A stretch of 64,000 nt of DNA from assembly GCA_017307505.1 (NCBI GenBank), contig JAFKEE010000029.1, positions 124,001 to 188,000 on the forward strand, in the 5' to 3' direction. The position numbers were made by a program, and so were the translations under genes. This DNA is from Acidobacteriota bacterium (GTDB taxonomy: Bacteria; Acidobacteriota; Terriglobia; Bryobacterales; Bryobacteraceae). The first letter of the stretch is position 1, and each line of letters begins with the position of its first letter. Below, piece by piece: positions 1-64,000 of this stretch. Under the pieces are notes generated by a model. That model did not search any database. It saw only the letters and a program-made list of their open reading frames with translations, and was not told where the DNA came from.

Positions 1-822
1 CGGCGTCGAGCCGTTCGCCTCCATCTGCAGGCTGCGGGCATGCGCCACCGTCACGCCTTTCATCCCCTTCAGACTGTTCAGCAGCACTCCGCTGAAATAC
101 TTCAGGTAGCGGAACGAACTCGGTCCTTCGAACAGCACCACCGCAAATTCATCGCTGAGCAGGTTGGCGTGCCGCGCGATCTCCAGGTCGCCGCCGTAGT
201 TCCGCACCCGGCTGACCAGGGCGAAGCTGCAGCGGGAGCGCTTTCCGTCCATGACCACATCGAACTCCGGCAGCTTCTTGCCCACCTGCGCAAAGCCGCC
301 CTCCCAGTAACTCAGCTTGCCCCAGCGCCGCTTAAACTCCGGACTGACCATTCGCACGATCCGCGCATCCAACCCGACCCCGGCCATACAAGCAAAGAAG
401 CGCGCCGGTTTCCCGGGAGCAGTCATCCGGCCCAGCGAGATCGTCGCCGGCTCCAACTCCTTGAATCGGGACGCGGCCCGCACCAGATGCCCGCCGATGC
501 CCGTTTCCATGCCCAGCACATTGGCCGTCCCGGCCGGCAGGATCGCCAGCGGAACCGGAGACCCGGCCATGCCCGCAATCACCTCATTGATCGTTCCGTC
601 TCCTCCAGCCACAAAAACGAGATTGGAACCCTCGTCGATGGCTTTCCGGGCGATGGGGCCGGCTGTATTGGGCCCCGTGGTCGGGCACAGCCGGATGGTT
701 CCGACATGCGGCTCCAGCAGACGCTGGGCCTCGGCGATCATCTGGGGACTGCGAAAAAGCTTTCCGGCGACGGGGTTGTAGACCAGGGAGGCCAAGGTTC
801 GAGATGCGTTGGGATCGGACAC
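1..822 (-). CDS. Diacylglycerol kinase family lipid kinase (3' end off window)
   Basis: Predicted ATP-dependent lipid kinase of the DagK/YegS fold, acting on diacylglycerol or a related lipid at the inner membrane. The frame starts at GTG 822 and stays open to base 1, so 274 codons are present and the C-terminus is missing. Seen: an N-terminal NPVAG at residues 16-20, the nucleotide-binding GGDGT at 73-77 followed by INEV, and PAGTANVLG at 96-104, all hallmarks of the catalytic domain. The first internal ATG would remove NPVAG, so GTG is preferred although no clear Shine-Dalgarno precedes it. It diverges from ligA with only 19 bp between the starts. The family call is secure; the lipid substrate is not known. 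Confidence 0.85.
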   Translation of the reverse strand, partial: MSDPNASRTLASLVYNPVAGKLFRSPQMIAEAQRLLEPHVGTIRLCPTTGPNTAGPIARKAIDEGSNLVFVAGGDGTINEVIAGMAGSPVPLAILPAGTANVLGMETGIGGHLVRAASRFKELEPATISLGRMTAPGKPARFFACMAGVGLDARIVRMVSPEFKRRWGKLSYWEGGFAQVGKKLPEFDVVMDGKRSRCSFALVSRVRNYGGDLEIARHANLLSDEFAVVLFEGPSSFRYLKYFSGVLLNSLKGMKGVTVAHARSLQMEANGSTP

Positions 823-838
823 GTAGTTACGATTATAG

Positions 839-3441
<2,603 letters not shown>

Positions 3442-3461
3442 CAGTACACGAGCTCTCAGCC

Positions 3462-4856
3462 ATGCACACTCCTCTCAGCCGCCGCTCCTTCGTCGCAGCC
3501 CTGCTCGCGGCGCCGTCGATCGCGAAGCAGAACCCCAACGACATCCGCGTGGAGAGTGTCAGCACGGAAGAGGAAAGCTACATCTACCGCACGCCGCTCA
3601 AGTTCGGCGGCACCGTCGTCGATCGCGTCACGCTCCTCAACGTCAAAGTGACGATCCGGAACCGCGCCGGTAAAACGGCCCAGGGCTTCGGCTCCATGCC
3701 GCTGGGCAACGTCTGGAGCTTCCCGTCCAAGACGCTCACCTACGACCAGACCCTCGCCGCCATGCGCGAGCTGGCCGTCAAGGCCCGCAAGGTGACGGCC
3801 GACTGCAAGGACTACGGCCACCCTGTCGAGCTGAACTACCTGATGGAGCCGGAATGGCTCAAGGCGGCGGGCAACGCGGTCCCCAAGCTCTGTGCCCTGG
3901 TCACCTGCAGCCCCTTTGATGCCGCCATTCACGATGCCTACGGCAAACTGAACGGCCGTTCGACCTATCACTGCTACACCCGCGAATTCCTTTCGGAAGA
4001 CCTGGGCCGCTACCTGGGCAAGGAATTCTCGGGCGAGTATCTGGAAAAATACGTCCTGCCCGATCCCAAGGCGCGCATGCCGCTCTACCACCTGGTGGGC
4101 GCGGTGGACCCCATCGTCGAATCGGACATCACGAAGAAGATCGGCGACGGCCTGCCCGAAACCCTGCCGGAATGGATCAACTACAACGGCCTGACGCACA
4201 TCAAAATCAAGCTCAATGGCGACGATCAGGCCTGGGATCGCGACCGCATCCTGAAGGTCGACCGCGTCGCCACCGAAAGCATGGCAAAGCGCGGCACGAA
4301 GCAGTGGTTCTACTCGCTCGATTTCAATGAGAAGTGCCCGAACGTGGCGTATTTGATGGCTGTGCTGCGCCAAGTGGAAGAGAAGTCGCCCGCCGGCTTT
4401 GCCCGCATCCAGTATGTGGAGCAGCCCACCGCCCGCGATCTGAAGACCCATCGGACGAACGTGATGCACGAGGCTTCGAAGCTACGTCCTGTGGTCATCG
4501 ACGAGTCGTTGACAGATCTGGAAAACCTCATGCTGGCCCGCGAAATGGGCTACACCGGAGCCGCCCTGAAAGCCTGCAAGGGCCAGGCCCAGGCGCTTTT
4601 GATGGCGGCGGCGGCCCAGAAGTGGAAGATGTTCCTCTGCGTCCAGGACCTCACCTGCCCCGGAGCCTCGCTCATCCACTCGGCCGGCCTGGCGGCCCAC
4701 GTCCCCGGAGTGGCTGCGATCGAAGCCAACGCAAGGCAGTACGTGCCGGTAGCCAACAAAGCGTGGGAAGCCAAATTCCCGGGGATCTTCGTGGTGAAAG
4801 ATGGCTACGTGAAGACGGGTACCCTGACAGGTGCCGGCCTGGGAGCCGTGGCATAG
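3462..4856 (+). CDS. Exported enolase-superfamily (mandelate racemase/muconate lactonizing-like) protein
   Basis: A 464-residue TIM-barrel enzyme of the enolase superfamily, which abstracts a proton alpha to a carboxylate. Seen: a Tat-like leader ([13 protein letters not shown]), a lid domain to about residue 130, then barrel residues in the expected order: Lys248 and Lys250 of the K-x-K motif, Asp287, Glu320, Asp347/Glu348, and Lys370 or Lys373. This pattern is closest to muconate-lactonizing or dipeptide-epimerase-type members. A twin-arginine leader on such an enzyme is unusual outside Acidobacteria and Planctomycetes and implies periplasmic action. It starts 20 bp after the DedA gene and may share its transcript. 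The actual substrate is unknown. Confidence 0.75.
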
Positions 4857-5012
4857 CAGGCGAAGTGTGCGTCGCGCGGATGCTGAAGGCTGGCAATCTG
4901 CAGTACCGGTAAGAGCGAAATCATCCAAGCCCTCTGGTGTCACTCCCGAGGTGCGCGAGGGCGCCACGAAGGGCGCCTCGGCCCGCATCCAGTGTTAGCC
5001 ATCCAGCCGGGA

Positions 5013-5082
5013 ATCCGTGTGGATCCGTGTGAATCTGTGGCCAGTGAATGAGGGCCACAGATGGACACAGATCCACACGGAT
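5013..5082. repeat. 30-bp imperfect inverted repeat between convergent genes
   Basis: The left arm 5013-5042 and the right arm 5053-5082 match at 27 of 30 positions as reverse complements and enclose a 10-nt loop. It sits between the rightward enolase-superfamily gene and the leftward membrane-protein gene. A very long hairpin in a convergent intergenic space could terminate transcription in both directions or be a small repetitive element. There is no T-run at either side. The rest of 4857-5150 also holds a GC-rich bulged hairpin near 4943-4966 and no gene. Confidence 0.6.
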
Positions 5083-5150
5083 AGCTCAGCACCATCTGCC
5101 TTGAGTCACATACGCTAATAGCTGAAAGCTACGAACCGGCGCCTATCAGC

Positions 5151-6629
5151 TCACTGCTTCGCCGCGGCCGCGGCCGGCTGCCCCGGCTTCCTCACCTTCT
5201 CGTAATACCGCTGCACGAAATCCTGCAGATGCAGCGGCACTTCATCGCGGCTGATATCGCCGCCGGCCTCGGCATGGTTCGCCGACCGGTTCACATACGG
5301 CGTCTTCAGCTGCTGGTTCTTCGAATTGGTGACTTCCACCATCACTTCGCCCTGCAGATTCAGCGCCCGTTTCCCCAGCAGCTCACTGAGCTTGCCCATG
5401 GCTTCCTTCTGCTCCGCCAGTTCCGTATCTTTTTTGCCGTCCTGCTTGCCGATGCCGCTCTTTTCCTGATTATTCGGAACGTCCTGGTTGCTGCCCGCCT
5501 GGTTCGACTTCGCCTGCTGCGCATTGTCCGCGTCGCCGGGCTGCTCGCCAGGTTGTGAGGCATCCGGCTCACCCGGCTGGTTCGACTTGCCCTGCTGCGG
5601 TTGGCCCTTTTCGCCCTTCTGCTGACCCTGCGACTTCTGGTTCCCCTTGTTCGACGCGCTCTGCTGGTTGTCGCCCTTGTTCTCCATCTTGAGCTTGTCC
5701 ATCAGGTTCGCCATGGCGTCGCGCATCTTGTCCATCAGGCTCGAATCCTTCTGCTGCTTGTCGCCCGGCTTGGGCTGGGCAGCATTGGGATCCCCGGGCT
5801 TGCGAACATCCTGCGCGCCGGAGGGCGACTGGTTCTTATCGCCGCTGGCGTTCTCGCCCTCGTCCGAATTCTGGTCCTCGTTGTTCTGCCCGGCCGACTG
5901 CTTGTCGCCCTTCTGGCCTTGCGAGGTGGCTTTGTCCGGATCCTTCACATCCACGGAACGCAGCGACTCCTGCGTCATGTTGTCGCGTTCCATCACTTCC
6001 ACGCGCTCACTCTCGGGCAGCGTCAAAGAGAACGGTTCCGCCGGCATGCCCTTTTGTGCGAGTTCCTTGGGCGCATTTTTCGCCGGAGCCGGCACGCCTG
6101 TCAGAGTGTCGAACCGCACTTCCGCGATCGGAGCCCGCAGATCAAAGGTATGCAGCACGCCGTAACGCACGAAGAACATGGTGAGCGAAGCCAGCAGCAG
6201 CGCGGCCACCGGCCAGGCGCTGCGAGGCGTGCGCAGGGGGACGGCCAGACTGGCATCGACGCCGGCGGCCGTGGACTCTGCGGCCGCCTGGACCGCCTCT
6301 ACGAATTCGGGTTGAGCCCGGCCTGGCGTGGCGAAGTAGTGCGCGGTCGAGATCAGGTCCCGCAGGCCGAGTTCCCGGTCCACATTGCAGGCAACTTCAT
6401 ACTCGCCGGGCAGCTTTTTCCGGCTGCGCCACCAGCCAATGACCACCGTGAGGCCGACCAGCAGCACCGGCCAATACCAGTTGAGAATCTGAGTGCCCAC
6501 CAAAAGGAGGACGAGCAGCGCCCCGAGCCCGGCCACCAGCCCCCATCCGAAGTGCTCAAGCAGGATCTGCCACACGGTGCGGCGGCGGGCTTGGAGGATG
6601 AGTCTGGTGATGGCGGCGGTGTTTGTCAA
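5151..6629 (-). CDS. Membrane protein with long Gln/Lys/Asn/Gly-rich low-complexity region
   Basis: Not assignable to a characterised function. From the proposed TTG start (6629) it is 492 residues. Seen: two adjacent N-terminal membrane spans (about 25-65), a soluble segment with a DRELGLRDLISTA motif (about 85-97), a third span near 150-170, then about 200 residues of very Gln/Asn/Lys/Gly/Ser-rich sequence, an amphipathic helix and an Ala-rich tail. The opening resembles membrane proteins that sit beside MoxR/DUF58/BatA-type genes in other bacteria, but none of those is present here. The frame is open further upstream to 6746. TTG is chosen because the residues before it look non-coding; start confidence is low. 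Confidence 0.55.
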   Translation of the reverse strand: MTNTAAITRLILQARRRTVWQILLEHFGWGLVAGLGALLVLLLVGTQILNWYWPVLLVGLTVVIGWWRSRKKLPGEYEVACNVDRELGLRDLISTAHYFATPGRAQPEFVEAVQAAAESTAAGVDASLAVPLRTPRSAWPVAALLLASLTMFFVRYGVLHTFDLRAPIAEVRFDTLTGVPAPAKNAPKELAQKGMPAEPFSLTLPESERVEVMERDNMTQESLRSVDVKDPDKATSQGQKGDKQSAGQNNEDQNSDEGENASGDKNQSPSGAQDVRKPGDPNAAQPKPGDKQQKDSSLMDKMRDAMANLMDKLKMENKGDNQQSASNKGNQKSQGQQKGEKGQPQQGKSNQPGEPDASQPGEQPGDADNAQQAKSNQAGSNQDVPNNQEKSGIGKQDGKKDTELAEQKEAMGKLSELLGKRALNLQGEVMVEVTNSKNQQLKTPYVNRSANHAEAGGDISRDEVPLHLQDFVQRYYEKVRKPGQPAAAAAKQ

Positions 6630-6853
6630 TGGGTTGATTCTTATTATGACAGGGGGATGCGGTTCGTTGGGAGATAGACGTAGACCCGGCGAAATGGTGT
6701 CGAACCAGGGCCGCGTCTGCTGCAGCCGTGGCCGAAACGCAAGCACCCCGGCCCAGTCCCGGTCTTGCGATTCTCGATATCCACAAGGACTCCGCTCAGA
6801 TCCCGCTTACCGAGCGGAGCCAGCGAAACCGCGCGCGGGACGTCCACGCGTGG

Positions 6854-7186
6854 CTAAGCCGCACTCCTCGTCTCTGCCCTCTTGATCCACTTTGCGATTT
6901 CCCCCGAACTGGCGCCGATACTCAACAGTGACCGCACCAATAGATCGAGAGAAACCGAGCGATCCCCAGCTTCCATCTTCGCCACTCGCGACTGGCTCGA
7001 CCCCAGCAAACTGGCCAGGGCCGTTTGCGTGAGGCCACGCTTCTCTCTCAGTTGCTTTACGCCTGCGGCGAGTGCCAACTTCATTTCGATGAACTGGGCC
7101 TCTTCTGTGCTCAGTTCCAGGAAGCTGGCCGCATCGCCGACCGTCCAGCCGGAATTCTCAAGGCGCTTCTTTTTCTCGGAATTCAT
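6854..7186 (-). CDS. Antitoxin with XRE-type helix-turn-helix (HigA-like)
   Basis: A 110-residue DNA-binding antitoxin predicted to bind and neutralise the toxin encoded just upstream and to repress the pair. Seen: an HTH_3/XRE domain at about residues 40-90, with LREKRGLTQTALASLLGSSQ giving the first three helices and SRVAKMEAG the recognition-helix end. The N-terminal 30 residues likely contact the toxin. The ATG at 7186 is preceded by AGGGAGAGG and overlaps the toxin stop codon by 4 bp, so the two are translationally coupled in the toxin-first order of higBA systems. Confidence 0.85.
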   Translation of the reverse strand: MNSEKKKRLENSGWTVGDAASFLELSTEEAQFIEMKLALAAGVKQLREKRGLTQTALASLLGSSQSRVAKMEAGDRSVSLDLLVRSLLSIGASSGEIAKWIKRAETRSAA

Positions 7187-7539
7187 GGCCTCTCCCTGTT
7201 GGCCGCCGTTTTCACAAAGGCAGCCAAACGCTTTGTGCACACTTCCATCACCCGCGAGGGAGTCGACTGAGTCTTCTTGCTAAAGACCTCCAGAATCACG
7301 ATCGCATCCTCCGCAACATGGTAGACAATTCGCCACGAATGCTCACGAGCCGAAACCCTCAATTCATGGCAGTTCGCACCGATGGCAGGCATCGGCCTCG
7401 ACTGCGGCAGTCCCAGGACCTCCCCCTGCTGAAGGCGCCGAAGCAACAGACCAGCCTCCAACCGCGCCGTCTGGCTGAAAGGCGGTGTCTTCACCTCCCC
7501 TTTCAGCCACACAATCGGTTTGTCGGGTTGTTGCCGCAC
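7183..7539 (-). CDS. RelE/ParE-superfamily toxin, phage Gp49/HigB-like
   Basis: A 118-residue predicted ribosome-dependent mRNA interferase of the HigB/Gp49 (DUF891) type. Seen: the family-typical KTPPFS near the N-terminus, GLLLRRLQQGE at about 30-40, a Pro-Met-Pro-x-Ile-Gly turn, CHELRV, WRIVYHV and VFSKKTQSTP, which form the RelE-like sheet with conserved basic residues. The start is GTG 7539 with no Shine-Dalgarno. It lies 7 nt from the palindrome at 7547-7564, so transcripts may start very close to the codon. An internal GTG nine codons later is an alternative. It is followed by the overlapping antitoxin gene. Confidence 0.82.
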   Translation of the reverse strand: MRQQPDKPIVWLKGEVKTPPFSQTARLEAGLLLRRLQQGEVLGLPQSRPMPAIGANCHELRVSAREHSWRIVYHVAEDAIVILEVFSKKTQSTPSRVMEVCTKRLAAFVKTAANRERP

Positions 7540-7546
7540 GGCTCAA

Positions 7547-7564
7547 TATGTCCAATATGACATA
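7547..7564. promoter_or_regulatory. Palindromic candidate operator of the toxin-antitoxin pair
   Basis: A perfect 6-bp inverted repeat, TATGTC and GACATA, separated by CAATAT, lies 7 bp upstream of the toxin start codon. HigA-type antitoxins typically bind such palindromes overlapping their own promoter. The position fits autoregulation, but no binding is shown. Confidence 0.5.
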
Positions 7565-7753
7565 ATCCAGACCCGTCCAGGAACCCGTTCTCAAGACCCC
7601 TGACCAGTGCCTTCTCTACCTCAAGCCTTCCCCGGAGCGAACACTTCTCCGCCAAAATCCGCCACAGAAACCGCTCAGCAAAGCCCACCCTTCCCGGGAT
7701 TCCATTGCCCGCCCCCCATCCCTGTGCTATCTTCGGGTCTCCCCCAGGAACCC

Positions 7754-8332
7754 ATGCTTCGCCCCATCACATTCTGCTTCGCCACCTGCCTCCTCGTCAT
7801 CGCACCCATTGCCTTGCCGGCCGATGACGTCAAGTTCGACTACCGGGTCCTCTCCACCACCAAAACTTCGACCATGGAAAAGGAGATGAATGAGGCGGCC
7901 GACGCCGGCTTCACCTTTTCGAGCGCGATGGGCGGCGAAACCGCGGTCGGCGGCAAAGAGGTCGTGGTGGTGATGGCCAAGGAAGACAAGGCCACCCCCG
8001 CCACAAAACGCGTCTACCGATTGCTGGCCACCAGCAAAACCTCGACGATGCAGAAAGAGATGCAGGCCCTCGGCGACGAAGGGTTCGAGTACAAAGGTCA
8101 GACGGTCTTCGAATCCAGCTTCGGCGGCCGTGATGTTGTCGTCATCATGGAACGAGCCGCAACTGGAGACTCGGCCAAGATCCAGTACCGTCTGCTCTCG
8201 ACGGCGAAAACCTCCACGATGCAAAAGGAACTGCGCGAGGCCGGAGACGCGGGCTTTATCCTGTTGGGTATGACGGTAGGCAAGACGTCGTTCGGCGGCG
8301 CCGAACTGGTGAGCATTCTCAGAAAGAAGTGA
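7754..8332 (+). CDS. Exported protein with three tandem ~58-residue repeats
   Basis: Function unknown. A 192-residue protein with a signal peptide (hydrophobic core about 5-22, cleavage likely after LPA). The mature part is three copies of one unit at about 30-75, 88-133 and 145-190. Each copy reads YR(V/L)L, then KTSTM(E/Q)KE(M/L), then a D-(A/E)-GF turn, then a Gly-Gly turn before a short hydrophobic strand. The alternation of strand, helix and strand recalls DUF4177-like modules, though that is only an analogy. The ATG at 7754 follows an AGGA motif and leaves a proper leader. It faces the TonB receptor gene convergently. Confidence 0.75.
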   Translation: MLRPITFCFATCLLVIAPIALPADDVKFDYRVLSTTKTSTMEKEMNEAADAGFTFSSAMGGETAVGGKEVVVVMAKEDKATPATKRVYRLLATSKTSTMQKEMQALGDEGFEYKGQTVFESSFGGRDVVVIMERAATGDSAKIQYRLLSTAKTSTMQKELREAGDAGFILLGMTVGKTSFGGAELVSILRKK

Positions 8333-8389
8333 TCCAGGCCGGCCGCAACAAGCGCCGACCATAAGTGGGCAATCTCCACTTCAAAGAAC

Positions 8390-8416
8390 CCGGGGACCGC
8401 ACCACGCGGCCCCCGG
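8390..8416. terminator. Candidate bidirectional terminator hairpin
   Basis: An 11-bp stem with one mismatch (arms 8390-8400 and 8406-8416) and a 5-nt loop lies between the convergent repeat-protein and TonB-receptor genes. It has no T-tract, so intrinsic activity is uncertain. Confidence 0.45.
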
Positions 8417-8424
8417 CTCCCGAA

Positions 8425-11400
8425 CTAAAACACCAACCGGGCCCCAATCCGGAACATCCGTCCCGCATAGTTCCCATACTGCCCGGTGTTGTTCGCATCC
8501 ATCGCCGTCGCTGCCGTCTTCGGACGGAACGTCCGGCTGTTCGCCAGGTAATCCCACACGCCGGAGGCACGCGAGTTGGGATTCAGGAAGAACAACGGAT
8601 GGTTCAGGATGTTAAACGCATCGGCCCGCAGTTGCAGAGAGACCTTGCCGTCCTTCAGGAACCGGAACGTCTTGCTGCCGGAGAGGTCCAGCGTCGTCGT
8701 CGTAGGCGACCGCGCATCCCCCAGCGTCCGCGGAGTGTTGCCGATCACCGGCGCCGCTTCCGTCCCCGGCACGACAAAGGCGTTCGGGTCGAAATACGAC
8801 CGGCGGAACGGATCCTCGCGCCAGGTCGGGGTAATCGCCGCGGCGCCCAGCACACGGTCCGGCCGCACACTCCAGCCGTCATTGCCAGACCCGCCGGTCT
8901 TCGATTCCCACCACGCGTTGTTGCCCAGGTAAACCACGCCCGGCCAGCCGCTCTGCCGCGTCATCGTGCCAGCCAGGACATACCCGCCCACCAGGTAGTC
9001 CATCCAGCCCGGCATCGTCCCCAGCAGCGCCTTGCCCTTACCCACCGGCAGATCGTAGCTGAACGAAGCGCGGAACTTGTGGGTCATGTCGAAGTTGGAG
9101 ACCGCCCGTTCCCGGGCCTGCGTCTGCTGGGAGGTCGAACCGAAGATGTCGTTCCCCGAAGGAGCCCCATCGTCGATCGATTTCGAGAAGCTGTAGCTGG
9201 ACAGGAAGGTCAGCCCCGCCGAAAAGCGCTTCTGCAAGCCAACATTCAAACCGTGGTAAGTGGAGTTGCCGGAACGGTCATAATCCGCGCCAATCCGCGT
9301 GTTGAACCAGTTCTGGAACGGCCGCAGCGACATGATCCGCGTCCCCGGCATCACCGCCCCGGAACTGGACTTGAGCTGCAACGGGTTGTAGCTCGTGCTC
9401 TGTGAGGCGAAATCCAGACCGGCGGCCACCAGCGGCGCCGTCTGCGCCAGCGGCACGGCGTTCAGGCCCCAGGGCTGCGCGTACAGGTGCGTGCCCTTCG
9501 ATCCGTCGTAGCCGATCTCCAGCGACAGGCTGTTGCGCAGCAGGAACTGCAGGCCTGCGTTCCAGCGGTCCACGCGCGGCATGGCGCTATTCTGCGGGAT
9601 ATACGAGAACGCGAACGAATTCGTGTCATTCATATAGAAGATCGGATCGCGCGGAAGATCGCGCGGCGCCGGCAGCGGCCCGATCGGATTCGTGATCAGG
9701 TTGACCGGCCCCGGATTGACGCCGCCCAGCCCCAGCGAGGAGTTGATGACACTCGCATTCACATTGGCATCGGGATAGAGGCCATTGCCGTAGCCGGTGA
9801 TCGGCGCGCGGAGCATGGAATAGGAACCGCGCCATACCATCCACGGCTTTGCTGCATAGGCCAGGCCCACGCGAGGCTGGAAGCCCGAATAATTCGTCGG
9901 CCAAAGCCCGCGCTGCCGCCCCTGCGTGCCGGCCCAGACGTACGCGCCCGTCACGTCCCGGCCGTTGATCTGCCCGGCCAGTGTTGGATCGAACCAGCCC
10001 TGGCGGTCGTACTTCTCCGTGCGGGGCGTCTCCACATCCCACCGCACACCCAGATTCAGCGTCAGCTTCCGGGTCAGCTTCCAGTCATCCTGGAAATACA
10101 ACGCCACATACTTCCAGCGATAATAGGCGTTGCTCTGCTTGCCCTGGAACGTATAGCTGGCCAGCGAGCCCAGCATCAGGCCGGCGAGTTGATTCGGCAC
10201 CCCGTTGATGCTGCCCGTGTTCGGCGTGACCTGCCCGCTGAAGCTGTAATTGCCGCCGGTGAGGCCCGCGTAGGAAATACGGTTCATCTGGATGTTGCGG
10301 AACTCTCCGCCCATCTTGAAGGAATGCGCCCCGCGGATCCAATTGATGTCCGACCCGACCCCGAAGTTGACGTCGAGCGTCCGGCCCTCCCCGCTGGTGC
10401 CGCGGCCGAGGATCTGCGGGAACCCCGTGCCGGCGACGGCCGGCAGCAGGCCCATCTCCTTGCCCCAATCCTTCGAGATCGCCGCCGCGTTCGGACCACG
10501 GAAGGCGTCGCCCCGCGAGTAGGTCACACGAGTCTCGTTGGAAACGCTCGGCGAAAAGATGTGGTTGAAGGTCAGCCCGGTGTTGTAGGTCGTGATGGTG
10601 TCCTGGACAATCGGGTCGCCGGGATCGGCCGGGCCGCCCCAGTCATAGCGCGTCCCCGTGACCGGAGCCACGGAATACCGGAACGCCACCCGATCCTGCG
10701 ATCCAAGCAATTGGTCGATCTTGAAGCTGTACCGGTTGTCGACGCTCTCCACTCCTCGGATGTAGATCGCATTGTTTCCGTCGATGTCGTACAACCCGTC
10801 GGGGCGAAGCCAGTGGATATAGGCCGTGTCCTTGCCCGGAGTGAACGGGTACAGGGTCTTGATCAGGCTCTGGGCCAGCGGATTCTTGGCCAACTGCCGG
10901 CTCAGATCGTTGCCGGGCACGATCGGCCGGTCCGCAACCGGCAGTTCCGGCCCCACGGGGAACCCGTCGGCGTTCAAACCGTAGTGATAGCGCAGCGAAT
11001 TGGTCCGGATCGGGGACGCGATGGCCGCGTCGATGTTGGTCGACCGCAGGGTAGGATCCAGGAAGTCGTATAAATTGTTGAAGTTGCCGGCAAGCTCGTC
11101 CGCGGTGGGCAGCCGCGCGCGGGACGCTCCAATCTTCAGCCGCTGCCGCTGGGGCTCTCCGCTGGCATAGAAAAACGTCTTGTTGCGGCCATCGTAGATT
11201 TTGGGGATGATCACCGGACCGCCAATGGCGCCGGCATAGGCACTGTACCGCGCGGTAGGGTCGAAGGCCGAACCCAGGAACCTCGTCTGAAGGAAAGGTT
11301 GCGTGTGGGTCCAGTTGCCCGTCCCATGCAGCGCGTTGGTGCCCGACTTCGTCGCCTGGTTGATGATGCCGCCGGTCGTCCGGCCATACTGCGCCGGAAC

Positions 11401-12093
11401 TCCGTTCGCCTGGATGGAGACTTCCTGGACGGTATCGGCCGAGAAAGTGATCAGGGCACGCGGGTTGCCCGCTGAGGTAATGTCCGAGCCATCCACCAGA
11501 ATCGACCCGCCGCCCGGCCGGCCGCCGCCCACGGTAATGGATCCACCCGGCGAAACCGCCTGGGTGTAAATACCCGGCATCTCGCTCTGGACACCGCCGT
11601 TATACTGCGGATCGCCCTGCGAACCCGGAGTCAGCAGGATCGCCGACAACGCGCTGCGGTCCTGGAAGGGAAGATCGACCAGGATCCGGTTTTCCACAGT
11701 TGTCGTCACCGCGGCGGAACCTGGATTGATCAGCGGAGCCTCCCCGCTGACGCTGATGCTCTCGGTGACGGCGCCCAGCTGCAGCGCAAAATTCTGGGTG
11801 GTCGTCTGGGCGACCAGCACTTCCACGCCAGTGGCCAGCGCCGACTTGAACCCCGACATCGACACTTTCAGCTCATACCGGCCCGGCGGCAATGCGGCGA
11901 AACTGTAATTGCCGGTAGAGGTGCTTTCCGTTTTGACCGTGCGATTGCTGCCCAAGTCGCGGGCCTCAATGACGGCTCCGCCGACGATGGCTCCGCTTCC
12001 ATCTGTGACGGAACCGGTGATCGTCCCGCTACTGCTTTGCGCTAACAGGGAGCAAACGCTGGCAAACAGGAGAAATGCGACTTGGCGATACAC
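8425..12093 (-). CDS. Oar-like TonB-dependent outer-membrane receptor
   Basis: A 1222-residue outer-membrane protein of the Oar/carboxypeptidase-regulatory-domain class that acidobacteria carry in many copies, thought to import oligomeric substrates with TonB energy. Seen: signal peptide 1-19 (MYRQVAFLLFASVCSLLAQ), a carboxypeptidase-like beta-sandwich at about 22-105 (GTITGSVTDGSG to GRYELKVSM), a plug domain at about 110-250, a long beta-barrel with many aromatic strand ends, and a C-terminal phenylalanine expected of BAM-assembled barrels. The GTG at 12093 sits 8 nt after AAGGAG, a strong ribosome site that decides the start. It diverges from the winged-helix-like gene at 12299. The ligand is unknown. 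Confidence 0.9.
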   Translation of the reverse strand: MYRQVAFLLFASVCSLLAQSSSGTITGSVTDGSGAIVGGAVIEARDLGSNRTVKTESTSTGNYSFAALPPGRYELKVSMSGFKSALATGVEVLVAQTTTQNFALQLGAVTESISVSGEAPLINPGSAAVTTTVENRILVDLPFQDRSALSAILLTPGSQGDPQYNGGVQSEMPGIYTQAVSPGGSITVGGGRPGGGSILVDGSDITSAGNPRALITFSADTVQEVSIQANGVPAQYGRTTGGIINQATKSGTNALHGTGNWTHTQPFLQTRFLGSAFDPTARYSAYAGAIGGPVIIPKIYDGRNKTFFYASGEPQRQRLKIGASRARLPTADELAGNFNNLYDFLDPTLRSTNIDAAIASPIRTNSLRYHYGLNADGFPVGPELPVADRPIVPGNDLSRQLAKNPLAQSLIKTLYPFTPGKDTAYIHWLRPDGLYDIDGNNAIYIRGVESVDNRYSFKIDQLLGSQDRVAFRYSVAPVTGTRYDWGGPADPGDPIVQDTITTYNTGLTFNHIFSPSVSNETRVTYSRGDAFRGPNAAAISKDWGKEMGLLPAVAGTGFPQILGRGTSGEGRTLDVNFGVGSDINWIRGAHSFKMGGEFRNIQMNRISYAGLTGGNYSFSGQVTPNTGSINGVPNQLAGLMLGSLASYTFQGKQSNAYYRWKYVALYFQDDWKLTRKLTLNLGVRWDVETPRTEKYDRQGWFDPTLAGQINGRDVTGAYVWAGTQGRQRGLWPTNYSGFQPRVGLAYAAKPWMVWRGSYSMLRAPITGYGNGLYPDANVNASVINSSLGLGGVNPGPVNLITNPIGPLPAPRDLPRDPIFYMNDTNSFAFSYIPQNSAMPRVDRWNAGLQFLLRNSLSLEIGYDGSKGTHLYAQPWGLNAVPLAQTAPLVAAGLDFASQSTSYNPLQLKSSSGAVMPGTRIMSLRPFQNWFNTRIGADYDRSGNSTYHGLNVGLQKRFSAGLTFLSSYSFSKSIDDGAPSGNDIFGSTSQQTQARERAVSNFDMTHKFRASFSYDLPVGKGKALLGTMPGWMDYLVGGYVLAGTMTRQSGWPGVVYLGNNAWWESKTGGSGNDGWSVRPDRVLGAAAITPTWREDPFRRSYFDPNAFVVPGTEAAPVIGNTPRTLGDARSPTTTTLDLSGSKTFRFLKDGKVSLQLRADAFNILNHPLFFLNPNSRASGVWDYLANSRTFRPKTAATAMDANNTGQYGNYAGRMFRIGARLVF

Positions 12094-12253
12094 AAAAGAC
12101 TCCTTCAACGTGGATGTTGACTGGGGCGGACCGCCGCGAGAGGTGCGATCCGCAGGCTGAGTTATGTGTACACTCGCCTTTCCGTGCTGCCTAGGTTGGA
12201 TTTCGCCGCTAGCCACCGGTAACACATGCAAACGCTTGGAATGACTTGTAATT

Positions 12254-12298
12254 CTGCCGTTCGTCAAGTACCGTTAGAACTGCCGTTAGCTGCCAGTT
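12254..12298. promoter_or_regulatory. Cluster of CCGTTA-like direct repeats before the regulator-like gene
   Basis: Short repeats CCGTTC (12257-12262), CCGTTA (12272-12277), CCGTTA (12284-12289) and CCAGTTA (12293-12299) cluster in the last 45 bp before ATG 12299. They lie in the divergent space shared with the TonB receptor gene. They could be binding sites for the adjacent DNA-binding protein; this is inference from position only. Confidence 0.3.
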
Positions 12299-13531
12299 AT
12301 GGGCTCCGTTCAACCACCCCACTCCGTACAGCCCCAGCATGAACAGGTGCTGGAGGAGCTCAACCGGCTTCTGGCCAGCGACACCTTCCGCAACAGCCGC
12401 CAATCCGAAAAATTACTCCGCTATCTCGTCACCAATACGCTGGAAGAGCACGAAGAAGCGCTGCGCGAACGGGCAATCGGCGTCAGTTTGTTTGGTCGCG
12501 AGCAGAAATACGACACCAACGAGGACTCCATCGTCCGTGTCTGCGCGAACGAGGTCCGCAAACGGCTGCACCGCTACTACGCCCAGCCGGATGTGCGGCC
12601 CGCCATCCGGTTCTCCATTCCCCTGGGGTCCTATAGGGTTCAGTTCGAAACCGTCAACGCGGAAGCTTTCACAAAGGAGGAGACCGCCGCCGGCGAACCC
12701 GGTCCCAGGGGGAAACAGTGGTGGATCCCCGTCGCCGCCGGGCTCTTTTTCACCGCCGCGGTCGCGGCCTATTGGCTCTGGCCGGCCTCCGCTCTGGAAC
12801 AGTTTTGGGGACCCGCCCTCGCCGCGGACCGGCCGGTGGTCATCCTCGCCCCCAACCCGGTCGTCTACAATTTCCGGCGCGACACCCATGCGCGCCTGCG
12901 CGGCCAGGCCGCCTCTCACGTTCAATGGCAGATGGATCCGCTCACGCCCCCGCCCGATACCGATCTGAAGTGGCGGGAGGTTGTGCCCATCATCGATCAA
13001 TATGTCGGGATGGGCTCTGCCCATGCCATTTCCGACGTCTCCGTCCTGCTCTCAAAGCACAATCGGCGGAGTGACATCCGCTTCGGCAGCGCCTCGTCTT
13101 TTCAGGATCTGTTGAACTCGCCCGCCGTCCTTGTTGGCGCCTATGCCAACCGCTGGACGCTGCAGCTCACCGACGAACTCCGCTTTGTCTGCGGCGAACG
13201 CGGCCAGACACCGGAAATCGTCGATAGGATCTCCGGAAAGACCTATCCATTGAAGAACTTGCAGCCCGATGGCCGGACACCGGAAGACTACGCGATTGTC
13301 TCCCGGCTGTTTCACCCCAAGACCGGCAAGATGATGATCGCTCTGGCCGGAGTAACGCAATACGGGACCCAGGCCGCCGGCGAGTTCGTGACAGATCCGG
13401 CCCGTCTCGAGGAAACGTTCGCCGCCGCGCCGAAGGGCTGGGGCCGCAAAAACATCCAATTGCTCCTCCACATTCCCATCGTGGAGCGGGTGCCCGGCCG
13501 CGCCGAGGTCGTCGCTACCCATTACTGGTAA
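12299..13531 (+). CDS. Membrane-anchored protein with N-terminal winged-helix-like domain
   Basis: A 410-residue single-pass protein with a presumed cytoplasmic DNA-binding head and an extracytoplasmic tail. Seen: residues about 15-110 carry the acidobacterial pattern FRNSRQSEKLLRYLV, then RERAIGVSLFGRE, then DEDSIVRV-like and a final LHRYY, a module common in this phylum and predicted winged-helix-like. A transmembrane span follows at about 140-160 (VAAGLFFTAAVAAYWLW), then about 250 residues of unknown outer domain. It diverges from the Oar receptor, so it may sense receptor activity and control that gene, an arrangement reminiscent of ToxR-like regulators. ATG has no Shine-Dalgarno. Confidence 0.6.
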   Translation: MGSVQPPHSVQPQHEQVLEELNRLLASDTFRNSRQSEKLLRYLVTNTLEEHEEALRERAIGVSLFGREQKYDTNEDSIVRVCANEVRKRLHRYYAQPDVRPAIRFSIPLGSYRVQFETVNAEAFTKEETAAGEPGPRGKQWWIPVAAGLFFTAAVAAYWLWPASALEQFWGPALAADRPVVILAPNPVVYNFRRDTHARLRGQAASHVQWQMDPLTPPPDTDLKWREVVPIIDQYVGMGSAHAISDVSVLLSKHNRRSDIRFGSASSFQDLLNSPAVLVGAYANRWTLQLTDELRFVCGERGQTPEIVDRISGKTYPLKNLQPDGRTPEDYAIVSRLFHPKTGKMMIALAGVTQYGTQAAGEFVTDPARLEETFAAAPKGWGRKNIQLLLHIPIVERVPGRAEVVATHYW

Positions 13532-13535
13532 CACA

Positions 13536-13566
13536 CCCGGCCGCGGGAATCTGAGCGACGGCCGGG
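13536..13566 (+). terminator. Candidate terminator hairpin
   Basis: A perfect 8-bp stem, CCCGGCCG (13536-13543) with CGGCCGGG (13559-13566), begins 5 nt after the stop codon of the winged-helix-like gene. It lacks a T-run, so it may instead be a Rho-assisted or mRNA-stabilising hairpin. Confidence 0.35.
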
Positions 13567-13659
13567 CCTGCGGGGCATCGTGCAAGCCTGGGGTGGATCG
13601 CCCCGCCGGACCACGCTCACCCAGCCCCCAAGGCCGCGATCCCGCCCCCGGCAAGAAAC

Positions 13660-13875
13660 CTGAAGCTGGAAGAAGCGCTGAAAGCCTGGAGGCTTGGAGA
13701 GTCGAAAAAGAAGGGCCTCCCGGCGTTTAGGATCCTAACGGACCGGACTCCTCAGACCATAGCGGCCAAAAGGCCGCAGACAACCAGGGAGTTGCTGGAG
13801 GTACCAGGTATGAGCCTGAGGCTGGTGGAGCAGTACGGCGCGCCGATCTTCCGGATTATTGAGGAGGCGGGCTAA
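13660..13875 (+). pseudogene. HRDC-domain remnant (RecQ/RNase D type C-terminus)
   Basis: A 71-codon open stretch ending in TAA 13875 encodes a nearly complete HRDC domain, the nucleic-acid-binding module at the C-terminus of RecQ helicases and RNase D. Seen in order: LEEALKAWRLGESKKKGLPAF, ILTDRTPQTIA, a hydrophobic helix with TTRELLEVPGM, and LVEQYGAPIFRIIEE. No plausible start codon or helicase sequence precedes it; the same frame upstream runs through Pro-rich, apparently non-coding DNA. I read it as the 3' end of a deleted gene. A small free-standing HRDC protein with a rare start is possible. Confidence 0.6.
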
Positions 13876-14061
13876 GCTCAATTACCCCAGCAGAAGGATT
13901 CGAAGAGATTACGACCCGACTGCCTTTCATCGACTGCACACTGCAATTACTCACGGACCATGCGCGTCGCGACAAGCAGGAAAGAGAACGGCCACTAAGG
14001 ATAACGGTCCTCCTCCAGCAGCGCCAAGAGGCTCCGGCCGGTTCAGGCGGTAATGCGGCTG

Positions 14062-15426
14062 TTACTGTGGAGTTGCACCGGAAAGACACCTGATGAGCAC
14101 GGCTGCCGCCCCAACTCTTTCAGGCACCTCTGGGAGGGGTAGCGTGGCGCCGAGTGGGCGACTTCGAGGGGAGATTCCCTGGCTCTCCAAAAACTCGCGA
14201 ATCACAGATGCCTTCACCGCAAAATTAATATTTTGAGGCACATCCCCAAAGTTATTCATAGCGTAAGAAGTTGACAATTTCATCGTCACCATCCCGACTA
14301 CATTTCCTGATGCGTCGAGCAGAGGTCCCCCACTGCTCCCCGGTTGCACCGGGGCAGTGAATTGCAAGTACCGCGAATCATCACTAAGACCCGAGAGAGA
14401 ACTGATGTTGCCGCTGGTCAGATGAAGTGAAGTGGATACTACACCCTGCAGCGGATACCCAAGGGTGACGACGGGTTCGCCTAGTTTCACCTTCCCGTCA
14501 CGCAACGCGAGGAAGGTCTTCGGTGGGTCTGAAACTTTCAGCAAAGCGATGTCGTTAGCCTTGTCAACCGAGACGATGGCAGCCGGCACTTGTAGTCCAC
14601 CTATACTTACGACGACGGAACCACACCCACTCACGACATGGGCATTTGAAAGAACTTGGCCGTCAGGCGCTATGACAAATCCAGAACCTTGCGAATTGAC
14701 AGAGGCTGCCTCCGCCGGTGGAGAGGAGGTCGAACTTCCGTCGTGAGGCTTCGTGCGACCCGGCAGGGGAGGCTTCAATTCCGTCTTCTTGATTTTGTAG
14801 GTCAACTTGGTCCCGTCTGCCCAAATGTGGGCGTCGCTCCCTTGGAAATACCCGCTCACTGTCGCGCCGGCAATAAGAGGTTGGCATTTCGCAGTTAGAG
14901 CACGTGAAAGTCGGCCTGACGGTATTGAGCAGTCTACTGCATACAGGTGAGATTGGTCCCGAAGGACAATGAAGTAACCGCCGCCGTTCGAGTACGCTTC
15001 CGAAGCGACAACGAAGAGCGTCATGAGACGACCTTCAGTCTTAGCCAGCTCAAACTGCGTCACCTTGAAGTCTTTAAGCGATACAGAATGCAGGAGCTGT
15101 CGAACCTTAACGCGAGTGCTCAGATTCCAATCGAGGTATTGGTCCGGCTCCCACGGTTCCGTATTCCAGAGGGTGAATAGACAACCCTTCCTCGCCGTCA
15201 CTTCGACACAGAGCTTTGCGTACTCAATGCGTACCCCTGATTGATTCGTCGCCCTGGCGATCAGCCTTGTTCCGTCGCGTTCAGCGGTCAATGTGCCTGA
15301 GTAGGCAATTGGCCCAACTCCGTCTTTCTGTAGCTTTATATCTTCGGCGCCGCACTGGAATGTAAAAACACTAAACAGCATGATTATCGCGGGGCAAAGG
15401 GAACCCAATCGACCCGCCTTAAGCAT
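14062..15426 (-). CDS. Exported trypsin-like serine protease
   Basis: A 454-residue secreted protease. Seen: an N-terminal signal peptide (about 1-27), an uncharacterised beta-rich domain (about 28-215), a Pro/Ser-rich linker, then an S1C-type chymotrypsin fold with the complete triad His263 (SNAHVVSG), Asp292 (NDIALLKV) and Ser365 (PGSSGGPLL). A NINFAV stretch typical of the family comes near the end. It has no PDZ domain, unlike HtrA/DegP. ATG 15426 is 7 nt after GGAGG, which fixes the start. The sequence is visibly poorer in G+C than the core genes, which together with nearby gene debris suggests acquisition by transfer. Its target is unknown. Confidence 0.82.
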   Translation of the reverse strand: MLKAGRLGSLCPAIIMLFSVFTFQCGAEDIKLQKDGVGPIAYSGTLTAERDGTRLIARATNQSGVRIEYAKLCVEVTARKGCLFTLWNTEPWEPDQYLDWNLSTRVKVRQLLHSVSLKDFKVTQFELAKTEGRLMTLFVVASEAYSNGGGYFIVLRDQSHLYAVDCSIPSGRLSRALTAKCQPLIAGATVSGYFQGSDAHIWADGTKLTYKIKKTELKPPLPGRTKPHDGSSTSSPPAEAASVNSQGSGFVIAPDGQVLSNAHVVSGCGSVVVSIGGLQVPAAIVSVDKANDIALLKVSDPPKTFLALRDGKVKLGEPVVTLGYPLQGVVSTSLHLTSGNISSLSGLSDDSRYLQFTAPVQPGSSGGPLLDASGNVVGMVTMKLSTSYAMNNFGDVPQNINFAVKASVIREFLESQGISPRSRPLGATLPLPEVPERVGAAAVLIRCLSGATPQ

Positions 15427-16021
15427 CTGATTCCTCCGTGAGGTATAGATCATTCCCTTCGGGATGTTCTCCAACTGAGTGTACATCGAAAAACACGGCC
15501 GCCGAAAAACAAGCTGAAGCTAGGCGCTCTAGGCGAAGCACGGGGGTGCCCTGGCGTGTCACTCGCCATATTTCCACGAAAGCATCCAGCTCCGGCTGCG
15601 GCGAGTGACACGCAGCTAATGCCTAAGTCAGATTTCACCGGCGGCCACAGGATCATTCACCAAAGCCGCGTGCTCGACGCCTCGCTCAAGTGGGCTTGAG
15701 GCCTTGAGCACCGGCACTTGACGGTCGCGCAGTTCAAGAAACTCAGGAGGGTCGGCAGTCGACGGGCCGGTGGACAGCCTGCGCCGTCCCACCGAAAAAC
15801 GTCAAAATCCGGCGGCCGACTGGGCGTAACCGCCCAGAACCATAGCTGGACGAACTTGATTGTTGATACTTTCTATCACTTCGCCCCCTGTCGCACGCAT
15901 ATTGGCAGCGCGAGCCCGCCAGAAAAGCCCAACACTGCGCCATATCCCACAAAGAGTACAAAGCAGTCTGTAATCAGGAGCGGGAAAACCCCGCTGGGAC
16001 GGGTCCGACTGGCACTCTGCC
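15427..16021. other. Intergenic stretch without a recognisable gene
   Basis: About 600 bp upstream of the protease gene. Besides the inverted repeat at 15554-15613 I see no coding pattern, RNA gene or transposase. The open frames crossing it have no recognisable protein content. It is probably eroded island DNA. Confidence 0.5.
15554..15613. repeat. Perfect 14-bp inverted repeat with 32-nt loop
   Basis: GCGTGTCACTCGCC at 15554-15567 is repeated in exact reverse complement at 15600-15613, about 130 bp upstream of the protease start. It could be an operator, a stable hairpin or the ends of a tiny element. No gene lies inside it. Confidence 0.55.
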
Positions 16022-16297
16022 TCACTCCGCCGACTCCGGATACGGCTGCATCACCTGACCCACCCGGCAGACCTTCGCGAATCGGAGAACCTCATCCACA
16101 GTGGCTTTACGGAAACGAAGGACGTCTCCCAACGCTTCAATCGCGACATCGATTCCGTTCTCCTGCCGGTACTGGAAGCAACCCGCCACCGTCTTCGCTG
16201 CGCTCTAAATCTGGACTCGACCGCCTTCGATCTCGCGCGTCTCGATTCCGCCCACAAGGGCCCGGCCGGAGAACCGAACGACTCGGAGCGCCTCGCC
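16022..16297 (-). pseudogene. Decayed AbiEi-type antitoxin, C-terminal part with internal stop
   Basis: Read on the minus strand, this is the C-terminal third of a type IV (AbiE) antitoxin. Seen: ALRVVRFSGRALVGGIETR, then a TAG at 16205-16207, then in the same frame SAAKTVAGCFQYRQ, GIDVAIEALGDVLRFRKATV, CRVGQVMQPY and a stop at 16022-16024. Intact relatives typically read AKTVADCFKYRNKIGLDVA, and a tyrosine commonly sits where the TAG now is. The N-terminal helix-turn-helix part is missing, so the gene is both truncated and nonsense-mutated. It lies back to back with the DUF6088 antitoxin gene. Confidence 0.7.
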
Positions 16298-16334
16298 TCG
16301 AACGCCCTGCCTACTCTCAACTCCACCCTGGCAA

Positions 16335-16366
16335 CTGCAAGAAAAATATGCTATTTTTTCTTGCAG
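16335..16366. promoter_or_regulatory. Near-perfect palindrome, candidate AbiEi operator
   Basis: CTGCAAGAAAAATA (16335-16348) and TATTTTTTCTTGCAG (16352-16366) are reverse complements apart from one extra A/T pair and flank a TGC centre. It lies 16 bp before the start of the antitoxin gene. AbiEi proteins bind inverted repeats in their own promoters, so autoregulation is the natural reading. It is a strikingly AT-rich island in GC-rich DNA. Confidence 0.6.
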
Positions 16367-16382
16367 GATCAGAAGCTCAGAG

Positions 16383-17000
16383 ATGTCAAAAACCACTGAG
16401 GATAAAATACTTAGTCGTATCTACGGCAATGGCAGGGGTCATGCTTTCTCCCAAGGTGACTTTGCCGACCTGGGCACTCGTTCCACCGTCGACTCCGGCT
16501 TGCATCGCCTGGAGAAGCGCGGCATCATCCGGCGGGTCATCCGGGGCATCTATGACTACCCCCGGTATAGCGAACTCCTGAAGCAGCCGGTCGCTCCGGA
16601 CCTGGATCAGGTCGCCCGCGCCCTCGCCCGGAAGTTCGCCTGGCGCATCCAACCCGAAGGAGCGACAGCCCAGAATCTCCTTGGACTCTCAACCCAGGTC
16701 CCCGCTCACCTCGTCTACCTCTCTGACGGCCCCAACCGGACCTACCAGATCGGCAGCCAGTCTATCGACTTCGAACACACCGCACTCAAGGAGGCCGCCT
16801 TTCAGCTCCCTGAAAGCGGGCTCATTGTTCAGGCGCTCAGGGCCTTCGGAGAAGACCGGATTACCTCCAAGGTGATCTCACGGATCCGCGAGAAGTTCCC
16901 GCCGGCGCTCAGGCAGAAGATCCTCCGCGACACAAAGACCGCCACCGGTTGGGTCTACGCCGCCATTCAGGAGATCGCCAAGGACGGGCTTCGTGAATAG
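16383..17000 (+). CDS. AbiEi-like antitoxin, DUF6088 family
   Basis: A 205-residue predicted transcriptional regulator and antitoxin of type IV AbiE systems. Seen: an N-terminal winged-helix region with FSQGDFADLGTRSTVDSGL followed by LEKRGIIRRVIRGIYDYP (about 20-60), then a C-terminal domain with NLLGLSTQVPAHLVYLSDGP and an ArgGln-poor helical tail. The length is normal and the frame intact. It starts 16 bp after the palindrome, and its 3' end overlaps by 8 nt the GTG of the toxin gene, which is broken. The antitoxin is therefore an orphan that may still repress its own promoter. Confidence 0.82.
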   Translation: MSKTTEDKILSRIYGNGRGHAFSQGDFADLGTRSTVDSGLHRLEKRGIIRRVIRGIYDYPRYSELLKQPVAPDLDQVARALARKFAWRIQPEGATAQNLLGLSTQVPAHLVYLSDGPNRTYQIGSQSIDFEHTALKEAAFQLPESGLIVQALRAFGEDRITSKVISRIREKFPPALRQKILRDTKTATGWVYAAIQEIAKDGLRE

Positions 17001-17079
17001 GGCGGCACTCCTCCCCACGAGGGACCTGCAGGACCTTTTCTCCAATACCGCTGCCTCCCTCGGCATTCGACCGGCAATC
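16993..17079 (+). pseudogene. Truncated AbiEii nucleotidyltransferase toxin (N-terminus only)
   Basis: A GTG overlapping the antitoxin's last codons begins RAALLPTRDLQDLFSNTAA and SLGIRPAI, the usual first 29 residues of an AbiEii nucleotidyltransferase, which normally continues with a VEKDFWV-type motif. After residue 29 the similarity stops abruptly and neither the nucleotidyltransferase core nor the C-terminal domain follows. The break suggests a deletion or insertion boundary at about 17080. The frame stays open to 17250 but that part looks non-coding. Confidence 0.65.
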
Positions 17080-17727
17080 GCCGCGCACGGACGTCCTGAT
17101 GTGTCACTTCGCATTTCTCCGAGAGCATCCATCCTCGGCCGTGCAGACTCACGAGCAGCTCTTGCCTTGGTCATCTTTCTCAGGAGCCCACCGGATCTCT
17201 CCCCGAATCCCGCGCCAGACGGCTCCCTCAGTCGCACGTTGAGGTACTGAGTGCCGAAGTATGACGGTCGAGGAGTTCAAAACCGGAGGGGGAACCAGAG
17301 GTCGTCAGGATACAGGAATCAGCCATTCTGAATCCCTCGATCAAAATGCGAGAAGGACACGTCAGGACGTCCCGGTTTCTTCAAGATCACAGGGCCGAAA
17401 TCTCTTCATTGGGGATAGAGCTTGGATGTAGCCAAGACCAGTGAGGCTTCAGCAAATCGGCGCCGGGCCGCAATCTATTTCCGACAGGCCCTCAGGCCGT
17501 CCCAGCCCCCAAAACTCCGTGTCTCACGAACGCGGGCGGTCCATCAGGCCGTCCCCGTCTCGACTGCCGCGAGAGTCGGCCTCACATGCTTCAAGGTCCT
17601 GACGGACGCTTCATATCTTCCACGGTTGAGAGATGCCCGGTCCAACGACGACTGGCGTTGCAGAGAGATGTCATATGGTCTGCACGACCAGGCGGTGCAT
17701 TTGGATGCGGAAGGGATGCGGCGGGCG
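17080..17727. other. Island stretch without a recognisable gene
   Basis: About 650 bp between the truncated toxin and the glycosylase-like gene. It contains one copy of a 35-bp repeat (17316-17350). No protein family, RNA gene or transposase is recognisable on either strand. It may be remnants of the deleted AbiEii region. Confidence 0.5.
17316..17350 (+). repeat. 35-bp direct repeat, copy 1
   Basis: Matches 18835-18869 in the same orientation, identical apart from three or so bases, with a shared core AATCCCTCGATCAAAATGCG. Similarity ends sharply on both sides. The two copies bracket the glycosylase-like gene. Confidence 0.6.
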
Positions 17728-18516
17728 CTAGGTATAACTCCGTGGGGCTGAGTGTGCCATTCGAATCGCATCGCCTATCTCACGCCAGTGCAGGAGGAGC
17801 ACTCGCATGCCTCTCCCCTCACTTGATTTCTCTTTGTTAGCCGCGACCGAGTACCTAGAAAGGAATTGATCCAACGCTTGGTGATCCTTGGGGTTGCCGC
17901 CCATCCGTTTGAGGTTGGTAACCATCGAAGTAGAATAGAATGCGGCCACAGTCTGATTAACAACCCTTGCGGCCGTGTGATAGGTGCAAAAGACCTTGAC
18001 CGGTTCGCCAGAATTGAGCGCGGATTGCTCCGAATACACGCCGTCCCGCAGATGGGTCCTGAAGTCATCCCAGGATCGACGCAGAAACCTCAGTTCCATG
18101 AGGGAGGTCACGGCGACCTTCCCGCAGGCAACTATGATCTTGGGTCTTAGCGACTCAATCTGGTCCCTGAGAACGCTCCCGCAGCATTGTCGGGCGGCTC
18201 TGATGTGAAGCATCCGGCTCGCAGAGGAATCTCCGTGCATTAACGCGTTCGTCCAGTAGTGAGCCGAAAGGTATCGGCTTGCGCGCTCCGCATTGTCTCC
18301 GCGAACAACTGCAGCAGCCCAAAGGTCATTCGCATGCCGTGCCGTGTGGTCCGAAGGGTTCTCACTGTTGCAGACAAAGCAAAGTCGTCCGCTGTGAGCC
18401 GGAGTGGTGTCAGCCGGATCCTGCATAATCTGCAGACTGATTGCCCGACGCGCCTTCCGCCAGTCCAGGCCGTGCTTGTGGCAACTCGTTCCGAAGGCAA
18501 ACCCATCCTCATACAT
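17728..18516 (-). CDS. Uracil-DNA glycosylase superfamily-like protein
   Basis: A 262-residue protein tentatively placed in the uracil-DNA glycosylase superfamily. Seen: ISLQIMQDPADTTPAHS as a motif-I-like segment, then CFVCN, LSAHYWTNALMHG as an Asn-bearing core strand, and IESLRPKIIVACGKVAVTSL, which resembles the Q-I-x-x-x-x-P-x-x-I-V-x-x-G-x-x-A strand of family 4/5-type enzymes. A second Cys-rich element lies at the N-terminus. In the same frame upstream of ATG 18516 the codons read ACNRCPW, a plausible zinc or iron-sulfur ligand pair, back to a TGA at about 18591 with no normal start, so the 5' end may be lost. It is the only intact-looking enzyme in this part of the island. Confidence 0.45.
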   Translation of the reverse strand: MYEDGFAFGTSCHKHGLDWRKARRAISLQIMQDPADTTPAHSGRLCFVCNSENPSDHTARHANDLWAAAVVRGDNAERASRYLSAHYWTNALMHGDSSASRMLHIRAARQCCGSVLRDQIESLRPKIIVACGKVAVTSLMELRFLRRSWDDFRTHLRDGVYSEQSALNSGEPVKVFCTYHTAARVVNQTVAAFYSTSMVTNLKRMGGNPKDHQALDQFLSRYSVAANKEKSSEGRGMRVLLLHWREIGDAIRMAHSAPRSYT

Positions 18517-18604
18517 CGGATTCCACGGGCAGCGATTACAGGCGGCGTGTTCGCCATGTTCTGCGGCTCTAAGGATGGTGCAACGTCATTTGCATCAACA
18601 TACT

Positions 18605-18636
18605 AAAACAAGGGGCGAGGGGACGTCCCCCGCCCC
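18605..18636 (-). terminator. Leftward intrinsic terminator-like hairpin
   Basis: The palindrome 18612-18636 (GGGGCG, GGGGAC and their complements, with one bulge), read leftward, is followed by TTGTTTT. This is the stem plus T-run expected for Rho-independent termination of transcripts coming from the decarboxylase operon. The remaining sequence of 18517-18891 holds only the second 35-bp repeat and no gene. Confidence 0.5.
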
Positions 18637-18834
18637 GGAAGGACCGCACGTAATGTCCCGGGCCTCAGACCTCGTCGCGGTTCATGCGGACCTCGACCGT
18701 TGCTCCCGGGCAGCGTCCGCACCACGGCCCCCAACCGGACACCTCTTACCCAGCTCTTTGAGGCTCTGAGCACCCACGCAGGACATCCACGGAGCTCCGA
18801 ACTCGTAACTTCGTCCGAAATCGACGGCGTTCAG

Positions 18835-18869
18835 CAATCAGCCAGCCTGAATCCCTCGATCAAAATGCG
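18835..18869 (+). repeat. 35-bp direct repeat, copy 2
   Basis: Second copy of the repeat at 17316-17350, lying 23 bp from the 3' end of the decarboxylase gene. Being next to a core-type operon, this copy may be the ancestral one and the other a duplicate. Confidence 0.6.
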
Positions 18870-18891
18870 CGACCTCCACCGCCGGATATCC

Positions 18892-20388
18892 CTACTCCCC
18901 GCCCTGCGTTTGACGGCCGAGGTCGGCGATCCATTGCGGCAGGGCCTCAATATCCTCCGTGGCGGTCCGGAAGTTGACGATGCAGAACCGCAGGGCGTGG
19001 CGCCCCTCCACGACCGCGTTGGAACAGAAAGCATGGCCGCTGCTCTCGATGCGCGCCAGCAGCTCTTGATTCAACCGGTTCAGCTCCACTTCGGTTTGTT
19101 CGGAGCCGGTGCTCTCGCGCAGCGCCCGCGGCACGTAGCGCAGCGTGGTGATGCTCAAGTTATGGGTGAATGCTTCCAGTTCCGGATGCTCGCTCGCCAG
19201 TTCGAAAAGATGCCGCGCCAGCGCGATGTCGTCCCCGATCATCGCCCTGTATTGCGCCGCGCCCGCTTGTTGCAGGGCGAGCCAAACCTTCAGGGCCCGG
19301 AAGCCGCGCGAATTCTGAGGCCCGATATCGTAGTAATTGGTGGCCTCGCCTCCGAAGCTGTAATAAGCAGGGTGGTAGGAAAACGCATCGCTCAGCGCCG
19401 CCGGATTGCGTACCAATGCACACCCGGCTTCCAGCGGTGCGTACAGCCACTTGTGCGGATCCACGGCGACGGAATCCGCCTGCGCGAGGCCCGCCAGATC
19501 CGGAGGCGTGCCTGGCGCCGCGGCGGCGAAGGCGCCATAGGCTCCGTCGACATGGAACCAGAGCTGGCGCTCCCGGCAGAAGGCCGCGAGAGCCGGCAAG
19601 GGGTCGACCGCTCCGGTGCTGACCGTTCCGGCGGAGCCGACAACAAGGAACGGCCGCGCGCCCCCCTCGAGGTCCCGCTTGTACTGCAATTCCAATGCGG
19701 CCAGATCCAGGCGCTGGTGCCGGTCCGTGTCGATCCAGCGAATCGAATCCGTGCCGAGGCCGCTGATGTCTACCGCTTTCTGCAGCCAGGTGTGGGTCTC
19801 CCGGGAGGCATAGACCAGAAGAGCAGGCCCCGCGGCGACGCCTTGCTTGCGCACATCCCAGTCCGTCTTCGCGGCGCGCGCGGCCAGGAAACAGGTGAGA
19901 TTCGCCATATTGCCGCCGCTCACCAGCAGGCCGCCGCATCCGGCCGGGTAACCGATGAACTCGGCCAGCCAGCGGATGGTCTGCGCCTCGATTTCGGTGG
20001 CCATGGGCGAGAGCTTCCACGCCCCGACATTCGCATTCACAGCGGCAGCGAGCAGTTCGGCCAGGATCCCAATCGGGGCGCACGACGAAGTGATGTAGCC
20101 GTAGAACCGGGGATGTCCGTTCAGTAGCGAGTGGTCGAAGAGCAGCTCGGCGGCGTTCTGGAGCAGGTCACCGGCCGGCGCGCCCTGCTCCGGCAGCGGC
20201 TGGGTTGCTCGCAGCGCCGTGCGGACTGCATCGGGCGCCTCGGCCGGCGTCACCGGACGCTCACGCACTGAGGCCAGGAAGCCGGCGATGCGGTCCACCA
20301 GGTCGTGCCCCAGGGAGCGGAACTGATCTTCCGTCATTTCGAGCGGCGCCGAGCGGCCCCTCAGCAGGTCGATTCGATTCGAAGACAT
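18892..20388 (-). CDS. PLP-dependent decarboxylase, aromatic-L-amino-acid decarboxylase family
   Basis: A 498-residue group II decarboxylase that uses pyridoxal phosphate to remove the alpha-carboxylate of an amino acid, most likely an aromatic one. Seen: the NGHPRFYGYITSS substrate-loop region (90-102), His199 that stacks on PLP, Asp281 in HVDGAYGAF that binds the pyridine nitrogen, and Lys313 in DPHKWLYAP that forms the Schiff base. All key residues are present. ATG 20388 follows AAGGGGAA. It begins 8 bp after the PIG-L deacetylase and is the last gene of a three-gene leftward operon. The exact substrate cannot be read from the sequence. Confidence 0.9.
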   Translation of the reverse strand: MSSNRIDLLRGRSAPLEMTEDQFRSLGHDLVDRIAGFLASVRERPVTPAEAPDAVRTALRATQPLPEQGAPAGDLLQNAAELLFDHSLLNGHPRFYGYITSSCAPIGILAELLAAAVNANVGAWKLSPMATEIEAQTIRWLAEFIGYPAGCGGLLVSGGNMANLTCFLAARAAKTDWDVRKQGVAAGPALLVYASRETHTWLQKAVDISGLGTDSIRWIDTDRHQRLDLAALELQYKRDLEGGARPFLVVGSAGTVSTGAVDPLPALAAFCRERQLWFHVDGAYGAFAAAAPGTPPDLAGLAQADSVAVDPHKWLYAPLEAGCALVRNPAALSDAFSYHPAYYSFGGEATNYYDIGPQNSRGFRALKVWLALQQAGAAQYRAMIGDDIALARHLFELASEHPELEAFTHNLSITTLRYVPRALRESTGSEQTEVELNRLNQELLARIESSGHAFCSNAVVEGRHALRFCIVNFRTATEDIEALPQWIADLGRQTQGGE

Positions 20389-20396
20389 GGTTCCCC

Positions 20397-21218
20397 TTAG
20401 CGTAAGCCCTCGAAGAGATCCGTCTCCAGTTGGCGGCCCCCATTGACGGCGCTGTAGACGCGATAAAACTCCTGGGTGCCCCAAAGCGCTTTCTGCTGCT
20501 CGTCGGCGAGCTGTTCCAGTTGCGAATAAATGGACATCTGCGACCGGTGGCAGCACACGGCTTTCCAGACGGCTGGCCAATGCGTGGAGGTGTCGATGAC
20601 GGTGGTCACCGCCCAATCGGGCCACGGCGTGGCTTGGCGCACTACTCCGTCGACCATCGAGGTCAGCTTGCGGAAAGCTCCCTGGTAGGCATCCCACTTG
20701 TCGCTGCGCCAGGCCAGGTAGTGGAGCTTGGCGACGCGGTGGGCCGGCAGCGGGCCGCCGTTGGCTCCCTCTCCGGTGGCATACGCCGAATCGCCGGCGC
20801 AGACTACGGCCGCCGTTGTGAATTGCGAGATGGCGATGTGGTCGGGGTGCCCGTAGGCGCCTTCCGGTCCAAACGTCACCACCACATGCGGCCGGATGCG
20901 TCGAATGTGCGCGGCGATGGCTCTTATGGCGATGGACGGCTCCGTCTGGTCCAGCACGGCGTCGCCATAGCCGAGCAGGGCCACTTCGCGGATGCCGAGA
21001 ACGTCGGCCGCCGCCCGGAGCTCCGCTTCCCGCACCGCACCCACTTCCGCCGGATTGGCGTCTTTGCCGTGTCCGAAGTAGCGGCCGCGTTCGCCGCGGG
21101 TGGCGGTGACAAGATGGGTCTCGACCCCTTCCATCGCATATTTAGCCAGGGTTCCGCCGAAGCCCAGCGACTCATCGTCAGGATGAGCCAGGACGGCCAG
21201 CAGTTTCAGGGCTTCCAT
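20397..21218 (-). CDS. PIG-L/LmbE-family deacetylase
   Basis: A 273-residue zinc-dependent N-deacetylase of the LmbE fold, the family of MshB, Mca and BshB, which act on GlcNAc-linked or thiol-conjugate amides. Seen: the zinc site AHPDDE at 11-16, a Gly-rich FGGTLAKYA, TATRGERGRYFG, and a second metal-binding GHPDHIAIS near 140-148. ATG 21218 has GGAGGAGG at good distance. The length is close to Mca-type members. Together with the DinB-fold neighbour it hints at low-molecular-weight thiol metabolism, since both families occur in mycothiol and bacillithiol pathways. That link is inference. Confidence 0.85.
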   Translation of the reverse strand: MEALKLLAVLAHPDDESLGFGGTLAKYAMEGVETHLVTATRGERGRYFGHGKDANPAEVGAVREAELRAAADVLGIREVALLGYGDAVLDQTEPSIAIRAIAAHIRRIRPHVVVTFGPEGAYGHPDHIAISQFTTAAVVCAGDSAYATGEGANGGPLPAHRVAKLHYLAWRSDKWDAYQGAFRKLTSMVDGVVRQATPWPDWAVTTVIDTSTHWPAVWKAVCCHRSQMSIYSQLEQLADEQQKALWGTQEFYRVYSAVNGGRQLETDLFEGLR

Positions 21219-21345
21219 CGCTGCGCCTCCTCCGGACGTGCCGGCGGTGGTGAGCCGCCGGCGCAAATATGGTTGACGCGTGTTTGCATGGGCCTTCTCT
21301 TCTGCGTAATCTTCGTTACGCGCTGACACGTGTGGAGCGATCAGA

Positions 21346-21867
21346 CTATGCGCTGAGCGCGCGCGTGAGCCCGCCCAGGTGGTGGTAACTGTGGCGAACG
21401 GCGTGATCCTCCAGCAGGAACTGGCAGGTCAGGGGGACGCCGCCATACAGGGACACTGGGGCCGCCATGGCAAGAGCTTCGTCGCTCAGGGCGCGGATGG
21501 CAGCCGCGGCCGCTGCGCTGTTCCGGGCCAGCAGGTCCAGTGCCGCTTCCCTGGTGATGCCGCTGTTCTCGTTCGCGTGCCTGGCGTTCATCGCATGCAC
21601 GTCCTCCATCGTCACGCCCTCGATGGACTGGCCGGCGGCAAGTTTCTGCGCCAGTTGGATTTCCAGTGGGTAGACGCTGGCGACGTGGTGGATGATCACG
21701 CCCATCGGGCGGCCATCTTTCGGCACAGGCATGCGCCACTGGGTGTCTGTCAGCTTGCCTGCGAACGCGGCCAGCGCCTGGGCGCCCAGCTCCAGGCGGC
21801 TGGCCAGGGCTTCCGCGCGGGCGCAAACGGCGGCCGGCGCGGCAACGGGGGAAGAATCGATTGTCAT
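21346..21867 (-). CDS. DinB-like four-helix-bundle protein
   Basis: A 173-residue protein of the DinB/YfiT-like superfamily, helical bundles that often hold a metal through three histidines and serve as thiol-dependent transferases or isomerases. Seen: a first helix at about 15-40, IIHHVASVYPLE (about 59-70), a long middle helix ending in NARHANENS, and HAVRHSYHHLGGL near the C-terminus that supplies further histidines. ATG 21867 is preceded by GAGGAG. It is the first gene of the deacetylase/decarboxylase operon, 127 bp upstream of the deacetylase. Confidence 0.7.
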   Translation of the reverse strand: MTIDSSPVAAPAAVCARAEALASRLELGAQALAAFAGKLTDTQWRMPVPKDGRPMGVIIHHVASVYPLEIQLAQKLAAGQSIEGVTMEDVHAMNARHANENSGITREAALDLLARNSAAAAAAIRALSDEALAMAAPVSLYGGVPLTCQFLLEDHAVRHSYHHLGGLTRALSA

Positions 21868-22409
21868 GTGCTCCTCTGATCAACGGATTGGGATGCTTCA
21901 CGGGCATTCTGGGCCCGGCTGTTTCTACGGTAAGAGAACCGTGCCATTCAGGAATTGCGCGATCGTCTCTATTCCCTTGCAGCGCGTATTCTCGACTCGC
22001 TTCGCAATCTGTTTACGTTTATGAATGTGGCCGCCACGCCGGGCGCGGAATGGCGGACGGGGTGGTGGGACCAGTGGACGGCTGTAGGTCAGCAGGCCCA
22101 GGGTCGCCGGAGCAGGCCCCTGGCGTGGAGACGCCCGACTGCCCCGCTCGATCACGGATCGCTTCGCGGAACAAGCAACTCAGGCGCTTCTCACGGAGCC
22201 CCGAAGCCGCCAATATCTGTTCGCTACGCCCACTTCTCTCGCATTTTCCGCATGAAGCCCTATTCATTCACAGGAATTTCAAATCTTTTTATCCTTTATT
22301 TTCAACACACCCTCCTCGAAAACACCCCGTTCCCTCTTGACCTGCCCTTTACCCTGGAATCGCGCCGGCTCCAACGCCGGCCGTTTTCATTTACAAGGAG
22401 ATCGAAATC
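21868..22409. other. Divergent intergenic region without a recognisable gene
   Basis: About 540 bp separating the leftward DinB operon and the rightward gene at 22410. An AT-rich stretch near 22255-22310 probably carries promoters. At 22364-22381 a GCCGGC/GCCGGC hairpin is followed by CGTTTTCATTT just before the ribosome site, which may act as an attenuator. No protein is recognisable. Confidence 0.5.
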
Positions 22410-23117
22410 ATGGCTACCGCAGCTCAGATCAACGCCAACCAGGCGAACGCAAAACTTTCCACCGGACCCGTGTCCCCCCTCGGCAAGGCCCGCGCTGCCC
22501 AAAACGCCCGCCGCCACGGCTTCACCGCGCAAAACCTCAACATCACACCCGAGGACCGCGCGGAATTCACGGAGCTCGAGGCCGCCATGCGCCTCAAAAC
22601 CCGGCCCGCCGACTGCCTCGAAGAGGAGATCTTCCACCGCATCCTCACCCACTCCTGGAACCTCCGACGGATTGAGACGTTCGAAGCCCTCCTCCTCGCC
22701 GAAACGGACCCACTCGCCGAAACCGATCCCCACGCCGGTAAACTCGAACGCTACGCCCGCTACCGCCGCGACCTCGAGCGTGGGCTCTACCGCGCTATCA
22801 GGGAACTCAGCAAACTGCAAACCGAACGAGCCGCCCTCGGCCAGCAGCATCCCCACGTCGTCCAGGGCATTCGCGAGAATGTCCCCTTGGCCGAAGTCAC
22901 CCGCCTGACCAAAAACACAGAGGAAATCTTTTTTTACGAGGGCTATGGCCGCCCCAGAAGGGCCCTCGAACACCTGACCAATGAAGTCGATTCCGGCCAC
23001 CCCGACAACCAGGATCCGATCGCCGATCTCCAACCGGTTCTGGTTCCACGAAACGAACCCAATCTGCCTGTCGTGGACGGAGTGCCCCTCATGCTCCACA
23101 ACGTGGCCAGCCTCTGA
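22410..23117 (+). CDS. Conserved hypothetical protein of the INANQANA...STGP family
   Basis: A 235-residue protein of unknown function from a family that acidobacteria and planctomycetes encode repeatedly. Seen: the family signature at the N-terminus, INANQANAKLSTGPVSPLGK followed by ARAAQNARRHG (about 7-38), which is basic and looks like a nucleic-acid-contacting or targeting segment. A long helical region follows (about 50-160), then a polar tail. No catalytic motif or membrane span is visible. AAGGAG lies 10 nt before the ATG. Copies are often scattered near mobile DNA, and this one borders the accessory region. Confidence 0.6.
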   Translation: MATAAQINANQANAKLSTGPVSPLGKARAAQNARRHGFTAQNLNITPEDRAEFTELEAAMRLKTRPADCLEEEIFHRILTHSWNLRRIETFEALLLAETDPLAETDPHAGKLERYARYRRDLERGLYRAIRELSKLQTERAALGQQHPHVVQGIRENVPLAEVTRLTKNTEEIFFYEGYGRPRRALEHLTNEVDSGHPDNQDPIADLQPVLVPRNEPNLPVVDGVPLMLHNVASL

Positions 23118-23525
23118 GCCGCCCCTTCCGTCAGAGTCGCCATGAGCCGGCGAAACGAAGCCGCTGGCAGCCATCCCTACCTGTCGAACCGGCCTGCCGG
23201 AGACCCCTTCGGCCTTGCTCTTTGAAATCCACACCTTCGTGCCGGCGTCCGGCACGCCGCCCGCCGCGCCCATGACGCAGTTCGTGTGGCTGCTCACCCG
23301 AGCCGGGTGGAACGCCCCTTCTCCAAAGTGGCGCCAACCACCGCAAACACGGGGCACAAGGCGAAAAACATACGATTTTCGCCATTTTTACGGCCTCCAA
23401 CAATGAAGCACCCCTTAATACTCCAATATTTCTTGATTTTCTCATCAATAATCCCACTCCAGCCCTCAAGGTCAATCGCAGGTCAACCGATAACTAAGAG
23501 GGTTGGGAGAAGGAGACGATGACGA
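23118..23525. other. Intergenic region without a recognisable gene
   Basis: About 400 bp. A perfect 8-bp stem with 3-nt loop (23238-23256) could end the upstream transcript. An AT-rich stretch near 23365-23470 is a probable promoter region for the PEP-CTERM gene. No coding pattern is seen. Confidence 0.45.
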
Positions 23526-24245
23526 ATGGTTTTTAGATTTCTTAGCGCTCTGGTGCTCTGCGCCAGCGCGTCTTTTGGGGCAGGGATAACACTCGGCAAC
23601 TACGACTCGGGCAACTGTTACCCTTACCTCTGTTTCGCAAGCGATGGGGGCACAACCTATCAGGAGCAGTTCAACGCTGCTGCTTTCAGCGGCCCCATCA
23701 CAATCACACAGATGAGCTTGTTTCTGGACGCCAATTCAAGCCCGGGACCGGGCGCGATGGATCCAGCCACTATCGTTGTAACGCTCGCCACCTCCACCGT
23801 GCCCTTCGGCGCGATGGGCAGCGACCCTGCCAGCAATGTCGGGGCAGACGCCGTGGTGTTCGGCACGTACCATTTCCAGGGATCGATGCCAAGCGTTTTG
23901 ACCCTGGTGGGCGGGACTCCGTTTACCTATGACCCCGCGAACGGATCTTTGATCCTGAGCCTTGCCGTCACCTCGGACGGTCCGGCCGCCTGTCCTTACT
24001 GCAGTTTCTTCCAGGCGGACTACACCGGCACGGATGTGATCCGTTCTTTCTGGTCCACCGGCGGCTCCGGCTTGAATAACGACGGAGCGCCAGTGACGAA
24101 CTTCAACGATGAATTCCAGGGAGCAACCGTCGTTTACGATGGCGGCACCCTGGGCGGCGCAGTGCCTGAGCCCTCTTCCATTCTCTTACTGAGTGGTGGC
24201 CTCGGAGTGCTTGGTCTTCTCCGCCGCAGACAGCAACAGAAGTAA
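23526..24245 (+). CDS. PEP-CTERM sorting-domain protein
   Basis: A 239-residue exported protein expected to be recognised by an exosortase/archaeosortase-type enzyme and retained at the cell surface. Seen: signal peptide (about 1-19), a Gly/Ser/Thr-rich beta-type body with a CYPYLC pair near 32-37 and a CPYC pair near 157-160, and a C-terminal sorting signal: VPEPSS, a hydrophobic span and the basic tail RRRQQQK. GGAGAAGGAG precedes the ATG. No exosortase gene is in this window, so sorting must rely on one elsewhere. Confidence 0.85.
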   Translation: MVFRFLSALVLCASASFGAGITLGNYDSGNCYPYLCFASDGGTTYQEQFNAAAFSGPITITQMSLFLDANSSPGPGAMDPATIVVTLATSTVPFGAMGSDPASNVGADAVVFGTYHFQGSMPSVLTLVGGTPFTYDPANGSLILSLAVTSDGPAACPYCSFFQADYTGTDVIRSFWSTGGSGLNNDGAPVTNFNDEFQGATVVYDGGTLGGAVPEPSSILLLSGGLGVLGLLRRRQQQK

Positions 24246-24434
24246 ATCCCGATCAGGGCGGGGCTAGTTCCCGTTCCGATCTGAGCCCGGCCGGTTGCGT
24301 ACTATTCGCGCCGGCCGGTTTCGTATTCCCCCCAGCCTGCCCACCCCGCGGAATCCCCGCCTTCCTCGTCCATCCAATCTATACCGTGCTTGATGGAACG
24401 CCGACTGGTTCGATACCATAGGAATTTCAACCAC

Positions 24435-25607
24435 ATGCTACGCTTTGAGACCGCCGGCGAGTCGCACGGGGAGTGTCTGGTGGCGACTTTGACCGGTCTG
24501 CCCGCCGGTGTCCCGATTTCCGTCGCCGAGGTAAATCACGAACTATGGCGCCGCCAACAGGGCTTCGGCCGCGGCGGACGCATGAAGATTGAGACGGATA
24601 CGGCGGAACTCGTCAGCGGCGTCCGCCACTCCCAGACCATCGGTTCCCCCATCGCCATCATCGTCAAAAACCGCGACTGGCAGAACTGGACCGAGGTCCT
24701 GCCCGTCGAAGCCGCCGGGAGCAGCGAAGAAAAGAAGAAGCCGCTCACCCGCCCCCGCCCGGGCCACGCGGATCTTGCCGGCGCGATCAAGTATAGCTTC
24801 GCCGACGCTCGCTACATCCTGGAACGGGCCTCCGCCCGGGAAACTACCGCCCGCGTCGCCGTCGGCGCCCTGGCCAAACAGTACCTTGCTCAGTTCGGCG
24901 TCCAGATCCTCAGCCACGTCATCCAGGTCGGCACAGCCAAACTCGGCCGGTTGGCCGAATGGGAAGAACTGGTCACCCTCTCGCAGAAGGAAGAAGTTCT
25001 GCTTGGCTGCGTCGATCCCGAAGCCGAAGCCCGCATGAAAGCCGTGGTCGACGAGGCCTACCGCACCGGCGATACCGTCGGCGGCGTCTTCGAGGTCCGC
25101 GCCCACAACCTGCCCATCGGTTTGGGCTCTCACATCACCTGGGACACCCGCCTGGATGGGCGCCTGGCGCAGGCCATCCTCTCGATTCAGGCCGTCAAGG
25201 GCGTAGAAATTGGCGAGGCCGAAGAGGCCGCCACCGTCTTCGGCTCCAAGGTCCAGGACACCATCCACTACGATAAGGCGGAGCACCGCTTCCACCGCGG
25301 CGCAAACAAGGCCGGCGGCCTGGAAGGCGGCATCACGAACGGCCAGGATCTCGTTGTCCGCGGCCTGCTGAAGCCCATCTCCACCCTCCGCAGGCCCTTG
25401 GAATCAGTGGACATGACGACCAAGGACCCCGCCTCGGCCGCCTATGAGCGCAGCGACGTTTGCGTGGTGCCCGCAGCCGGCGTTATCGGCGAAGCAATGG
25501 TCGCCATCGTCCTGGCCCAGGCGTTTCTCGAAAAATTTGGCGGCGATTCCCTGAAGGAGTCGCGTCGAAACTACGACGGCTACATCCAACAAGTCAGGGA
25601 GTTTTGA
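24435..25607 (+). CDS. aroC: Chorismate synthase AroC
   Basis: Last step of the shikimate pathway: reduced-FMN-dependent conversion of EPSP to chorismate in the cytoplasm. The 390-residue length is normal. Seen: ETAGESHGECL at the N-terminus, RRQQGFGRGGRM, the phosphate/FMN region RPRPGHADLAGAIKY and the ERASARETTARVAVGA helix, GLGSHITWD, and the C-terminal RSDVCVVPAAG. The ATG at 24435 matches the conserved N-terminus exactly; earlier in-frame codons add non-conserved residues. It opens a run of rightward housekeeping genes, 9 bp before def. Confidence 0.97.
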   Translation: MLRFETAGESHGECLVATLTGLPAGVPISVAEVNHELWRRQQGFGRGGRMKIETDTAELVSGVRHSQTIGSPIAIIVKNRDWQNWTEVLPVEAAGSSEEKKKPLTRPRPGHADLAGAIKYSFADARYILERASARETTARVAVGALAKQYLAQFGVQILSHVIQVGTAKLGRLAEWEELVTLSQKEEVLLGCVDPEAEARMKAVVDEAYRTGDTVGGVFEVRAHNLPIGLGSHITWDTRLDGRLAQAILSIQAVKGVEIGEAEEAATVFGSKVQDTIHYDKAEHRFHRGANKAGGLEGGITNGQDLVVRGLLKPISTLRRPLESVDMTTKDPASAAYERSDVCVVPAAGVIGEAMVAIVLAQAFLEKFGGDSLKESRRNYDGYIQQVREF

Positions 25608-25616
25608 AGTACAAAG

Positions 25617-26132
25617 ATGGTCCTGCGGATAGTTAAGTATGGCGACCCTGTGCTCGAACAGGTGGCCCAGCCGATCGCGGAGTTCGGCACCGCCGAGCTG
25701 AAACAGCTGGTCGAAGACATGTTCGAGACGATGTACGCGAACAAGGGTATCGGCCTGGCCGCCCCGCAAGTCGCGCTGTCTCAACGCCTGACGGTCATCG
25801 ATCCGTCGGCGGGCGAAGACCCCAATGCCCGGCTGGTCCTCATCAACCCGGAGATCATCGCAAAGCAGGGCAGCCAGATCGGCGAAGAGGGTTGCCTCTC
25901 CATCCCCGGCTTCCGCGAGGACGTCAAGCGGTTCAATAAGGTCACTGTCCGCGCCCAGAACGTGGAAGGCGAGACCTTTGAGACGGACGGCGAAGAACTG
26001 CTGGCCCGCGCCATGCAGCATGAGATCGACCACCTGAACGGGGTCCTCTTCCTCAGCCACCTCAGCCTGCTCAAGCGCGACCTGATCCGCCGCAAAATCC
26101 GCAAACTGGCGAAAGCCGGCGAATGGGACTAG
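25617..26132 (+). CDS. def: Peptide deformylase
   Basis: Removes the N-formyl group from nascent proteins; a ferrous metalloenzyme of 171 residues. Seen: motif 1 GIGLAAPQ at 44-51, motif 2 EEGCLSIPG with metal ligand Cys93, and motif 3 HEIDH at 135-139 with the two His ligands and the catalytic Glu. The C-terminus is basic and helical, as in type I enzymes. It is followed after 41 bp by fmt, the usual partner that adds the formyl group later removed by this enzyme. Confidence 0.97.
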   Translation: MVLRIVKYGDPVLEQVAQPIAEFGTAELKQLVEDMFETMYANKGIGLAAPQVALSQRLTVIDPSAGEDPNARLVLINPEIIAKQGSQIGEEGCLSIPGFREDVKRFNKVTVRAQNVEGETFETDGEELLARAMQHEIDHLNGVLFLSHLSLLKRDLIRRKIRKLAKAGEWD

Positions 26133-26173
26133 TGGCGCGGCCGGGCCGCGGCACCGCACAATCAGAGTAGTCC

Positions 26174-27112
26174 ATGAAACTGGTCTTTCTCGGAACGCCG
26201 CAGTTTGCCGTACCCACTCTGGAGGCAGTCGTCCGGGCGGGTCATGAGGTCGCGGCGGTCTATACCCAGCCGGACCGGCCCAAGGGCCGCGGCCAGGAAC
26301 TGGCGCTCTCCCCGGTCAAGGAAGCCGCACTCCGCCTGGGCCTCGAAGTCCGGCAACCGGAACGGGTCCGGCGCTGCGTCGACGAACTCGCCGCGATTCA
26401 GGCCGACGCCATGGTGGTCGTAGGCTACGGCCAGATCATCCCTCAAAACATCATCGACCTGCCGCGCTACGGCATCATCAATGTCCACGCTTCCCTGCTC
26501 CCCAAGTACCGCGGAGCCGGCCCGATCCAGTGGTCCATCGCCAACGGCGAGACGGTCACCGGCGTGACCACGATGATGATCAACGCCGGCCTCGACACCG
26601 GCGACATGCTCCTGAAGGCTGAGACGCCCATCGGCCCGGAGGAAACCGCGCTGGAAGTAGGACCCCGTCTGGCCGTTCTCGGCGCGGAACTGCTCGTCGA
26701 GACTCTGAACGGTCTGTTGGCCGGAACCATCACCCGCGTACCCCAGAACGATGCCGAGGCCACGCTCGCGCCCATCCTCAAACGCGACGACGGGCTCATC
26801 GACTGGAACCAGCCGGCCGCTGTCATTCACAATCGCGCCCGGGGCTTCCTGCCCTGGCCCGGAGCCTGGACGTCGTTCCGTGGCGTCCGCTTCAACGTTT
26901 GGCGGTGCCGCGTAGCCTCTGAAGGGCCGGGCGATCGCAGCCCTGGAGCAATCTACGCCTCCGGCCGGAAGCTCTACGCCGCCTGCGGCGCATCCACCGC
27001 CCTCGAACTGCTGGAGATCCAGGTGGAAGGCCGGAAGCGTGTCGACGCCGCGGCCTTCCTGAACGGACAGCGTCTGTCCGACACTGAACTATTGGGAGAG
27101 TCCTCGAAGTGA
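26174..27112 (+). CDS. fmt: Methionyl-tRNA formyltransferase
   Basis: Formylates initiator Met-tRNA using 10-formyltetrahydrofolate. The 312-residue length is typical. Seen: the MKLVFLGTPQFAVPTLE opening, the catalytic Asn-x-His region INVHASLLPKYRGAGPI at about 103-119, an ITTM-like loop after GVTTMMINAGLDTGDML, and the C-terminal OB-like tRNA-binding domain from about 210. It pairs with def, and its stop overlaps the argJ GTG by 4 bp (GTGA), which suggests translational coupling. Confidence 0.96.
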   Translation: MKLVFLGTPQFAVPTLEAVVRAGHEVAAVYTQPDRPKGRGQELALSPVKEAALRLGLEVRQPERVRRCVDELAAIQADAMVVVGYGQIIPQNIIDLPRYGIINVHASLLPKYRGAGPIQWSIANGETVTGVTTMMINAGLDTGDMLLKAETPIGPEETALEVGPRLAVLGAELLVETLNGLLAGTITRVPQNDAEATLAPILKRDDGLIDWNQPAAVIHNRARGFLPWPGAWTSFRGVRFNVWRCRVASEGPGDRSPGAIYASGRKLYAACGASTALELLEIQVEGRKRVDAAAFLNGQRLSDTELLGESSK

Positions 27113-28266
27113 ACCTGCCCCTCGGCTTCCGTTATTCCGCGCTGTACGCGGGCATCCGCAAGGCCGCCAAACCCGATCTGGCCTTGATCGTGTCGGACTC
27201 GCCGGCATCGGCCGCCGCCGTTTTCACGACCAACCGCGTGCAGGCCGCTCCGGTGAAACTGTCCCGCGAAAACCTCGCCCAGACCGGCGGCGTCGCCCGC
27301 GCCGTGCTTGTCAATGCGGGCAACGCGAACTGCGCCACCCGGACCGGAGCCAAGGTCGCCCTGGCTACAACCCGCGCCGCCGCAAAAGCCCTGGGCTGCA
27401 AGCCTGCTGAGGTCCTGCCGTCCTCCACCGGCGTCATCGGCATGGAGCTCGATCCCAGCCTCATCACCAATGCCCTGCCCGCCCTCACCGAAGGCTTGGA
27501 TGCCGGCAAGTTCCTCGATTGCGCCGACGCCATCCTCACCACGGACCTGGTCCGCAAGGTTGCCTACGCCGAAGCCGGCGGAGCCCGCCTGGCCGGCATG
27601 ACCAAGGGCTCCGGCATGATCCATCCCGGCATGGCGACCACTCTCGCTTACGTGGTCACGGACGCCGTGGTCTCCCCCGCGGTCCTTCAATCCTGCCTGA
27701 AGGTGGCCGTGGGCCGCAGCTACAACCGGCTCAGCGTCGACGGCGACATGAGCACCAACGACACTCTGCTGGTCCTGGCCAACGGCGCCAGCGGGATCCG
27801 GCCCAAGCGCGAGCAGTTCCAGGCCGCGCTCGACGAGGTCTGCCAGTCCCTCGCCCAACAGATCGCCCGCGACGGGGAAGGCGCCGGGAAATTCATCGAG
27901 ATCGAAGTCTCCGGGGCAAGGGACGAAGCCGCGGCCACCCGCATCGCCCGCGCCATCGCCAACTCGCCGCTGGTCAAGACCGCCATCGCCGGCAGCGACG
28001 CCAACTGGGGCCGCATCCTGTGCGCCGCCGGCTACTCCGGTGCTGCTTTCGAACCGGAACAGGTCGACATTTACCTGCAGGGTGTAAAAGTTTGCCGCAG
28101 GGGCTTGGCCGCCCCATTCGACGAAGCCGCCATGAAGCGCAAGCTCGATGAGAAGGACTGCAGCATCCGCTTCCTCATCGCCGGGGAAGGAAACGGCTCC
28201 TGCCGCTTCTGGACCTGCGACCTGACCCATGGCTACATCGACATCAATGCCAGCTACCGCACTTGA
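27109..28266 (+). CDS. argJ: Bifunctional ornithine acetyltransferase/N-acetylglutamate synthase
   Basis: Recycles the acetyl group in arginine biosynthesis, moving it from N-acetylornithine to glutamate; some members also use acetyl-CoA. The 385-residue precursor self-cleaves before a threonine. Seen: the processing site KGSGMIHPGMATTL, with cleavage expected between Ala176 and Thr177, the oxyanion residues at STGVIG (106-111), and the canonical C-terminus GYIDINASYRT. The GTG start overlaps the fmt stop. Whether it is mono- or bifunctional cannot be told from the sequence. Confidence 0.95.
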   Translation: MNLPLGFRYSALYAGIRKAAKPDLALIVSDSPASAAAVFTTNRVQAAPVKLSRENLAQTGGVARAVLVNAGNANCATRTGAKVALATTRAAAKALGCKPAEVLPSSTGVIGMELDPSLITNALPALTEGLDAGKFLDCADAILTTDLVRKVAYAEAGGARLAGMTKGSGMIHPGMATTLAYVVTDAVVSPAVLQSCLKVAVGRSYNRLSVDGDMSTNDTLLVLANGASGIRPKREQFQAALDEVCQSLAQQIARDGEGAGKFIEIEVSGARDEAAATRIARAIANSPLVKTAIAGSDANWGRILCAAGYSGAAFEPEQVDIYLQGVKVCRRGLAAPFDEAAMKRKLDEKDCSIRFLIAGEGNGSCRFWTCDLTHGYIDINASYRT

Positions 28267-28273
28267 AAACTCT

Positions 28274-28288
28274 CGCCGCCGGGCGGCG
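28274..28288 (+). terminator. Candidate terminator hairpin after argJ
   Basis: CGCCGC (28274-28279) and GCGGCG (28283-28288) form a 6-bp GC stem 8 nt after the argJ stop. No T-run follows, so it is weakly supported. Confidence 0.3.
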
Positions 28289-28308
28289 CGGAATCCGGGT
28301 ACGCTTGC

Positions 28309-28314
28309 TAGACT
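28309..28314 (+). promoter_or_regulatory. Candidate -10 element for a leaderless VOC-family mRNA
   Basis: TAGACT is followed by exactly 6 nt and then ATG 28321, so transcription would start at or next to the start codon. The same arrangement occurs before several other genes in the window. No good -35 is visible. Confidence 0.4.
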
Positions 28315-28320
28315 GAGGTA

Positions 28321-28698
28321 ATGTTGTTCACTGGACTGGAGCACACGGCCCTGGCCTCGCCTGAACCGAAGCGACTCGCGCAGTGGTACGTCGACACACT
28401 GGGTTTCCGGATCAATCACGAATACGACGGCAACTTCTTCGTCAAAGCGCCCGACGGAGCAATGCTCGAGATCATTCCGTCCCAGGGTGACGCGCCCGCA
28501 ACAGCCATGCGCACCCCGGGCATCCGGCACATCGCCGTCTCGGTGAGCGACTTCGACGCCGCTCACGAAGACCTGAAGACGAAAGGTGTGAAGTTCCTCG
28601 GCGAGCCGCTGAATCTCAAAGGCAACCGGCTGCTCTTCTTTGCCGACGGCGATGGCAACATCCTGCACCTCATCGCCCGGCCCCAACCCCTGCCGTAA
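28321..28698 (+). CDS. VOC-family (glyoxalase-like) protein
   Basis: A 125-residue single-module member of the vicinal oxygen chelate superfamily, which binds a divalent metal in a cup of paired beta-alpha-beta-beta-beta motifs. Seen: the opening LEHTALASPEPKRLAQWYVDTLGFR with a potential metal His, a central IRHIAVSVSDFDAAHEDLK, and NRLLFFADGDGNILHLI carrying the final acidic/aromatic strand. The reaction (lyase, isomerase, dioxygenase or resistance binding) cannot be assigned. It lies 12 bp before the MFS transporter gene and probably shares its transcript. Confidence 0.82.
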   Translation: MLFTGLEHTALASPEPKRLAQWYVDTLGFRINHEYDGNFFVKAPDGAMLEIIPSQGDAPATAMRTPGIRHIAVSVSDFDAAHEDLKTKGVKFLGEPLNLKGNRLLFFADGDGNILHLIARPQPLP

Positions 28699-28710
28699 CG
28701 GTACCCCCCA

Positions 28711-29916
<1,206 letters not shown>

Positions 29917-29927
29917 TCTGGTAACCG

Positions 29928-29945
29928 CGCGCCTTGCGGGGCGCG
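29928..29945 (+). terminator. Candidate terminator hairpin after the MFS gene
   Basis: CGCGCC (29928-29933) and GGCGCG (29940-29945) pair around a TTGCGG loop, 12 bp past the MFS stop. There is no clear T-run. A TAGAAT box at 29951-29956 directly follows and probably serves the next gene. Confidence 0.35.
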
Positions 29946-29970
29946 TCTCGATAGAATGGTGACTTGCCCA

Positions 29971-30654
29971 ATGCGGATTCTGCTTCCCCTTCTGATGGCC
30001 TCCTGTTTCGCGGCCGAATTGCCGGCCGACCTGCTGAAGGCGCGCGATGCGCAGGATCGCGCGGCGCTCGACAAAATCGCCGCCGCGGCCGATGCCGAAG
30101 CTCAGGCCAAATCGAATGACGCAAACGTCCTCTACAAGGCAGCCCAGGCCCAGTTGATCCGTGCCGAAGTCTCGATGGAGCTGCGCGACAAGAACGCCGC
30201 CCGCTCCGCCGCCGAGGCCGGCATCCGGGTCGCCGAAAAGGCCGTTGCTCTGAAGCCCAACGTGGGCGAGTACCACCGCATCCTCGGCACGCTTTGCGGA
30301 CAGGTGATTCCGGCCAATGTCCTGGCCGGGATGAAATATGGCAAGTGCGCCCTTGATGAAGTGAACAAGGCCGTGGAACTGGCGCCCAAAGCGGCAGCCG
30401 GCTACCTGAGCCGCGCTGTCGGCAACTACTACCTGCCGGCCTCCTTCGGCGGCGGCCCCGAGCTCGCCCTCAAGGATGTCGACAAGGCGCTTGAGCTCGA
30501 CCCCAAGGATGCCGACGCCTGGCTGTGGAAGGGCATCATCCTGCGCAAAATGGCCCGCAACGCCGATGCCCGCAAGGCCCTCGCCAAAAGCCAGGAACTC
30601 CACCCTGAGCGCATCTGGACAAAGCAACAACTGGAAAAGACGCCCGAGAAGTGA
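29971..30654 (+). CDS. Exported tetratricopeptide-repeat protein
   Basis: A 227-residue helical-repeat protein with a signal peptide (MRILLPLLMASCFAAE). Seen: helices rich in Ala from about 20 to 110, then two recognisable TPR units at about 120-155 and 160-205 (LALKDVDKALELDPKDADAW and similar). TPRs mediate protein contacts; there is no catalytic motif. The ATG at 29956 overlaps the candidate -10 box, so 29971 is the better start. Its stop overlaps the GTG of the next membrane protein by 4 bp, so the two products probably act together in the envelope. Confidence 0.7.
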   Translation: MRILLPLLMASCFAAELPADLLKARDAQDRAALDKIAAAADAEAQAKSNDANVLYKAAQAQLIRAEVSMELRDKNAARSAAEAGIRVAEKAVALKPNVGEYHRILGTLCGQVIPANVLAGMKYGKCALDEVNKAVELAPKAAAGYLSRAVGNYYLPASFGGGPELALKDVDKALELDPKDADAWLWKGIILRKMARNADARKALAKSQELHPERIWTKQQLEKTPEK

Positions 30655-32276
30655 AGCAGCAGTACCCGGCCACCGCGCTCGTTCTCCTGGTGCTGACGCT
30701 GCTGGGTTTCTTCGTATTTCCGGGCCACACCTGGCTCCAGTCCGACACGCAGATCTACGCCCCGATGCTGGACCGCATGATGGATCCGGCCCTGTTCCCC
30801 AAGGACGAACTCGCCCTCCGCCCCCACGTCACCTGGACCCTGTATGACGAGATCGCCATCGCCTTGCGCCATCTCACGGGAGCGGACTTTCAGTACGTCC
30901 TCGGCGCCCAGCAGCTCGTCTTCCGCTTCGTCGGTCTGGCCGGAGCCTTCCTTCTCGCGCAGGCACTGGGGCTGAGCCTGTCCGCCGCTCTGTTTGCCGC
31001 AGGCTGCTTCGGACTGGGCGCGGTCATCAACGGCCCGGCTGTCCTCACCCTGGAGTACGAACCCGTTCCTCGCGCCTTCGCGGTCCTCCTGCTGATGGGC
31101 GCCTTCGGCTGCGCCGCCAACCGCTACTGGCGGGCCTCCGCCCTGCTGGCCTTCCTCGCCACCATCTACCACCCCACGTCCACCGCTCCCTTCTGGGCCT
31201 GCGCCGCTCTCTATTTCCTCGTCTCCAGATCCCGCAAAGAACTGTGGCCCCTGGCGGCTGCCTGCGCCGCCGCTGTCGCGACAGTGCTGCTGTGCGCGGT
31301 CTTCCAGCATGGTGAGACGGAACGTCAGATCTGGTTCGGCATGATCCCAGCCAGGCTGGAAGCCATCCAGAAGTTCCGCGGGATGTATAACTGGATCCAG
31401 TTCTGGCCGCGTCCCTGGTTCTGGCAATACCCGGTGCTGCTGCTCTTCGCCGGCGGCGCCTGGCTGCGAATCCGGCCGCTGCTCTCGGCCGAAGCCCGCT
31501 TCTTCACCCTGGCCGTCGCGGCCTACGGCATGGTGATGGTGCCACTGCAATACCTGTTGCTGGATGTGGGCAAGTGGATTCTCATGCCGCAGTTCCAGCC
31601 CGCGCGGGCCGTGCTGTTTATCACCGCAATGGCCGTCATGCTCGGCGCGGCCGCCGGCTGGCACGCTGCCTCTGCCGGCCACCGTCTGGAAGCCTTCGGC
31701 TGGTTCGCCGTGGTCTTCGCGATCCCCACAAACGGACTCGTGGTGCAACTCTTCACACAACCGGACACCCGGAAACTGCCGCTCGTGCTCGCCTTGTCCG
31801 TCCTCGCCCTCCTGGCCGTGAAATGGCCGCCCTCGGCCGTGCTCGTCCCCGCCGCGGCGATCTTTCTCATCCCTGGCATCGGCGGGGTCCGGAACTACCC
31901 CGTGCTCCACACCGCGCCGCTGCGGGCACTCTCCAGCTGGGCCTCCACCTCCACGCCGCTGGAAGCAACATTCCTCTTCGCCGATGTCGGCCATGGCCTG
32001 CAGCCCGGCGTCTTCCGGAATGACGCCAAACGCAGCATCTACGTCGACTGGAAAGGCGGCGGACAAGCCAACCTGTTAGAGAACTTCGCCGATCTCTGGT
32101 GGAAACGCTGGAACGAAGTCCACGAGGCCAAACTGCCCCTGCTGCCGCTGGAGCAGTACCGGACCATGGGCGTCGACTACATCGTCATCCGGCCCGCGAA
32201 CCGTCCGCCTTCGGTCACGGCCGTCTACTCGAACTCCGACTGGGCCGTGGTTCCTACCCGGCCGCCTGCCCAATAA
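30651..32276 (+). CDS. Polytopic membrane protein of unknown function
   Basis: A 541-residue integral membrane protein with about ten to twelve predicted spans and a soluble C-terminal domain of about 110 residues. Seen: a first span at 8-28, then DTQIYAPMLDRMMDPALFPKDELA in the first outer loop, further spans through about residue 420, and a C-terminal region with FLFADVGHGLQ and FRNDAKRSIYVDWKGGGQ. The topology and acidic first loop resemble GT-C type glycosyltransferases or DUF6798-like proteins, but no proven catalytic motif is seen. Translationally coupled to the TPR protein. Its 3' end overlaps that of the convergent ribokinase gene by 23 bp. Confidence 0.6.
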   Translation: MKQQYPATALVLLVLTLLGFFVFPGHTWLQSDTQIYAPMLDRMMDPALFPKDELALRPHVTWTLYDEIAIALRHLTGADFQYVLGAQQLVFRFVGLAGAFLLAQALGLSLSAALFAAGCFGLGAVINGPAVLTLEYEPVPRAFAVLLLMGAFGCAANRYWRASALLAFLATIYHPTSTAPFWACAALYFLVSRSRKELWPLAAACAAAVATVLLCAVFQHGETERQIWFGMIPARLEAIQKFRGMYNWIQFWPRPWFWQYPVLLLFAGGAWLRIRPLLSAEARFFTLAVAAYGMVMVPLQYLLLDVGKWILMPQFQPARAVLFITAMAVMLGAAAGWHAASAGHRLEAFGWFAVVFAIPTNGLVVQLFTQPDTRKLPLVLALSVLALLAVKWPPSAVLVPAAAIFLIPGIGGVRNYPVLHTAPLRALSSWASTSTPLEATFLFADVGHGLQPGVFRNDAKRSIYVDWKGGGQANLLENFADLWWKRWNEVHEAKLPLLPLEQYRTMGVDYIVIRPANRPPSVTAVYSNSDWAVVPTRPPAQ

Positions 32277-33198
32277 AGGAGTCGACTTCCTCTCTGGAGG
32301 GCGCCGAGGCCTGTGCGCCCAACCGCGTCACGGAAAGGGCCGCGGCGGCATTGGCGAATCGCAGGGCCTCGGAGATAGTCCGGTCCTCGGCCAGGGCCAC
32401 GGCCAACCCCGCATTGAAGGTATCGCCGGCCGCCGTGGTGTCGACCGCCGTGACCGCGAATCCGGGCACGGCCAACTCGCGCTCGCCGTCCGAGTAGAAG
32501 CAGCCCTGCTCCCCTAGTTTCAGCACCACCGCCTTCGGACCCAGCCCGCGCAGAGCCCGGGCAATCTCGGGAGCCTCGGCAAACGTCACGCGCGCCGGCG
32601 CCCGGTCCAGCAGGATACAGGCTTCACTCTCGTTCGGCGTCAGCACGTCGACCAGCGCCAGCAGCCGGTCCGGCAGGCGCTGCGCGGGCGCCGGATCGAG
32701 AATCGTCTGTGCACCGGCTTTCCGGCCGGCACGCATGGCCGCTTCCACCGTCTCCAGCGGAGTCTCGAGCTGGAACAGAGCGCAACGCGCTCCCTCATAG
32801 GCAACATGGGCGGACTCGATGTCCCCCGGCGCCAGCATCGCATTCGCGCCCGGCGCCACGACGATCGAGTTCTGGCCCGACTTCTCCACCCAGATCAGGG
32901 CCACGCCGGTCGGAGTCTGCCGGGCAGCGCGCACCGTCGAGACATCCACACCGGCGGCGGCCAGGCTCGCCTTCAGGTGATCGGCAAATGGATCCAGTCC
33001 GACGCAGCCCACCATCCGGACCCGGCCGGTCCGGGCCAGTTTACCGGCTGCGCAGGCCTGGTTGGCGCCCTTGCCGCCCGGGATCATCTGGAAGTTGCCG
33101 CCCAGGGTCGTTTCCCCAGGGGCTGGCAACCGGTCCACCTGAACCACAAAGTCCATGTTCAAGGAGCCAGTGACGACCAACGCGGAGGATTGCATCAT
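32254..33198 (-). CDS. rbsK: Ribokinase-like PfkB-family sugar kinase
   Basis: Phosphorylates D-ribose (or a similar sugar) at O5 with ATP. The 314-residue length is normal. Seen: the N-terminal GSLNMDFVVQVDRLPAPGET with substrate Asp, the glycine-rich IPGGKGANQACAAGKLA of PfkB signature 1, LTPNESEA, and signature 2 DTTAAGDTFNAGLAVALAE with the catalytic Asp. The GGKGANQA element is characteristic of ribokinase rather than fructokinase or adenosine kinase. Two ATG codons (33198, 33195) are possible. It closes the leftward run that begins at selD. Only the first reader's inference links it to ribose; no transporter is adjacent. Confidence 0.88.
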   Translation of the reverse strand: MMQSSALVVTGSLNMDFVVQVDRLPAPGETTLGGNFQMIPGGKGANQACAAGKLARTGRVRMVGCVGLDPFADHLKASLAAAGVDVSTVRAARQTPTGVALIWVEKSGQNSIVVAPGANAMLAPGDIESAHVAYEGARCALFQLETPLETVEAAMRAGRKAGAQTILDPAPAQRLPDRLLALVDVLTPNESEACILLDRAPARVTFAEAPEIARALRGLGPKAVVLKLGEQGCFYSDGERELAVPGFAVTAVDTTAAGDTFNAGLAVALAEDRTISEALRFANAAAALSVTRLGAQASAPSREEVDSFIGQAAG

Positions 33199-33291
33199 GG
33201 GTATCTTACTGCACGGGTGGGGACGGAAGACGGAAAGGCCCGGGAAGATGGATTCCTGGCGGGACCGGCTGGTTGTTCAGGCGCGAAAGAT

Positions 33292-33879
33292 CTAGTGCGC
33301 GAGGTCGATGCCGAAATTCCGGAGCTCTTCGGCGTAGTACCGCTTGTGCAGCAGATCCCACTCCTCGCTGCCTTCCGGAATGTCCTTCTTCATCGTGCGG
33401 ATCTTGGCGCGCGCCGCCTTTTCCGCTTTGTCTTCGTTGAGCAGGATCTCGGAGATCAGCCGGACCAGTTCCAGCCGCACGTCGTTCGAATCCCGGCGGA
33501 AGCGGCAGTCGCGCGACTTGCGCAGCGCCGTCACCACTTTGTGCGAGATCTCGTTGATCTTGTCGCGGCTCAGCTTCATCGGGTCGCCGGTGTCGCGGCC
33601 GCTGGCCTTCACCACCTTGCGCTGGGCCACCAACTGGTTCTTGATGCGGCGGAACATCTCCGAATAGCTGATGCTGTTGTTGGACATGTACACGGAGTAC
33701 TCTTCCAACAGAGTGCGCACCTCGTCATTCAGCTTGTCTTCCACGGACAACTCATCGGTAATGATCGTTCCCATCAACTCCGCCACGGCGGTGGGGTTCG
33801 AGATTTCGATGATGTTGGAACCGAGCTTTGCAGCCAGTTGGCGGCTTAGATAAGTGACGAATTCTTTGGCGAGGAGCAT
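33292..33879 (-). CDS. DUF507-family protein
   Basis: A 195-residue largely helical cytoplasmic protein of the DUF507 family, found in Acidobacteria, Deltaproteobacteria and Aquificae, function unknown. Seen: two related halves, about 1-85 (LAKEFVTYLSRQLAAKLG ... YSEMFRRIKNQLVAQR) and about 100-190 (LSRDKINEISHKVVTALRK ... LLHKRYYAEEL). This fits the tandem duplication typical of the family. A TAGACT box at 33913-33918 read leftward lies about 33 nt before the ATG and is a plausible promoter, so it may be expressed separately from the kinase upstream. Confidence 0.8.
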   Translation of the reverse strand: MLLAKEFVTYLSRQLAAKLGSNIIEISNPTAVAELMGTIITDELSVEDKLNDEVRTLLEEYSVYMSNNSISYSEMFRRIKNQLVAQRKVVKASGRDTGDPMKLSRDKINEISHKVVTALRKSRDCRFRRDSNDVRLELVRLISEILLNEDKAEKAARAKIRTMKKDIPEGSEEWDLLHKRYYAEELRNFGIDLAH

Positions 33880-33943
33880 CCTGCGAACTCAGAAGCTAAC
33901 CGGACTACTCCCAGTCTAGCAGCATGCGGAAAAGCGCTCCAAA

Positions 33944-36670
33944 TCATTCCCGGCTCTCGGGCTCTGCCACGGCTGCGAGCATCTGTTCCACCAGGGCTTC
34001 CAAGTCTTTCGGAAGGAATGGTTTACGGAGGATGCGCCCCATTCCGCTGCCGTTCTCCTGCTCCAGCGAATCGCCGGGATAGCCGGAGATATAGAGGACG
34101 CCCAGCTTGGGATTGTGCTGCAGCAGCCGCTCTGCCAGTTCCGGGCCGCTCATCCCCGGCATGACAACGTCGGTGATCAGCAGTTCCACCGGTGGATCGG
34201 CCTTGCTGAACAGCTCCAGCGCCTGCTCCCCGTTGGACGCGGCGTAGGTCCGGTAGCCCAACTGGGACAAGGTCTCCCTGGCCAGTTCCCGCACCTGCCC
34301 CTGGTCTGCCACCAGCAGGATGACGTGCTGGCTGGCCTGTTTGCCCGGCCCCCACGAAGAGGCCACGGCCATCGCGGGTTCCTCCACCGCCGGCAGCAGG
34401 ATCCGGAAGGTCGCCCCCTGGCCCGGCTTGCTGAAGACTGAGATGTGGCCCCCGCTCTGTTTCACGATGCCGTACACGCTCGACAGTCCCAGGCCGGTAC
34501 CCTTCCCCACTTCCTTCGTGGTGAAGAACGGCTCGAAGATGCGCTCCCTGGTGCTTTCATCCATCCCCGCGCCTGTATCCATGGCATACAGCGCGACATA
34601 GGACCCAGGCTGCAGGTCCATCGACTGCGACGAGCGCGCCTCGACAATCTCCTCATTCGCCGTGCGGATGGTGAACGCGCCGCCCATCGGCATGGCGTCG
34701 CGGGCATTGGCCGCCAGGTTGAGCAGGACCTGCGCCAGTTGCGTCCGGTCCGCCCGAACCCGCTTCAGGTGTTTGGCGGTCTGGAACCGCAGTTCCACGG
34801 TCTCGCCGAGCAGCGGCACCAGCAGACCCTGCATCGAAACCACCACCTCATTCAGGTCCAGAACCTGCGGTTGCAGCACCTGCTTGCGGCTGAATGCCAG
34901 CAACTGCCGCGTCAGGTCGGCCGCGCGCTGGCCGGCCCGCTGAATCTCCACCAGCAGACGGCGGTTCTGGTCCTGCTCGCCCACGCGCCCCAGCAGCATG
35001 TGGCTGTAGCCATTGATGACCGTGAGCAGGTTATTGAAATCGTGGGCGATGCCGCCGGCCAGCGTCCCCAGCGACTCCACACGCTGGACGTGGCGGAACT
35101 GCTCCTCGATTTCCTTCATCTCCGTCACGTCCTGGACGGTGCCCATCACCATGTGCCGGCCGTCGCGCAACTGTGTGAACTCGCCGTACGAGCGCACATG
35201 CCGCACGCGTCCATCCGGGCGCAGAATGCGGTACTCCATCGCACGATTGCGCGACTCTTTGTCGGCCGTCAGGGCCATCGCGCGGATCCGCTCCCGGTCG
35301 TCGGGATGGACCAGGTCCATCAGGTGGTCGAACGTGGGCTCAAAGATCTCGGGATTCAGCCCGTGGATGCGGTACACCTCATCCGACCAGCGCAGCGCCC
35401 CGGTGTTCGGGTCCTTTTCCCAACTGCCCAGGCGCGCCAGCTTCTGAGCGCGCTCCAGGTGCGCCTGGCTCGACCGGAGCTGCCGCTCCGCCTTGCGCCG
35501 CCGGACCACGTTGGCCACCATGGCGGCAATGATCAGAAACTGGATCACGGTGAAGGCCGCCCCCACCCAGATCAGCAGGCGATTGCGGTCATAGATGTCG
35601 CCGATCCGGGCGGGCCGGTTCAACACCACTGCTCCAGCCGGGATCGATTCGGGCTGGACGCCCAGGCGCGCCAGGACCGAATAGTCCAGCACCATCTGGA
35701 GCACACCATGGCGTGCGATGGGCACACTGGAGGGCGCCGCCCCCTCCAGCACCCGTTTGGCAATATTGCCGGCCTGAAACCCGTGGGCCCGGCCGTTGTT
35801 GAAACAGCCTCCGGCAAAGCCCTGACCCAGTTGCGCGCTGGTCGGGCCGAATACCGGCACGTGCCCGGCGGCCTGCGCGATTTGTGCGGCCGCGTCCTGC
35901 AGCGGCACATACAGCCCGGTGCCATCGCGGCTGAAACCCGTCGTCACCACCAGGGAATCCGGCGGCACGGCCCGCAACTGCGCCAGAATCTGGTCGAAGG
36001 ACAGCAGCGATCCGTCGAGAAAGGCAAAGTGCAGTGGGGCAAGGCGCCTGGCCAGCAGCCGGTACGCGCGCAAATGCACCTGATTGGAAGCCGAGGCGTC
36101 GGACACCACGAAGACATGCCGCCTCTGCGGGAAAATGTGCAGCGCCGTCTCCAGATAGCCCTGGAGGTCAAACTCCTCAACGACCCCGGTGTAGACGTCC
36201 CTGGGCACTTGCTGGATCAGCTCCGGACCCGACACGCCACAGAACACCACCGGCACGTTGCCGAAGAGCTCCAGCCGGTGCTTCAGCAGGAACTGCAGCG
36301 CCTCCTCATCGGAAGAGACCACCAGGTCGAGCGGCAGCGACCGGTACTTCTCGCGGAGGGTCTCCTCCATCCGGGCCTCGTGCGCCGGGCCGCTCTTGCG
36401 TTTCGAGTCGAGGAACTCAGTCCAGACCTCGACTTCGAAAGGCAGCCCGGCCAGGACGTCCTCTACCCCCAGGACAAGATCGTTCGTCCAGGGGAAGTTC
36501 TGGTGATAGGAGTTGAGGATCAGTACATTGCGTTTAGGCCGGGGCGCAGGCACGTCCGGGGACGGCGGCTGCGCCAGGGCGATACCCGCACACAGGACCG
36601 CCACCCACAGGTCACGCATCCTGGGCACGGCAGCACGGTTTCGAGGCTTTCCCCGGCAACTCATTTCCAT
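33944..36670 (-). CDS. Hybrid histidine kinase with ABC substrate-binding-like sensor
   Basis: A 908-residue membrane sensor kinase. Seen in order: a signal/anchor helix near 18-36, a periplasmic ABC-substrate-binding-like domain (PF04392 type, about 46-350, [14 protein letters not shown] opening), a transmembrane helix about 365-389, a PAS domain about 410-520 ([20 protein letters not shown]), HisKA with phospho-His543 in [11 protein letters not shown], a HATPase with N, G1 and G2 boxes ([20 protein letters not shown]), and a C-terminal receiver whose Asp lies in [11 protein letters not shown]. The receiver's acidic pair is reduced: LLVADQG replaces the usual VVDDE. Start ATG 36670 follows CGGGAG; ATG 36619 is an alternative. 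Its ligand and partner regulator are unknown. Confidence 0.88.
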
Positions 36671-36690
36671 CCATCTCCCGGGTGCCCGGA

Positions 36691-37131
36691 TTAATGCACG
36701 AGGTCGCCTTCGTGATGATCCAGGAAGTCCCGGTCGATCCGTTTGCGACTCCGGAACCCCTCTTCCAGACCGTGCCAATACCCGACTCCGGCCTCATTCA
36801 GCTGGTAACAGATGAGGACCTCTTCGCCCCGGTACTTTGTGGGAAAGTCCACCAGCCCGATATTCAGGTCCTTCACCTGTACGCCCAATTCTTCAAACTG
36901 ATCGAGAATTTCCTTGAGCTTCCGGCCGAGCTCGTCCACGCGCCTGCGAAGGATGACCAGCCGTTCGGTGTCGAGATCCACTCCGCCCATCTGGTGGGCT
37001 TTGCGCATGCTCTCCGCAATCTCCCGCTGGGCTTCCTCCAGTTCGGCGCGTGCCTCCACACCTTCCTTGAGCATGCGGCTCACCTCCGGCACCAGCCGCT
37101 GGGCCTGCTCGAGCGTGAAATAACGAGCCAT
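36691..37131 (-). CDS. DUF2203-family protein
   Basis: A 146-residue protein of the DUF2203 family, function unknown. Seen: FTLEQAQRLVPEVSRML at the N-terminus, a long charged helix pair likely forming a coiled coil (about 20-85), the family motif DLNIGLVDFPTKYRGEEVLICY (about 92-113) and the GVGYWHGLEEGFRSR end. It is soluble and has no membrane span. It starts 4 bp after pyrF and ends 20 bp before the hybrid kinase, so it sits within the selD-pyrF transcription unit. Confidence 0.85.
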   Translation of the reverse strand: MARYFTLEQAQRLVPEVSRMLKEGVEARAELEEAQREIAESMRKAHQMGGVDLDTERLVILRRRVDELGRKLKEILDQFEELGVQVKDLNIGLVDFPTKYRGEEVLICYQLNEAGVGYWHGLEEGFRSRKRIDRDFLDHHEGDLVH

Positions 37132-37135
37132 GGCC

Positions 37136-37831
37136 TTAGTGTAATTGAGTTCCCAAAGCGCGCAGAATCGAATCCGCGGCCGCCGCCGGTTGAGCGGCGC
37201 GCGTGATTTCCCGGCCTACTACCAGATAACTCGCGCCCGCTTCCATGGCCGAGGCCGGGGTCGCCACCCGTTTCTGGTCGCCGTGATCGGCCCCGGCGGA
37301 CCTCACGCCCGGCACCACCAGCAGTTTCTGCGGCGGAACCAGCGCGCGCAACCGCTGCACTTCCAGCGGAGAACACACCAGGCCGTCGGCCCCCGCGTCG
37401 ACAGCTTTGCCGGCCAGCCACTCCACCTGTTGCGCCATGGTGCGACCCGTGACGCCGAGGTCGTCGAGATCCGACTGGTCGAAACTGGTGAGCACGGTCA
37501 CCGCGAGAATCCGCAGATTCGTTCCGGCCGCCGCCTCGCGGGCCGCCCGGATCACCTGCGGACTGGAATGCACGGTCAACAGGCTGGCGCCCAGCGCCGC
37601 CACGCGCGCCGCCGCCCGTTTGACAGTCTCGTGGATGTCGAACATCTTCAGGTCCACGAACACCTGTTTGCGCCGCGCCACGATCTCGCGCACCACCGCC
37701 GGCCCTTCCGCCGTGAAAAGCTCCAGTCCGACCTTATAGAAATCGACCGTCGTCGAAAGCCGGTCGACCAGGGAGAGAGCCTCCGCGGCATTCGGCAAAT
37801 CGAGGGCAACAATAATAGGGTTGTAGTTCAT
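37136..37831 (-). CDS. pyrF: Orotidine 5'-phosphate decarboxylase
   Basis: Final step of UMP synthesis. The 231-residue length fits the short bacterial type. Seen: IIVALDLPN with the first substrate Asp, FYKVGLELF, the catalytic tetrad region FVDLKMFDIHETV (Asp-x-Lys-x-x-Asp; the usual IPNT is IHET here), GADGLVCSPLE, and VVPGVRSAGADHGDQKRVATP for phosphate binding. Its ATG overlaps the selD stop by 4 bp. The ATG at 37831 gives the conserved N-terminus. Confidence 0.95.
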   Translation of the reverse strand: MNYNPIIVALDLPNAAEALSLVDRLSTTVDFYKVGLELFTAEGPAVVREIVARRKQVFVDLKMFDIHETVKRAAARVAALGASLLTVHSSPQVIRAAREAAAGTNLRILAVTVLTSFDQSDLDDLGVTGRTMAQQVEWLAGKAVDAGADGLVCSPLEVQRLRALVPPQKLLVVPGVRSAGADHGDQKRVATPASAMEAGASYLVVGREITRAAQPAAAADSILRALGTQLH

Positions 37832-38814
37832 AAAACGTGAATGGGCTTCTCGCCCCGGTCCAATACCCGGCCAATGATGCGTCCGGCGGGCCGCAGCGAG
37901 GCCTGTTGCGGCGATTGCGACAACAGCAGTCCGCCCGAGGTCTGCGGATCGTAGAGCAGCGCCTCCACTTCCGGCCGGACGCCTTCCCTTACCAGGACAC
38001 ACGAGGAAGCAAAGGCCCGGTTGTTATTCAGCCCGCCCGGCACCGCCCCGGCGGCGGCATACTCCAATGCCCCGGGCAGAAACTCCAGCGCCGCCGAATC
38101 GATCTCCAGCGTGACCTTGCTGGCCAGCGCCATCTCGCGGGCGTGGCCCATCAGCCCGAAGCCCGTGATGTCCGTACACCCGTTGGCCTCGGTGTCGACC
38201 CGGTTCAGACGCAGCATGGACGCAATGGAGGCCGCCACATGTTCTTCGCTCGCCAGCCCGCGCTTCAGCGCCGTCGAGATGACGCCCGTGCCGAGGGCCT
38301 TGGTGAGGACGAGAACATCGCCCGGCCGCGCGCCGGCGTTGGTCCAGATGCGGTCCGGATGCACCGTGCCTGTGACCGCATAGCCAAATTTGATCTCGTC
38401 GTCGTTCACGCTATGCCCGCCCACCACGGCGCATTCCGCCTCGATCATCTTCTCCGCGCCGCCCTTCAAAATCGCTTCCAGGTCTTCCAGATCGCCCTTG
38501 CCCGGGTAGCACAGCACCGACAGCGCGGTCACCGGCCGCCCGCCCATCGCGAACACATCACTCAGCGCGTTAGCCGCCGCGATGGCGCCGTAAGTATAAG
38601 GGTCGTCGACAATTGGCGTGAAAAAGTCCACCGTTTGCACCAGGGCACACTCCGGGCTGAGCTTGTAGACGCCGGCATCGTCCGACGTATCAAACCCCAC
38701 CAGAACGTTAGAATTGCGCAGGCGCGGAACGCCTGGCAGTACCTGGTCCAAAACCTTTGGACTGAGCTTGGACGCTCAACCCGCGGCTTTGACGTGTGCG
38801 GTTAACTTTTTCAT
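37828..38814 (-). CDS. selD: Selenide, water dikinase SelD with in-frame UGA (selenocysteine) at the active site
   Basis: Makes selenophosphate from selenide and ATP, the selenium donor for selenocysteine and selenouridine. From ATG 38814 the frame reads MKKLTAHVKAAG, then TGA (38776-38778, residue 13), then ASKLSPKVLDQVLPG and the full SelD body. This places UGA exactly where SelD has its catalytic Cys or Sec, with the essential Lys three residues later. Further motifs: GFDTSDDAGVYKL, VVGGHSVNDDEIKFGYA and DPQTSGGLLL. A start at the TTG 38751 would delete the catalytic residues and is rejected. Total 328 residues. It leads the operon with pyrF (4-bp overlap). No selA, selB or selC is in the window, so the decoding machinery must be elsewhere. 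Confidence 0.9.
38746..38762 (-). promoter_or_regulatory. Bacterial SECIS-like stem-loop in selD
   Basis: In the mRNA, GUCCAAA and UUUGGAC form a perfect 7-bp stem with a GGU loop, about 20 nt downstream of the UGA codon. Bacterial SECIS elements are small coding-region hairpins with a G in the first two loop positions 16-37 nt after UGA, so position and loop both fit. It would recruit SelB-Sec-tRNA. Confidence 0.7.
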
Positions 38815-38895
38815 TGCAAACCGGGCGAATAACCCTTCCGCCTGGATCTATTATCTAGCATGCAACCCGGGCAATAGTTCGGCCCGGACAGGCTT

Positions 38896-38901
38896 TATAA
38901 T
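38896..38901 (+). promoter_or_regulatory. Consensus -10 box for a leaderless phosphatase mRNA
   Basis: A perfect TATAAT ends 7 nt before the TTG start at 38909, so the transcript should begin at or near the start codon. The -35 region is not clear. Confidence 0.5.
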
Positions 38902-38908
38902 CGAAGGC

Positions 38909-41257
38909 TTGACGCACTGGAAGCAGCGCCTCGCACTGTCTGTGCTCCTCGTGGTCTGCGGAGCGGTTGAGGCGCGCTTTATCTACACCTCCCTCCTGCC
39001 GCTCAGCCGCCAGGTGGCGCGCACCCCCGGACTGGTGGATCCCGAAAACCTAGCTCTCGGCAACGTGAGGGAGTCCGCCCTGAAAGCCGGCGTAAAAGAA
39101 GGAGACACGCTGGTGGCGGTGGAAGGCGTCCCGGTCCACTCGGCATTCGATGCCATCGGGCGCATGGTGCAGAGACAGGGCGGAGTCCCCATCACGCTGA
39201 CGGTTCGTACCGGGAACGGCGCACCACGCACCGTCACGCTCATCCCGCCTACGCTCACGCTGGCTGAGCCCGTGGAATTCACGTTCACTCTCGGGCTGAA
39301 CATCCTCCTGCCGGTGCTTTGCATCGGGCTCGGCTTCCTGGTCGCCTTCCGCCGGCCCTCGGATCCCACGGCGCTCGCCATCCTCTGGTTGCTGCTCTCC
39401 CTGGCCTTCATGCAGCGTTCGAACGGGTATGAGCGCTATGGCTGGGGCGTGTGGATGAGCGGCCCCGCCCTCTTTCTGGATGTCGTCTCCGGCTGGTGGC
39501 CGGCCGCCTGGTGCGCCGTGGCGCTGCTCTTTCCCGACGGCCTCCGGCGGCGCGACGTGCTCTCGCATGTCTCCCTGGCGGTCATTGTGGTGTACGCACC
39601 CTATGAAGCCATCCGCGCCATCCTGGTGGCGGCGATGTTCGCCAACCCCGCGGTCTGGTCGATCCTCAAGCCCATCGAACACCTGCCGCGCGTTCTCACC
39701 CAGTCGCTTCATTTCGCCCTGATCGGGCTCGGCCTGCTGAACTTCCTGCTGAAATTCCGCGCCGAGAGGAACCCGGGCGCACGGCGCCGCATGCGGTGGA
39801 TGCTCACCGGCCTCATGCTGGGCGTCATTCCCAACACCGCGCTGATGGTCTCCTCCGCCCTGCTGCAGCGCGATCTGAACGACTACCCCTTCTGGCTGCT
39901 GATGCCCGGGGTTCTGGCGCCCATTTTCATTCCGGTCACGCTCGCCTACAGCATGCTGGTCCACCGCCTGTTCGACCTGGGAGTCGTCATCCGGCAGGGT
40001 CTGCTCGCCTCCCGGACCGTCACCGCCCTGCGACTGCTGGTGAACGGCACCCTTCTCTGGGCCGCCTTCAACAGCCGCAACTGGACCATCACCCTGCTTT
40101 CCCTCGCCGGGATCGTGGCTGTCAGTTATGGGACCAGCCACGTCCGGGCCTGGGTGGACCGCCGCTTCTTCCGCGAAGCCGTGAATACGGAGCAAGTCCT
40201 CATCGAGCTGTCGAAACAGGTTCGCCGCATCACCGATCCCGGCGAACTCCTGGAGACAGTCCAGAACCGCATCCAGTCGGCCCTCCACATCACCCACATC
40301 GAACTGCTGCCTGCCGGTGGCTACCAGGGTTTCGGGGATCTCATTCTGCCCCTGAGTACCCCCGACCAGGATTACGGCGCGCTTCGCCTCGGTCCGAAAC
40401 TCTCTGAGGAGCCCTACTCCCGTCGCGATCTACAACTCCTGGAGTCCGTGGCCAGCCAGACGGCGCTCGCCCTCGACGTCACCCGTCTCACGGCTACGGT
40501 CGCCAGCGAGACGGCCCAACGGGAACGGCTCAATAATGAGCTGGAAATCGCCAGCCAGGTGCAGCAGCGCCTCTTTCCGAAGCGCGCGCCCCAGGTGGAG
40601 GGGCTCGATCTCGCCGGCTGTTGTGTACCCGCCCAGTCCGTGGGCGGCGACTACTACGACTTCCTCACAACGCCGGGCGGAGCCGTCGGGCTCGCGATTG
40701 GCGACGTGGCAGGCAAGGGCGTACCCGCGGCACTGCTGATGGCAGGCCTGCAGGCATCGCTACGGGGCCTGATCCTGGGCGGTGTCACCGATCTTCGTGA
40801 ACTGATGGCCAAGCTGAACCTGCTGGTGTATGAGGCTTCCCCGGCCAACCGGTTCGCTACATTTTTCTATGGCATGTACGACCCGGCAGACGGCGCCCTG
40901 CGTTACTCCAGCGCCGGCCACAATCCCAGTCTGCTGCTGCGGGCCACGGGCGAAAGTCACTGGCTGAAGACGCCCGGGGTCGGCTTGGGGATGACGCGCC
41001 GCGCCCAGTATGAGCAGGCACAAATCGCCCTGCAACGTGGAGATGCGCTGGTCCTCTACACCGACGGGGTCACCGAAGCCAGAAACCCGGCAGGCGAAGA
41101 GTTTGGCGAGCACAGGCTGCTGGAAGCACTGCGCGCTGCGCCGCGGGCGGACGCACAGTCCACCGCCGGCCATCTGCTGGAAGCGGTGACCACGTTCGCC
41201 AGCGGAGCCGCACAGCACGACGACATTACACTGATCGTGGCGCGGCGAATCGGGTAA
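38909..41257 (+). CDS. Membrane PP2C/RsbU-type serine phosphatase with PDZ and GAF domains
   Basis: A 782-residue signalling protein predicted to dephosphorylate an anti-sigma-factor antagonist or similar partner. Seen in order: a first span (about 8-28), a periplasmic PDZ-like domain (about 50-105; ALKAGVKEGDTLVAVEGVPV), about seven further spans (about 125-400), a GAF-like domain (about 430-545), a coiled linker (ETAQRERLNNELEIASQVQQ) and a SpoIIE/PP2C domain (about 560-782) with metal Asp residues in SVGGDYYDF, IGDVAGKGVPAAL, LYTDGVTE and HDDITLIV. All metal ligands look intact. The TTG start is supported by TATAAT 7 nt upstream; upstream residues read as antisense to selD. The stop lies in a hairpin shared with the convergent permease gene. 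Confidence 0.88.
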   Translation: MTHWKQRLALSVLLVVCGAVEARFIYTSLLPLSRQVARTPGLVDPENLALGNVRESALKAGVKEGDTLVAVEGVPVHSAFDAIGRMVQRQGGVPITLTVRTGNGAPRTVTLIPPTLTLAEPVEFTFTLGLNILLPVLCIGLGFLVAFRRPSDPTALAILWLLLSLAFMQRSNGYERYGWGVWMSGPALFLDVVSGWWPAAWCAVALLFPDGLRRRDVLSHVSLAVIVVYAPYEAIRAILVAAMFANPAVWSILKPIEHLPRVLTQSLHFALIGLGLLNFLLKFRAERNPGARRRMRWMLTGLMLGVIPNTALMVSSALLQRDLNDYPFWLLMPGVLAPIFIPVTLAYSMLVHRLFDLGVVIRQGLLASRTVTALRLLVNGTLLWAAFNSRNWTITLLSLAGIVAVSYGTSHVRAWVDRRFFREAVNTEQVLIELSKQVRRITDPGELLETVQNRIQSALHITHIELLPAGGYQGFGDLILPLSTPDQDYGALRLGPKLSEEPYSRRDLQLLESVASQTALALDVTRLTATVASETAQRERLNNELEIASQVQQRLFPKRAPQVEGLDLAGCCVPAQSVGGDYYDFLTTPGGAVGLAIGDVAGKGVPAALLMAGLQASLRGLILGGVTDLRELMAKLNLLVYEASPANRFATFFYGMYDPADGALRYSSAGHNPSLLLRATGESHWLKTPGVGLGMTRRAQYEQAQIALQRGDALVLYTDGVTEARNPAGEEFGEHRLLEALRAAPRADAQSTAGHLLEAVTTFASGAAQHDDITLIVARRIG

Positions 41258-41281
41258 GCCCGATACTTCGGTCGGGCTTAC
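41254..41281. terminator. Perfect 10-bp bidirectional terminator hairpin containing both stop codons
   Basis: GTAAGCCCGA (41254-41263) and TCGGGCTTAC (41272-41281) pair perfectly around an 8-nt loop. The phosphatase TAA (41255-41257) lies in one arm and the permease stop (41278-41280) in the other. It is symmetrical and so should act on transcripts from both sides. Confidence 0.65.
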
Positions 41282-43785
41282 TCGTAGCGCAGCGCCTCCA
41301 GAGGATCCACGGTGCTGGCCCGGCGCGCCGGCAGGAAGCCCGCCATCAACGCTACGCCCGCCAGCAGGGCAATCACGGCCAGGCCCAGCCACGGGTCGTT
41401 CACTTTCACATTGAACATCTGGGACGAGATGTATTTGCTCAAGGCATACGCCGAGGGAACGCCCACAGCCAGTCCGGCGGCCAGCAGGATGACCACCTCC
41501 CGCATCATCAGCCGCAGCACATCGAACGGCTGCGCCCCCAGCGCCATCCGCAGGCCGACCTCGCGCGTGCGCCGCGCGGCCACGAAGGCCATCACGCCGT
41601 ACAGGCCGATTGCCGCCAGCAGGGTCGCCAGGCAGCCGAAAGCGATGGAGAGGGCCGCGATAATCCGCTCCGTCGACAGCGTCTGGTCCAGCTGGTTTTC
41701 GAGCGTTGTCACTTCATACAGCGGCAGCCGCGGGTCCAGCCGCCGCACCGCCTCCCGCAGCCCGTTCATCATCGCCCGCGTATCCATCGCGCCGCGCACG
41801 TAGAACGCCACCGAGCCCGGGAAGTTCGATTGGAACCGGGGGACAAACACCTGCCGGTGCACACCCTCGCGCGGACCTTCATATAACGCGTTCTCCACCA
41901 TCCCGACAATCTCGATGGTGAGCTTCGTGTCCGGGGCTCCGCCAAAGCCGATGTGCCGCCCAATCGGGCTGCCCTTGCCGAAGTAATACTCGGAGAACGC
42001 CCGGTTCACTACAGCCACTTTGATGTCATCGCCGATATCGCTGTCCCGCAGGTCGCGGCCTTCCAATAACGGGATCCCCATGGTCTGGAAGTAGCCCGGC
42101 GACAGGGCGTTCATGAACGCCTGGATGTCCTCGCCGTCCTTGTTCTGGTGACCCTCCACCGACATGCTGGAATCCCACTCCCAGCCGTGGAGAATCGGCA
42201 CAGAAGCCACGGCCGCCGTCTGCACGCCCGGCAGGCCGCGCACATTGGCCAGAAGTTCCTGGTAGAACGCCTTCTCGCGCGCCACCGTGTAGCCGTTGAG
42301 CGAGGGATTCACCTGGAACGTGACCAGATTCGACAAGCCCTGAATGCCTGTTGAGGTCCCCTTCAGATTGCCCAGGCTGCGCGAGAACAGCGCCGCGCCG
42401 GCCAGCAGCAGGAACGAGAGCGCCACCTGCGCGGTCACCAGGATCTTGCGCAGCCGCACGCCGCCGCCGGTGCCCGACACCGCTCCGCCCGCGTCCTTCA
42501 GGACGTTCCATTGATCGATGCGCGTGGCAAAGAAGGCCGGCGCCACCCCGAACAGCAGTCCGGTCAGCACCGCCAGCAGGAGGTTGAACAGCAGGATTCG
42601 CAGGTCGGGCGTCGCCGTCAGCATGAGCGGAGTCCCACGCTCCGGCAGGAAGCCCATAAGTCCCTTGATCGTCCAAACGGACAGCAGGATGCCCAGCGCC
42701 GCTCCGCCGGTCGACAGCAGCAGGCTCTCGATCAGCAGTTGCCGGATGAGTTGCTTGCGGGAAGCGCCAATGGCCAGCCGTACCGCAAGTTCCTTCTGCC
42801 GCGCCACGGCGCGCGCCACCAGCAGCCCAGCCACGTTCGCGCAGGCGATCAGCAGGACCAGGCCCACCATCGACATCAGCACAATCAGCGCCTTACCGAA
42901 GTCGTTGCGGATATCGGAGTACCCATTCGAGGCCTGCTCCATCTTCACCTTGCGTTTGAAGAAGCGGTCCATCTGATACTTCGACGCCATCCTCAGCCCG
43001 GGCAGCTTTGCCTCGTACTCGAGCTGCCGCGTAAAGATCGCCTGGAGTTTGGCGCGCGCCGTGTCCACCGTCTCACCGGGTTTCATTCGCCCGAACATCT
43101 GGATCCACTGGCTGCGGTACTCGCCCATGGTGTCGCGGCCCGGCGTCATGATGGGCGCCATCTGGATGGGTACGCGGATCTGCGGCGAGCGCGCCGGATC
43201 CAGCCCCAGGAACCCTGGCGCGGACACCCCGACAACCACCATCGGGTAGTTGTTGACCAGCACCTTCTGGCCCACGATCGAGGTTTTGCCGCCAAAGCGG
43301 TTCAGCCAGTAGTCGTAGCTCAGCACGACTGTCGGATGACCCTTGTAGGTGCGGTCGTCCATCTCGGGAGAGAACACCCGGCCCACGGCCGGCTTCACGC
43401 CCAGGGCGTCGAAGTAGTTGCCGGAGACCAGCTCAGAAATCACGCGTTCGGTCTGTCCATCCACGCTCAACGAAGCATCGCTCAGGTAGCGGCAGAATAC
43501 GTGGGAGAAGAAAGTAGCCTGCTTCTGATACGCCTGATACATCGGATAGGACTGCGCACGGTCCCCGTTGTTGTTGCCCATGTGCGGGCCGGTCGACCAG
43601 ATCATCACCAGCTGTGACGGATCCTTCACCGGCAGCAGCCTAAGCAACAACTGATCCATCAACGTGAAGATGGCTGTATTTGCGCCGATGCCCAAAGCCA
43701 GCGAAAAGACCGCTGCCAGGGTGAACAACGGGCTGCGCGCCAAGGTACGCAGTGCGTACTTGAGATCGGGTCCGATTCCTCGCAT
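41278..43785 (-). CDS. ADOP-type (MacB/FtsX-like) ABC transporter permease
   Basis: An 835-residue permease of the acidobacterial duplicated-orphan-permease type, in which two MacB_PCD/FtsX modules are fused. Seen: the N-terminal DLKYALRTLARSPLFTLAAV and FSLALGIGANTAIFTLMDQ, a large periplasmic domain (about 50-270), three spans to about 400 with VARAVARQKELAVRLAIGAS, a second periplasmic domain (about 420-690) and a final FtsX set ending RRTREVGLRMALGAQP and LPARRASTVDPLEALRYE. There is no ATPase here, so it must use an unlinked one. A TATATA box ends 5 nt before the ATG. These proteins are thought to act in efflux or macrolide-like export; the substrate is unknown. Confidence 0.9.
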   Translation of the reverse strand: MRGIGPDLKYALRTLARSPLFTLAAVFSLALGIGANTAIFTLMDQLLLRLLPVKDPSQLVMIWSTGPHMGNNNGDRAQSYPMYQAYQKQATFFSHVFCRYLSDASLSVDGQTERVISELVSGNYFDALGVKPAVGRVFSPEMDDRTYKGHPTVVLSYDYWLNRFGGKTSIVGQKVLVNNYPMVVVGVSAPGFLGLDPARSPQIRVPIQMAPIMTPGRDTMGEYRSQWIQMFGRMKPGETVDTARAKLQAIFTRQLEYEAKLPGLRMASKYQMDRFFKRKVKMEQASNGYSDIRNDFGKALIVLMSMVGLVLLIACANVAGLLVARAVARQKELAVRLAIGASRKQLIRQLLIESLLLSTGGAALGILLSVWTIKGLMGFLPERGTPLMLTATPDLRILLFNLLLAVLTGLLFGVAPAFFATRIDQWNVLKDAGGAVSGTGGGVRLRKILVTAQVALSFLLLAGAALFSRSLGNLKGTSTGIQGLSNLVTFQVNPSLNGYTVAREKAFYQELLANVRGLPGVQTAAVASVPILHGWEWDSSMSVEGHQNKDGEDIQAFMNALSPGYFQTMGIPLLEGRDLRDSDIGDDIKVAVVNRAFSEYYFGKGSPIGRHIGFGGAPDTKLTIEIVGMVENALYEGPREGVHRQVFVPRFQSNFPGSVAFYVRGAMDTRAMMNGLREAVRRLDPRLPLYEVTTLENQLDQTLSTERIIAALSIAFGCLATLLAAIGLYGVMAFVAARRTREVGLRMALGAQPFDVLRLMMREVVILLAAGLAVGVPSAYALSKYISSQMFNVKVNDPWLGLAVIALLAGVALMAGFLPARRASTVDPLEALRYE

Positions 43786-43892
43786 GGACCTATATACGAA
43801 CGAAGGGTGCCTGAGTGTGTAACATCTTCGTCGAAATCACGATTTCCGGGCGGCCCTCAATGCTCAGAGCCAAGTCCAGTATCAAAGTCCCT

Positions 43893-44297
43893 TCAGGCCG
43901 CGCGCACCGCCTCTAAGTCGAGTAGTGACTTCCACTTATCGCCCAGGCGGACGCGCCCGGCCGCCGGCTGCACGAAAGTGGGCGGCAGCACCTCCAGCCT
44001 GGATACCGAATCCACCGCCACGGCGAACTCAGCATCGGCTGCCGCGGGCACTCCGCGGATCAGCAGCAGGCAACTCCGGGCTGAGATGGCTCGCTCGGCC
44101 AGACCCAACGCACGGTGCGGCACGTAGATCGGCATGGTCCGGCCGTGAAGCTTCGTGACATACCGCAGCGCACCCCGCCCGTCCACGCGGTGCAACTCCA
44201 TTCCACGGGTCTGAACCATCCCGCAGACCCGGTTGGAGGGAATCGCGTACTCCTGCCCGGCCAGCCGAACCACCAGGAACCGCTCTCCGTCCTTCAT
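43893..44297 (-). CDS. CheW-like domain protein
   Basis: A 134-residue single CheW-like domain, the SH3-like adaptor that links receptors to a CheA kinase. Seen: FLVVRLAGQEYAIPSNRV as the first strands, MELHRVDGRGALRYVTKLHG, TMPIYVPHRALGL in place of the usual IPVIDLR core, LLLIRGV, and AVAVDSVSRLEVLPP. The central motif is diverged, so CheA binding is uncertain. It lies 10 bp after the CheX gene. With no CheA or chemoreceptor nearby it may serve a non-chemotaxis signalling cluster. Confidence 0.78.
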   Translation of the reverse strand: MKDGERFLVVRLAGQEYAIPSNRVCGMVQTRGMELHRVDGRGALRYVTKLHGRTMPIYVPHRALGLAERAISARSCLLLIRGVPAAADAEFAVAVDSVSRLEVLPPTFVQPAAGRVRLGDKWKSLLDLEAVRAA

Positions 44298-44307
44298 CCG
44301 CGGCCGC

Positions 44308-44844
44308 CTAACTCAGCATCGTCAGGATGGCCGGGACCTGCTGCTGCGCAACTGAGATCTTCGCCGACAGCTCTTTGCCCGGCTCCAGGCAAAGGTGCAC
44401 TTCCACCACTTCGCCCAGGCAGTCGAACGGCACGATGGTCCACTGGCTCTTGCCGACGCTGCGGGTCGTGAAGTTCCGGCCATAAATCACAGTCGGAATG
44501 CTCAGGCCCATCGGACCCAGTTCTTCTTCCAGCACGGTCTTCACATTGCCCAGCACCATGTTGGTCACTTCGCCAATGGCGTCCAGCACTTCATCGTCGA
44601 TCGCCGCATACTCCTGCATCAGTAGCTGGCCGGAGATCTTCTGGGCCATCAGTGCGGAGCATGAGAACGAACCCGAACCCGCCCACGCGCCAGCCAGGCC
44701 CACAATCGCCAGTACCCCTTCACTTGGACCGGGCGCCGACACGCCCAGGTATTCGGGGTGGTCCTGTAGGTCAATCCCGAGCATCGTGCTGAATACGTCC
44801 TTCGTCGCCTGACGGATCATCCCCACCAGTTTTTCGTGTGTCAT
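44308..44844 (-). CDS. CheX/CheC-type phosphatase
   Basis: A 178-residue predicted phosphatase that dephosphorylates a CheY-like receiver. Seen: the active helix DEVLDAIGEVTNMVLGNVK with the Glu92-x-x-Asn95 pair that positions attacking water, a preceding FSCSALMAQKISGQLL, and a C-terminal beta region with VVEVHLCLEPG. It has one ExxN motif, as in CheX, rather than the two of CheC. ATG 44844 has GGGAG before it. It lies 25 bp after the CheY-like gene, its likely substrate, and 10 bp before the CheW-like gene. Confidence 0.82.
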   Translation of the reverse strand: MTHEKLVGMIRQATKDVFSTMLGIDLQDHPEYLGVSAPGPSEGVLAIVGLAGAWAGSGSFSCSALMAQKISGQLLMQEYAAIDDEVLDAIGEVTNMVLGNVKTVLEEELGPMGLSIPTVIYGRNFTTRSVGKSQWTIVPFDCLGEVVEVHLCLEPGKELSAKISVAQQQVPAILTMLS

Positions 44845-44869
44845 GGATTTCTCCCTGTTGGCCAACCGC

Positions 44870-45241
44870 CTAGATGAGCCCCGCCAGTTTTTCCTTGATC
44901 TGCTCCGCCGTGAAAGGCTTGCGGACATAGCCCGACGCGCCCAGCGACACGGCCTCCATCACCTTGGCGCTGCTGCCCTCGGTGGTCACCATAATGATGG
45001 GGATCGATTTTGTCGTTTCCTGCGTCTTCAGGGCGCCCAGCAGTTGCAGGCCGTCCATGTTCGGCATGTTGATGTCGGAGAGAATCAGCCCGACCATCGC
45101 GGATTTCAGCTTGTCCAGGGCCTCCTGGCCGTCACCGGCCTCGATTACTTTTCCTAACGGCACGTCGGCCTGGATCAGTACCCTGTGCAGGATCTTGCGT
45201 ATGGCCGCCGAGTCGTCGACGATCATCACGTCCAAGGACAT
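44870..45241 (-). CDS. CheY-like single-domain response regulator
   Basis: A 123-residue stand-alone receiver. Seen: acidic pair Asp9-Asp10 in IVDDSAAIRKIL, phospho-acceptor Asp56 in LSDINMPNMDG, Thr86/Thr87 in IIMVTTEGS, and Lys108 in YVRKPFTAEQI. All phosphorylation residues are present. There is no output domain, so it acts through protein binding. GGGAGG precedes the start. As the first gene of a CheY-CheX-CheW cluster it is probably reset by the adjacent CheX; the kinase that phosphorylates it is not local. Confidence 0.93.
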   Translation of the reverse strand: MSLDVMIVDDSAAIRKILHRVLIQADVPLGKVIEAGDGQEALDKLKSAMVGLILSDINMPNMDGLQLLGALKTQETTKSIPIIMVTTEGSSAKVMEAVSLGASGYVRKPFTAEQIKEKLAGLI

Positions 45242-45322
45242 AGAACGTAAGCCTCCCTAGCTCTGGAAGGCTCATCGGCCGACGCGCCGCGACTATGAGG
45301 AGAAAGCTGGAAGTGCCGAGGC

Positions 45323-46387
45323 TCAGGCCAGGTGGGCCAGTACGGCGGCGGTCACTTCCGCTGTCGTACTCTTGCCGCCCAGATCGGCCGTCAACACCTT
45401 GCCGTCGGCCAGCACGGCGCGTACGGCGCCCTCAATGGAGGCGCACATCCCAGGCTCGCCCAGATGGTCCATCATCATGGCCGCGGCCAGGATGGTCGCC
45501 AGCGGGTTCGAAACCCCTTTGCCCGCGATATCCGGAGCCGAGCCGTGCACCGGCTCAAAGAGCGACGGGGCATTCCGCCGGGGATCCAGGTTCGCGCTGG
45601 GCGCCAGGCCGATGCTGCCCGTGACAATCGCCGACAGGTCGCTGAGGATGTCGCCGAACAGATTCGAACCCACCACCACATCGAAACTGGCCGGACGCCG
45701 GACGAAGTTCATGGCCGCCGCATCCACCAGCAGGGACTCGGTCTCGATGTCGGGATACTCGGCCGAGACCTCGCGGAAGATGCGGTCCCACAGCACCATG
45801 CCATAGCCCTGCGCGTTCGACTTGGTGATGGAGGCCACCTTCCGTTTCCTGTTCCGGCGGCGCGCCAGGTCGAAGGCATAGCGGATGATCCGCTCGCAGC
45901 CGTGCCGCGTGAACACCGACGTCTGGATCGCCACCTCCTCCGGCAGATGGTGATAGACGAAGCCGCCCACGTTGGTGTACTCGCCCTCGGTGTTTTCGCG
46001 CACGACCACCATGTCGATGGCTCCGGGCGCATAGCCGTGCAGCGGGCTCTGGACGCCCGCATACAGATAGGCAGGCCGCTCATTCACATAGAGATCGAAG
46101 CCCCGCCGGATCGGCAGCAGCATGCCATTCAGCGTAATGTGGTCGGGAATGTCGGGATGGCCCACCGCACCCAGAAGAATCGAGTCGTGCGCCCGCAGGC
46201 GGTCGAGGGCGTCCAGCGGCATCATCTGGCCCATGCGGAAATAGTGGTCCGAGCCCCAGTCGAACTCCTCGAACGACAGATGCAGGCCGGCCGCCGCGGC
46301 GCTCTTCTCCAGGACCTTACGGGCCGCCGGAACGACTTCCATTCCAATGCCGTCTCCGGGCAGCAGGGCAATCGACAGCTTCTTCAT
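45323..46387 (-). CDS. Isopropylmalate/isocitrate dehydrogenase-family enzyme, tartrate/D-malate dehydrogenase-like
   Basis: A 354-residue NAD(P)-dependent beta-hydroxyacid oxidative decarboxylase. Seen: IALLPGDGIGMEVVPAA, LLGAVGHPDIPDH, the substrate loop IRRGFDLYVNERPAYLY, VVVRENTEGEYTNVGGF, the catalytic Tyr/Lys region VASITKSNAQGYGMVLW and the metal site GSNLFGDILSDLSA with GSIGLAPSANLDP. The substrate loop and GEYTN fit tartrate or D-malate dehydrogenases better than LeuB. The ATG at 46387 fits the conserved start. It diverges from the short-chain dehydrogenase gene with a 24-bp gap, suggesting joint control in hydroxy-acid or sugar-acid catabolism. Confidence 0.85.
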   Translation of the reverse strand: MKKLSIALLPGDGIGMEVVPAARKVLEKSAAAAGLHLSFEEFDWGSDHYFRMGQMMPLDALDRLRAHDSILLGAVGHPDIPDHITLNGMLLPIRRGFDLYVNERPAYLYAGVQSPLHGYAPGAIDMVVVRENTEGEYTNVGGFVYHHLPEEVAIQTSVFTRHGCERIIRYAFDLARRRNRKRKVASITKSNAQGYGMVLWDRIFREVSAEYPDIETESLLVDAAAMNFVRRPASFDVVVGSNLFGDILSDLSAIVTGSIGLAPSANLDPRRNAPSLFEPVHGSAPDIAGKGVSNPLATILAAAMMMDHLGEPGMCASIEGAVRAVLADGKVLTADLGGKSTTAEVTAAVLAHLA

Positions 46388-46411
46388 AACGTCCATGCTA
46401 GCCTGTGGGAC

Positions 46412-47197
46412 ATGGCCCATGTGAACCCGTTTTCACTCACCGGAAAAACCGCCCTGATCGCGGGTGCCAGCCGCGGCATTGGACAGGCAATCGCCGAGGG
46501 AGTCGCCCGTGCCGGCGCCCACACGATCCTGGCCGCCCGCTCCCTGCCCGCTCTGGCCGACATCGCGCGTTCTCTGCGTGCGGAGGGTCTGCAGGCCGAT
46601 GCCGTGGAACTCGATATCGCCTCGCGCGACTCCCGTGAGAAGGCCCTCGAAGCGATTCCCGACGTCGACATCCTCATCAACGTGGCCGGCATCAATCTGC
46701 GAAAACGGTTCACTGACTACACGCCCGAAGAGTACGACCGCATCCTGAATACCAACCTGCACGGCATCTTCGAATTCACGCAGGGTGTCGGCAAGCGCAT
46801 GATCGCGCGCGGAAAAGGCGGCAAGGTCGTCAACATCGGAAGCCTCACCTCGGTGCTCGGCCTGCCCTATCTCACCGTCTACACCATCACGAAGTCGGCC
46901 CTGGCGGGTTTCTCGCGCGCCCTCGCGGCCGAGTGGGGCCAGTATGACATTCAGGTCAACTGCATTGCGCCGGGCTTTATTCTCACCGACCTCAATCGCG
47001 AAATGTGGCAGAAGCCCGAAATGAAGAACTGGCTGGCCTCTGTTCAGCCGAACCAGCGCATGGGGTCGGCCGAAGACATCGCGCCGCTGGCGGTCTACCT
47101 CTCCAGTCCCGGAGCCAACTACGTCACCGGCCAGGTGATCGCGGTCGACGGCGGTTTCTCCACCTGTTCCGTCTGGCCGTTCCAGCCCGCATCCTGA
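46412..47197 (+). CDS. Short-chain dehydrogenase, gluconate 5-dehydrogenase-like
   Basis: A 261-residue classical SDR oxidoreductase. Seen: the NAD(P) site GASRGIGQAIAEG (about 16-28), NVAGIN, catalytic Ser in NIGSLTSVLG, the YTITKSAL Tyr-x-x-x-Lys pair, IAPGFILTDL and the C-terminal GQVIAVDGGFS. The overall pattern resembles gluconate 5-dehydrogenase or 2-deoxy-gluconate dehydrogenase. A TAGCCT box ends 7 nt before ATG 46412, like other leaderless-type genes here. It shares a 24-bp divergent space with the decarboxylating dehydrogenase. Its stop overlaps the next ATG by one base. Confidence 0.88.
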   Translation: MAHVNPFSLTGKTALIAGASRGIGQAIAEGVARAGAHTILAARSLPALADIARSLRAEGLQADAVELDIASRDSREKALEAIPDVDILINVAGINLRKRFTDYTPEEYDRILNTNLHGIFEFTQGVGKRMIARGKGGKVVNIGSLTSVLGLPYLTVYTITKSALAGFSRALAAEWGQYDIQVNCIAPGFILTDLNREMWQKPEMKNWLASVQPNQRMGSAEDIAPLAVYLSSPGANYVTGQVIAVDGGFSTCSVWPFQPAS

Positions 47198-48063
47198 TGC
47201 ACCGCCGCCGCTTCCTTTCCACGGCCGCCGGCCTGCCGGTCCTGTTGGCTCAACAGCCGCAGGAGCCCGGCGAAGTGGAGTGGCTCTGCCCCATGGATAA
47301 GGACGTCCGGTCCTCTAAACCAGGGCTCTGTCCACGCTGCGGGATGAAGCTGGTGCCCGGCATTCCGGAGCCCGTCGAGTACCGCCTGCTGCTCGACGTC
47401 ACGCCCGCGGCCTGGAAGCCGGGTGAGCGCATCCGCCTGCGCTTCGAGATCCGCGATCCGCGCACCAATCAGCGCGTGACGAAACTGCAGGTGATCCACG
47501 AGAAACTATTCCACCTGTTTATCGTCAGCGGCGATTTGTCCTACTTCGCCCACGAGCACCCAGAGCCTCAACCTGATGGGACGCTGCTCTTTGAGACCGT
47601 GCTGCCGAAACCCGGCTTCTACCGGATCCTCGGCGACTTCTATCCGGAAGGCGGAACCCCGCAACTCGCTGTGCTGAGCATCCTCAGCGCCGGGAGCGAG
47701 CAGATCTCGTTCGCCACTCCGCGCCTCGCCGCGCAGACCGGCCCGCAATCGACAGCCAATCTGAAGGTGACACTGCGCGCCGAACCCGCCGCCCCCATCG
47801 CCGGGCTCAAGACGATGCTCTTCTTCGATCTAGAGCCCGCCGCCGGGCTCGAGCGCTACCTCGGGGCCTGGGGTCACATGCTGGTGGCCAGTGCGGACTT
47901 GATCGATCTCATCCATACACATCCGTTCCTGGCCAGCGGCGGACCCAACCTACAGTTCAATGTCGTGTTTCCCCGTCCGGGTATGCATCGGATATGGGTT
48001 CAGTTCCAGCGGTTGGGTGTCGTGAATACCGCCGTCTTCACCGTGCCGGTACGCGGGCTTTGA
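47197..48063 (+). CDS. Exported protein with heavy-metal-binding (HMBD) domain
   Basis: A 288-residue exported protein. Seen: a Tat-like leader (MHRRRFLSTAAGLPVLLAQ), a metal-binding HMBD module at about 30-52 with CPMDKDV, then Cys45 and Cys48 and GMKL, the pattern found in copper-handling proteins, and two beta-sandwich domains (about 60-160 and 175-288) with His-rich strands FHLFIVSG, FAHEHPE and DLIHTHPFL. It resembles periplasmic copper-associated proteins of Acidobacteria. No transporter or metalloregulator is adjacent. TGATG coupling to the dehydrogenase gene (47195-47199) suggests shared translation. Confidence 0.7.
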   Translation: MHRRRFLSTAAGLPVLLAQQPQEPGEVEWLCPMDKDVRSSKPGLCPRCGMKLVPGIPEPVEYRLLLDVTPAAWKPGERIRLRFEIRDPRTNQRVTKLQVIHEKLFHLFIVSGDLSYFAHEHPEPQPDGTLLFETVLPKPGFYRILGDFYPEGGTPQLAVLSILSAGSEQISFATPRLAAQTGPQSTANLKVTLRAEPAAPIAGLKTMLFFDLEPAAGLERYLGAWGHMLVASADLIDLIHTHPFLASGGPNLQFNVVFPRPGMHRIWVQFQRLGVVNTAVFTVPVRGL

Positions 48064-48066
48064 TTC

Positions 48067-48336
48067 TCAGGCCGTGATCCTGACCTGCTTGTGGGGATTC
48101 GTGGCGCCCGCCACAATCTCCACCTGCTGCCGTTTTACGCCAAATTCGCCGGCGAGGAAGCGGATGAGTTCCTCGTTGGCCTTGCCCTTCTCGGGCACGG
48201 CGGCCAGCTTCACCTTGAGAGATCCGTCGCCGAGTTCGCCGGCCCACTGGGTCTTCGGACTCTTGGGAATCACCCGGATCTGCAGCGCCAGCCGGCCGCC
48301 GGTCTTCAGCGAGTTGCGCAACTGGTCCAGATCCAC
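48067..48336 (-). CDS. DUF167-family small protein (YggU-like)
   Basis: An 89-residue protein of the DUF167/YggU family, function unknown although conserved in bacteria and eukaryotes. Seen: LALQIRVIPKSPKTQWAG, LKVKLAAVPEKGKANEELI and FLAGEFGVKRQQVEIVAG, the standard core with its Lys-rich loop. GTG 48336 lies 5 nt after the stop of the upstream receiver-fusion gene, so expression is presumably coupled. It ends 3 bp from the convergent metal-binding protein gene. Confidence 0.85.
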   Translation of the reverse strand: MDLDQLRNSLKTGGRLALQIRVIPKSPKTQWAGELGDGSLKVKLAAVPEKGKANEELIRFLAGEFGVKRQQVEIVAGATNPHKQVRITA

Positions 48337-48341
48337 CGCGA

Positions 48342-49970
48342 TTACTGCAGGGCCAGCGTAAACAACTCGCCCGCCTCCATTTTCCATCCGCCTGCGGGAA
48401 AGCCCGGAATTGCGATGCGGGGACCAGGCTTGTACTCCTGATCCAGGAAGAACACCCGTCCGATCGCCTCCACCGCGCAGTGGCCGTTCTTGGCAATGGG
48501 CTGACGCACCAGATCGCGCTGCGACAGGCACTCCGCCCCGAAGCCGGCCAGGTCCGAAGGAGTGGTTCCGGGCGGCAGTTCCACCCGGGTTCTCACCCAG
48601 CCGCTGCGCTCGATGAAGTCTTTCCCCAGGCCCAGCGCCGAGCCGCGCCATTTCTTCTCACCCTTGCGCTGGATCAGCACCTGCACGCCCGCCAGCGTGG
48701 AATTCACCTTGAGTTCGACCACCAGGTAGTTGCGCGGATCGCTGATGTTCTCGCCCTCAAAGGTGCCAAACGGGCGCAGCTTGCCTTCCCGCTGCAACTC
48801 CTTCGAGGCGATCTCATAGGTAAACGGAGCCGCATCCATCACCTTCTCCCGGGACCCGTCGCTGAGGTCGGCCAGGACCGGGGTCAACTGGTAACGCAGG
48901 CGCGAGGCGTTCGCGGCCGCCGGCTCCACCATGTTGTTATCAGTCACCGGCATCAGGACGGGGTGCGATCCGATGCGGATCCCGTTGTATGGCACGTCCT
49001 CGTGGCCCTTCGTCTGGATGAGCGTCTTCTTCGGCTTGCCGGACGCGTCGAGCCAGACCCGGTAGATGTACTCGATATCCGTCGTGCGGCCCCAGCGCGC
49101 CATCAGGTCGCGCGTCGACGTACCGCCGTCTTCATTGGTAAAGATGACGGTGTATTCCAGAAACGAACCGTCCGCATCCTGCCCACGGGTGCAGTAGGCC
49201 ATCAGCGGCACATCGGTGAACTTGCCCAGGGTGTTGAGGCGCGCCAGCACAATGGGCGCATTCGCGATGAAATCGCTGTTGGAATTCTCGAACCGCGCCG
49301 CCGTCACGGAAAGTCCGGCGCCGGCCGCCGAATCGCCCGCCTGCCGCTCCACCTTAATAGAGTGCGGACCCGCGGCAAGGCGTCCCAGGAAGATGCGGTA
49401 GGTGCGCTCGGGTCCGGTAACCATCAGGTGATGCGCCGGCTGGGCATCCACGGTGATCGCCGCCAGCGCCCCTTCTTTTCCGGCCACCGCCCAGTCGGAG
49501 CCGGGCGACGACATGGTCAGTTCCGCCAGCACTTCCCCTCCCTGCGCGACCTGAAAAGGAAACGACCGGCTCTGCCCCTTCGACATGCCGCAGCAGAACA
49601 GCAGCAGTGTCATCGCCAGCAGCAGCCGGTTGATGGTCCGCAGCAGGCGGTCCGTCGCCACGGGCTTTTTCAATGTCGCGCTCACCGCCCCGGCCACCGG
49701 GCTCTTCTCCAGATCCTCCGGCCAGCCGGAGAGAACCACCACCGGCAGCCGCGCGTCGCGCGCCCGGATGTCCTGGATCAACTGCAGGCCGTCGCTCGGC
49801 CGGGGGATCCGCAAGTCCATCAAAACACAGTCGGAATCGTGGGCATCCACATGCGCCAGCGCGTCAGATGAGCAGGCCGCCGACTGCACCGTATGGCCGC
49901 TCCGTTCCAGTATCAGGCGGCGGATCTCACGCTGATCCGCGTCATCTTCCACAACAAGGATTCTTGGCAT
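48342..49970 (-). CDS. Receiver domain fused through a membrane span to an unknown ectodomain
   Basis: A 542-residue fusion. Seen: a complete CheY-like receiver at 1-115 (MPRILVVEDDADQREIRRL; Asp52 in VLMDLRIPRP; SGW for the switch Ser/Thr; KKP for the conserved Lys), then at 115-130 a hydrophobic run LLLAMTLLLFCCGMSKGQ that looks like a signal anchor, then about 410 residues of beta-rich, probably extracytoplasmic protein with GQDADGSFLEYTVIFTNEDG and IGSHPVLMP. The frame is continuous with no stop between the parts. Either phosphorylation inside is linked to an outer domain, or two genes fused, and an internal ATG at the hydrophobic run could also be used. ATG 49970 matches receiver N-termini. 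Confidence 0.7.
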   Translation of the reverse strand: MPRILVVEDDADQREIRRLILERSGHTVQSAACSSDALAHVDAHDSDCVLMDLRIPRPSDGLQLIQDIRARDARLPVVVLSGWPEDLEKSPVAGAVSATLKKPVATDRLLRTINRLLLAMTLLLFCCGMSKGQSRSFPFQVAQGGEVLAELTMSSPGSDWAVAGKEGALAAITVDAQPAHHLMVTGPERTYRIFLGRLAAGPHSIKVERQAGDSAAGAGLSVTAARFENSNSDFIANAPIVLARLNTLGKFTDVPLMAYCTRGQDADGSFLEYTVIFTNEDGGTSTRDLMARWGRTTDIEYIYRVWLDASGKPKKTLIQTKGHEDVPYNGIRIGSHPVLMPVTDNNMVEPAAANASRLRYQLTPVLADLSDGSREKVMDAAPFTYEIASKELQREGKLRPFGTFEGENISDPRNYLVVELKVNSTLAGVQVLIQRKGEKKWRGSALGLGKDFIERSGWVRTRVELPPGTTPSDLAGFGAECLSQRDLVRQPIAKNGHCAVEAIGRVFFLDQEYKPGPRIAIPGFPAGGWKMEAGELFTLALQ

Positions 49971-49989
49971 TCGAAAGGTGATGGTGAGG

Positions 49990-50472
49990 TTACTCTGCGA
50001 ACTCAATGCGGGCGATGACTAACTGCGGCAACGCCTGATTCCAGGAACTGGGGATGCTGTCAAACGGGAGCCGGAACGACCGCGTCTCCCCTGGTTTCAA
50101 CCCTTTGCCCGACATCTTGACGATCGCAACGCGCTCCCGCAGGACAAGCTGGCCGTACGGGTCATAGAAGACGCAATTGATGTCCACCAATCCCAGCGTT
50201 CTCGTGCCCTTGTTCGTGATCTTGCCGACGATCTCGACCAGCATCGTCTTCATGTAGTTTTCGCTCGCCTTCATCTCGACGTCGGAGAGTGCGAGATTCC
50301 GGACATAGCTTTTCGCTTCGGAGGTAAGTGCGGTCGGCTGCAACGACTGGTTCGGACCCCGGAGGAATAAAACGTAGAAACCTATGGCGGCGACCAGGAC
50401 CACGACGGTCAGAATGACCAGCGGGGTCGAGTTGAATGTCAGCTTTTGGCTGTTTCTAGTACTAGTGACCAC
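49990..50472 (-). CDS. Single-pass membrane-anchored protein
   Basis: A 160-residue protein with one N-terminal transmembrane helix (about 17-38, PLVILTVVVLVAAIGFYVLF) and an outer domain (about 50-160). The domain looks beta-sandwich-like (VEIVGKITNKGTRTLG, VNCVFYDPYG-like, LKPGETRSFRLPF), similar to FxLYD or DUF3426-type modules that adopt an Ig-like fold. No catalytic motif. GTG 50472 overlaps the tldE stop by 11 bp, so it belongs to the tldD-tldE unit. Function is not known. Confidence 0.65.
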   Translation of the reverse strand: MVTSTRNSQKLTFNSTPLVILTVVVLVAAIGFYVLFLRGPNQSLQPTALTSEAKSYVRNLALSDVEMKASENYMKTMLVEIVGKITNKGTRTLGLVDINCVFYDPYGQLVLRERVAIVKMSGKGLKPGETRSFRLPFDSIPSSWNQALPQLVIARIEFAE

Positions 50473-51817
50473 TGACCGTCATCTCCCCTACCAGCAGCGT
50501 GGGGCAGGCGACCGAACCTCGAAACTCCAGATCGTCGCCCACTGCTTCAATCTGCTCGAACATCCGGCGAAGATTTCCCGAAATCGTGACTTCATGCACC
50601 GGCCACGTCAGTTCCCCGTTCTCAATCCAAACTCCGGCCGCACCCCGGGAATAATCACCGTTGACTATATTGACACCAGAACCCAGAAGTTCGGTCACGT
50701 AGAGGCCATTTTTAACTCCACGAATTATTGCTTCCGGCTTTTCCTCACCCGGCTGAAGGTACAGATTGCCGTGCCCGACCGACGCGTTGCCCGTAATTCC
50801 CCGGGATGCATTGCCCGTGGTCCGCAAACCAAGCTTTCTGGCGGTGTACGTATTGAGGAGGTAGCTTTTCAGGACCCCCGCTTCCACAATCGTCGTGCGG
50901 CGCGAAGCCACCCCCTCGTCATCGAAAGGGCTCGTCCCGAACAGGCCCGGCATCGTCCCGTCGTCCACGACCGTCACAAGAGGATTCGCCACCACCTCGT
51001 CCAGTTTGCCCGCCAGGAACGACGACTTGCGGTACACCGCATCGCCCGACACGGCCGAGAAGATATGCCCCACCAGCGAACGCGCCACTCGCGGTTCGAA
51101 GACCACCGGCACCTTCTGCGTGGGAGCCTTCTTCGCCCCTAGGCGCCGCAGCACCCGTTCGGCCGCCTTGCGCCCGATGTAGTCCGCCGCCTCCAGCCGC
51201 TCGAAGGTACGCGCACTCGACGACCAGTAGTCGCGCTCGCGGCGGCCGTCCACACTCGCCACCGGCACTACCGACAAAGAGCACGAAGAGGTCCGGTAAC
51301 TGCCGAGGAAGCCCAGCGAGTTCGCAAAGGCCCGCCAACCGGTATACGAACCGAAGCTGCCGCCCTCACTGTTGTCGATGCGTGGATCCACCGACATTGC
51401 AGCCTTCTCGCCAGCCCGGGCCTGCTCGATCTTGAACGCAGTCTCAAGAGTGGCGATGGAATCGGAATAGAGGCCCAGGTCACCCGCCAACTGGCCCAGG
51501 TCGGCGGCGTCCGGCAGGCCGGCATGCGGGTCCGCCATCGAGATCGCCGCCAGCGAAGTGGCTGATTCCACAATGCGCTGCAGGCCTGCTTCGGTCAGGT
51601 CGGACGAATAGGCCGAACCCACCTTCTGCCCGCACAGCACGCGCAGCCCGGCCGCCCGCGAGCCCGCCTCTTTCAGCGTCTCCACCTCGCCCAGGCGCAC
51701 CTGCGCCTCGAATTCGTCGCCTTCCGAGACCGTGGCCTCGGCTGCCGTCACGCCCCGCGCCATTGCCAGCTCGATGAGCCGCGCCGCGATCTCTTCCTGG
51801 GTGTTCGACGGACTCAT
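50462..51817 (-). CDS. pmbA: TldE/PmbA-family protein
   Basis: The 451-residue partner of TldD; TldD/TldE form a heterodimeric metalloprotease that degrades unfolded peptides and matures certain ribosomal peptides such as microcin B17. Seen: the TldE-type N-terminal domain (about 15-200), VVFEPRVARSLVGHIFSAVSG, KLDEVVANPLVTVVDDGTMPG, GLFGTSPFDDEGVASRRT and VNGDYSRGAAGVWIENGELT near the end. It lacks the HExxxH motif, as expected for TldE. It overlaps tldD by 4 bp and the membrane-anchored gene by 11 bp. Confidence 0.92.
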   Translation of the reverse strand: MSPSNTQEEIAARLIELAMARGVTAAEATVSEGDEFEAQVRLGEVETLKEAGSRAAGLRVLCGQKVGSAYSSDLTEAGLQRIVESATSLAAISMADPHAGLPDAADLGQLAGDLGLYSDSIATLETAFKIEQARAGEKAAMSVDPRIDNSEGGSFGSYTGWRAFANSLGFLGSYRTSSCSLSVVPVASVDGRRERDYWSSSARTFERLEAADYIGRKAAERVLRRLGAKKAPTQKVPVVFEPRVARSLVGHIFSAVSGDAVYRKSSFLAGKLDEVVANPLVTVVDDGTMPGLFGTSPFDDEGVASRRTTIVEAGVLKSYLLNTYTARKLGLRTTGNASRGITGNASVGHGNLYLQPGEEKPEAIIRGVKNGLYVTELLGSGVNIVNGDYSRGAAGVWIENGELTWPVHEVTISGNLRRMFEQIEAVGDDLEFRGSVACPTLLVGEMTVSGH

Positions 51818-53244
51818 GCATTCCCCCCGACGGTCATCCGGTCGATCTTCACGGTGGGAATGCCCACCCCGACCGGCACGCTCTGGCCTTCCTTGCCGCA
51901 GATCCCTACGCCTTCATCGAGCTTTAGGTCGTTGCCCACCATGCTCACCCATTTGAGCGCCTCAGGTCCGTTCCCGATTAGCGTTGCGCCACGCACCGGC
52001 CGAGTCAAGCGCCCCTCTTCAATGAGGTAGCTCTCGGTCGCCGAGAAGACGAAGTTTCCGCTGGTGATGTCCACCTGGCCACCGCCAAAGGTCGCGCAGT
52101 AAATCCCCTTGGGTACGGACTTGATGATCTCGTCCGGATCGCTCTCCCCGGCCAGCATGTACGTGTTCGTCATGCGAGGCATCGGGATGTGCTGGTAGCT
52201 TTCCCGCCGCCCGTTGCCCGTCGCCGCTGACCCCAGCAGTTTGCTGGACAGCCGGTCGTGCAGGTAACCGCGCAGAACCCCGTTCTCAATCAGCACGTTA
52301 CGGCGTGTCGGGGTGCCTTCGTCGTCGACGTTCAGCGACCCGCGCCGGCTCGCCATTGCGCCATCGTCCACCACGGTGCACAGCGGGCTCGCCACCTGCT
52401 GCCCCACCCTGTCGCTGAAGGCGGAAACCTTCTTCCGGTTAAAATCGGCCTCGAGGCCGTGACCCACTGCCTCGTGCAGCAGGATGCCCGGCCAGCCGGG
52501 TCCCAGGACGACGGTGGTTTCACCCGCCGGCGCTTCCACGGCGTCCAGCGAAACCAGAGCCTGGCGTACGGCTTCCTTGGCGAACTTCTCCGGCAGGTTC
52601 TGGCTGGTGAAATGGTCGAGACCTACGCGGCCGCCGCCGCCCTGGTAGCCGTTTTCCACCCGGCCGTCCTCGCCTTTCGCCAGGACGGAGACGTTCAGCC
52701 GGGCCATTGGCTGGCGGTCCCACACCAGGGAGCCGTCGCTGCTGGCGATGAGCACGTGCTTTATGTTGTCGGCGAAGCTCGCCTGCACCTGGAAGACCTT
52801 GACGTCGGCCGACCGCGCCGCCTCGTCAGCCCTCAGGATCAGCGCAACCCGTTCCGCCAGAGAGGTTTCCGCCGCGGGCACCGGGACGGAATAGAGGTCG
52901 AGCTTCTCGCCCTCATCCAGGCCGGACCGCACCACCGAGGCCGGACCCGCCGCAATGCACGCCGCCGTCCGCGCCGCCTTGAGGATCCGTTCCGGAGTGA
53001 GGTCGCCCGAATAGGCGTAACCCGTTCGTTCTCCTGAGAGTACGCGGACCCCGACACCCAGCGTCACGCCCTGTGTCGCCGATTTGATAATCGACTCATC
53101 CAGGCTCAGCGCCGTGCTTTCGATGTATTCGAAGTACAGGTCGGCGAAATCACCACCACGGGAGAGGGCTTCTCCCAGCCACCTCTCCAGGTCGCGCGGG
53201 GTCAAATTGAACCGCCGGGCGAAGAACGAGTCAGAAAAACTCAT
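51814..53244 (-). CDS. tldD: TldD-family metalloprotease
   Basis: The 476-residue catalytic subunit of the TldD/TldE protease. Seen: the zinc motif HEAVGHGLEAD (HExxxH) at about 240-250, KVSAFSDRVGQQVASPLCT, RRGSLNVDDEGTPTRRN and a C-terminal GVGICGKEGQSVPVGVG. All family metal ligands look present. It is first in the unit and its stop overlaps the tldE ATG by 4 bp. No peptide precursor is recognisable beside it, so any dedicated substrate must be found elsewhere. Confidence 0.94.
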   Translation of the reverse strand: MSFSDSFFARRFNLTPRDLERWLGEALSRGGDFADLYFEYIESTALSLDESIIKSATQGVTLGVGVRVLSGERTGYAYSGDLTPERILKAARTAACIAAGPASVVRSGLDEGEKLDLYSVPVPAAETSLAERVALILRADEAARSADVKVFQVQASFADNIKHVLIASSDGSLVWDRQPMARLNVSVLAKGEDGRVENGYQGGGGRVGLDHFTSQNLPEKFAKEAVRQALVSLDAVEAPAGETTVVLGPGWPGILLHEAVGHGLEADFNRKKVSAFSDRVGQQVASPLCTVVDDGAMASRRGSLNVDDEGTPTRRNVLIENGVLRGYLHDRLSSKLLGSAATGNGRRESYQHIPMPRMTNTYMLAGESDPDEIIKSVPKGIYCATFGGGQVDITSGNFVFSATESYLIEEGRLTRPVRGATLIGNGPEALKWVSMVGNDLKLDEGVGICGKEGQSVPVGVGIPTVKIDRMTVGGNA

Positions 53245-53296
53245 CCTTCCAGGGTAACAAGGTGGCCTGACGGCCCGGTTCCGACCGGCTGGTTTG

Positions 53297-54253
53297 TTAC
53301 TTCTTCGATAACCGGGCGATGCGCTCGTCCAGGGCCTGTTTCACGCGCCCGCGCCTGTCGTCGCCCAGGGTCGCGTCCGCTTCGAGCAGAGCCAGCGCAG
53401 CCTTGGCACTGCTCAAGGCGAGTTCCGGCTGGCCCGCGGCTTCGTAGATCTCCGACAGGGAATCCTGCGCGTTGGCCGATTTCGGGAACGCCGCGGCCAT
53501 CCACTGCGCGACGGCCACGGCCTGCGCCTTGTCGCCCTGCTGGAGGAAGGCATAACCCATGGCATTCAGGGAGGCCTCCCGCAGCGACAGCGCATTCGGG
53601 TTCTCCGCCCTGGCTTTGTCCAGAATCGCCGCGGCGTTCGCCCCCTGCGCGTTCATCGTGTGGAACAACCGCACCGGCGACGGCGCCGGAGCCTTATAAG
53701 ACGCCCGCACCGTACCCATCTTCTCGGCCACCGAGAGCGCAGTCGGATAGAACTGCGAGAAAGTGTTCTCCACGGCGCCATTCGGCTCATGGCAGCCGTA
53801 GCAAGTGGCTTTGCGGTCCAGCACCTTCGTCGAAGTCAGGAACGGCCGCAGGCCGCCGGCGAAGTTGAAGTAGCCCCAGCCCTTCTCGAACCGCGTCGTG
53901 TCCTTCACGGCCGCCTCAATCGCTGCCACGTCGCTCTGATAGAAGCCGCCCTTATTAATGGAGCCCTGAGAAACGGAGTAGCGGATCTCCAGCACAAAAA
54001 TCGTCGAATCCGGCCATTTTCCCGTCTCCTTAAAGGCCGCAAATGCCGATGGATTGACAAAGACGTTATCGAACATCGGGCTGTCCAGGGCCTGGGCCGC
54101 GGCAGGCCCATACGTCATGCCCAGACCCGAGGAGAGATAGGTCCACTCGCGGTAGCCGGCGGGAAAGAGCAACTCCCCCTTGTCGTTGAACTGCGGACGA
54201 TCCGCGGCCAGGGCGACGAGGGAATAGAAAGCGAGAAGCAGCAGGATACGCAT
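53297..54253 (-). CDS. Exported cytochrome P460-like protein with c-type haem site and TPR tail
   Basis: A 318-residue secreted protein. Seen: signal peptide MRILLLLAFYSLVALAAD, a cytochrome P460-like domain (about 20-175, FPAGYREWTYLSSGLGM opening and FSQFYP near its end), a covalent haem motif Cys151-x-x-Cys154-His155, and a TPR-like region (about 195-310). The P460 fold commonly detoxifies hydroxylamine or related nitrogen compounds, but here the single CxxCH lies within the domain and the cross-linking Lys cannot be confirmed. Start ATG 54253 gives a clean leader. It is separated from tldD by 52 bp. Confidence 0.75.
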   Translation of the reverse strand: MRILLLLAFYSLVALAADRPQFNDKGELLFPAGYREWTYLSSGLGMTYGPAAAQALDSPMFDNVFVNPSAFAAFKETGKWPDSTIFVLEIRYSVSQGSINKGGFYQSDVAAIEAAVKDTTRFEKGWGYFNFAGGLRPFLTSTKVLDRKATCYGCHEPNGAVENTFSQFYPTALSVAEKMGTVRASYKAPAPSPVRLFHTMNAQGANAAAILDKARAENPNALSLREASLNAMGYAFLQQGDKAQAVAVAQWMAAAFPKSANAQDSLSEIYEAAGQPELALSSAKAALALLEADATLGDDRRGRVKQALDERIARLSKK

Positions 54254-54359
54254 AGTTTCGGGGTATGTACAGAATCGGGGATGTGGGGAGCGAATGCAAC
54301 TGTCGCCGCGCCCGCCCGGCAACATGTGACAACCTACAGGGGGAGGGGGAGAGGGATTG

Positions 54360-54851
54360 GTGAAGAGATTATTGTTACTGGCCGTGCTGCTGGCAGGCAG
54401 CGCCGGCGCCGCCACCATTCACATCGTGCAGGCCAACTGGGCGCTGGGCGGGCCGCTCACCGTGGACGGCACCGGCACGGATGGAGACGCGGACAACGTC
54501 CTTTCCCTGGCGGAACTCACCGCGCTCACGGCCGTCTACGACATTGCCGGCGGAGGCATGCTTACCTGGGATCAGCCCGACTTCCTGCTGGGCGCCTTCG
54601 GGATCGGTCCGTTCTCGGATACCTACCTTTTCCTGGCTCAGAACCCGGGCGGAGCCGCGGTGTTTGGCGTGGCCGGCAGCGGCCCCAGTTCCGCGCAGGT
54701 CTCCGATGCGCGCATCGGACTGCAGGACACCGCCACCGGCAGCGTACCGGAACCTTCCAGCTTCTCACTGTCCGCCGCCGGACTTCTGCTGGCCGCGGCC
54801 ATCAGGGCTCGAAGAGTGTGGTCTGCACGGCGGACGCTGTCTTCGAAATAG
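54360..54851 (+). CDS. PEP-CTERM sorting-domain protein
   Basis: A 163-residue exported protein with a C-terminal sorting signal. Seen: signal peptide (about 1-18, LLLLAVLLAGSAGAA), a Gly/Ala-rich body with DGTGTDGDADNVLSL, and SVPEPSSFSLSAAGLLLAA followed by IRARRVWSARR. The start is GTG 54360; TTG 54357 is equally open. GGGGGAGAGGGA lies upstream. Its last 50 bp overlap the 3' end of the convergent UvrC-like gene. No exosortase is present in the window. Confidence 0.8.
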   Translation: MKRLLLLAVLLAGSAGAATIHIVQANWALGGPLTVDGTGTDGDADNVLSLAELTALTAVYDIAGGGMLTWDQPDFLLGAFGIGPFSDTYLFLAQNPGGAAVFGVAGSGPSSAQVSDARIGLQDTATGSVPEPSSFSLSAAGLLLAAAIRARRVWSARRTLSSK

Positions 54852-55911
54852 CCCGCACCAGGCGGCGATAGGGCAGATCTTCCACTTTGGGGAATTCGAT
54901 CCATTCGGCGTCGCGCCAAGAGCTGTAGTACCACCGCGACAGCAGCGACAGGTGCTCGGCCCGTTCCCGGATGGTGACTTTGGGCGCCGATACGCCAGCC
55001 ACTAATTCCCGCAGCCGGCGGTCCAGGGGGATCACATCACGGCCTGTGGCAGCCACCTTGAACTCGACCGGAGCCTGCCATATCCCCTTGAGCATCATCA
55101 GCAGTTCCACACAGCCCGGTTCGACGCTGGGCGCGACGGCGACGCCGCAAACGCGGTCGATGTCGTCGACGAGGTCGTCGCGCAGCTTCAACACCTGCTC
55201 GATGCGGTGGTAACGCTGATGCTGGCGCTGCGCCTGTTCGAAATCGAGCTCTTCGCTGAACCGGTCGCGGGCCTTGGCGACTGGTTCCAGCAGGCTGTGG
55301 CCGCCGGTCTGCAGAAAGTGCACCAGCCGGTCGACCTCAGACCGGTACTCCTCCGGACCGACGACGGCCTGGCAGGGCCGCAGGCAGCGCATCATTTCGC
55401 CATAGATGCAGCCTGGATGGTCGGGCGAAACTTTCAGGTCATCCTGGCAGCGGCGCACCTGGAACAGGTCGAGCATTTCCTGTTCAAACCGCTCGGCGGT
55501 CACCCGGCTGCGAAACGGCCCATACTGAAAGGCCTGCGAGACGCTGAGGCGCGTGGTGATGGCCGTCCGCGGGAACTCGTTGGCCAGCAGAACCTTCACG
55601 AACGGCGCCAGGCGCAGCTTGATCATGGCGGCGTAATCGTCAGGGAAGTGCTGCCGGGCCAGGTCGTAATAGGTGAGGCTGGAACCCAGCCGCGAGGCGG
55701 TGAGGTGGTACTCCACCCGGACGGCGACTTCGCTCAGGTTCAGCAGTTTCGAAAGCCCAGCCCGGGGCAGCAGCAGCCGTTTCAGCCTGCGCCGCAGCAG
55801 CGCGGTGCGCGCCAGATATGGCCTGCCTTCGCGCGGGTGGATGAGGAACACCGCCGGACGGTCCGGAACGGCCTCCAGGTCGAACGGCGGCTCCAGCAGG
55901 ATCGCGCCCAA
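54802..55911 (-). CDS. Short UvrC-like protein lacking the 3'-nuclease domain
   Basis: A 369-residue relative of UvrC restricted to its N-terminal half. Seen: a degenerate GIY-YIG-like module (about 18-100, PAVFLIHPREGRPYLARTALLRRRL), a Cys-rich stretch with VRRCQDDLKVSPDHPGCIYGEM and CLRPC that matches the UvrC iron-sulfur ligand region, and the UvrB-interacting helix pair EELDFEQAQRQHQRYHRIE. The RNase H-like nuclease and helix-hairpin-helix domains of full UvrC are absent. The GIY and YIG residues are altered, so nuclease activity is doubtful. TTG 55911 is the start. It overlaps the convergent PEP-CTERM gene by 50 bp. Confidence 0.7.
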   Translation of the reverse strand: MGAILLEPPFDLEAVPDRPAVFLIHPREGRPYLARTALLRRRLKRLLLPRAGLSKLLNLSEVAVRVEYHLTASRLGSSLTYYDLARQHFPDDYAAMIKLRLAPFVKVLLANEFPRTAITTRLSVSQAFQYGPFRSRVTAERFEQEMLDLFQVRRCQDDLKVSPDHPGCIYGEMMRCLRPCQAVVGPEEYRSEVDRLVHFLQTGGHSLLEPVAKARDRFSEELDFEQAQRQHQRYHRIEQVLKLRDDLVDDIDRVCGVAVAPSVEPGCVELLMMLKGIWQAPVEFKVAATGRDVIPLDRRLRELVAGVSAPKVTIRERAEHLSLLSRWYYSSWRDAEWIEFPKVEDLPYRRLVRAISKTASAVQTTLFEP

Positions 55912-56016
55912 TCAGTCCACCTCGCCGAAGGGAGGGGCAGAGGGCCGGATACACCGGAACGGGCAGTGGGGCTTGTCGGTCACTTTCCCGATTGTAGCGA
56001 TGGAACGGGACAGGTG

Positions 56017-56044
56017 TTGACAAGTAGATAATCGCGTCTAGAAT
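56017..56044 (+). promoter_or_regulatory. Sigma-70-like promoter for the small zinc-ribbon gene
   Basis: A consensus TTGACA (56017-56022) and TAGAAT (56039-56044) are separated by 16 bp. The ATG at 56063 is 18 nt after the -10, giving a very short 5' UTR with no Shine-Dalgarno. Confidence 0.6.
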
Positions 56045-56062
56045 ATAGTGATATTTCTCGCT

Positions 56063-56221
56063 ATGGGTGAGTTCTGTAACCACGATCGTACCGAATTGAT
56101 TGCGCGCCGGGACGGAGTAGACTACGTTCGCTGCAGTGACTGTGGACGGGTCTTCGAAGCCGAGGATCTGGAGCTTCTCCGCAGCCAGGACGAGAGCCGG
56201 GAAGCGAATCAATCGGCGTAG
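56063..56221 (+). CDS. Small zinc-ribbon-like protein (52 aa)
   Basis: A 52-residue protein supported by codon pattern and a promoter upstream. Seen: MGEFCNHDRTELIARRDGVD, then VRCSDCGRVFEAEDL and a charged tail. Cys5, His7, Cys24 and Cys27 form a likely zinc ribbon, the arrangement of tiny nucleic-acid- or protein-binding adapters. The stop is TAG at 56219-56221. It is divergent from the UvrC-like gene, 151 bp away. Function is not known. Confidence 0.6.
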   Translation: MGEFCNHDRTELIARRDGVDYVRCSDCGRVFEAEDLELLRSQDESREANQSA

Positions 56222-56325
56222 CCGGAGGCCGTGCACAGTTGCGCCGGCAGGTCCGGATTTGTTAGGTAGAGAGGATGAGCGCTCTGGCCTAGTCGGCCGG
56301 ACAATTGCCCCATGTGCCAGGCGTC

Positions 56326-56880
56326 ATGAAGAAGTCAGCAAAACCAAATGAAGCAAACACGACCAGCGGAGCAGTCGCAGCGAGCGAAGGGATGACGCCG
56401 AAATCTCAGACGGACCTCTTTGCCCAGGCCATGAAAAGCTTCACTTCCGGCGACTATCCGGCAGCCATGGAAGTCTTCGAACAAGCTTCGCAGGGCCCTT
56501 CGATTTCCGTGAATGAATCGGCACAGATGTACAAGCGGATGTGCGTTCAGCGGCTGGAGCGCCAGGCGCCGCAGTTGAAGACGCCAGAAGACCACTACAA
56601 CTTTGCCGTGGGCCTGATGAATGCCGGCAAATTCGGCGACGCCCGGAAGTATCTGGAAACCGCCGTCGACGCAGGGTCGGAGTCGCACCACCTCTATGCG
56701 CTTGCGATTGTGGAAGGCATGACCGGCTCCATCGACCTGGCGGCGCGCCACCTGCGCAAGGCAATCCAGGGCGACCGCGGGCTGCGCAGCATTGCCCGCA
56801 GCGACGCCGACTTCCAGCCGCTGCTGCAGCACCCCCAGATCCGGGAGGTATTGGCCGGGGATCCTCAGCCGGCCGAATAG
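56326..56880 (+). CDS. TPR-like cytoplasmic protein
   Basis: A 184-residue protein with a polar, disordered N-terminus (about 1-35) and helical repeats (about 40-175). Seen: TPR-like units around DLFAQAMKSFTSGDYPAAM, LMNAGKFGDARKYLETAVDAG and IDLAARHLRKAIQGDRGLR. The last pair matches the pattern often seen in TPR proteins that hold enzymes. Earlier codons (TTG 56305, ATG 56312 out of frame) are less convincing, so ATG 56326 is used. It lies 70 bp before the YvcK-like gene. Confidence 0.65.
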   Translation: MKKSAKPNEANTTSGAVAASEGMTPKSQTDLFAQAMKSFTSGDYPAAMEVFEQASQGPSISVNESAQMYKRMCVQRLERQAPQLKTPEDHYNFAVGLMNAGKFGDARKYLETAVDAGSESHHLYALAIVEGMTGSIDLAARHLRKAIQGDRGLRSIARSDADFQPLLQHPQIREVLAGDPQPAE

Positions 56881-56950
56881 CATTTTGCCCTCGAAACGCC
56901 AAACGGGTGCCGCTCGAAAACAGCCAGCTGAAGACTTTCCCAGCCGTCGC

Positions 56951-57967
56951 ATGGATCCCCTGCGGATCGTGGCCATCGGCGGCGGCACCGGCCTTTCCAC
57001 CCTGCTGAAGGGCTTGAAGCGTTATACCCCGCACGTGGGCCAGCAGTCGCTGAGCCCGCTGGTGGAGATCACGGCGGTCGTCACCGTCACCGACGATGGA
57101 GGCAGCTCCGGCCGCCTGCGCCGCGAGTTCGACATCCTGCCACCCGGCGACATCCGCAACTGCATGGTGGCTCTGTCGGAAGACGAAGCGCTGCTCACGC
57201 GTCTCTTCAGCTACCGCTTCGACAGCGGCCGCGGACTGAAAGGCCACAGCTTCGGCAACCTGTTCCTGGCCGTCCTCACCCAAATCACGGGCGACTTCTC
57301 GAAGGCGGTCCGCCTCAGTTCGGAGGTCCTGGCCATCGCGGGGCAGATCTACCCTTCCACCGCAGGCAATGTGACCCTGCGCGCGCACCTGGAGAACGGG
57401 CTCGTGCTGGATGGCGAGACGCGCATCAGCCGCAGCGAATCCCCCATTCGCACCATCGAACTGCTGCCCGCCGATGCGGAGCCGATGGCCGAAACCCTGA
57501 AAGCCATCCGCCGCGCGGATCTGATCACCATGGGTCCGGGCAGCCTCTTCACCAGCGTGATTCCCAACCTGCTGGTGGAACGGATTCCCGCCGCCATCCG
57601 GCGCTCCCCTGCCCTGAAGGCCTGTTTCGTCAATCTGATGTGGCAGCCGGGGGAGACCACCGGCATGAGCGCGTCGGACCATATCGCCGCCATCCACCGC
57701 CACGCCGGACGCCGCCTGGTGGATTGCGCCGTCGTCAACACGGATCCCATCAGCGACACGCTGCTGGTCCGCTATGCCCGCCAGCGCGCCATGCAGGTGT
57801 CCAACGACTTCGACCGCCTGAAGGCGCTGGGCGTTGACGTCGTCAGCCTGCCTCTGCTGAAGGCGGGTGAAAAGGCGCGCCACGATCCGGACCGCATCGC
57901 CCACGCGGCTGTCGAACTCGCCAAGAAGGGCCGCCGCCGGATCCTCGACCGCGAGAGGGCCCGCTGA
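56951..57967 (+). CDS. YvcK/CofD-like gluconeogenesis factor
   Basis: A 338-residue cytoplasmic protein of the CofD-like (YvcK) family, which binds UDP-sugars and is needed for growth on gluconeogenic carbon sources and for peptidoglycan precursor balance. Seen: the N-terminal VAIGGGTGLSTLLKGLK nucleotide fold, TDDGGSSGRLRREF, LPPGDIRNCMVAL, and MGPGSLFTSVIPNLLV. It is immediately upstream of glmU, which makes UDP-GlcNAc, so a shared role in cell-wall precursor control is plausible. ATG 56951 gives the conserved start. Confidence 0.93.
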   Translation: MDPLRIVAIGGGTGLSTLLKGLKRYTPHVGQQSLSPLVEITAVVTVTDDGGSSGRLRREFDILPPGDIRNCMVALSEDEALLTRLFSYRFDSGRGLKGHSFGNLFLAVLTQITGDFSKAVRLSSEVLAIAGQIYPSTAGNVTLRAHLENGLVLDGETRISRSESPIRTIELLPADAEPMAETLKAIRRADLITMGPGSLFTSVIPNLLVERIPAAIRRSPALKACFVNLMWQPGETTGMSASDHIAAIHRHAGRRLVDCAVVNTDPISDTLLVRYARQRAMQVSNDFDRLKALGVDVVSLPLLKAGEKARHDPDRIAHAAVELAKKGRRRILDRERAR

Positions 57968-58007
57968 TCCCACGCCTGCCGGGCATTTACAATTGGGAGA
58001 ACTGACT

Positions 58008-59393
58008 ATGTCTGTCTCTGTCGTCATCCTCGCCGCGGGCCTCGGCACGCGCATGAAATCGAATCTCGCCAAAGTGCTGCACCGCGCCGGCGGCGCCTGC
58101 CTGCTGGAACACGTCATCCGCTCCGCGCAGACCATCGCTGAAGCCAACCGCATCACCGCCGTCATCGGCCACCAGGCGGACGCCGTGCGCGAGGAAGTCT
58201 CTCATTTCGGCGTTCAATTCCAGGTCCAGATCGAGCAGAAAGGCACCGGCCATGCCCTGCGCGTCTGCGCCGGGCTTCCGGGCCTGAGCCAGGGCCGGGT
58301 GGTCGTGCTTTACGGCGACTGTCCCCTGCTTTCGCCGGCCACGCTACAGCACCTCATCGCCGCCCATGAAGCCGGCGGCCAGTCGGCCACGGTGATCACG
58401 ACCAACCTGGAAAATCCCACCGGCTACGGCCGCATCCTGCGCGACAGCGGCGGCAACGTCCGCGCCATCGTCGAGGAAAAGGCCGCCACCGCCGAGGAAA
58501 AGCGGGTGACCGAGATCAACTCCGGCATCTACTGCTTCGAAGCCGCCGACCTGTGGCCGCACCTGGAGCGCGTCGAACCCAATCCCGCCTCGGGCGAAAT
58601 CTACCTGACTGACCTGGTGGAACTGCTCCGCGCCTCCGGCAAGTCCACCGTGCCTCTGGTGATTGAAGATCCCAGCGAAATCCTGGGCATTAACACGCGC
58701 GTGGAACTGGCCGAAGTCGACCGCCTGTTCCGCAACCGCAAAGTGCGCGAATTGATGCTGGCCGGCGTCACGATTGAGCGGCCCGAAACGGTCACCATCG
58801 ACCACTCCGTGGAGATCGGCCAGGACACCGTGATCGGCTCGTTCACTCAGCTTCTGGGCAACACCAGGATCGCCGGGCAATGCCGGATTGGCGCGATGTC
58901 CATCCTCGAGAATGCGCAGATCGGCGAAGGCTCCATCGTCTTCCCCTACTCCTCCATTCAGGACTCCACCCTGGGCGCCGGCGCACAGGTGGGGCCCTAT
59001 GCCCGCCTGCGGATGGGCGCGGTCGTGGAAGACGGGGCGCACGTCGGCAACTTCGTGGAGCTTAAAAAGACACGCCTCGGCGCGGGCTCAAAGTCCATGC
59101 ACCTGGCCTACCTGGGCGACTCCACCATCGGCAGCAAAGTGAACATCGGCGCGGGCACCATCACCTGCAACTACGACGGCCAGAAGAAGAGCCCCACGCA
59201 CATCGGCGACGGCGCCTTTGTGGGCAGCAATTCGACACTGGTGGCGCCGGTGGAGATCGGCGCGGGCAGTTACGTGGCGGCCGGCAGTGTCATCACCAAA
59301 CAGGTACCGCCGGATGCGCTCGGCATCGGCCGCGGCCGCCAGGAAAACAAGGAAGGCTGGGCGAAGGCCCGGCGCGAAAAGAAGAAGAGCTAA
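58008..59393 (+). CDS. glmU: Bifunctional GlmU (UDP-GlcNAc pyrophosphorylase / glucosamine-1-P acetyltransferase)
   Basis: Makes UDP-N-acetylglucosamine for cell wall and lipid A. The 461-residue length is normal. Seen: VVILAAGLGTRMKSNLAKVLH (the L-x-x-G-x-G-T-R-M nucleotide loop), YGDCPLL with catalytic Asp, NSGIYCFEAADLW, and from about residue 250 a left-handed beta-helix of hexapeptide repeats ending with VGSNSTLVAPVEIGAGSYVA and GSVIT. GGGAG lies before the ATG. Its 3' end overlaps the convergent truB gene by 4 bp. Confidence 0.95.
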   Translation: MSVSVVILAAGLGTRMKSNLAKVLHRAGGACLLEHVIRSAQTIAEANRITAVIGHQADAVREEVSHFGVQFQVQIEQKGTGHALRVCAGLPGLSQGRVVVLYGDCPLLSPATLQHLIAAHEAGGQSATVITTNLENPTGYGRILRDSGGNVRAIVEEKAATAEEKRVTEINSGIYCFEAADLWPHLERVEPNPASGEIYLTDLVELLRASGKSTVPLVIEDPSEILGINTRVELAEVDRLFRNRKVRELMLAGVTIERPETVTIDHSVEIGQDTVIGSFTQLLGNTRIAGQCRIGAMSILENAQIGEGSIVFPYSSIQDSTLGAGAQVGPYARLRMGAVVEDGAHVGNFVELKKTRLGAGSKSMHLAYLGDSTIGSKVNIGAGTITCNYDGQKKSPTHIGDGAFVGSNSTLVAPVEIGAGSYVAAGSVITKQVPPDALGIGRGRQENKEGWAKARREKKKS

Positions 59394-60271
59394 AGCACCA
59401 GCGCCGGGTGGTAGAGATTCGGCATGACGATCTCGCCGATGGCCACCAGTTCGCCGTCGCGGTTCAGGGCTTTCACATAACGGCAGTCGCCCCGGTCGCG
59501 AAAGGGCGACACCCGGAAGTCGCGCCCCTGCCGGATCTGCGTCTCTGTCACCTGGTCGACGGGCTCACAGGGAAATTCCGGCAGAAGTTCGCCGGAGGGG
59601 ATCAGGGCCTCGCGCAGGCGGCCTTCCGAAGCGAGCGCGGCCAGTTGTTCCAAAGTGTGGGCCTGGCTGGCGTCAAACAGGCCCGACCGCGTGCGCCGCA
59701 GGTCCTGCAGGTGCGCTCCACAGCCCAGGCGCACGCCGGCGTCGTGCGCAATGGAACGGATATACGTGCCCGCCGTGCAATGCACGCGCACCTTCACCGT
59801 GGAAGCCTCGATGGCCAGCACGTCCAGCGCCAGCACGGTCACTTCCACCGGCTTCATTTCGACAGCAATCTTCTTGCGGGCCAGTTCGTGCGCCGGGCGG
59901 CCGTTGATCTTCTTCGCCGACACGACCGGCGGCGTCTGCTGGAAGGTACCGCGAAAGGGCGCCAGCGCCTGTTCCACCGACTCGGGTGTCAGGGCCGGCT
60001 CCACCTGCGGGGACGTGGGCTCTCCATCGGAATCGTAGCTATCCGTCGAGAAGCCGAAGCGAATGGTACCCTCATAGGTCTTTTCGTTCAACGTGAAATA
60101 CTGGGCCAGCCGGGTCGCCCTGTTCAGCAACAGGGGCAGTACGCCCGTGGCAAGGGGATCGAGCGTCCCCAGGTGCCCCACCTTGGTCGTGCCGGCGAGG
60201 CGCCGCATCTTGTTCACAACGTCGTGCGACGTCCAGCCGCACGGCTTATCGACAACAATCACACCGTTCAT
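59390..60271 (-). CDS. truB: tRNA pseudouridine(55) synthase
   Basis: Converts U55 of tRNAs to pseudouridine. A 293-residue TruB. Seen: VIVVDKPCGWTSHDVV, the catalytic Asp38 in GHLGTLDPLATGVL, the TYEGTIRFGFSTDSYD loop, QTPPVVSAKKINGRPAHELARK and a C-terminal PUA-like region (about 235-293). ATG 60271 matches the usual MNGVI start. It is followed leftward by the end of convergent glmU and preceded by the glycosyltransferase gene, 13 bp upstream. Confidence 0.95.
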   Translation of the reverse strand: MNGVIVVDKPCGWTSHDVVNKMRRLAGTTKVGHLGTLDPLATGVLPLLLNRATRLAQYFTLNEKTYEGTIRFGFSTDSYDSDGEPTSPQVEPALTPESVEQALAPFRGTFQQTPPVVSAKKINGRPAHELARKKIAVEMKPVEVTVLALDVLAIEASTVKVRVHCTAGTYIRSIAHDAGVRLGCGAHLQDLRRTRSGLFDASQAHTLEQLAALASEGRLREALIPSGELLPEFPCEPVDQVTETQIRQGRDFRVSPFRDRGDCRYVKALNRDGELVAIGEIVMPNLYHPALVL

Positions 60272-60284
60272 CTGCAACTCAATT

Positions 60285-61055
60285 CTAGAGGATGGCACGC
60301 CTGACGACGCGCCGGAAGGCGAGATACTCGCGCAGGCTGCGGACCCCCATCCTGACCATGCGCCATCCCTTCACCGAGGTCTGGCCCGCGGCCCGTGCCG
60401 CGTGGGCGACCGGCCGGGACGTGAAGACGCCCTGGCGCGAGGCCAGCACGGACATCATCACATTGGGCGCGAACGCCGCGGCCGGAATCAGCTCCAGGTA
60501 GCGCCTGACCAGGTCGGCCCGCATCAGCCGGTAGGGCACATTCGGGTCCCGGACGGGCACGCCGAAGAGAAAATCGACCAATCGCTCATGCCACTGGCTC
60601 AGCAGAATCCGGATCGCCGGGTCGTGCCGGGAGTGGCGGACACCCGTCTGGAACGGGCATTCGGCGCGGCGGCTCCAGAAAGCCTGGAAATCGTCGGTTG
60701 AGGTCTGGCCGTCGCTGTCCGTCTGGAAGATCCACTCGGAGTCCATGTCCAGCGCAACGCGGTAGCCCGTCTGGATGGCCGCGCCGTGACCGCCATTCTG
60801 CTGATGGATCACCAGCAATTCCGGATGAATCGCCAGCAACGTGTTCAGAATCTGGCGCGTACGATCTTTTGACCCGTCGTCCACCACGAGAACCCGCGCA
60901 TTGCCTACCCGGCCCGCGACGGAGCACCACTGCCCCACAACCTGGGCAATGTTGAGTTCTTCGTTGTAGGCCGGCAGGACGATCGTCAGGTCGAGGCTCA
61001 CCAGGCACAGCTCCGGCTCATCCACCGGCGTCCGGAACTCCAGAGGCCCGAACAT
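60285..61055 (-). CDS. Family 2 glycosyltransferase
   Basis: A 256-residue GT-A glycosyltransferase. Seen: LTIVLPAYNEELNIAQVV at about 23-40, the DDGSKDRT nucleotide-binding region, QTDSDGQ as the DxD-type metal site, and a C-terminal hydrophobic/basic segment rich in Arg that may face the membrane. It resembles polyprenyl-phosphate or DPM1-like sugar transferases, but the sugar and acceptor are unknown. The start is ATG 61055; GTG around 60999 is possible. It ends 13 bp before truB. Confidence 0.85.
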   Translation of the reverse strand: MFGPLEFRTPVDEPELCLVSLDLTIVLPAYNEELNIAQVVGQWCSVAGRVGNARVLVVDDGSKDRTRQILNTLLAIHPELLVIHQQNGGHGAAIQTGYRVALDMDSEWIFQTDSDGQTSTDDFQAFWSRRAECPFQTGVRHSRHDPAIRILLSQWHERLVDFLFGVPVRDPNVPYRLMRADLVRRYLELIPAAAFAPNVMMSVLASRQGVFTSRPVAHAARAAGQTSVKGWRMVRMGVRSLREYLAFRRVVRRAIL

Positions 61056-61139
61056 TCGACTGGGAATTTGATTTTCGGCGAGATCAACTTTTCATTGTAT
61101 CGGCCAGCCGCACGGTGCCGCCACGCTAAACTGGGAGGA

Positions 61140-62951
61140 GTGGAAGAGGAAGTCTCCAGCCGATCGTACGATCTAGGACTGCTGCGCCGCCTGCTGCGGC
61201 TGATGCTGCCCTACTGGCGCAGCGTCAGCGTCGCGCTCATCTTTCTCCTCATCAGCTCCGTCCTGCAGGTCCTGAGCCCGCTGCTGACCAAGATCGCGGT
61301 GGACTTATACCTGGCGCCCAACGGACAGCACAGCCTGCCGTGGCTGGAGCAGTGGCTCTCGGCCAACGCGCGCACCGGCCTGTTACAGCTTTCGCTCATC
61401 TATCTCGCTGTCATTGTCGTCAATCTGTTCCTCGACTTCGGCCAGCAGCTGATCATGCAGTGGACCGGCCAGCGCGCGATGTTCGATGTCCGCAGGAAGC
61501 TGATGTCGAGGCTGCAGGCGCTGGATGTGGCCTATTATGACCGCAATCCCGTGGGCCGCATGGTGACCCGTGTCACCACCGACGTCGACGCCCTGAACGA
61601 ACTCTTCGCCTCGGGCATCGTCACGCTGCTGGGCGACATCCTGGTGCTGCTCTTCATCATGGCCGCCATGTTCAAGCTCAGCATCGGCCTCACGCTCACC
61701 ATGCTGGTAGTGATGCCGTTCGTCTTCGGCGTGACCGTCGTGTTCCGCCGGGCCGTGCAGTCCAGCAACCGCCAGATCCGCCTGGCCGTGGCCCGCATCA
61801 ATTCGTTCCTGCAGGAACACGTCAACGGCATGAGTGTTCTCCAGCTCTTCAACCGCGAAGCGCGCGCCACGCAGGACTTCGATGTCGTCAACCGCGACCA
61901 CATGCTGGCCTATCGCGGAGCCATCAACGCCTACGGCTGGTTCTATCCGGCCGTCGAGTTCCTCTCCATGGTGGCGCTGGCATCGCTGCTGGCTTACGGC
62001 GGCTTCCACGTCGACGCCGGCGGTATGTCGCTGGGCGTCCTGGTGGCGTTCTTCCAATACGGCATGCGTGTCTTCCGTCCCATCCAGGATCTCAGCGAGA
62101 AGTACAACATCCTGCAGTCGTCGCTGGCCGCCGGAGAGCGCATCTTCAGCCTGCTGGACGAAGAACCCGGGGTGGTGGGGCCTGGCAAGCCGGTGCCGGT
62201 GCCGGAAAACGCGCCGATCGAATTCGACCATGTCTGGTTCGCCTACAAGGGCGAAGACTGGGTGCTGGAAGACGTCAGCTTCCGCATCGAGCCCGGCGAA
62301 ATCCTGGCCGTGGTCGGCCATACCGGCGCGGGCAAAACCACGCTGGCCAGCCTGCTGCTGCGCTTCTACGATATCCAGCGCGGCTCCATCAAACTGGGCG
62401 GCATCGACCTGCGCTCGTTTGATCCGCGTGCACTGCGGCGCCACTTCGGCGTCGTCCTGCAGGATCCCCACCTCTTCACCGGTACCATCGGCGGCAACAT
62501 CCGCCTCGGCTCCGCTGACGTCACCGACGAGGCACTCTCGCTCGCCGCCGACCAGGTGAACCTGCTGCCGTTCATCGAGGAGTTGCCCGAGAAGTTCGAA
62601 CACCCGGTCAGGGAGCGTGGCAGCGGCCTCTCCACAGGCCAGAAGCAGTTGATCGGCTTTGCCCGCGCGCTGGCCCACAATCCGCGCTACCTCATCCTCG
62701 ACGAAGCCACGTCCAGTGTGGACACCGAAACCGAATTGAAGGTGCGTGCGGCGCTGGAGCGCATGGTGGCCGGACGCACGTCGATCATCATCGCCCACCG
62801 CCTGTCCACCATCCAGCGCGCCGACCGGATCCTGGTCATGCACAAGGGCCATCTGCGCGAGACCGGCAGCCACCAGGAACTGCTGGCCGCGCGCGGCATC
62901 TACTGGAAGCTTTACCAACTGCAGTACAAGGATCAGGAAGTCCGCCGCTAA
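61140..62951 (+). CDS. ABC exporter, MsbA-type fused permease-ATPase
   Basis: A 603-residue half-transporter. Seen: six membrane spans (about 20-310) with GRMVTRVTTDVDALNELFASG typical of exporter permeases, then the ATPase with Walker A GHTGAGKTTL, signature LSTGQKQL, Walker B YLILDEATS and H-loop AHRLSTIQ. It is likely a homodimer exporting lipids, sugars or drugs. Start GTG 61140 has a TAAACT box 7 nt upstream, so the message may be leaderless; the GGAGG there is too close to serve as a normal ribosome site. Earlier in-frame codons give unlikely residues. Confidence 0.9.
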   Translation: MEEEVSSRSYDLGLLRRLLRLMLPYWRSVSVALIFLLISSVLQVLSPLLTKIAVDLYLAPNGQHSLPWLEQWLSANARTGLLQLSLIYLAVIVVNLFLDFGQQLIMQWTGQRAMFDVRRKLMSRLQALDVAYYDRNPVGRMVTRVTTDVDALNELFASGIVTLLGDILVLLFIMAAMFKLSIGLTLTMLVVMPFVFGVTVVFRRAVQSSNRQIRLAVARINSFLQEHVNGMSVLQLFNREARATQDFDVVNRDHMLAYRGAINAYGWFYPAVEFLSMVALASLLAYGGFHVDAGGMSLGVLVAFFQYGMRVFRPIQDLSEKYNILQSSLAAGERIFSLLDEEPGVVGPGKPVPVPENAPIEFDHVWFAYKGEDWVLEDVSFRIEPGEILAVVGHTGAGKTTLASLLLRFYDIQRGSIKLGGIDLRSFDPRALRRHFGVVLQDPHLFTGTIGGNIRLGSADVTDEALSLAADQVNLLPFIEELPEKFEHPVRERGSGLSTGQKQLIGFARALAHNPRYLILDEATSSVDTETELKVRAALERMVAGRTSIIIAHRLSTIQRADRILVMHKGHLRETGSHQELLAARGIYWKLYQLQYKDQEVRR

Positions 62952-63451
62952 CGCGGCAGTTCCATCGCCATCGGAGTAAAGGAAGCTCCGCCGCAGGGCA
63001 CGGCTGGTCCTAATGCGCGGAAGCCCATGCGCTGGTACATGCGCAGCCGCTCGGTGATCCCCGAGATGAGCAGCGTCGCATATCCCTCTGAGATCGCCGT
63101 CGCCACCATCAGCTCCAGCAGGCCCAGGAAGAGCATCCGCTTGCGGTACGCAGGCTCAATTGCCAGCAGGCGCGCCTCCAGCAGCGGCGCGGGCAGCGTG
63201 TCGAGGATGGCTGGATCCGACAGCCGCTTTTCCACCGAGAATGGGCGCTGGGCGCAGGTGCAGACCATGCCCACCACCCGGTTGCCGGCCAGGGCGACGA
63301 AAAAGCGGCTGATGGCTTCGCGGCTGTCGATGAGGCGGCCATTCGCGGTAGGCGGATGCTGCCTGACCTCTTCGGCAAAGACGCGGTGATTCAGAGAGCG
63401 GATCTGATCGTACTCTTCCGCTGTCTCCGCGACTTTGAATACATACGGCAT
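62948..63451 (-). CDS. GNAT/FeeM-like acyltransferase
   Basis: A 167-residue acyltransferase of the GNAT-like fold, similar to N-acyl amino acid synthases (FeeM) and autoinducer synthases. Seen: YDQIRSLNHRVFAEEVRQHPP, SRFFVALAGNRVVGMVCTC, RPFSVEKRLSDPAILDTLP and EARLLAIEPAYRKRMLFLGL, the conserved core of this group. These enzymes usually transfer a fatty acyl chain from acyl carrier protein. Its stop overlaps the MsbA-like gene by 4 bp in convergent orientation. The substrate is unknown. Confidence 0.7.
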   Translation of the reverse strand: MPYVFKVAETAEEYDQIRSLNHRVFAEEVRQHPPTANGRLIDSREAISRFFVALAGNRVVGMVCTCAQRPFSVEKRLSDPAILDTLPAPLLEARLLAIEPAYRKRMLFLGLLELMVATAISEGYATLLISGITERLRMYQRMGFRALGPAVPCGGASFTPMAMELPR

Positions 63452-63455
63452 GGCG

Positions 63456-64000
63456 TCATGCTTCGTTGCCGGCCTCGAGGGCGGCGCGCTTCACATCCAC
63501 CTTCATTAGAACTCCAAGACCAAGCAGGAAGAAAACCACCAGGGACAGGATTGCCCACTGGTAGCTGCCCGTGAATTGCAGCATGAGGCCGAACAGCAGC
63601 GGAGCCAGCCAGCTTGTCCCCTTGTCGCTGATCTCGTAAAGCGAGAAGTACTCAGCTTCTTTGCCGTGCGGAATCATCAGCGAATACAGCGAGCGGCTCA
63701 GGGCCTGGCTGCCGCCCATGACGATGGCCACCAGCGCCGCGGCGACAAAGTAGTCGCTGGTTGTCTTCACAATGAAGACGCCGCACATCAGCGCGGTCCA
63801 GGTGACCAGGCTCAGCACCACGGCGCGGTAGGCGGTCAGCCATTTCGCAAGCAGATTGAACAGCATCGCTCCGCCGAACGCGACGAACTGGACCATCAGA
63901 ATCGCCAGCGTGAGCGACTCCAGCGGGATCTTCAGGTAATCGGAACCGTACTGCCCGGCCAGCGTAATGACGGCCTGGATGGCATCGTTGTAGATCAGGT
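63456..64000 (-). CDS. UMF1-type MFS transporter (5' part off window)
   Basis: C-terminal part of a 12-span transporter of the UMF1/Atg22-like MFS group; about 180 residues are present and the N-terminus lies beyond base 64000. Seen: LIYNDAIQAVITLAGQYG, then VQFVAFGGAMLFNLLAKWL, a loop with GGSQALSRSLYSLMIPHGKEAEYFSLYEISDKGTSW-like residues in the family order, and two last spans with a charged tail. The group is thought to move small metabolites; the substrate is unknown. It ends 4 bp before the acyltransferase start, so the two may be co-transcribed. Confidence 0.8.
   Translation of the reverse strand, partial: LIYNDAIQAVITLAGQYGSDYLKIPLESLTLAILMVQFVAFGGAMLFNLLAKWLTAYRAVVLSLVTWTALMCGVFIVKTTSDYFVAAALVAIVMGGSQALSRSLYSLMIPHGKEAEYFSLYEISDKGTSWLAPLLFGLMLQFTGSYQWAILSLVVFFLLGLGVLMKVDVKRAALEAGNEA

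Follow-up and report, generated by a model that had tools for sequence, protein, structure and literature searches.

The minus strand of the window (the whole stretch of 64,000 nucleotides analysed here) carries selD, the gene for selenide, water dikinase (selenophosphate synthetase), immediately upstream of pyrF (Table 1). The selD frame opens with an ATG at 38814, contains an in-frame TGA as its thirteenth codon and closes with a second TGA at 37830-37828. When the first TGA is read as selenocysteine (Sec), the product is MKKLTAHVKAAG-U-ASKLSPKVLDQVL..., with a length of 328 residues, and residues 3-304 match the equivalog model TIGR00476 at 355.4 bits (cut-off 125); the constituent domains PF00586 (AIRS) and PF02769 (AIRS_C) are recognized at 91.8 and 45.3 bits, respectively. 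Sec was scored as Cys both in this profile match and in the alignment with the solved SelD structure 3u0o, in which, as counted from the printed alignment, Sec13 and Lys16 stand opposite Cys17 and Lys20. We take the Cys or Sec at position 13 to be the catalytic residue of SelD, and Lys16 to be the catalytic Lys of its N-terminal loop.

The open reading frame obtained with translation table 11 begins at TTG 38751, 21 codons after ATG 38814, and leaves the catalytic loop out, exactly as an earlier note on this DNA had claimed. The same note had proposed that selD is a selenoprotein gene with UGA at the catalytic position, a view with which the protein family, the alignment of the 328-residue reading (UGA opposite the loop Cys) and the conservation of the codon all agree. 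A standard ORF call, which begins the gene at TTG 38751, cuts off the active site; selD should be annotated as a selenoprotein gene. Translation would most likely start at ATG 38814, close to which no clear Shine-Dalgarno sequence was seen by eye. At the other end of the gene, the pyrF ATG overlaps the selD stop within an ATGA (window positions 37828-37831), an arrangement that may couple the translation of the two genes.

Table 1. Features at the selD locus (window positions).
Feature	Position	Strand	Remarks
selD, selenide, water dikinase (selenophosphate synthetase)	37828..38814	(-)	328 residues with UGA read as Sec; TIGR00476, AIRS + AIRS_C
Codon 13, in-frame UGA at the catalytic Sec/Cys site	38776..38778	(-)	TGA or Cys codon across family genomes
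Lys16 codon, three residues after Sec13	38767..38769	(-)	opposite Lys20 of 3u0o
Bacterial SECIS-type hairpin	38746..38762	(-)	7-bp stem, GGU loop at 38755-38753; pairing, conservation, covariation
pyrF (orotidine 5'-phosphate decarboxylase)	37136..37831	(-)	PF00215, 182.7 bits; neighbour, outside the recoding

The UGA codon and the downstream hairpin among relatives

The bacterial family was sampled with 150 genomes, 147 of which have a SelD protein match, and codon 13 was read in the 129 whose match exceeds 400 bits and covers this residue (a few of these matches end early at the C-terminus). The 21 uncounted genomes comprise 18 with SelD fragments or weak matches only and 3 without any; in three of the uncounted genomes (G056, G009 and G069), the fragment is N-terminal and contains a single TGA, which is likewise outside the count. 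Across the 129 genomes, codon 13 is TGA in 108, TGC in 17 and TGT in 4, and never anything else. A second set, made of 30 family loci and the best 80 named loci (some of them from Chloroflexota, Bacillota and Deltaproteobacteria, and some from genomes that are also in the family sample), has TGA at 101 of 110 loci and a Cys codon at the remaining 9.

Any single in-frame stop might be a sequencing mistake or a newly arisen nonsense mutation in a pseudogene. Yet the TGA is conserved across separate assemblies, including those of the close relatives G145 and G100 (93% and 90% identical), and its presence at the same codon in 108 of the 129 family genomes means that it is not a sequencing error; we regard this explanation as vanishingly improbable. 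The earlier note had held that Cys codons in all close relatives, together with a sequencing error here, would speak against its reading, and the family presents a different picture. Initiation at TTG 38751 is precisely what a mechanical ORF finder puts out, and would yield a SelD-like ATPase that lacks the catalytic loop, with the upstream TGA as an ordinary stop. However, the 110 printed rows, those with a Cys codon among them, keep a similar stretch in frame before this codon (KLTAHVKAAG here), the TGA alternates only with Cys codons, the 21 family Cys genes read straight through the same place, and the TTG itself falls within the 3' arm of the downstream hairpin, which makes such a start extremely improbable.

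The codon that directly precedes the UGA (window 38779-38781) is GGT in 107 of the 108 family Sec genes; in the 21 family Cys genes, the codon before the Cys codon is GGC in 12 cases and GGA in 5. Outside the family, bases other than GGT precede the UGA.

The hairpin has the sequence GTCCAAA-GGT-TTTGGAC (38762-38746), with the stem starting 13 nt and the loop 20 nt past the UGA. The 7-bp stem and GGU loop are as previously described, and the distance of about 20 nt formerly given for the stem holds for the loop but not for the stem. A G in the apical loop and a position just 3' of the UGA are what we take to be the criteria for a bacterial SECIS element (bSECISearch rules). Comparable stems are frequent by chance: under a rule of at least 7 pairs (G-U allowed), a loop of 3-8 and a location within 48 nt after a TGA, they follow 91 of the 708 TGA triplets on the plus strand of the window and 174 of the 935 on the minus strand (265/1643 in total). 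A single stem is therefore unremarkable, and weak evidence by itself; it is conservation that is decisive. Judged by pair counts in a fixed register with G-U allowed, all 108 family TGA genes form 6-7 of the 7 pairs (7 pairs in 72 genes, 6 in 36), as against 3 of the 21 Cys genes; the other 18 Cys genes keep 2 to 5.

Covariation was assessed on 95 distinct sequences from 101 TGA loci. In comparison with 500 shuffles, in which relatedness was not kept, more cells are paired (89.0% vs 80.1%), more are changed on both sides (73 vs 27.4) and the covariation score is higher (0.326 vs 0.179), none of the 500 shuffles reaching any of the three observed values. Two further measures are weaker: both-side changes occur in 4 of the 7 pairs, which 75 of the 500 shuffles reach and one slid control exceeds with 5, and there are 11 further pair types, which 11 of the 500 shuffles reach. 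With the 3' arm displaced by one column, pairing is down to 58% and 50%. The two pairs adjacent to the loop alternate between A-U and G-C among lineages (one of them also C-G), while the innermost pair is unpaired in 26 of the 95 rows, by eye including family rows with AAAGTTG, and the outermost in 11 of the 95, by eye mostly rows from outside the Acidobacteriota in which the stem is seemingly shifted.

A covariance model (R1) combines 27 Acidobacteriota rows, hand-picked from the 95, with the sequence of the window itself. Its search of the genome, in which 150 of 6279 first-look candidates were scored, returned selD at 64.7 bits and a next match at 18.1 bits (E 0.12). Because the window's own locus is inside the model, the 64.7-bit match is not independent evidence, and because the model is SelD-specific and 150 of the 6279 candidates were scored, the search is hardly informative on other selenoproteins. 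In sequence, the hairpin is typical of its lineage.

Decoding machinery and selenium use

The window lies within contig C3 of a 9.39 Mb genome in 75 contigs (G000). The window has no Rfam match at the gathering threshold, in agreement with the earlier observation that it contains nothing else for Sec decoding. The earlier note had named a lack of selA, selB and selC in the genome as a refutation of its reading, and all three are present on other contigs: the best matches are SelA on C67 (494 bits, cut-off 268), SelB on C56 (357 bits, cut-off 242) and tRNA-Sec on C67 (70.9 bits, cut-off 47), the last being called tRNA-SeC with anticodon TCA by ARAGORN. A second match to the tRNA-Sec model, just above the cut-off, is a tRNA-Ser according to ARAGORN. 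There is also a second SelA-profile match above the Pfam cut-off (L002, G000:C1:10897-11655; 48.4 bits, query 2-267), which is probably another PLP enzyme.

Misreading of UGA happens in other settings, and the codon might in principle be read here as a different residue (Cys or Trp) or by a suppressor. No support for this was found, the hairpin is kept together with UGA and lost in 18 of the 21 Cys genes, and SelA, SelB and a UCA tRNA-Sec are all present, so that decoding as anything other than Sec seems highly improbable. We propose, with a probability of roughly 0.97, that selD encodes a selenophosphate synthetase with a catalytic Sec in its N-terminal loop (AAG-U-ASKLSP). The nearest named loci suggest that the bacterium is an acidobacterium of Solibacter/Bryobacterales kinship. 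The frame, the family, the conservation of codon and hairpin, the decay of the hairpin in most Cys versions and the presence of selA, selB and selC are read from the sequence; that Sec is actually inserted and that SelD is active as an enzyme we infer from what is known of the pathway. SelB with Sec-tRNA-Sec (UCA anticodon) would bind the GGU-loop hairpin just downstream of the UGA and insert Sec at this codon. SelD would make selenophosphate from selenide and ATP, and SelA would use it to form Sec on tRNA-Sec; as its selenophosphate would feed this synthesis, SelD would contribute to the synthesis of the residue in its own active site.

Within the family, SelA exceeds its cut-off in 96 of the 108 Sec-SelD genomes, 18 of the 21 Cys-SelD genomes and 10 of the 21 genomes left uncounted. 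Among the 12 Sec-SelD genomes without SelA above the cut-off, SelB is above its own in all 8 that were searched for it. Of the other four, G006 and G059 have SelA pieces below the cut-off at contig ends (best 217 and 220 bits), and G131 and G143 have a UCA tRNA-Sec. The search for tRNA-Sec covered 13 genomes, with 150 candidates scored in each and ARAGORN run on the best match; this was a tRNA-Sec in six (G143, G073, G112, G131, G030 and G040) and another tRNA in seven, yet all seven have Sec-SelD and SelB above the cut-off, and their tRNA-Sec gap would reflect incomplete assembly. Three of the four sampled genomes of one genus (G112, G134 and G148) have Sec-SelD and SelB without any SelA match. 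We considered and rejected them as an exception lacking SelA: SelB is above the cut-off in all three and tRNA-Sec is present in G112, so missing pieces of assembly are the likely reason for the absence of SelA, although tRNA-Sec was not confirmed in G134 and G148. Among the Cys-SelD genomes searched for SelB, G030 has it above the cut-off and G040 has a partial match of 195 bits, below it; in G037 and G024, two genomes without SelD, no SelB above the cut-off was found.

The selenoprotein families searched besides SelD were FdhA, SelW/T/H and CMD. In the window's genome, the FdhA profile has 15 matches, none of them with an internal stop and none above the cut-off (best 599 vs 666 bits), and across 9 genomes from the genus no match to the SelW/T/H profiles exceeded the cut-off. 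These results first suggested that SelD might be the only selenoprotein, in a self-serving loop, an idea that was dropped on account of a TGA-containing CMD gene. This gene of the CMD/AhpD family (L195:3899-4543, plus strand, on G000:C47) contains a CPFU motif in which the U is an in-frame TGA, kept in G145 (L196) and G047 (L197), that is, in 3 of the 9 genomes of the genus, and a hairpin with a GGUC loop is predicted 17 nt after the UGA. Read through, the protein matches CMD PF02627 (37.8 bits, cut-off 23) and TIGR01926 (peroxidase-related enzyme; 86.6 bits, cut-off 81.8), and falls far below the cut-off of NF041238, the AhpD-related (seleno)protein family (37.8 vs 175). AhpD-like selenoproteins are already known (Zhang et al. 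2006, PMC1794560). Judging by its sequence, the CPFU protein is probably a second selenoprotein of the genome, and SelD is therefore probably not alone. A CMD row of G150 with a TGA was excluded; it sits at the edge of a contig, and what it shows seems to be a gene ending in the usual way with an unrelated frame behind it. A scan for TGA read-through over the window and 56 kb around selA, selC and selB, filtered on length, GC3, hairpin and nearby residues, gave 10 rows; by eye, none but selD seemed genuine.

With respect to the Sec-containing SelD proteins of other bacteria nothing of substance differs, the family, the Sec loop, the Lys three residues on, the in-gene SECIS directly downstream and SelA/SelB/SelC all being the same; the Cys-containing SelD of the solved 347-residue chain 3u0o belongs to the same family, with Cys there and Sec here. 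FdhA and SelD have been described as the most widespread bacterial selenoproteins (PMC1794560; similarly PMC13188914). Zhang et al. (2006, PMC1794560) noted SelD as a single selenoprotein in species that contain YbbB, whereas the present genome has a probable second selenoprotein and no selenouridine synthase (YbbB/SelU; best match 21.3 bits vs a cut-off of 219.75); the same authors found the selenouridine trait to be absent in Acidobacteria. It has also been suggested that SelD may help to maintain the Sec trait where Sec-containing FdhA is lacking (PMC1794560), and the present genome resembles that case, an internal stop occurring in 0 of its 15 FdhA-profile matches. For Acidobacteria, a table of the 2006 paper lists 3 selenoprotein families and 4 selenoproteins (PMC1794560). 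Our literature search found no paper title on selenoproteins of Solibacter or Acidobacteria, though such papers may still exist. The finding of a Sec-SelD here is correct but ordinary, as many bacteria are known to use UGA in selD and the recoding mechanism is textbook knowledge; what our analysis adds is the distribution within one family, the repeated Sec/Cys changes with Ala/Gly and the probable second selenoprotein.

Changes between Sec and Cys within the family

A quick tree was made from the 129 SelD proteins with two residues masked, the Sec/Cys and the one two before it; many of its forks are weakly supported. The best topology requires 9 changes of Sec/Cys state, or 11 when 11 outgroup rows are added. 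All 108 Sec proteins have Ala at residue 11 (window 38782-38784), two before the Sec/Cys, and Gly occupies this site in 20 of the 21 Cys proteins, the sole Cys-SelD with Ala being that of G030. In five independent pairs on well-supported (starred) branches, Cys is accompanied by Gly in an average of 4.7, and the reverse does not occur (sign test, median p 0.0625, five pairs being unable to reach 0.05). In a wider set (L050-L129), Sec is found with Ala in 62 cases, Ser in 7 and Gly in 2, and Cys with Gly in 5 and Ala in 4.

It may be that the conversion of Sec to Cys in SelD is coupled, in this acidobacterial family, to a change from Ala to Gly two residues upstream, a tentative suggestion to which we give somewhat under even odds; the small number of supported pairs and the looser rule outside the family count against it. 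Such coupling could arise if the Cys enzyme needed a more flexible loop, or if the Sec gene needed those nucleotides before the UGA.

The three Cys genes that keep 6 or 7 pairs of the hairpin belong to G140 (L231), G064 (L279) and G002 (L256), and their good hairpins are perhaps leftovers of a Sec past, from a recent Sec-to-Cys conversion. Within the family, the Sec and Cys versions of selD form a natural series, a few of the Cys genes having what look like leftover hairpins, and such a series lets the loss of Sec and the changes that accompany it be studied. Further Cys-SelD genes with a good hairpin are found at L073 and L078.
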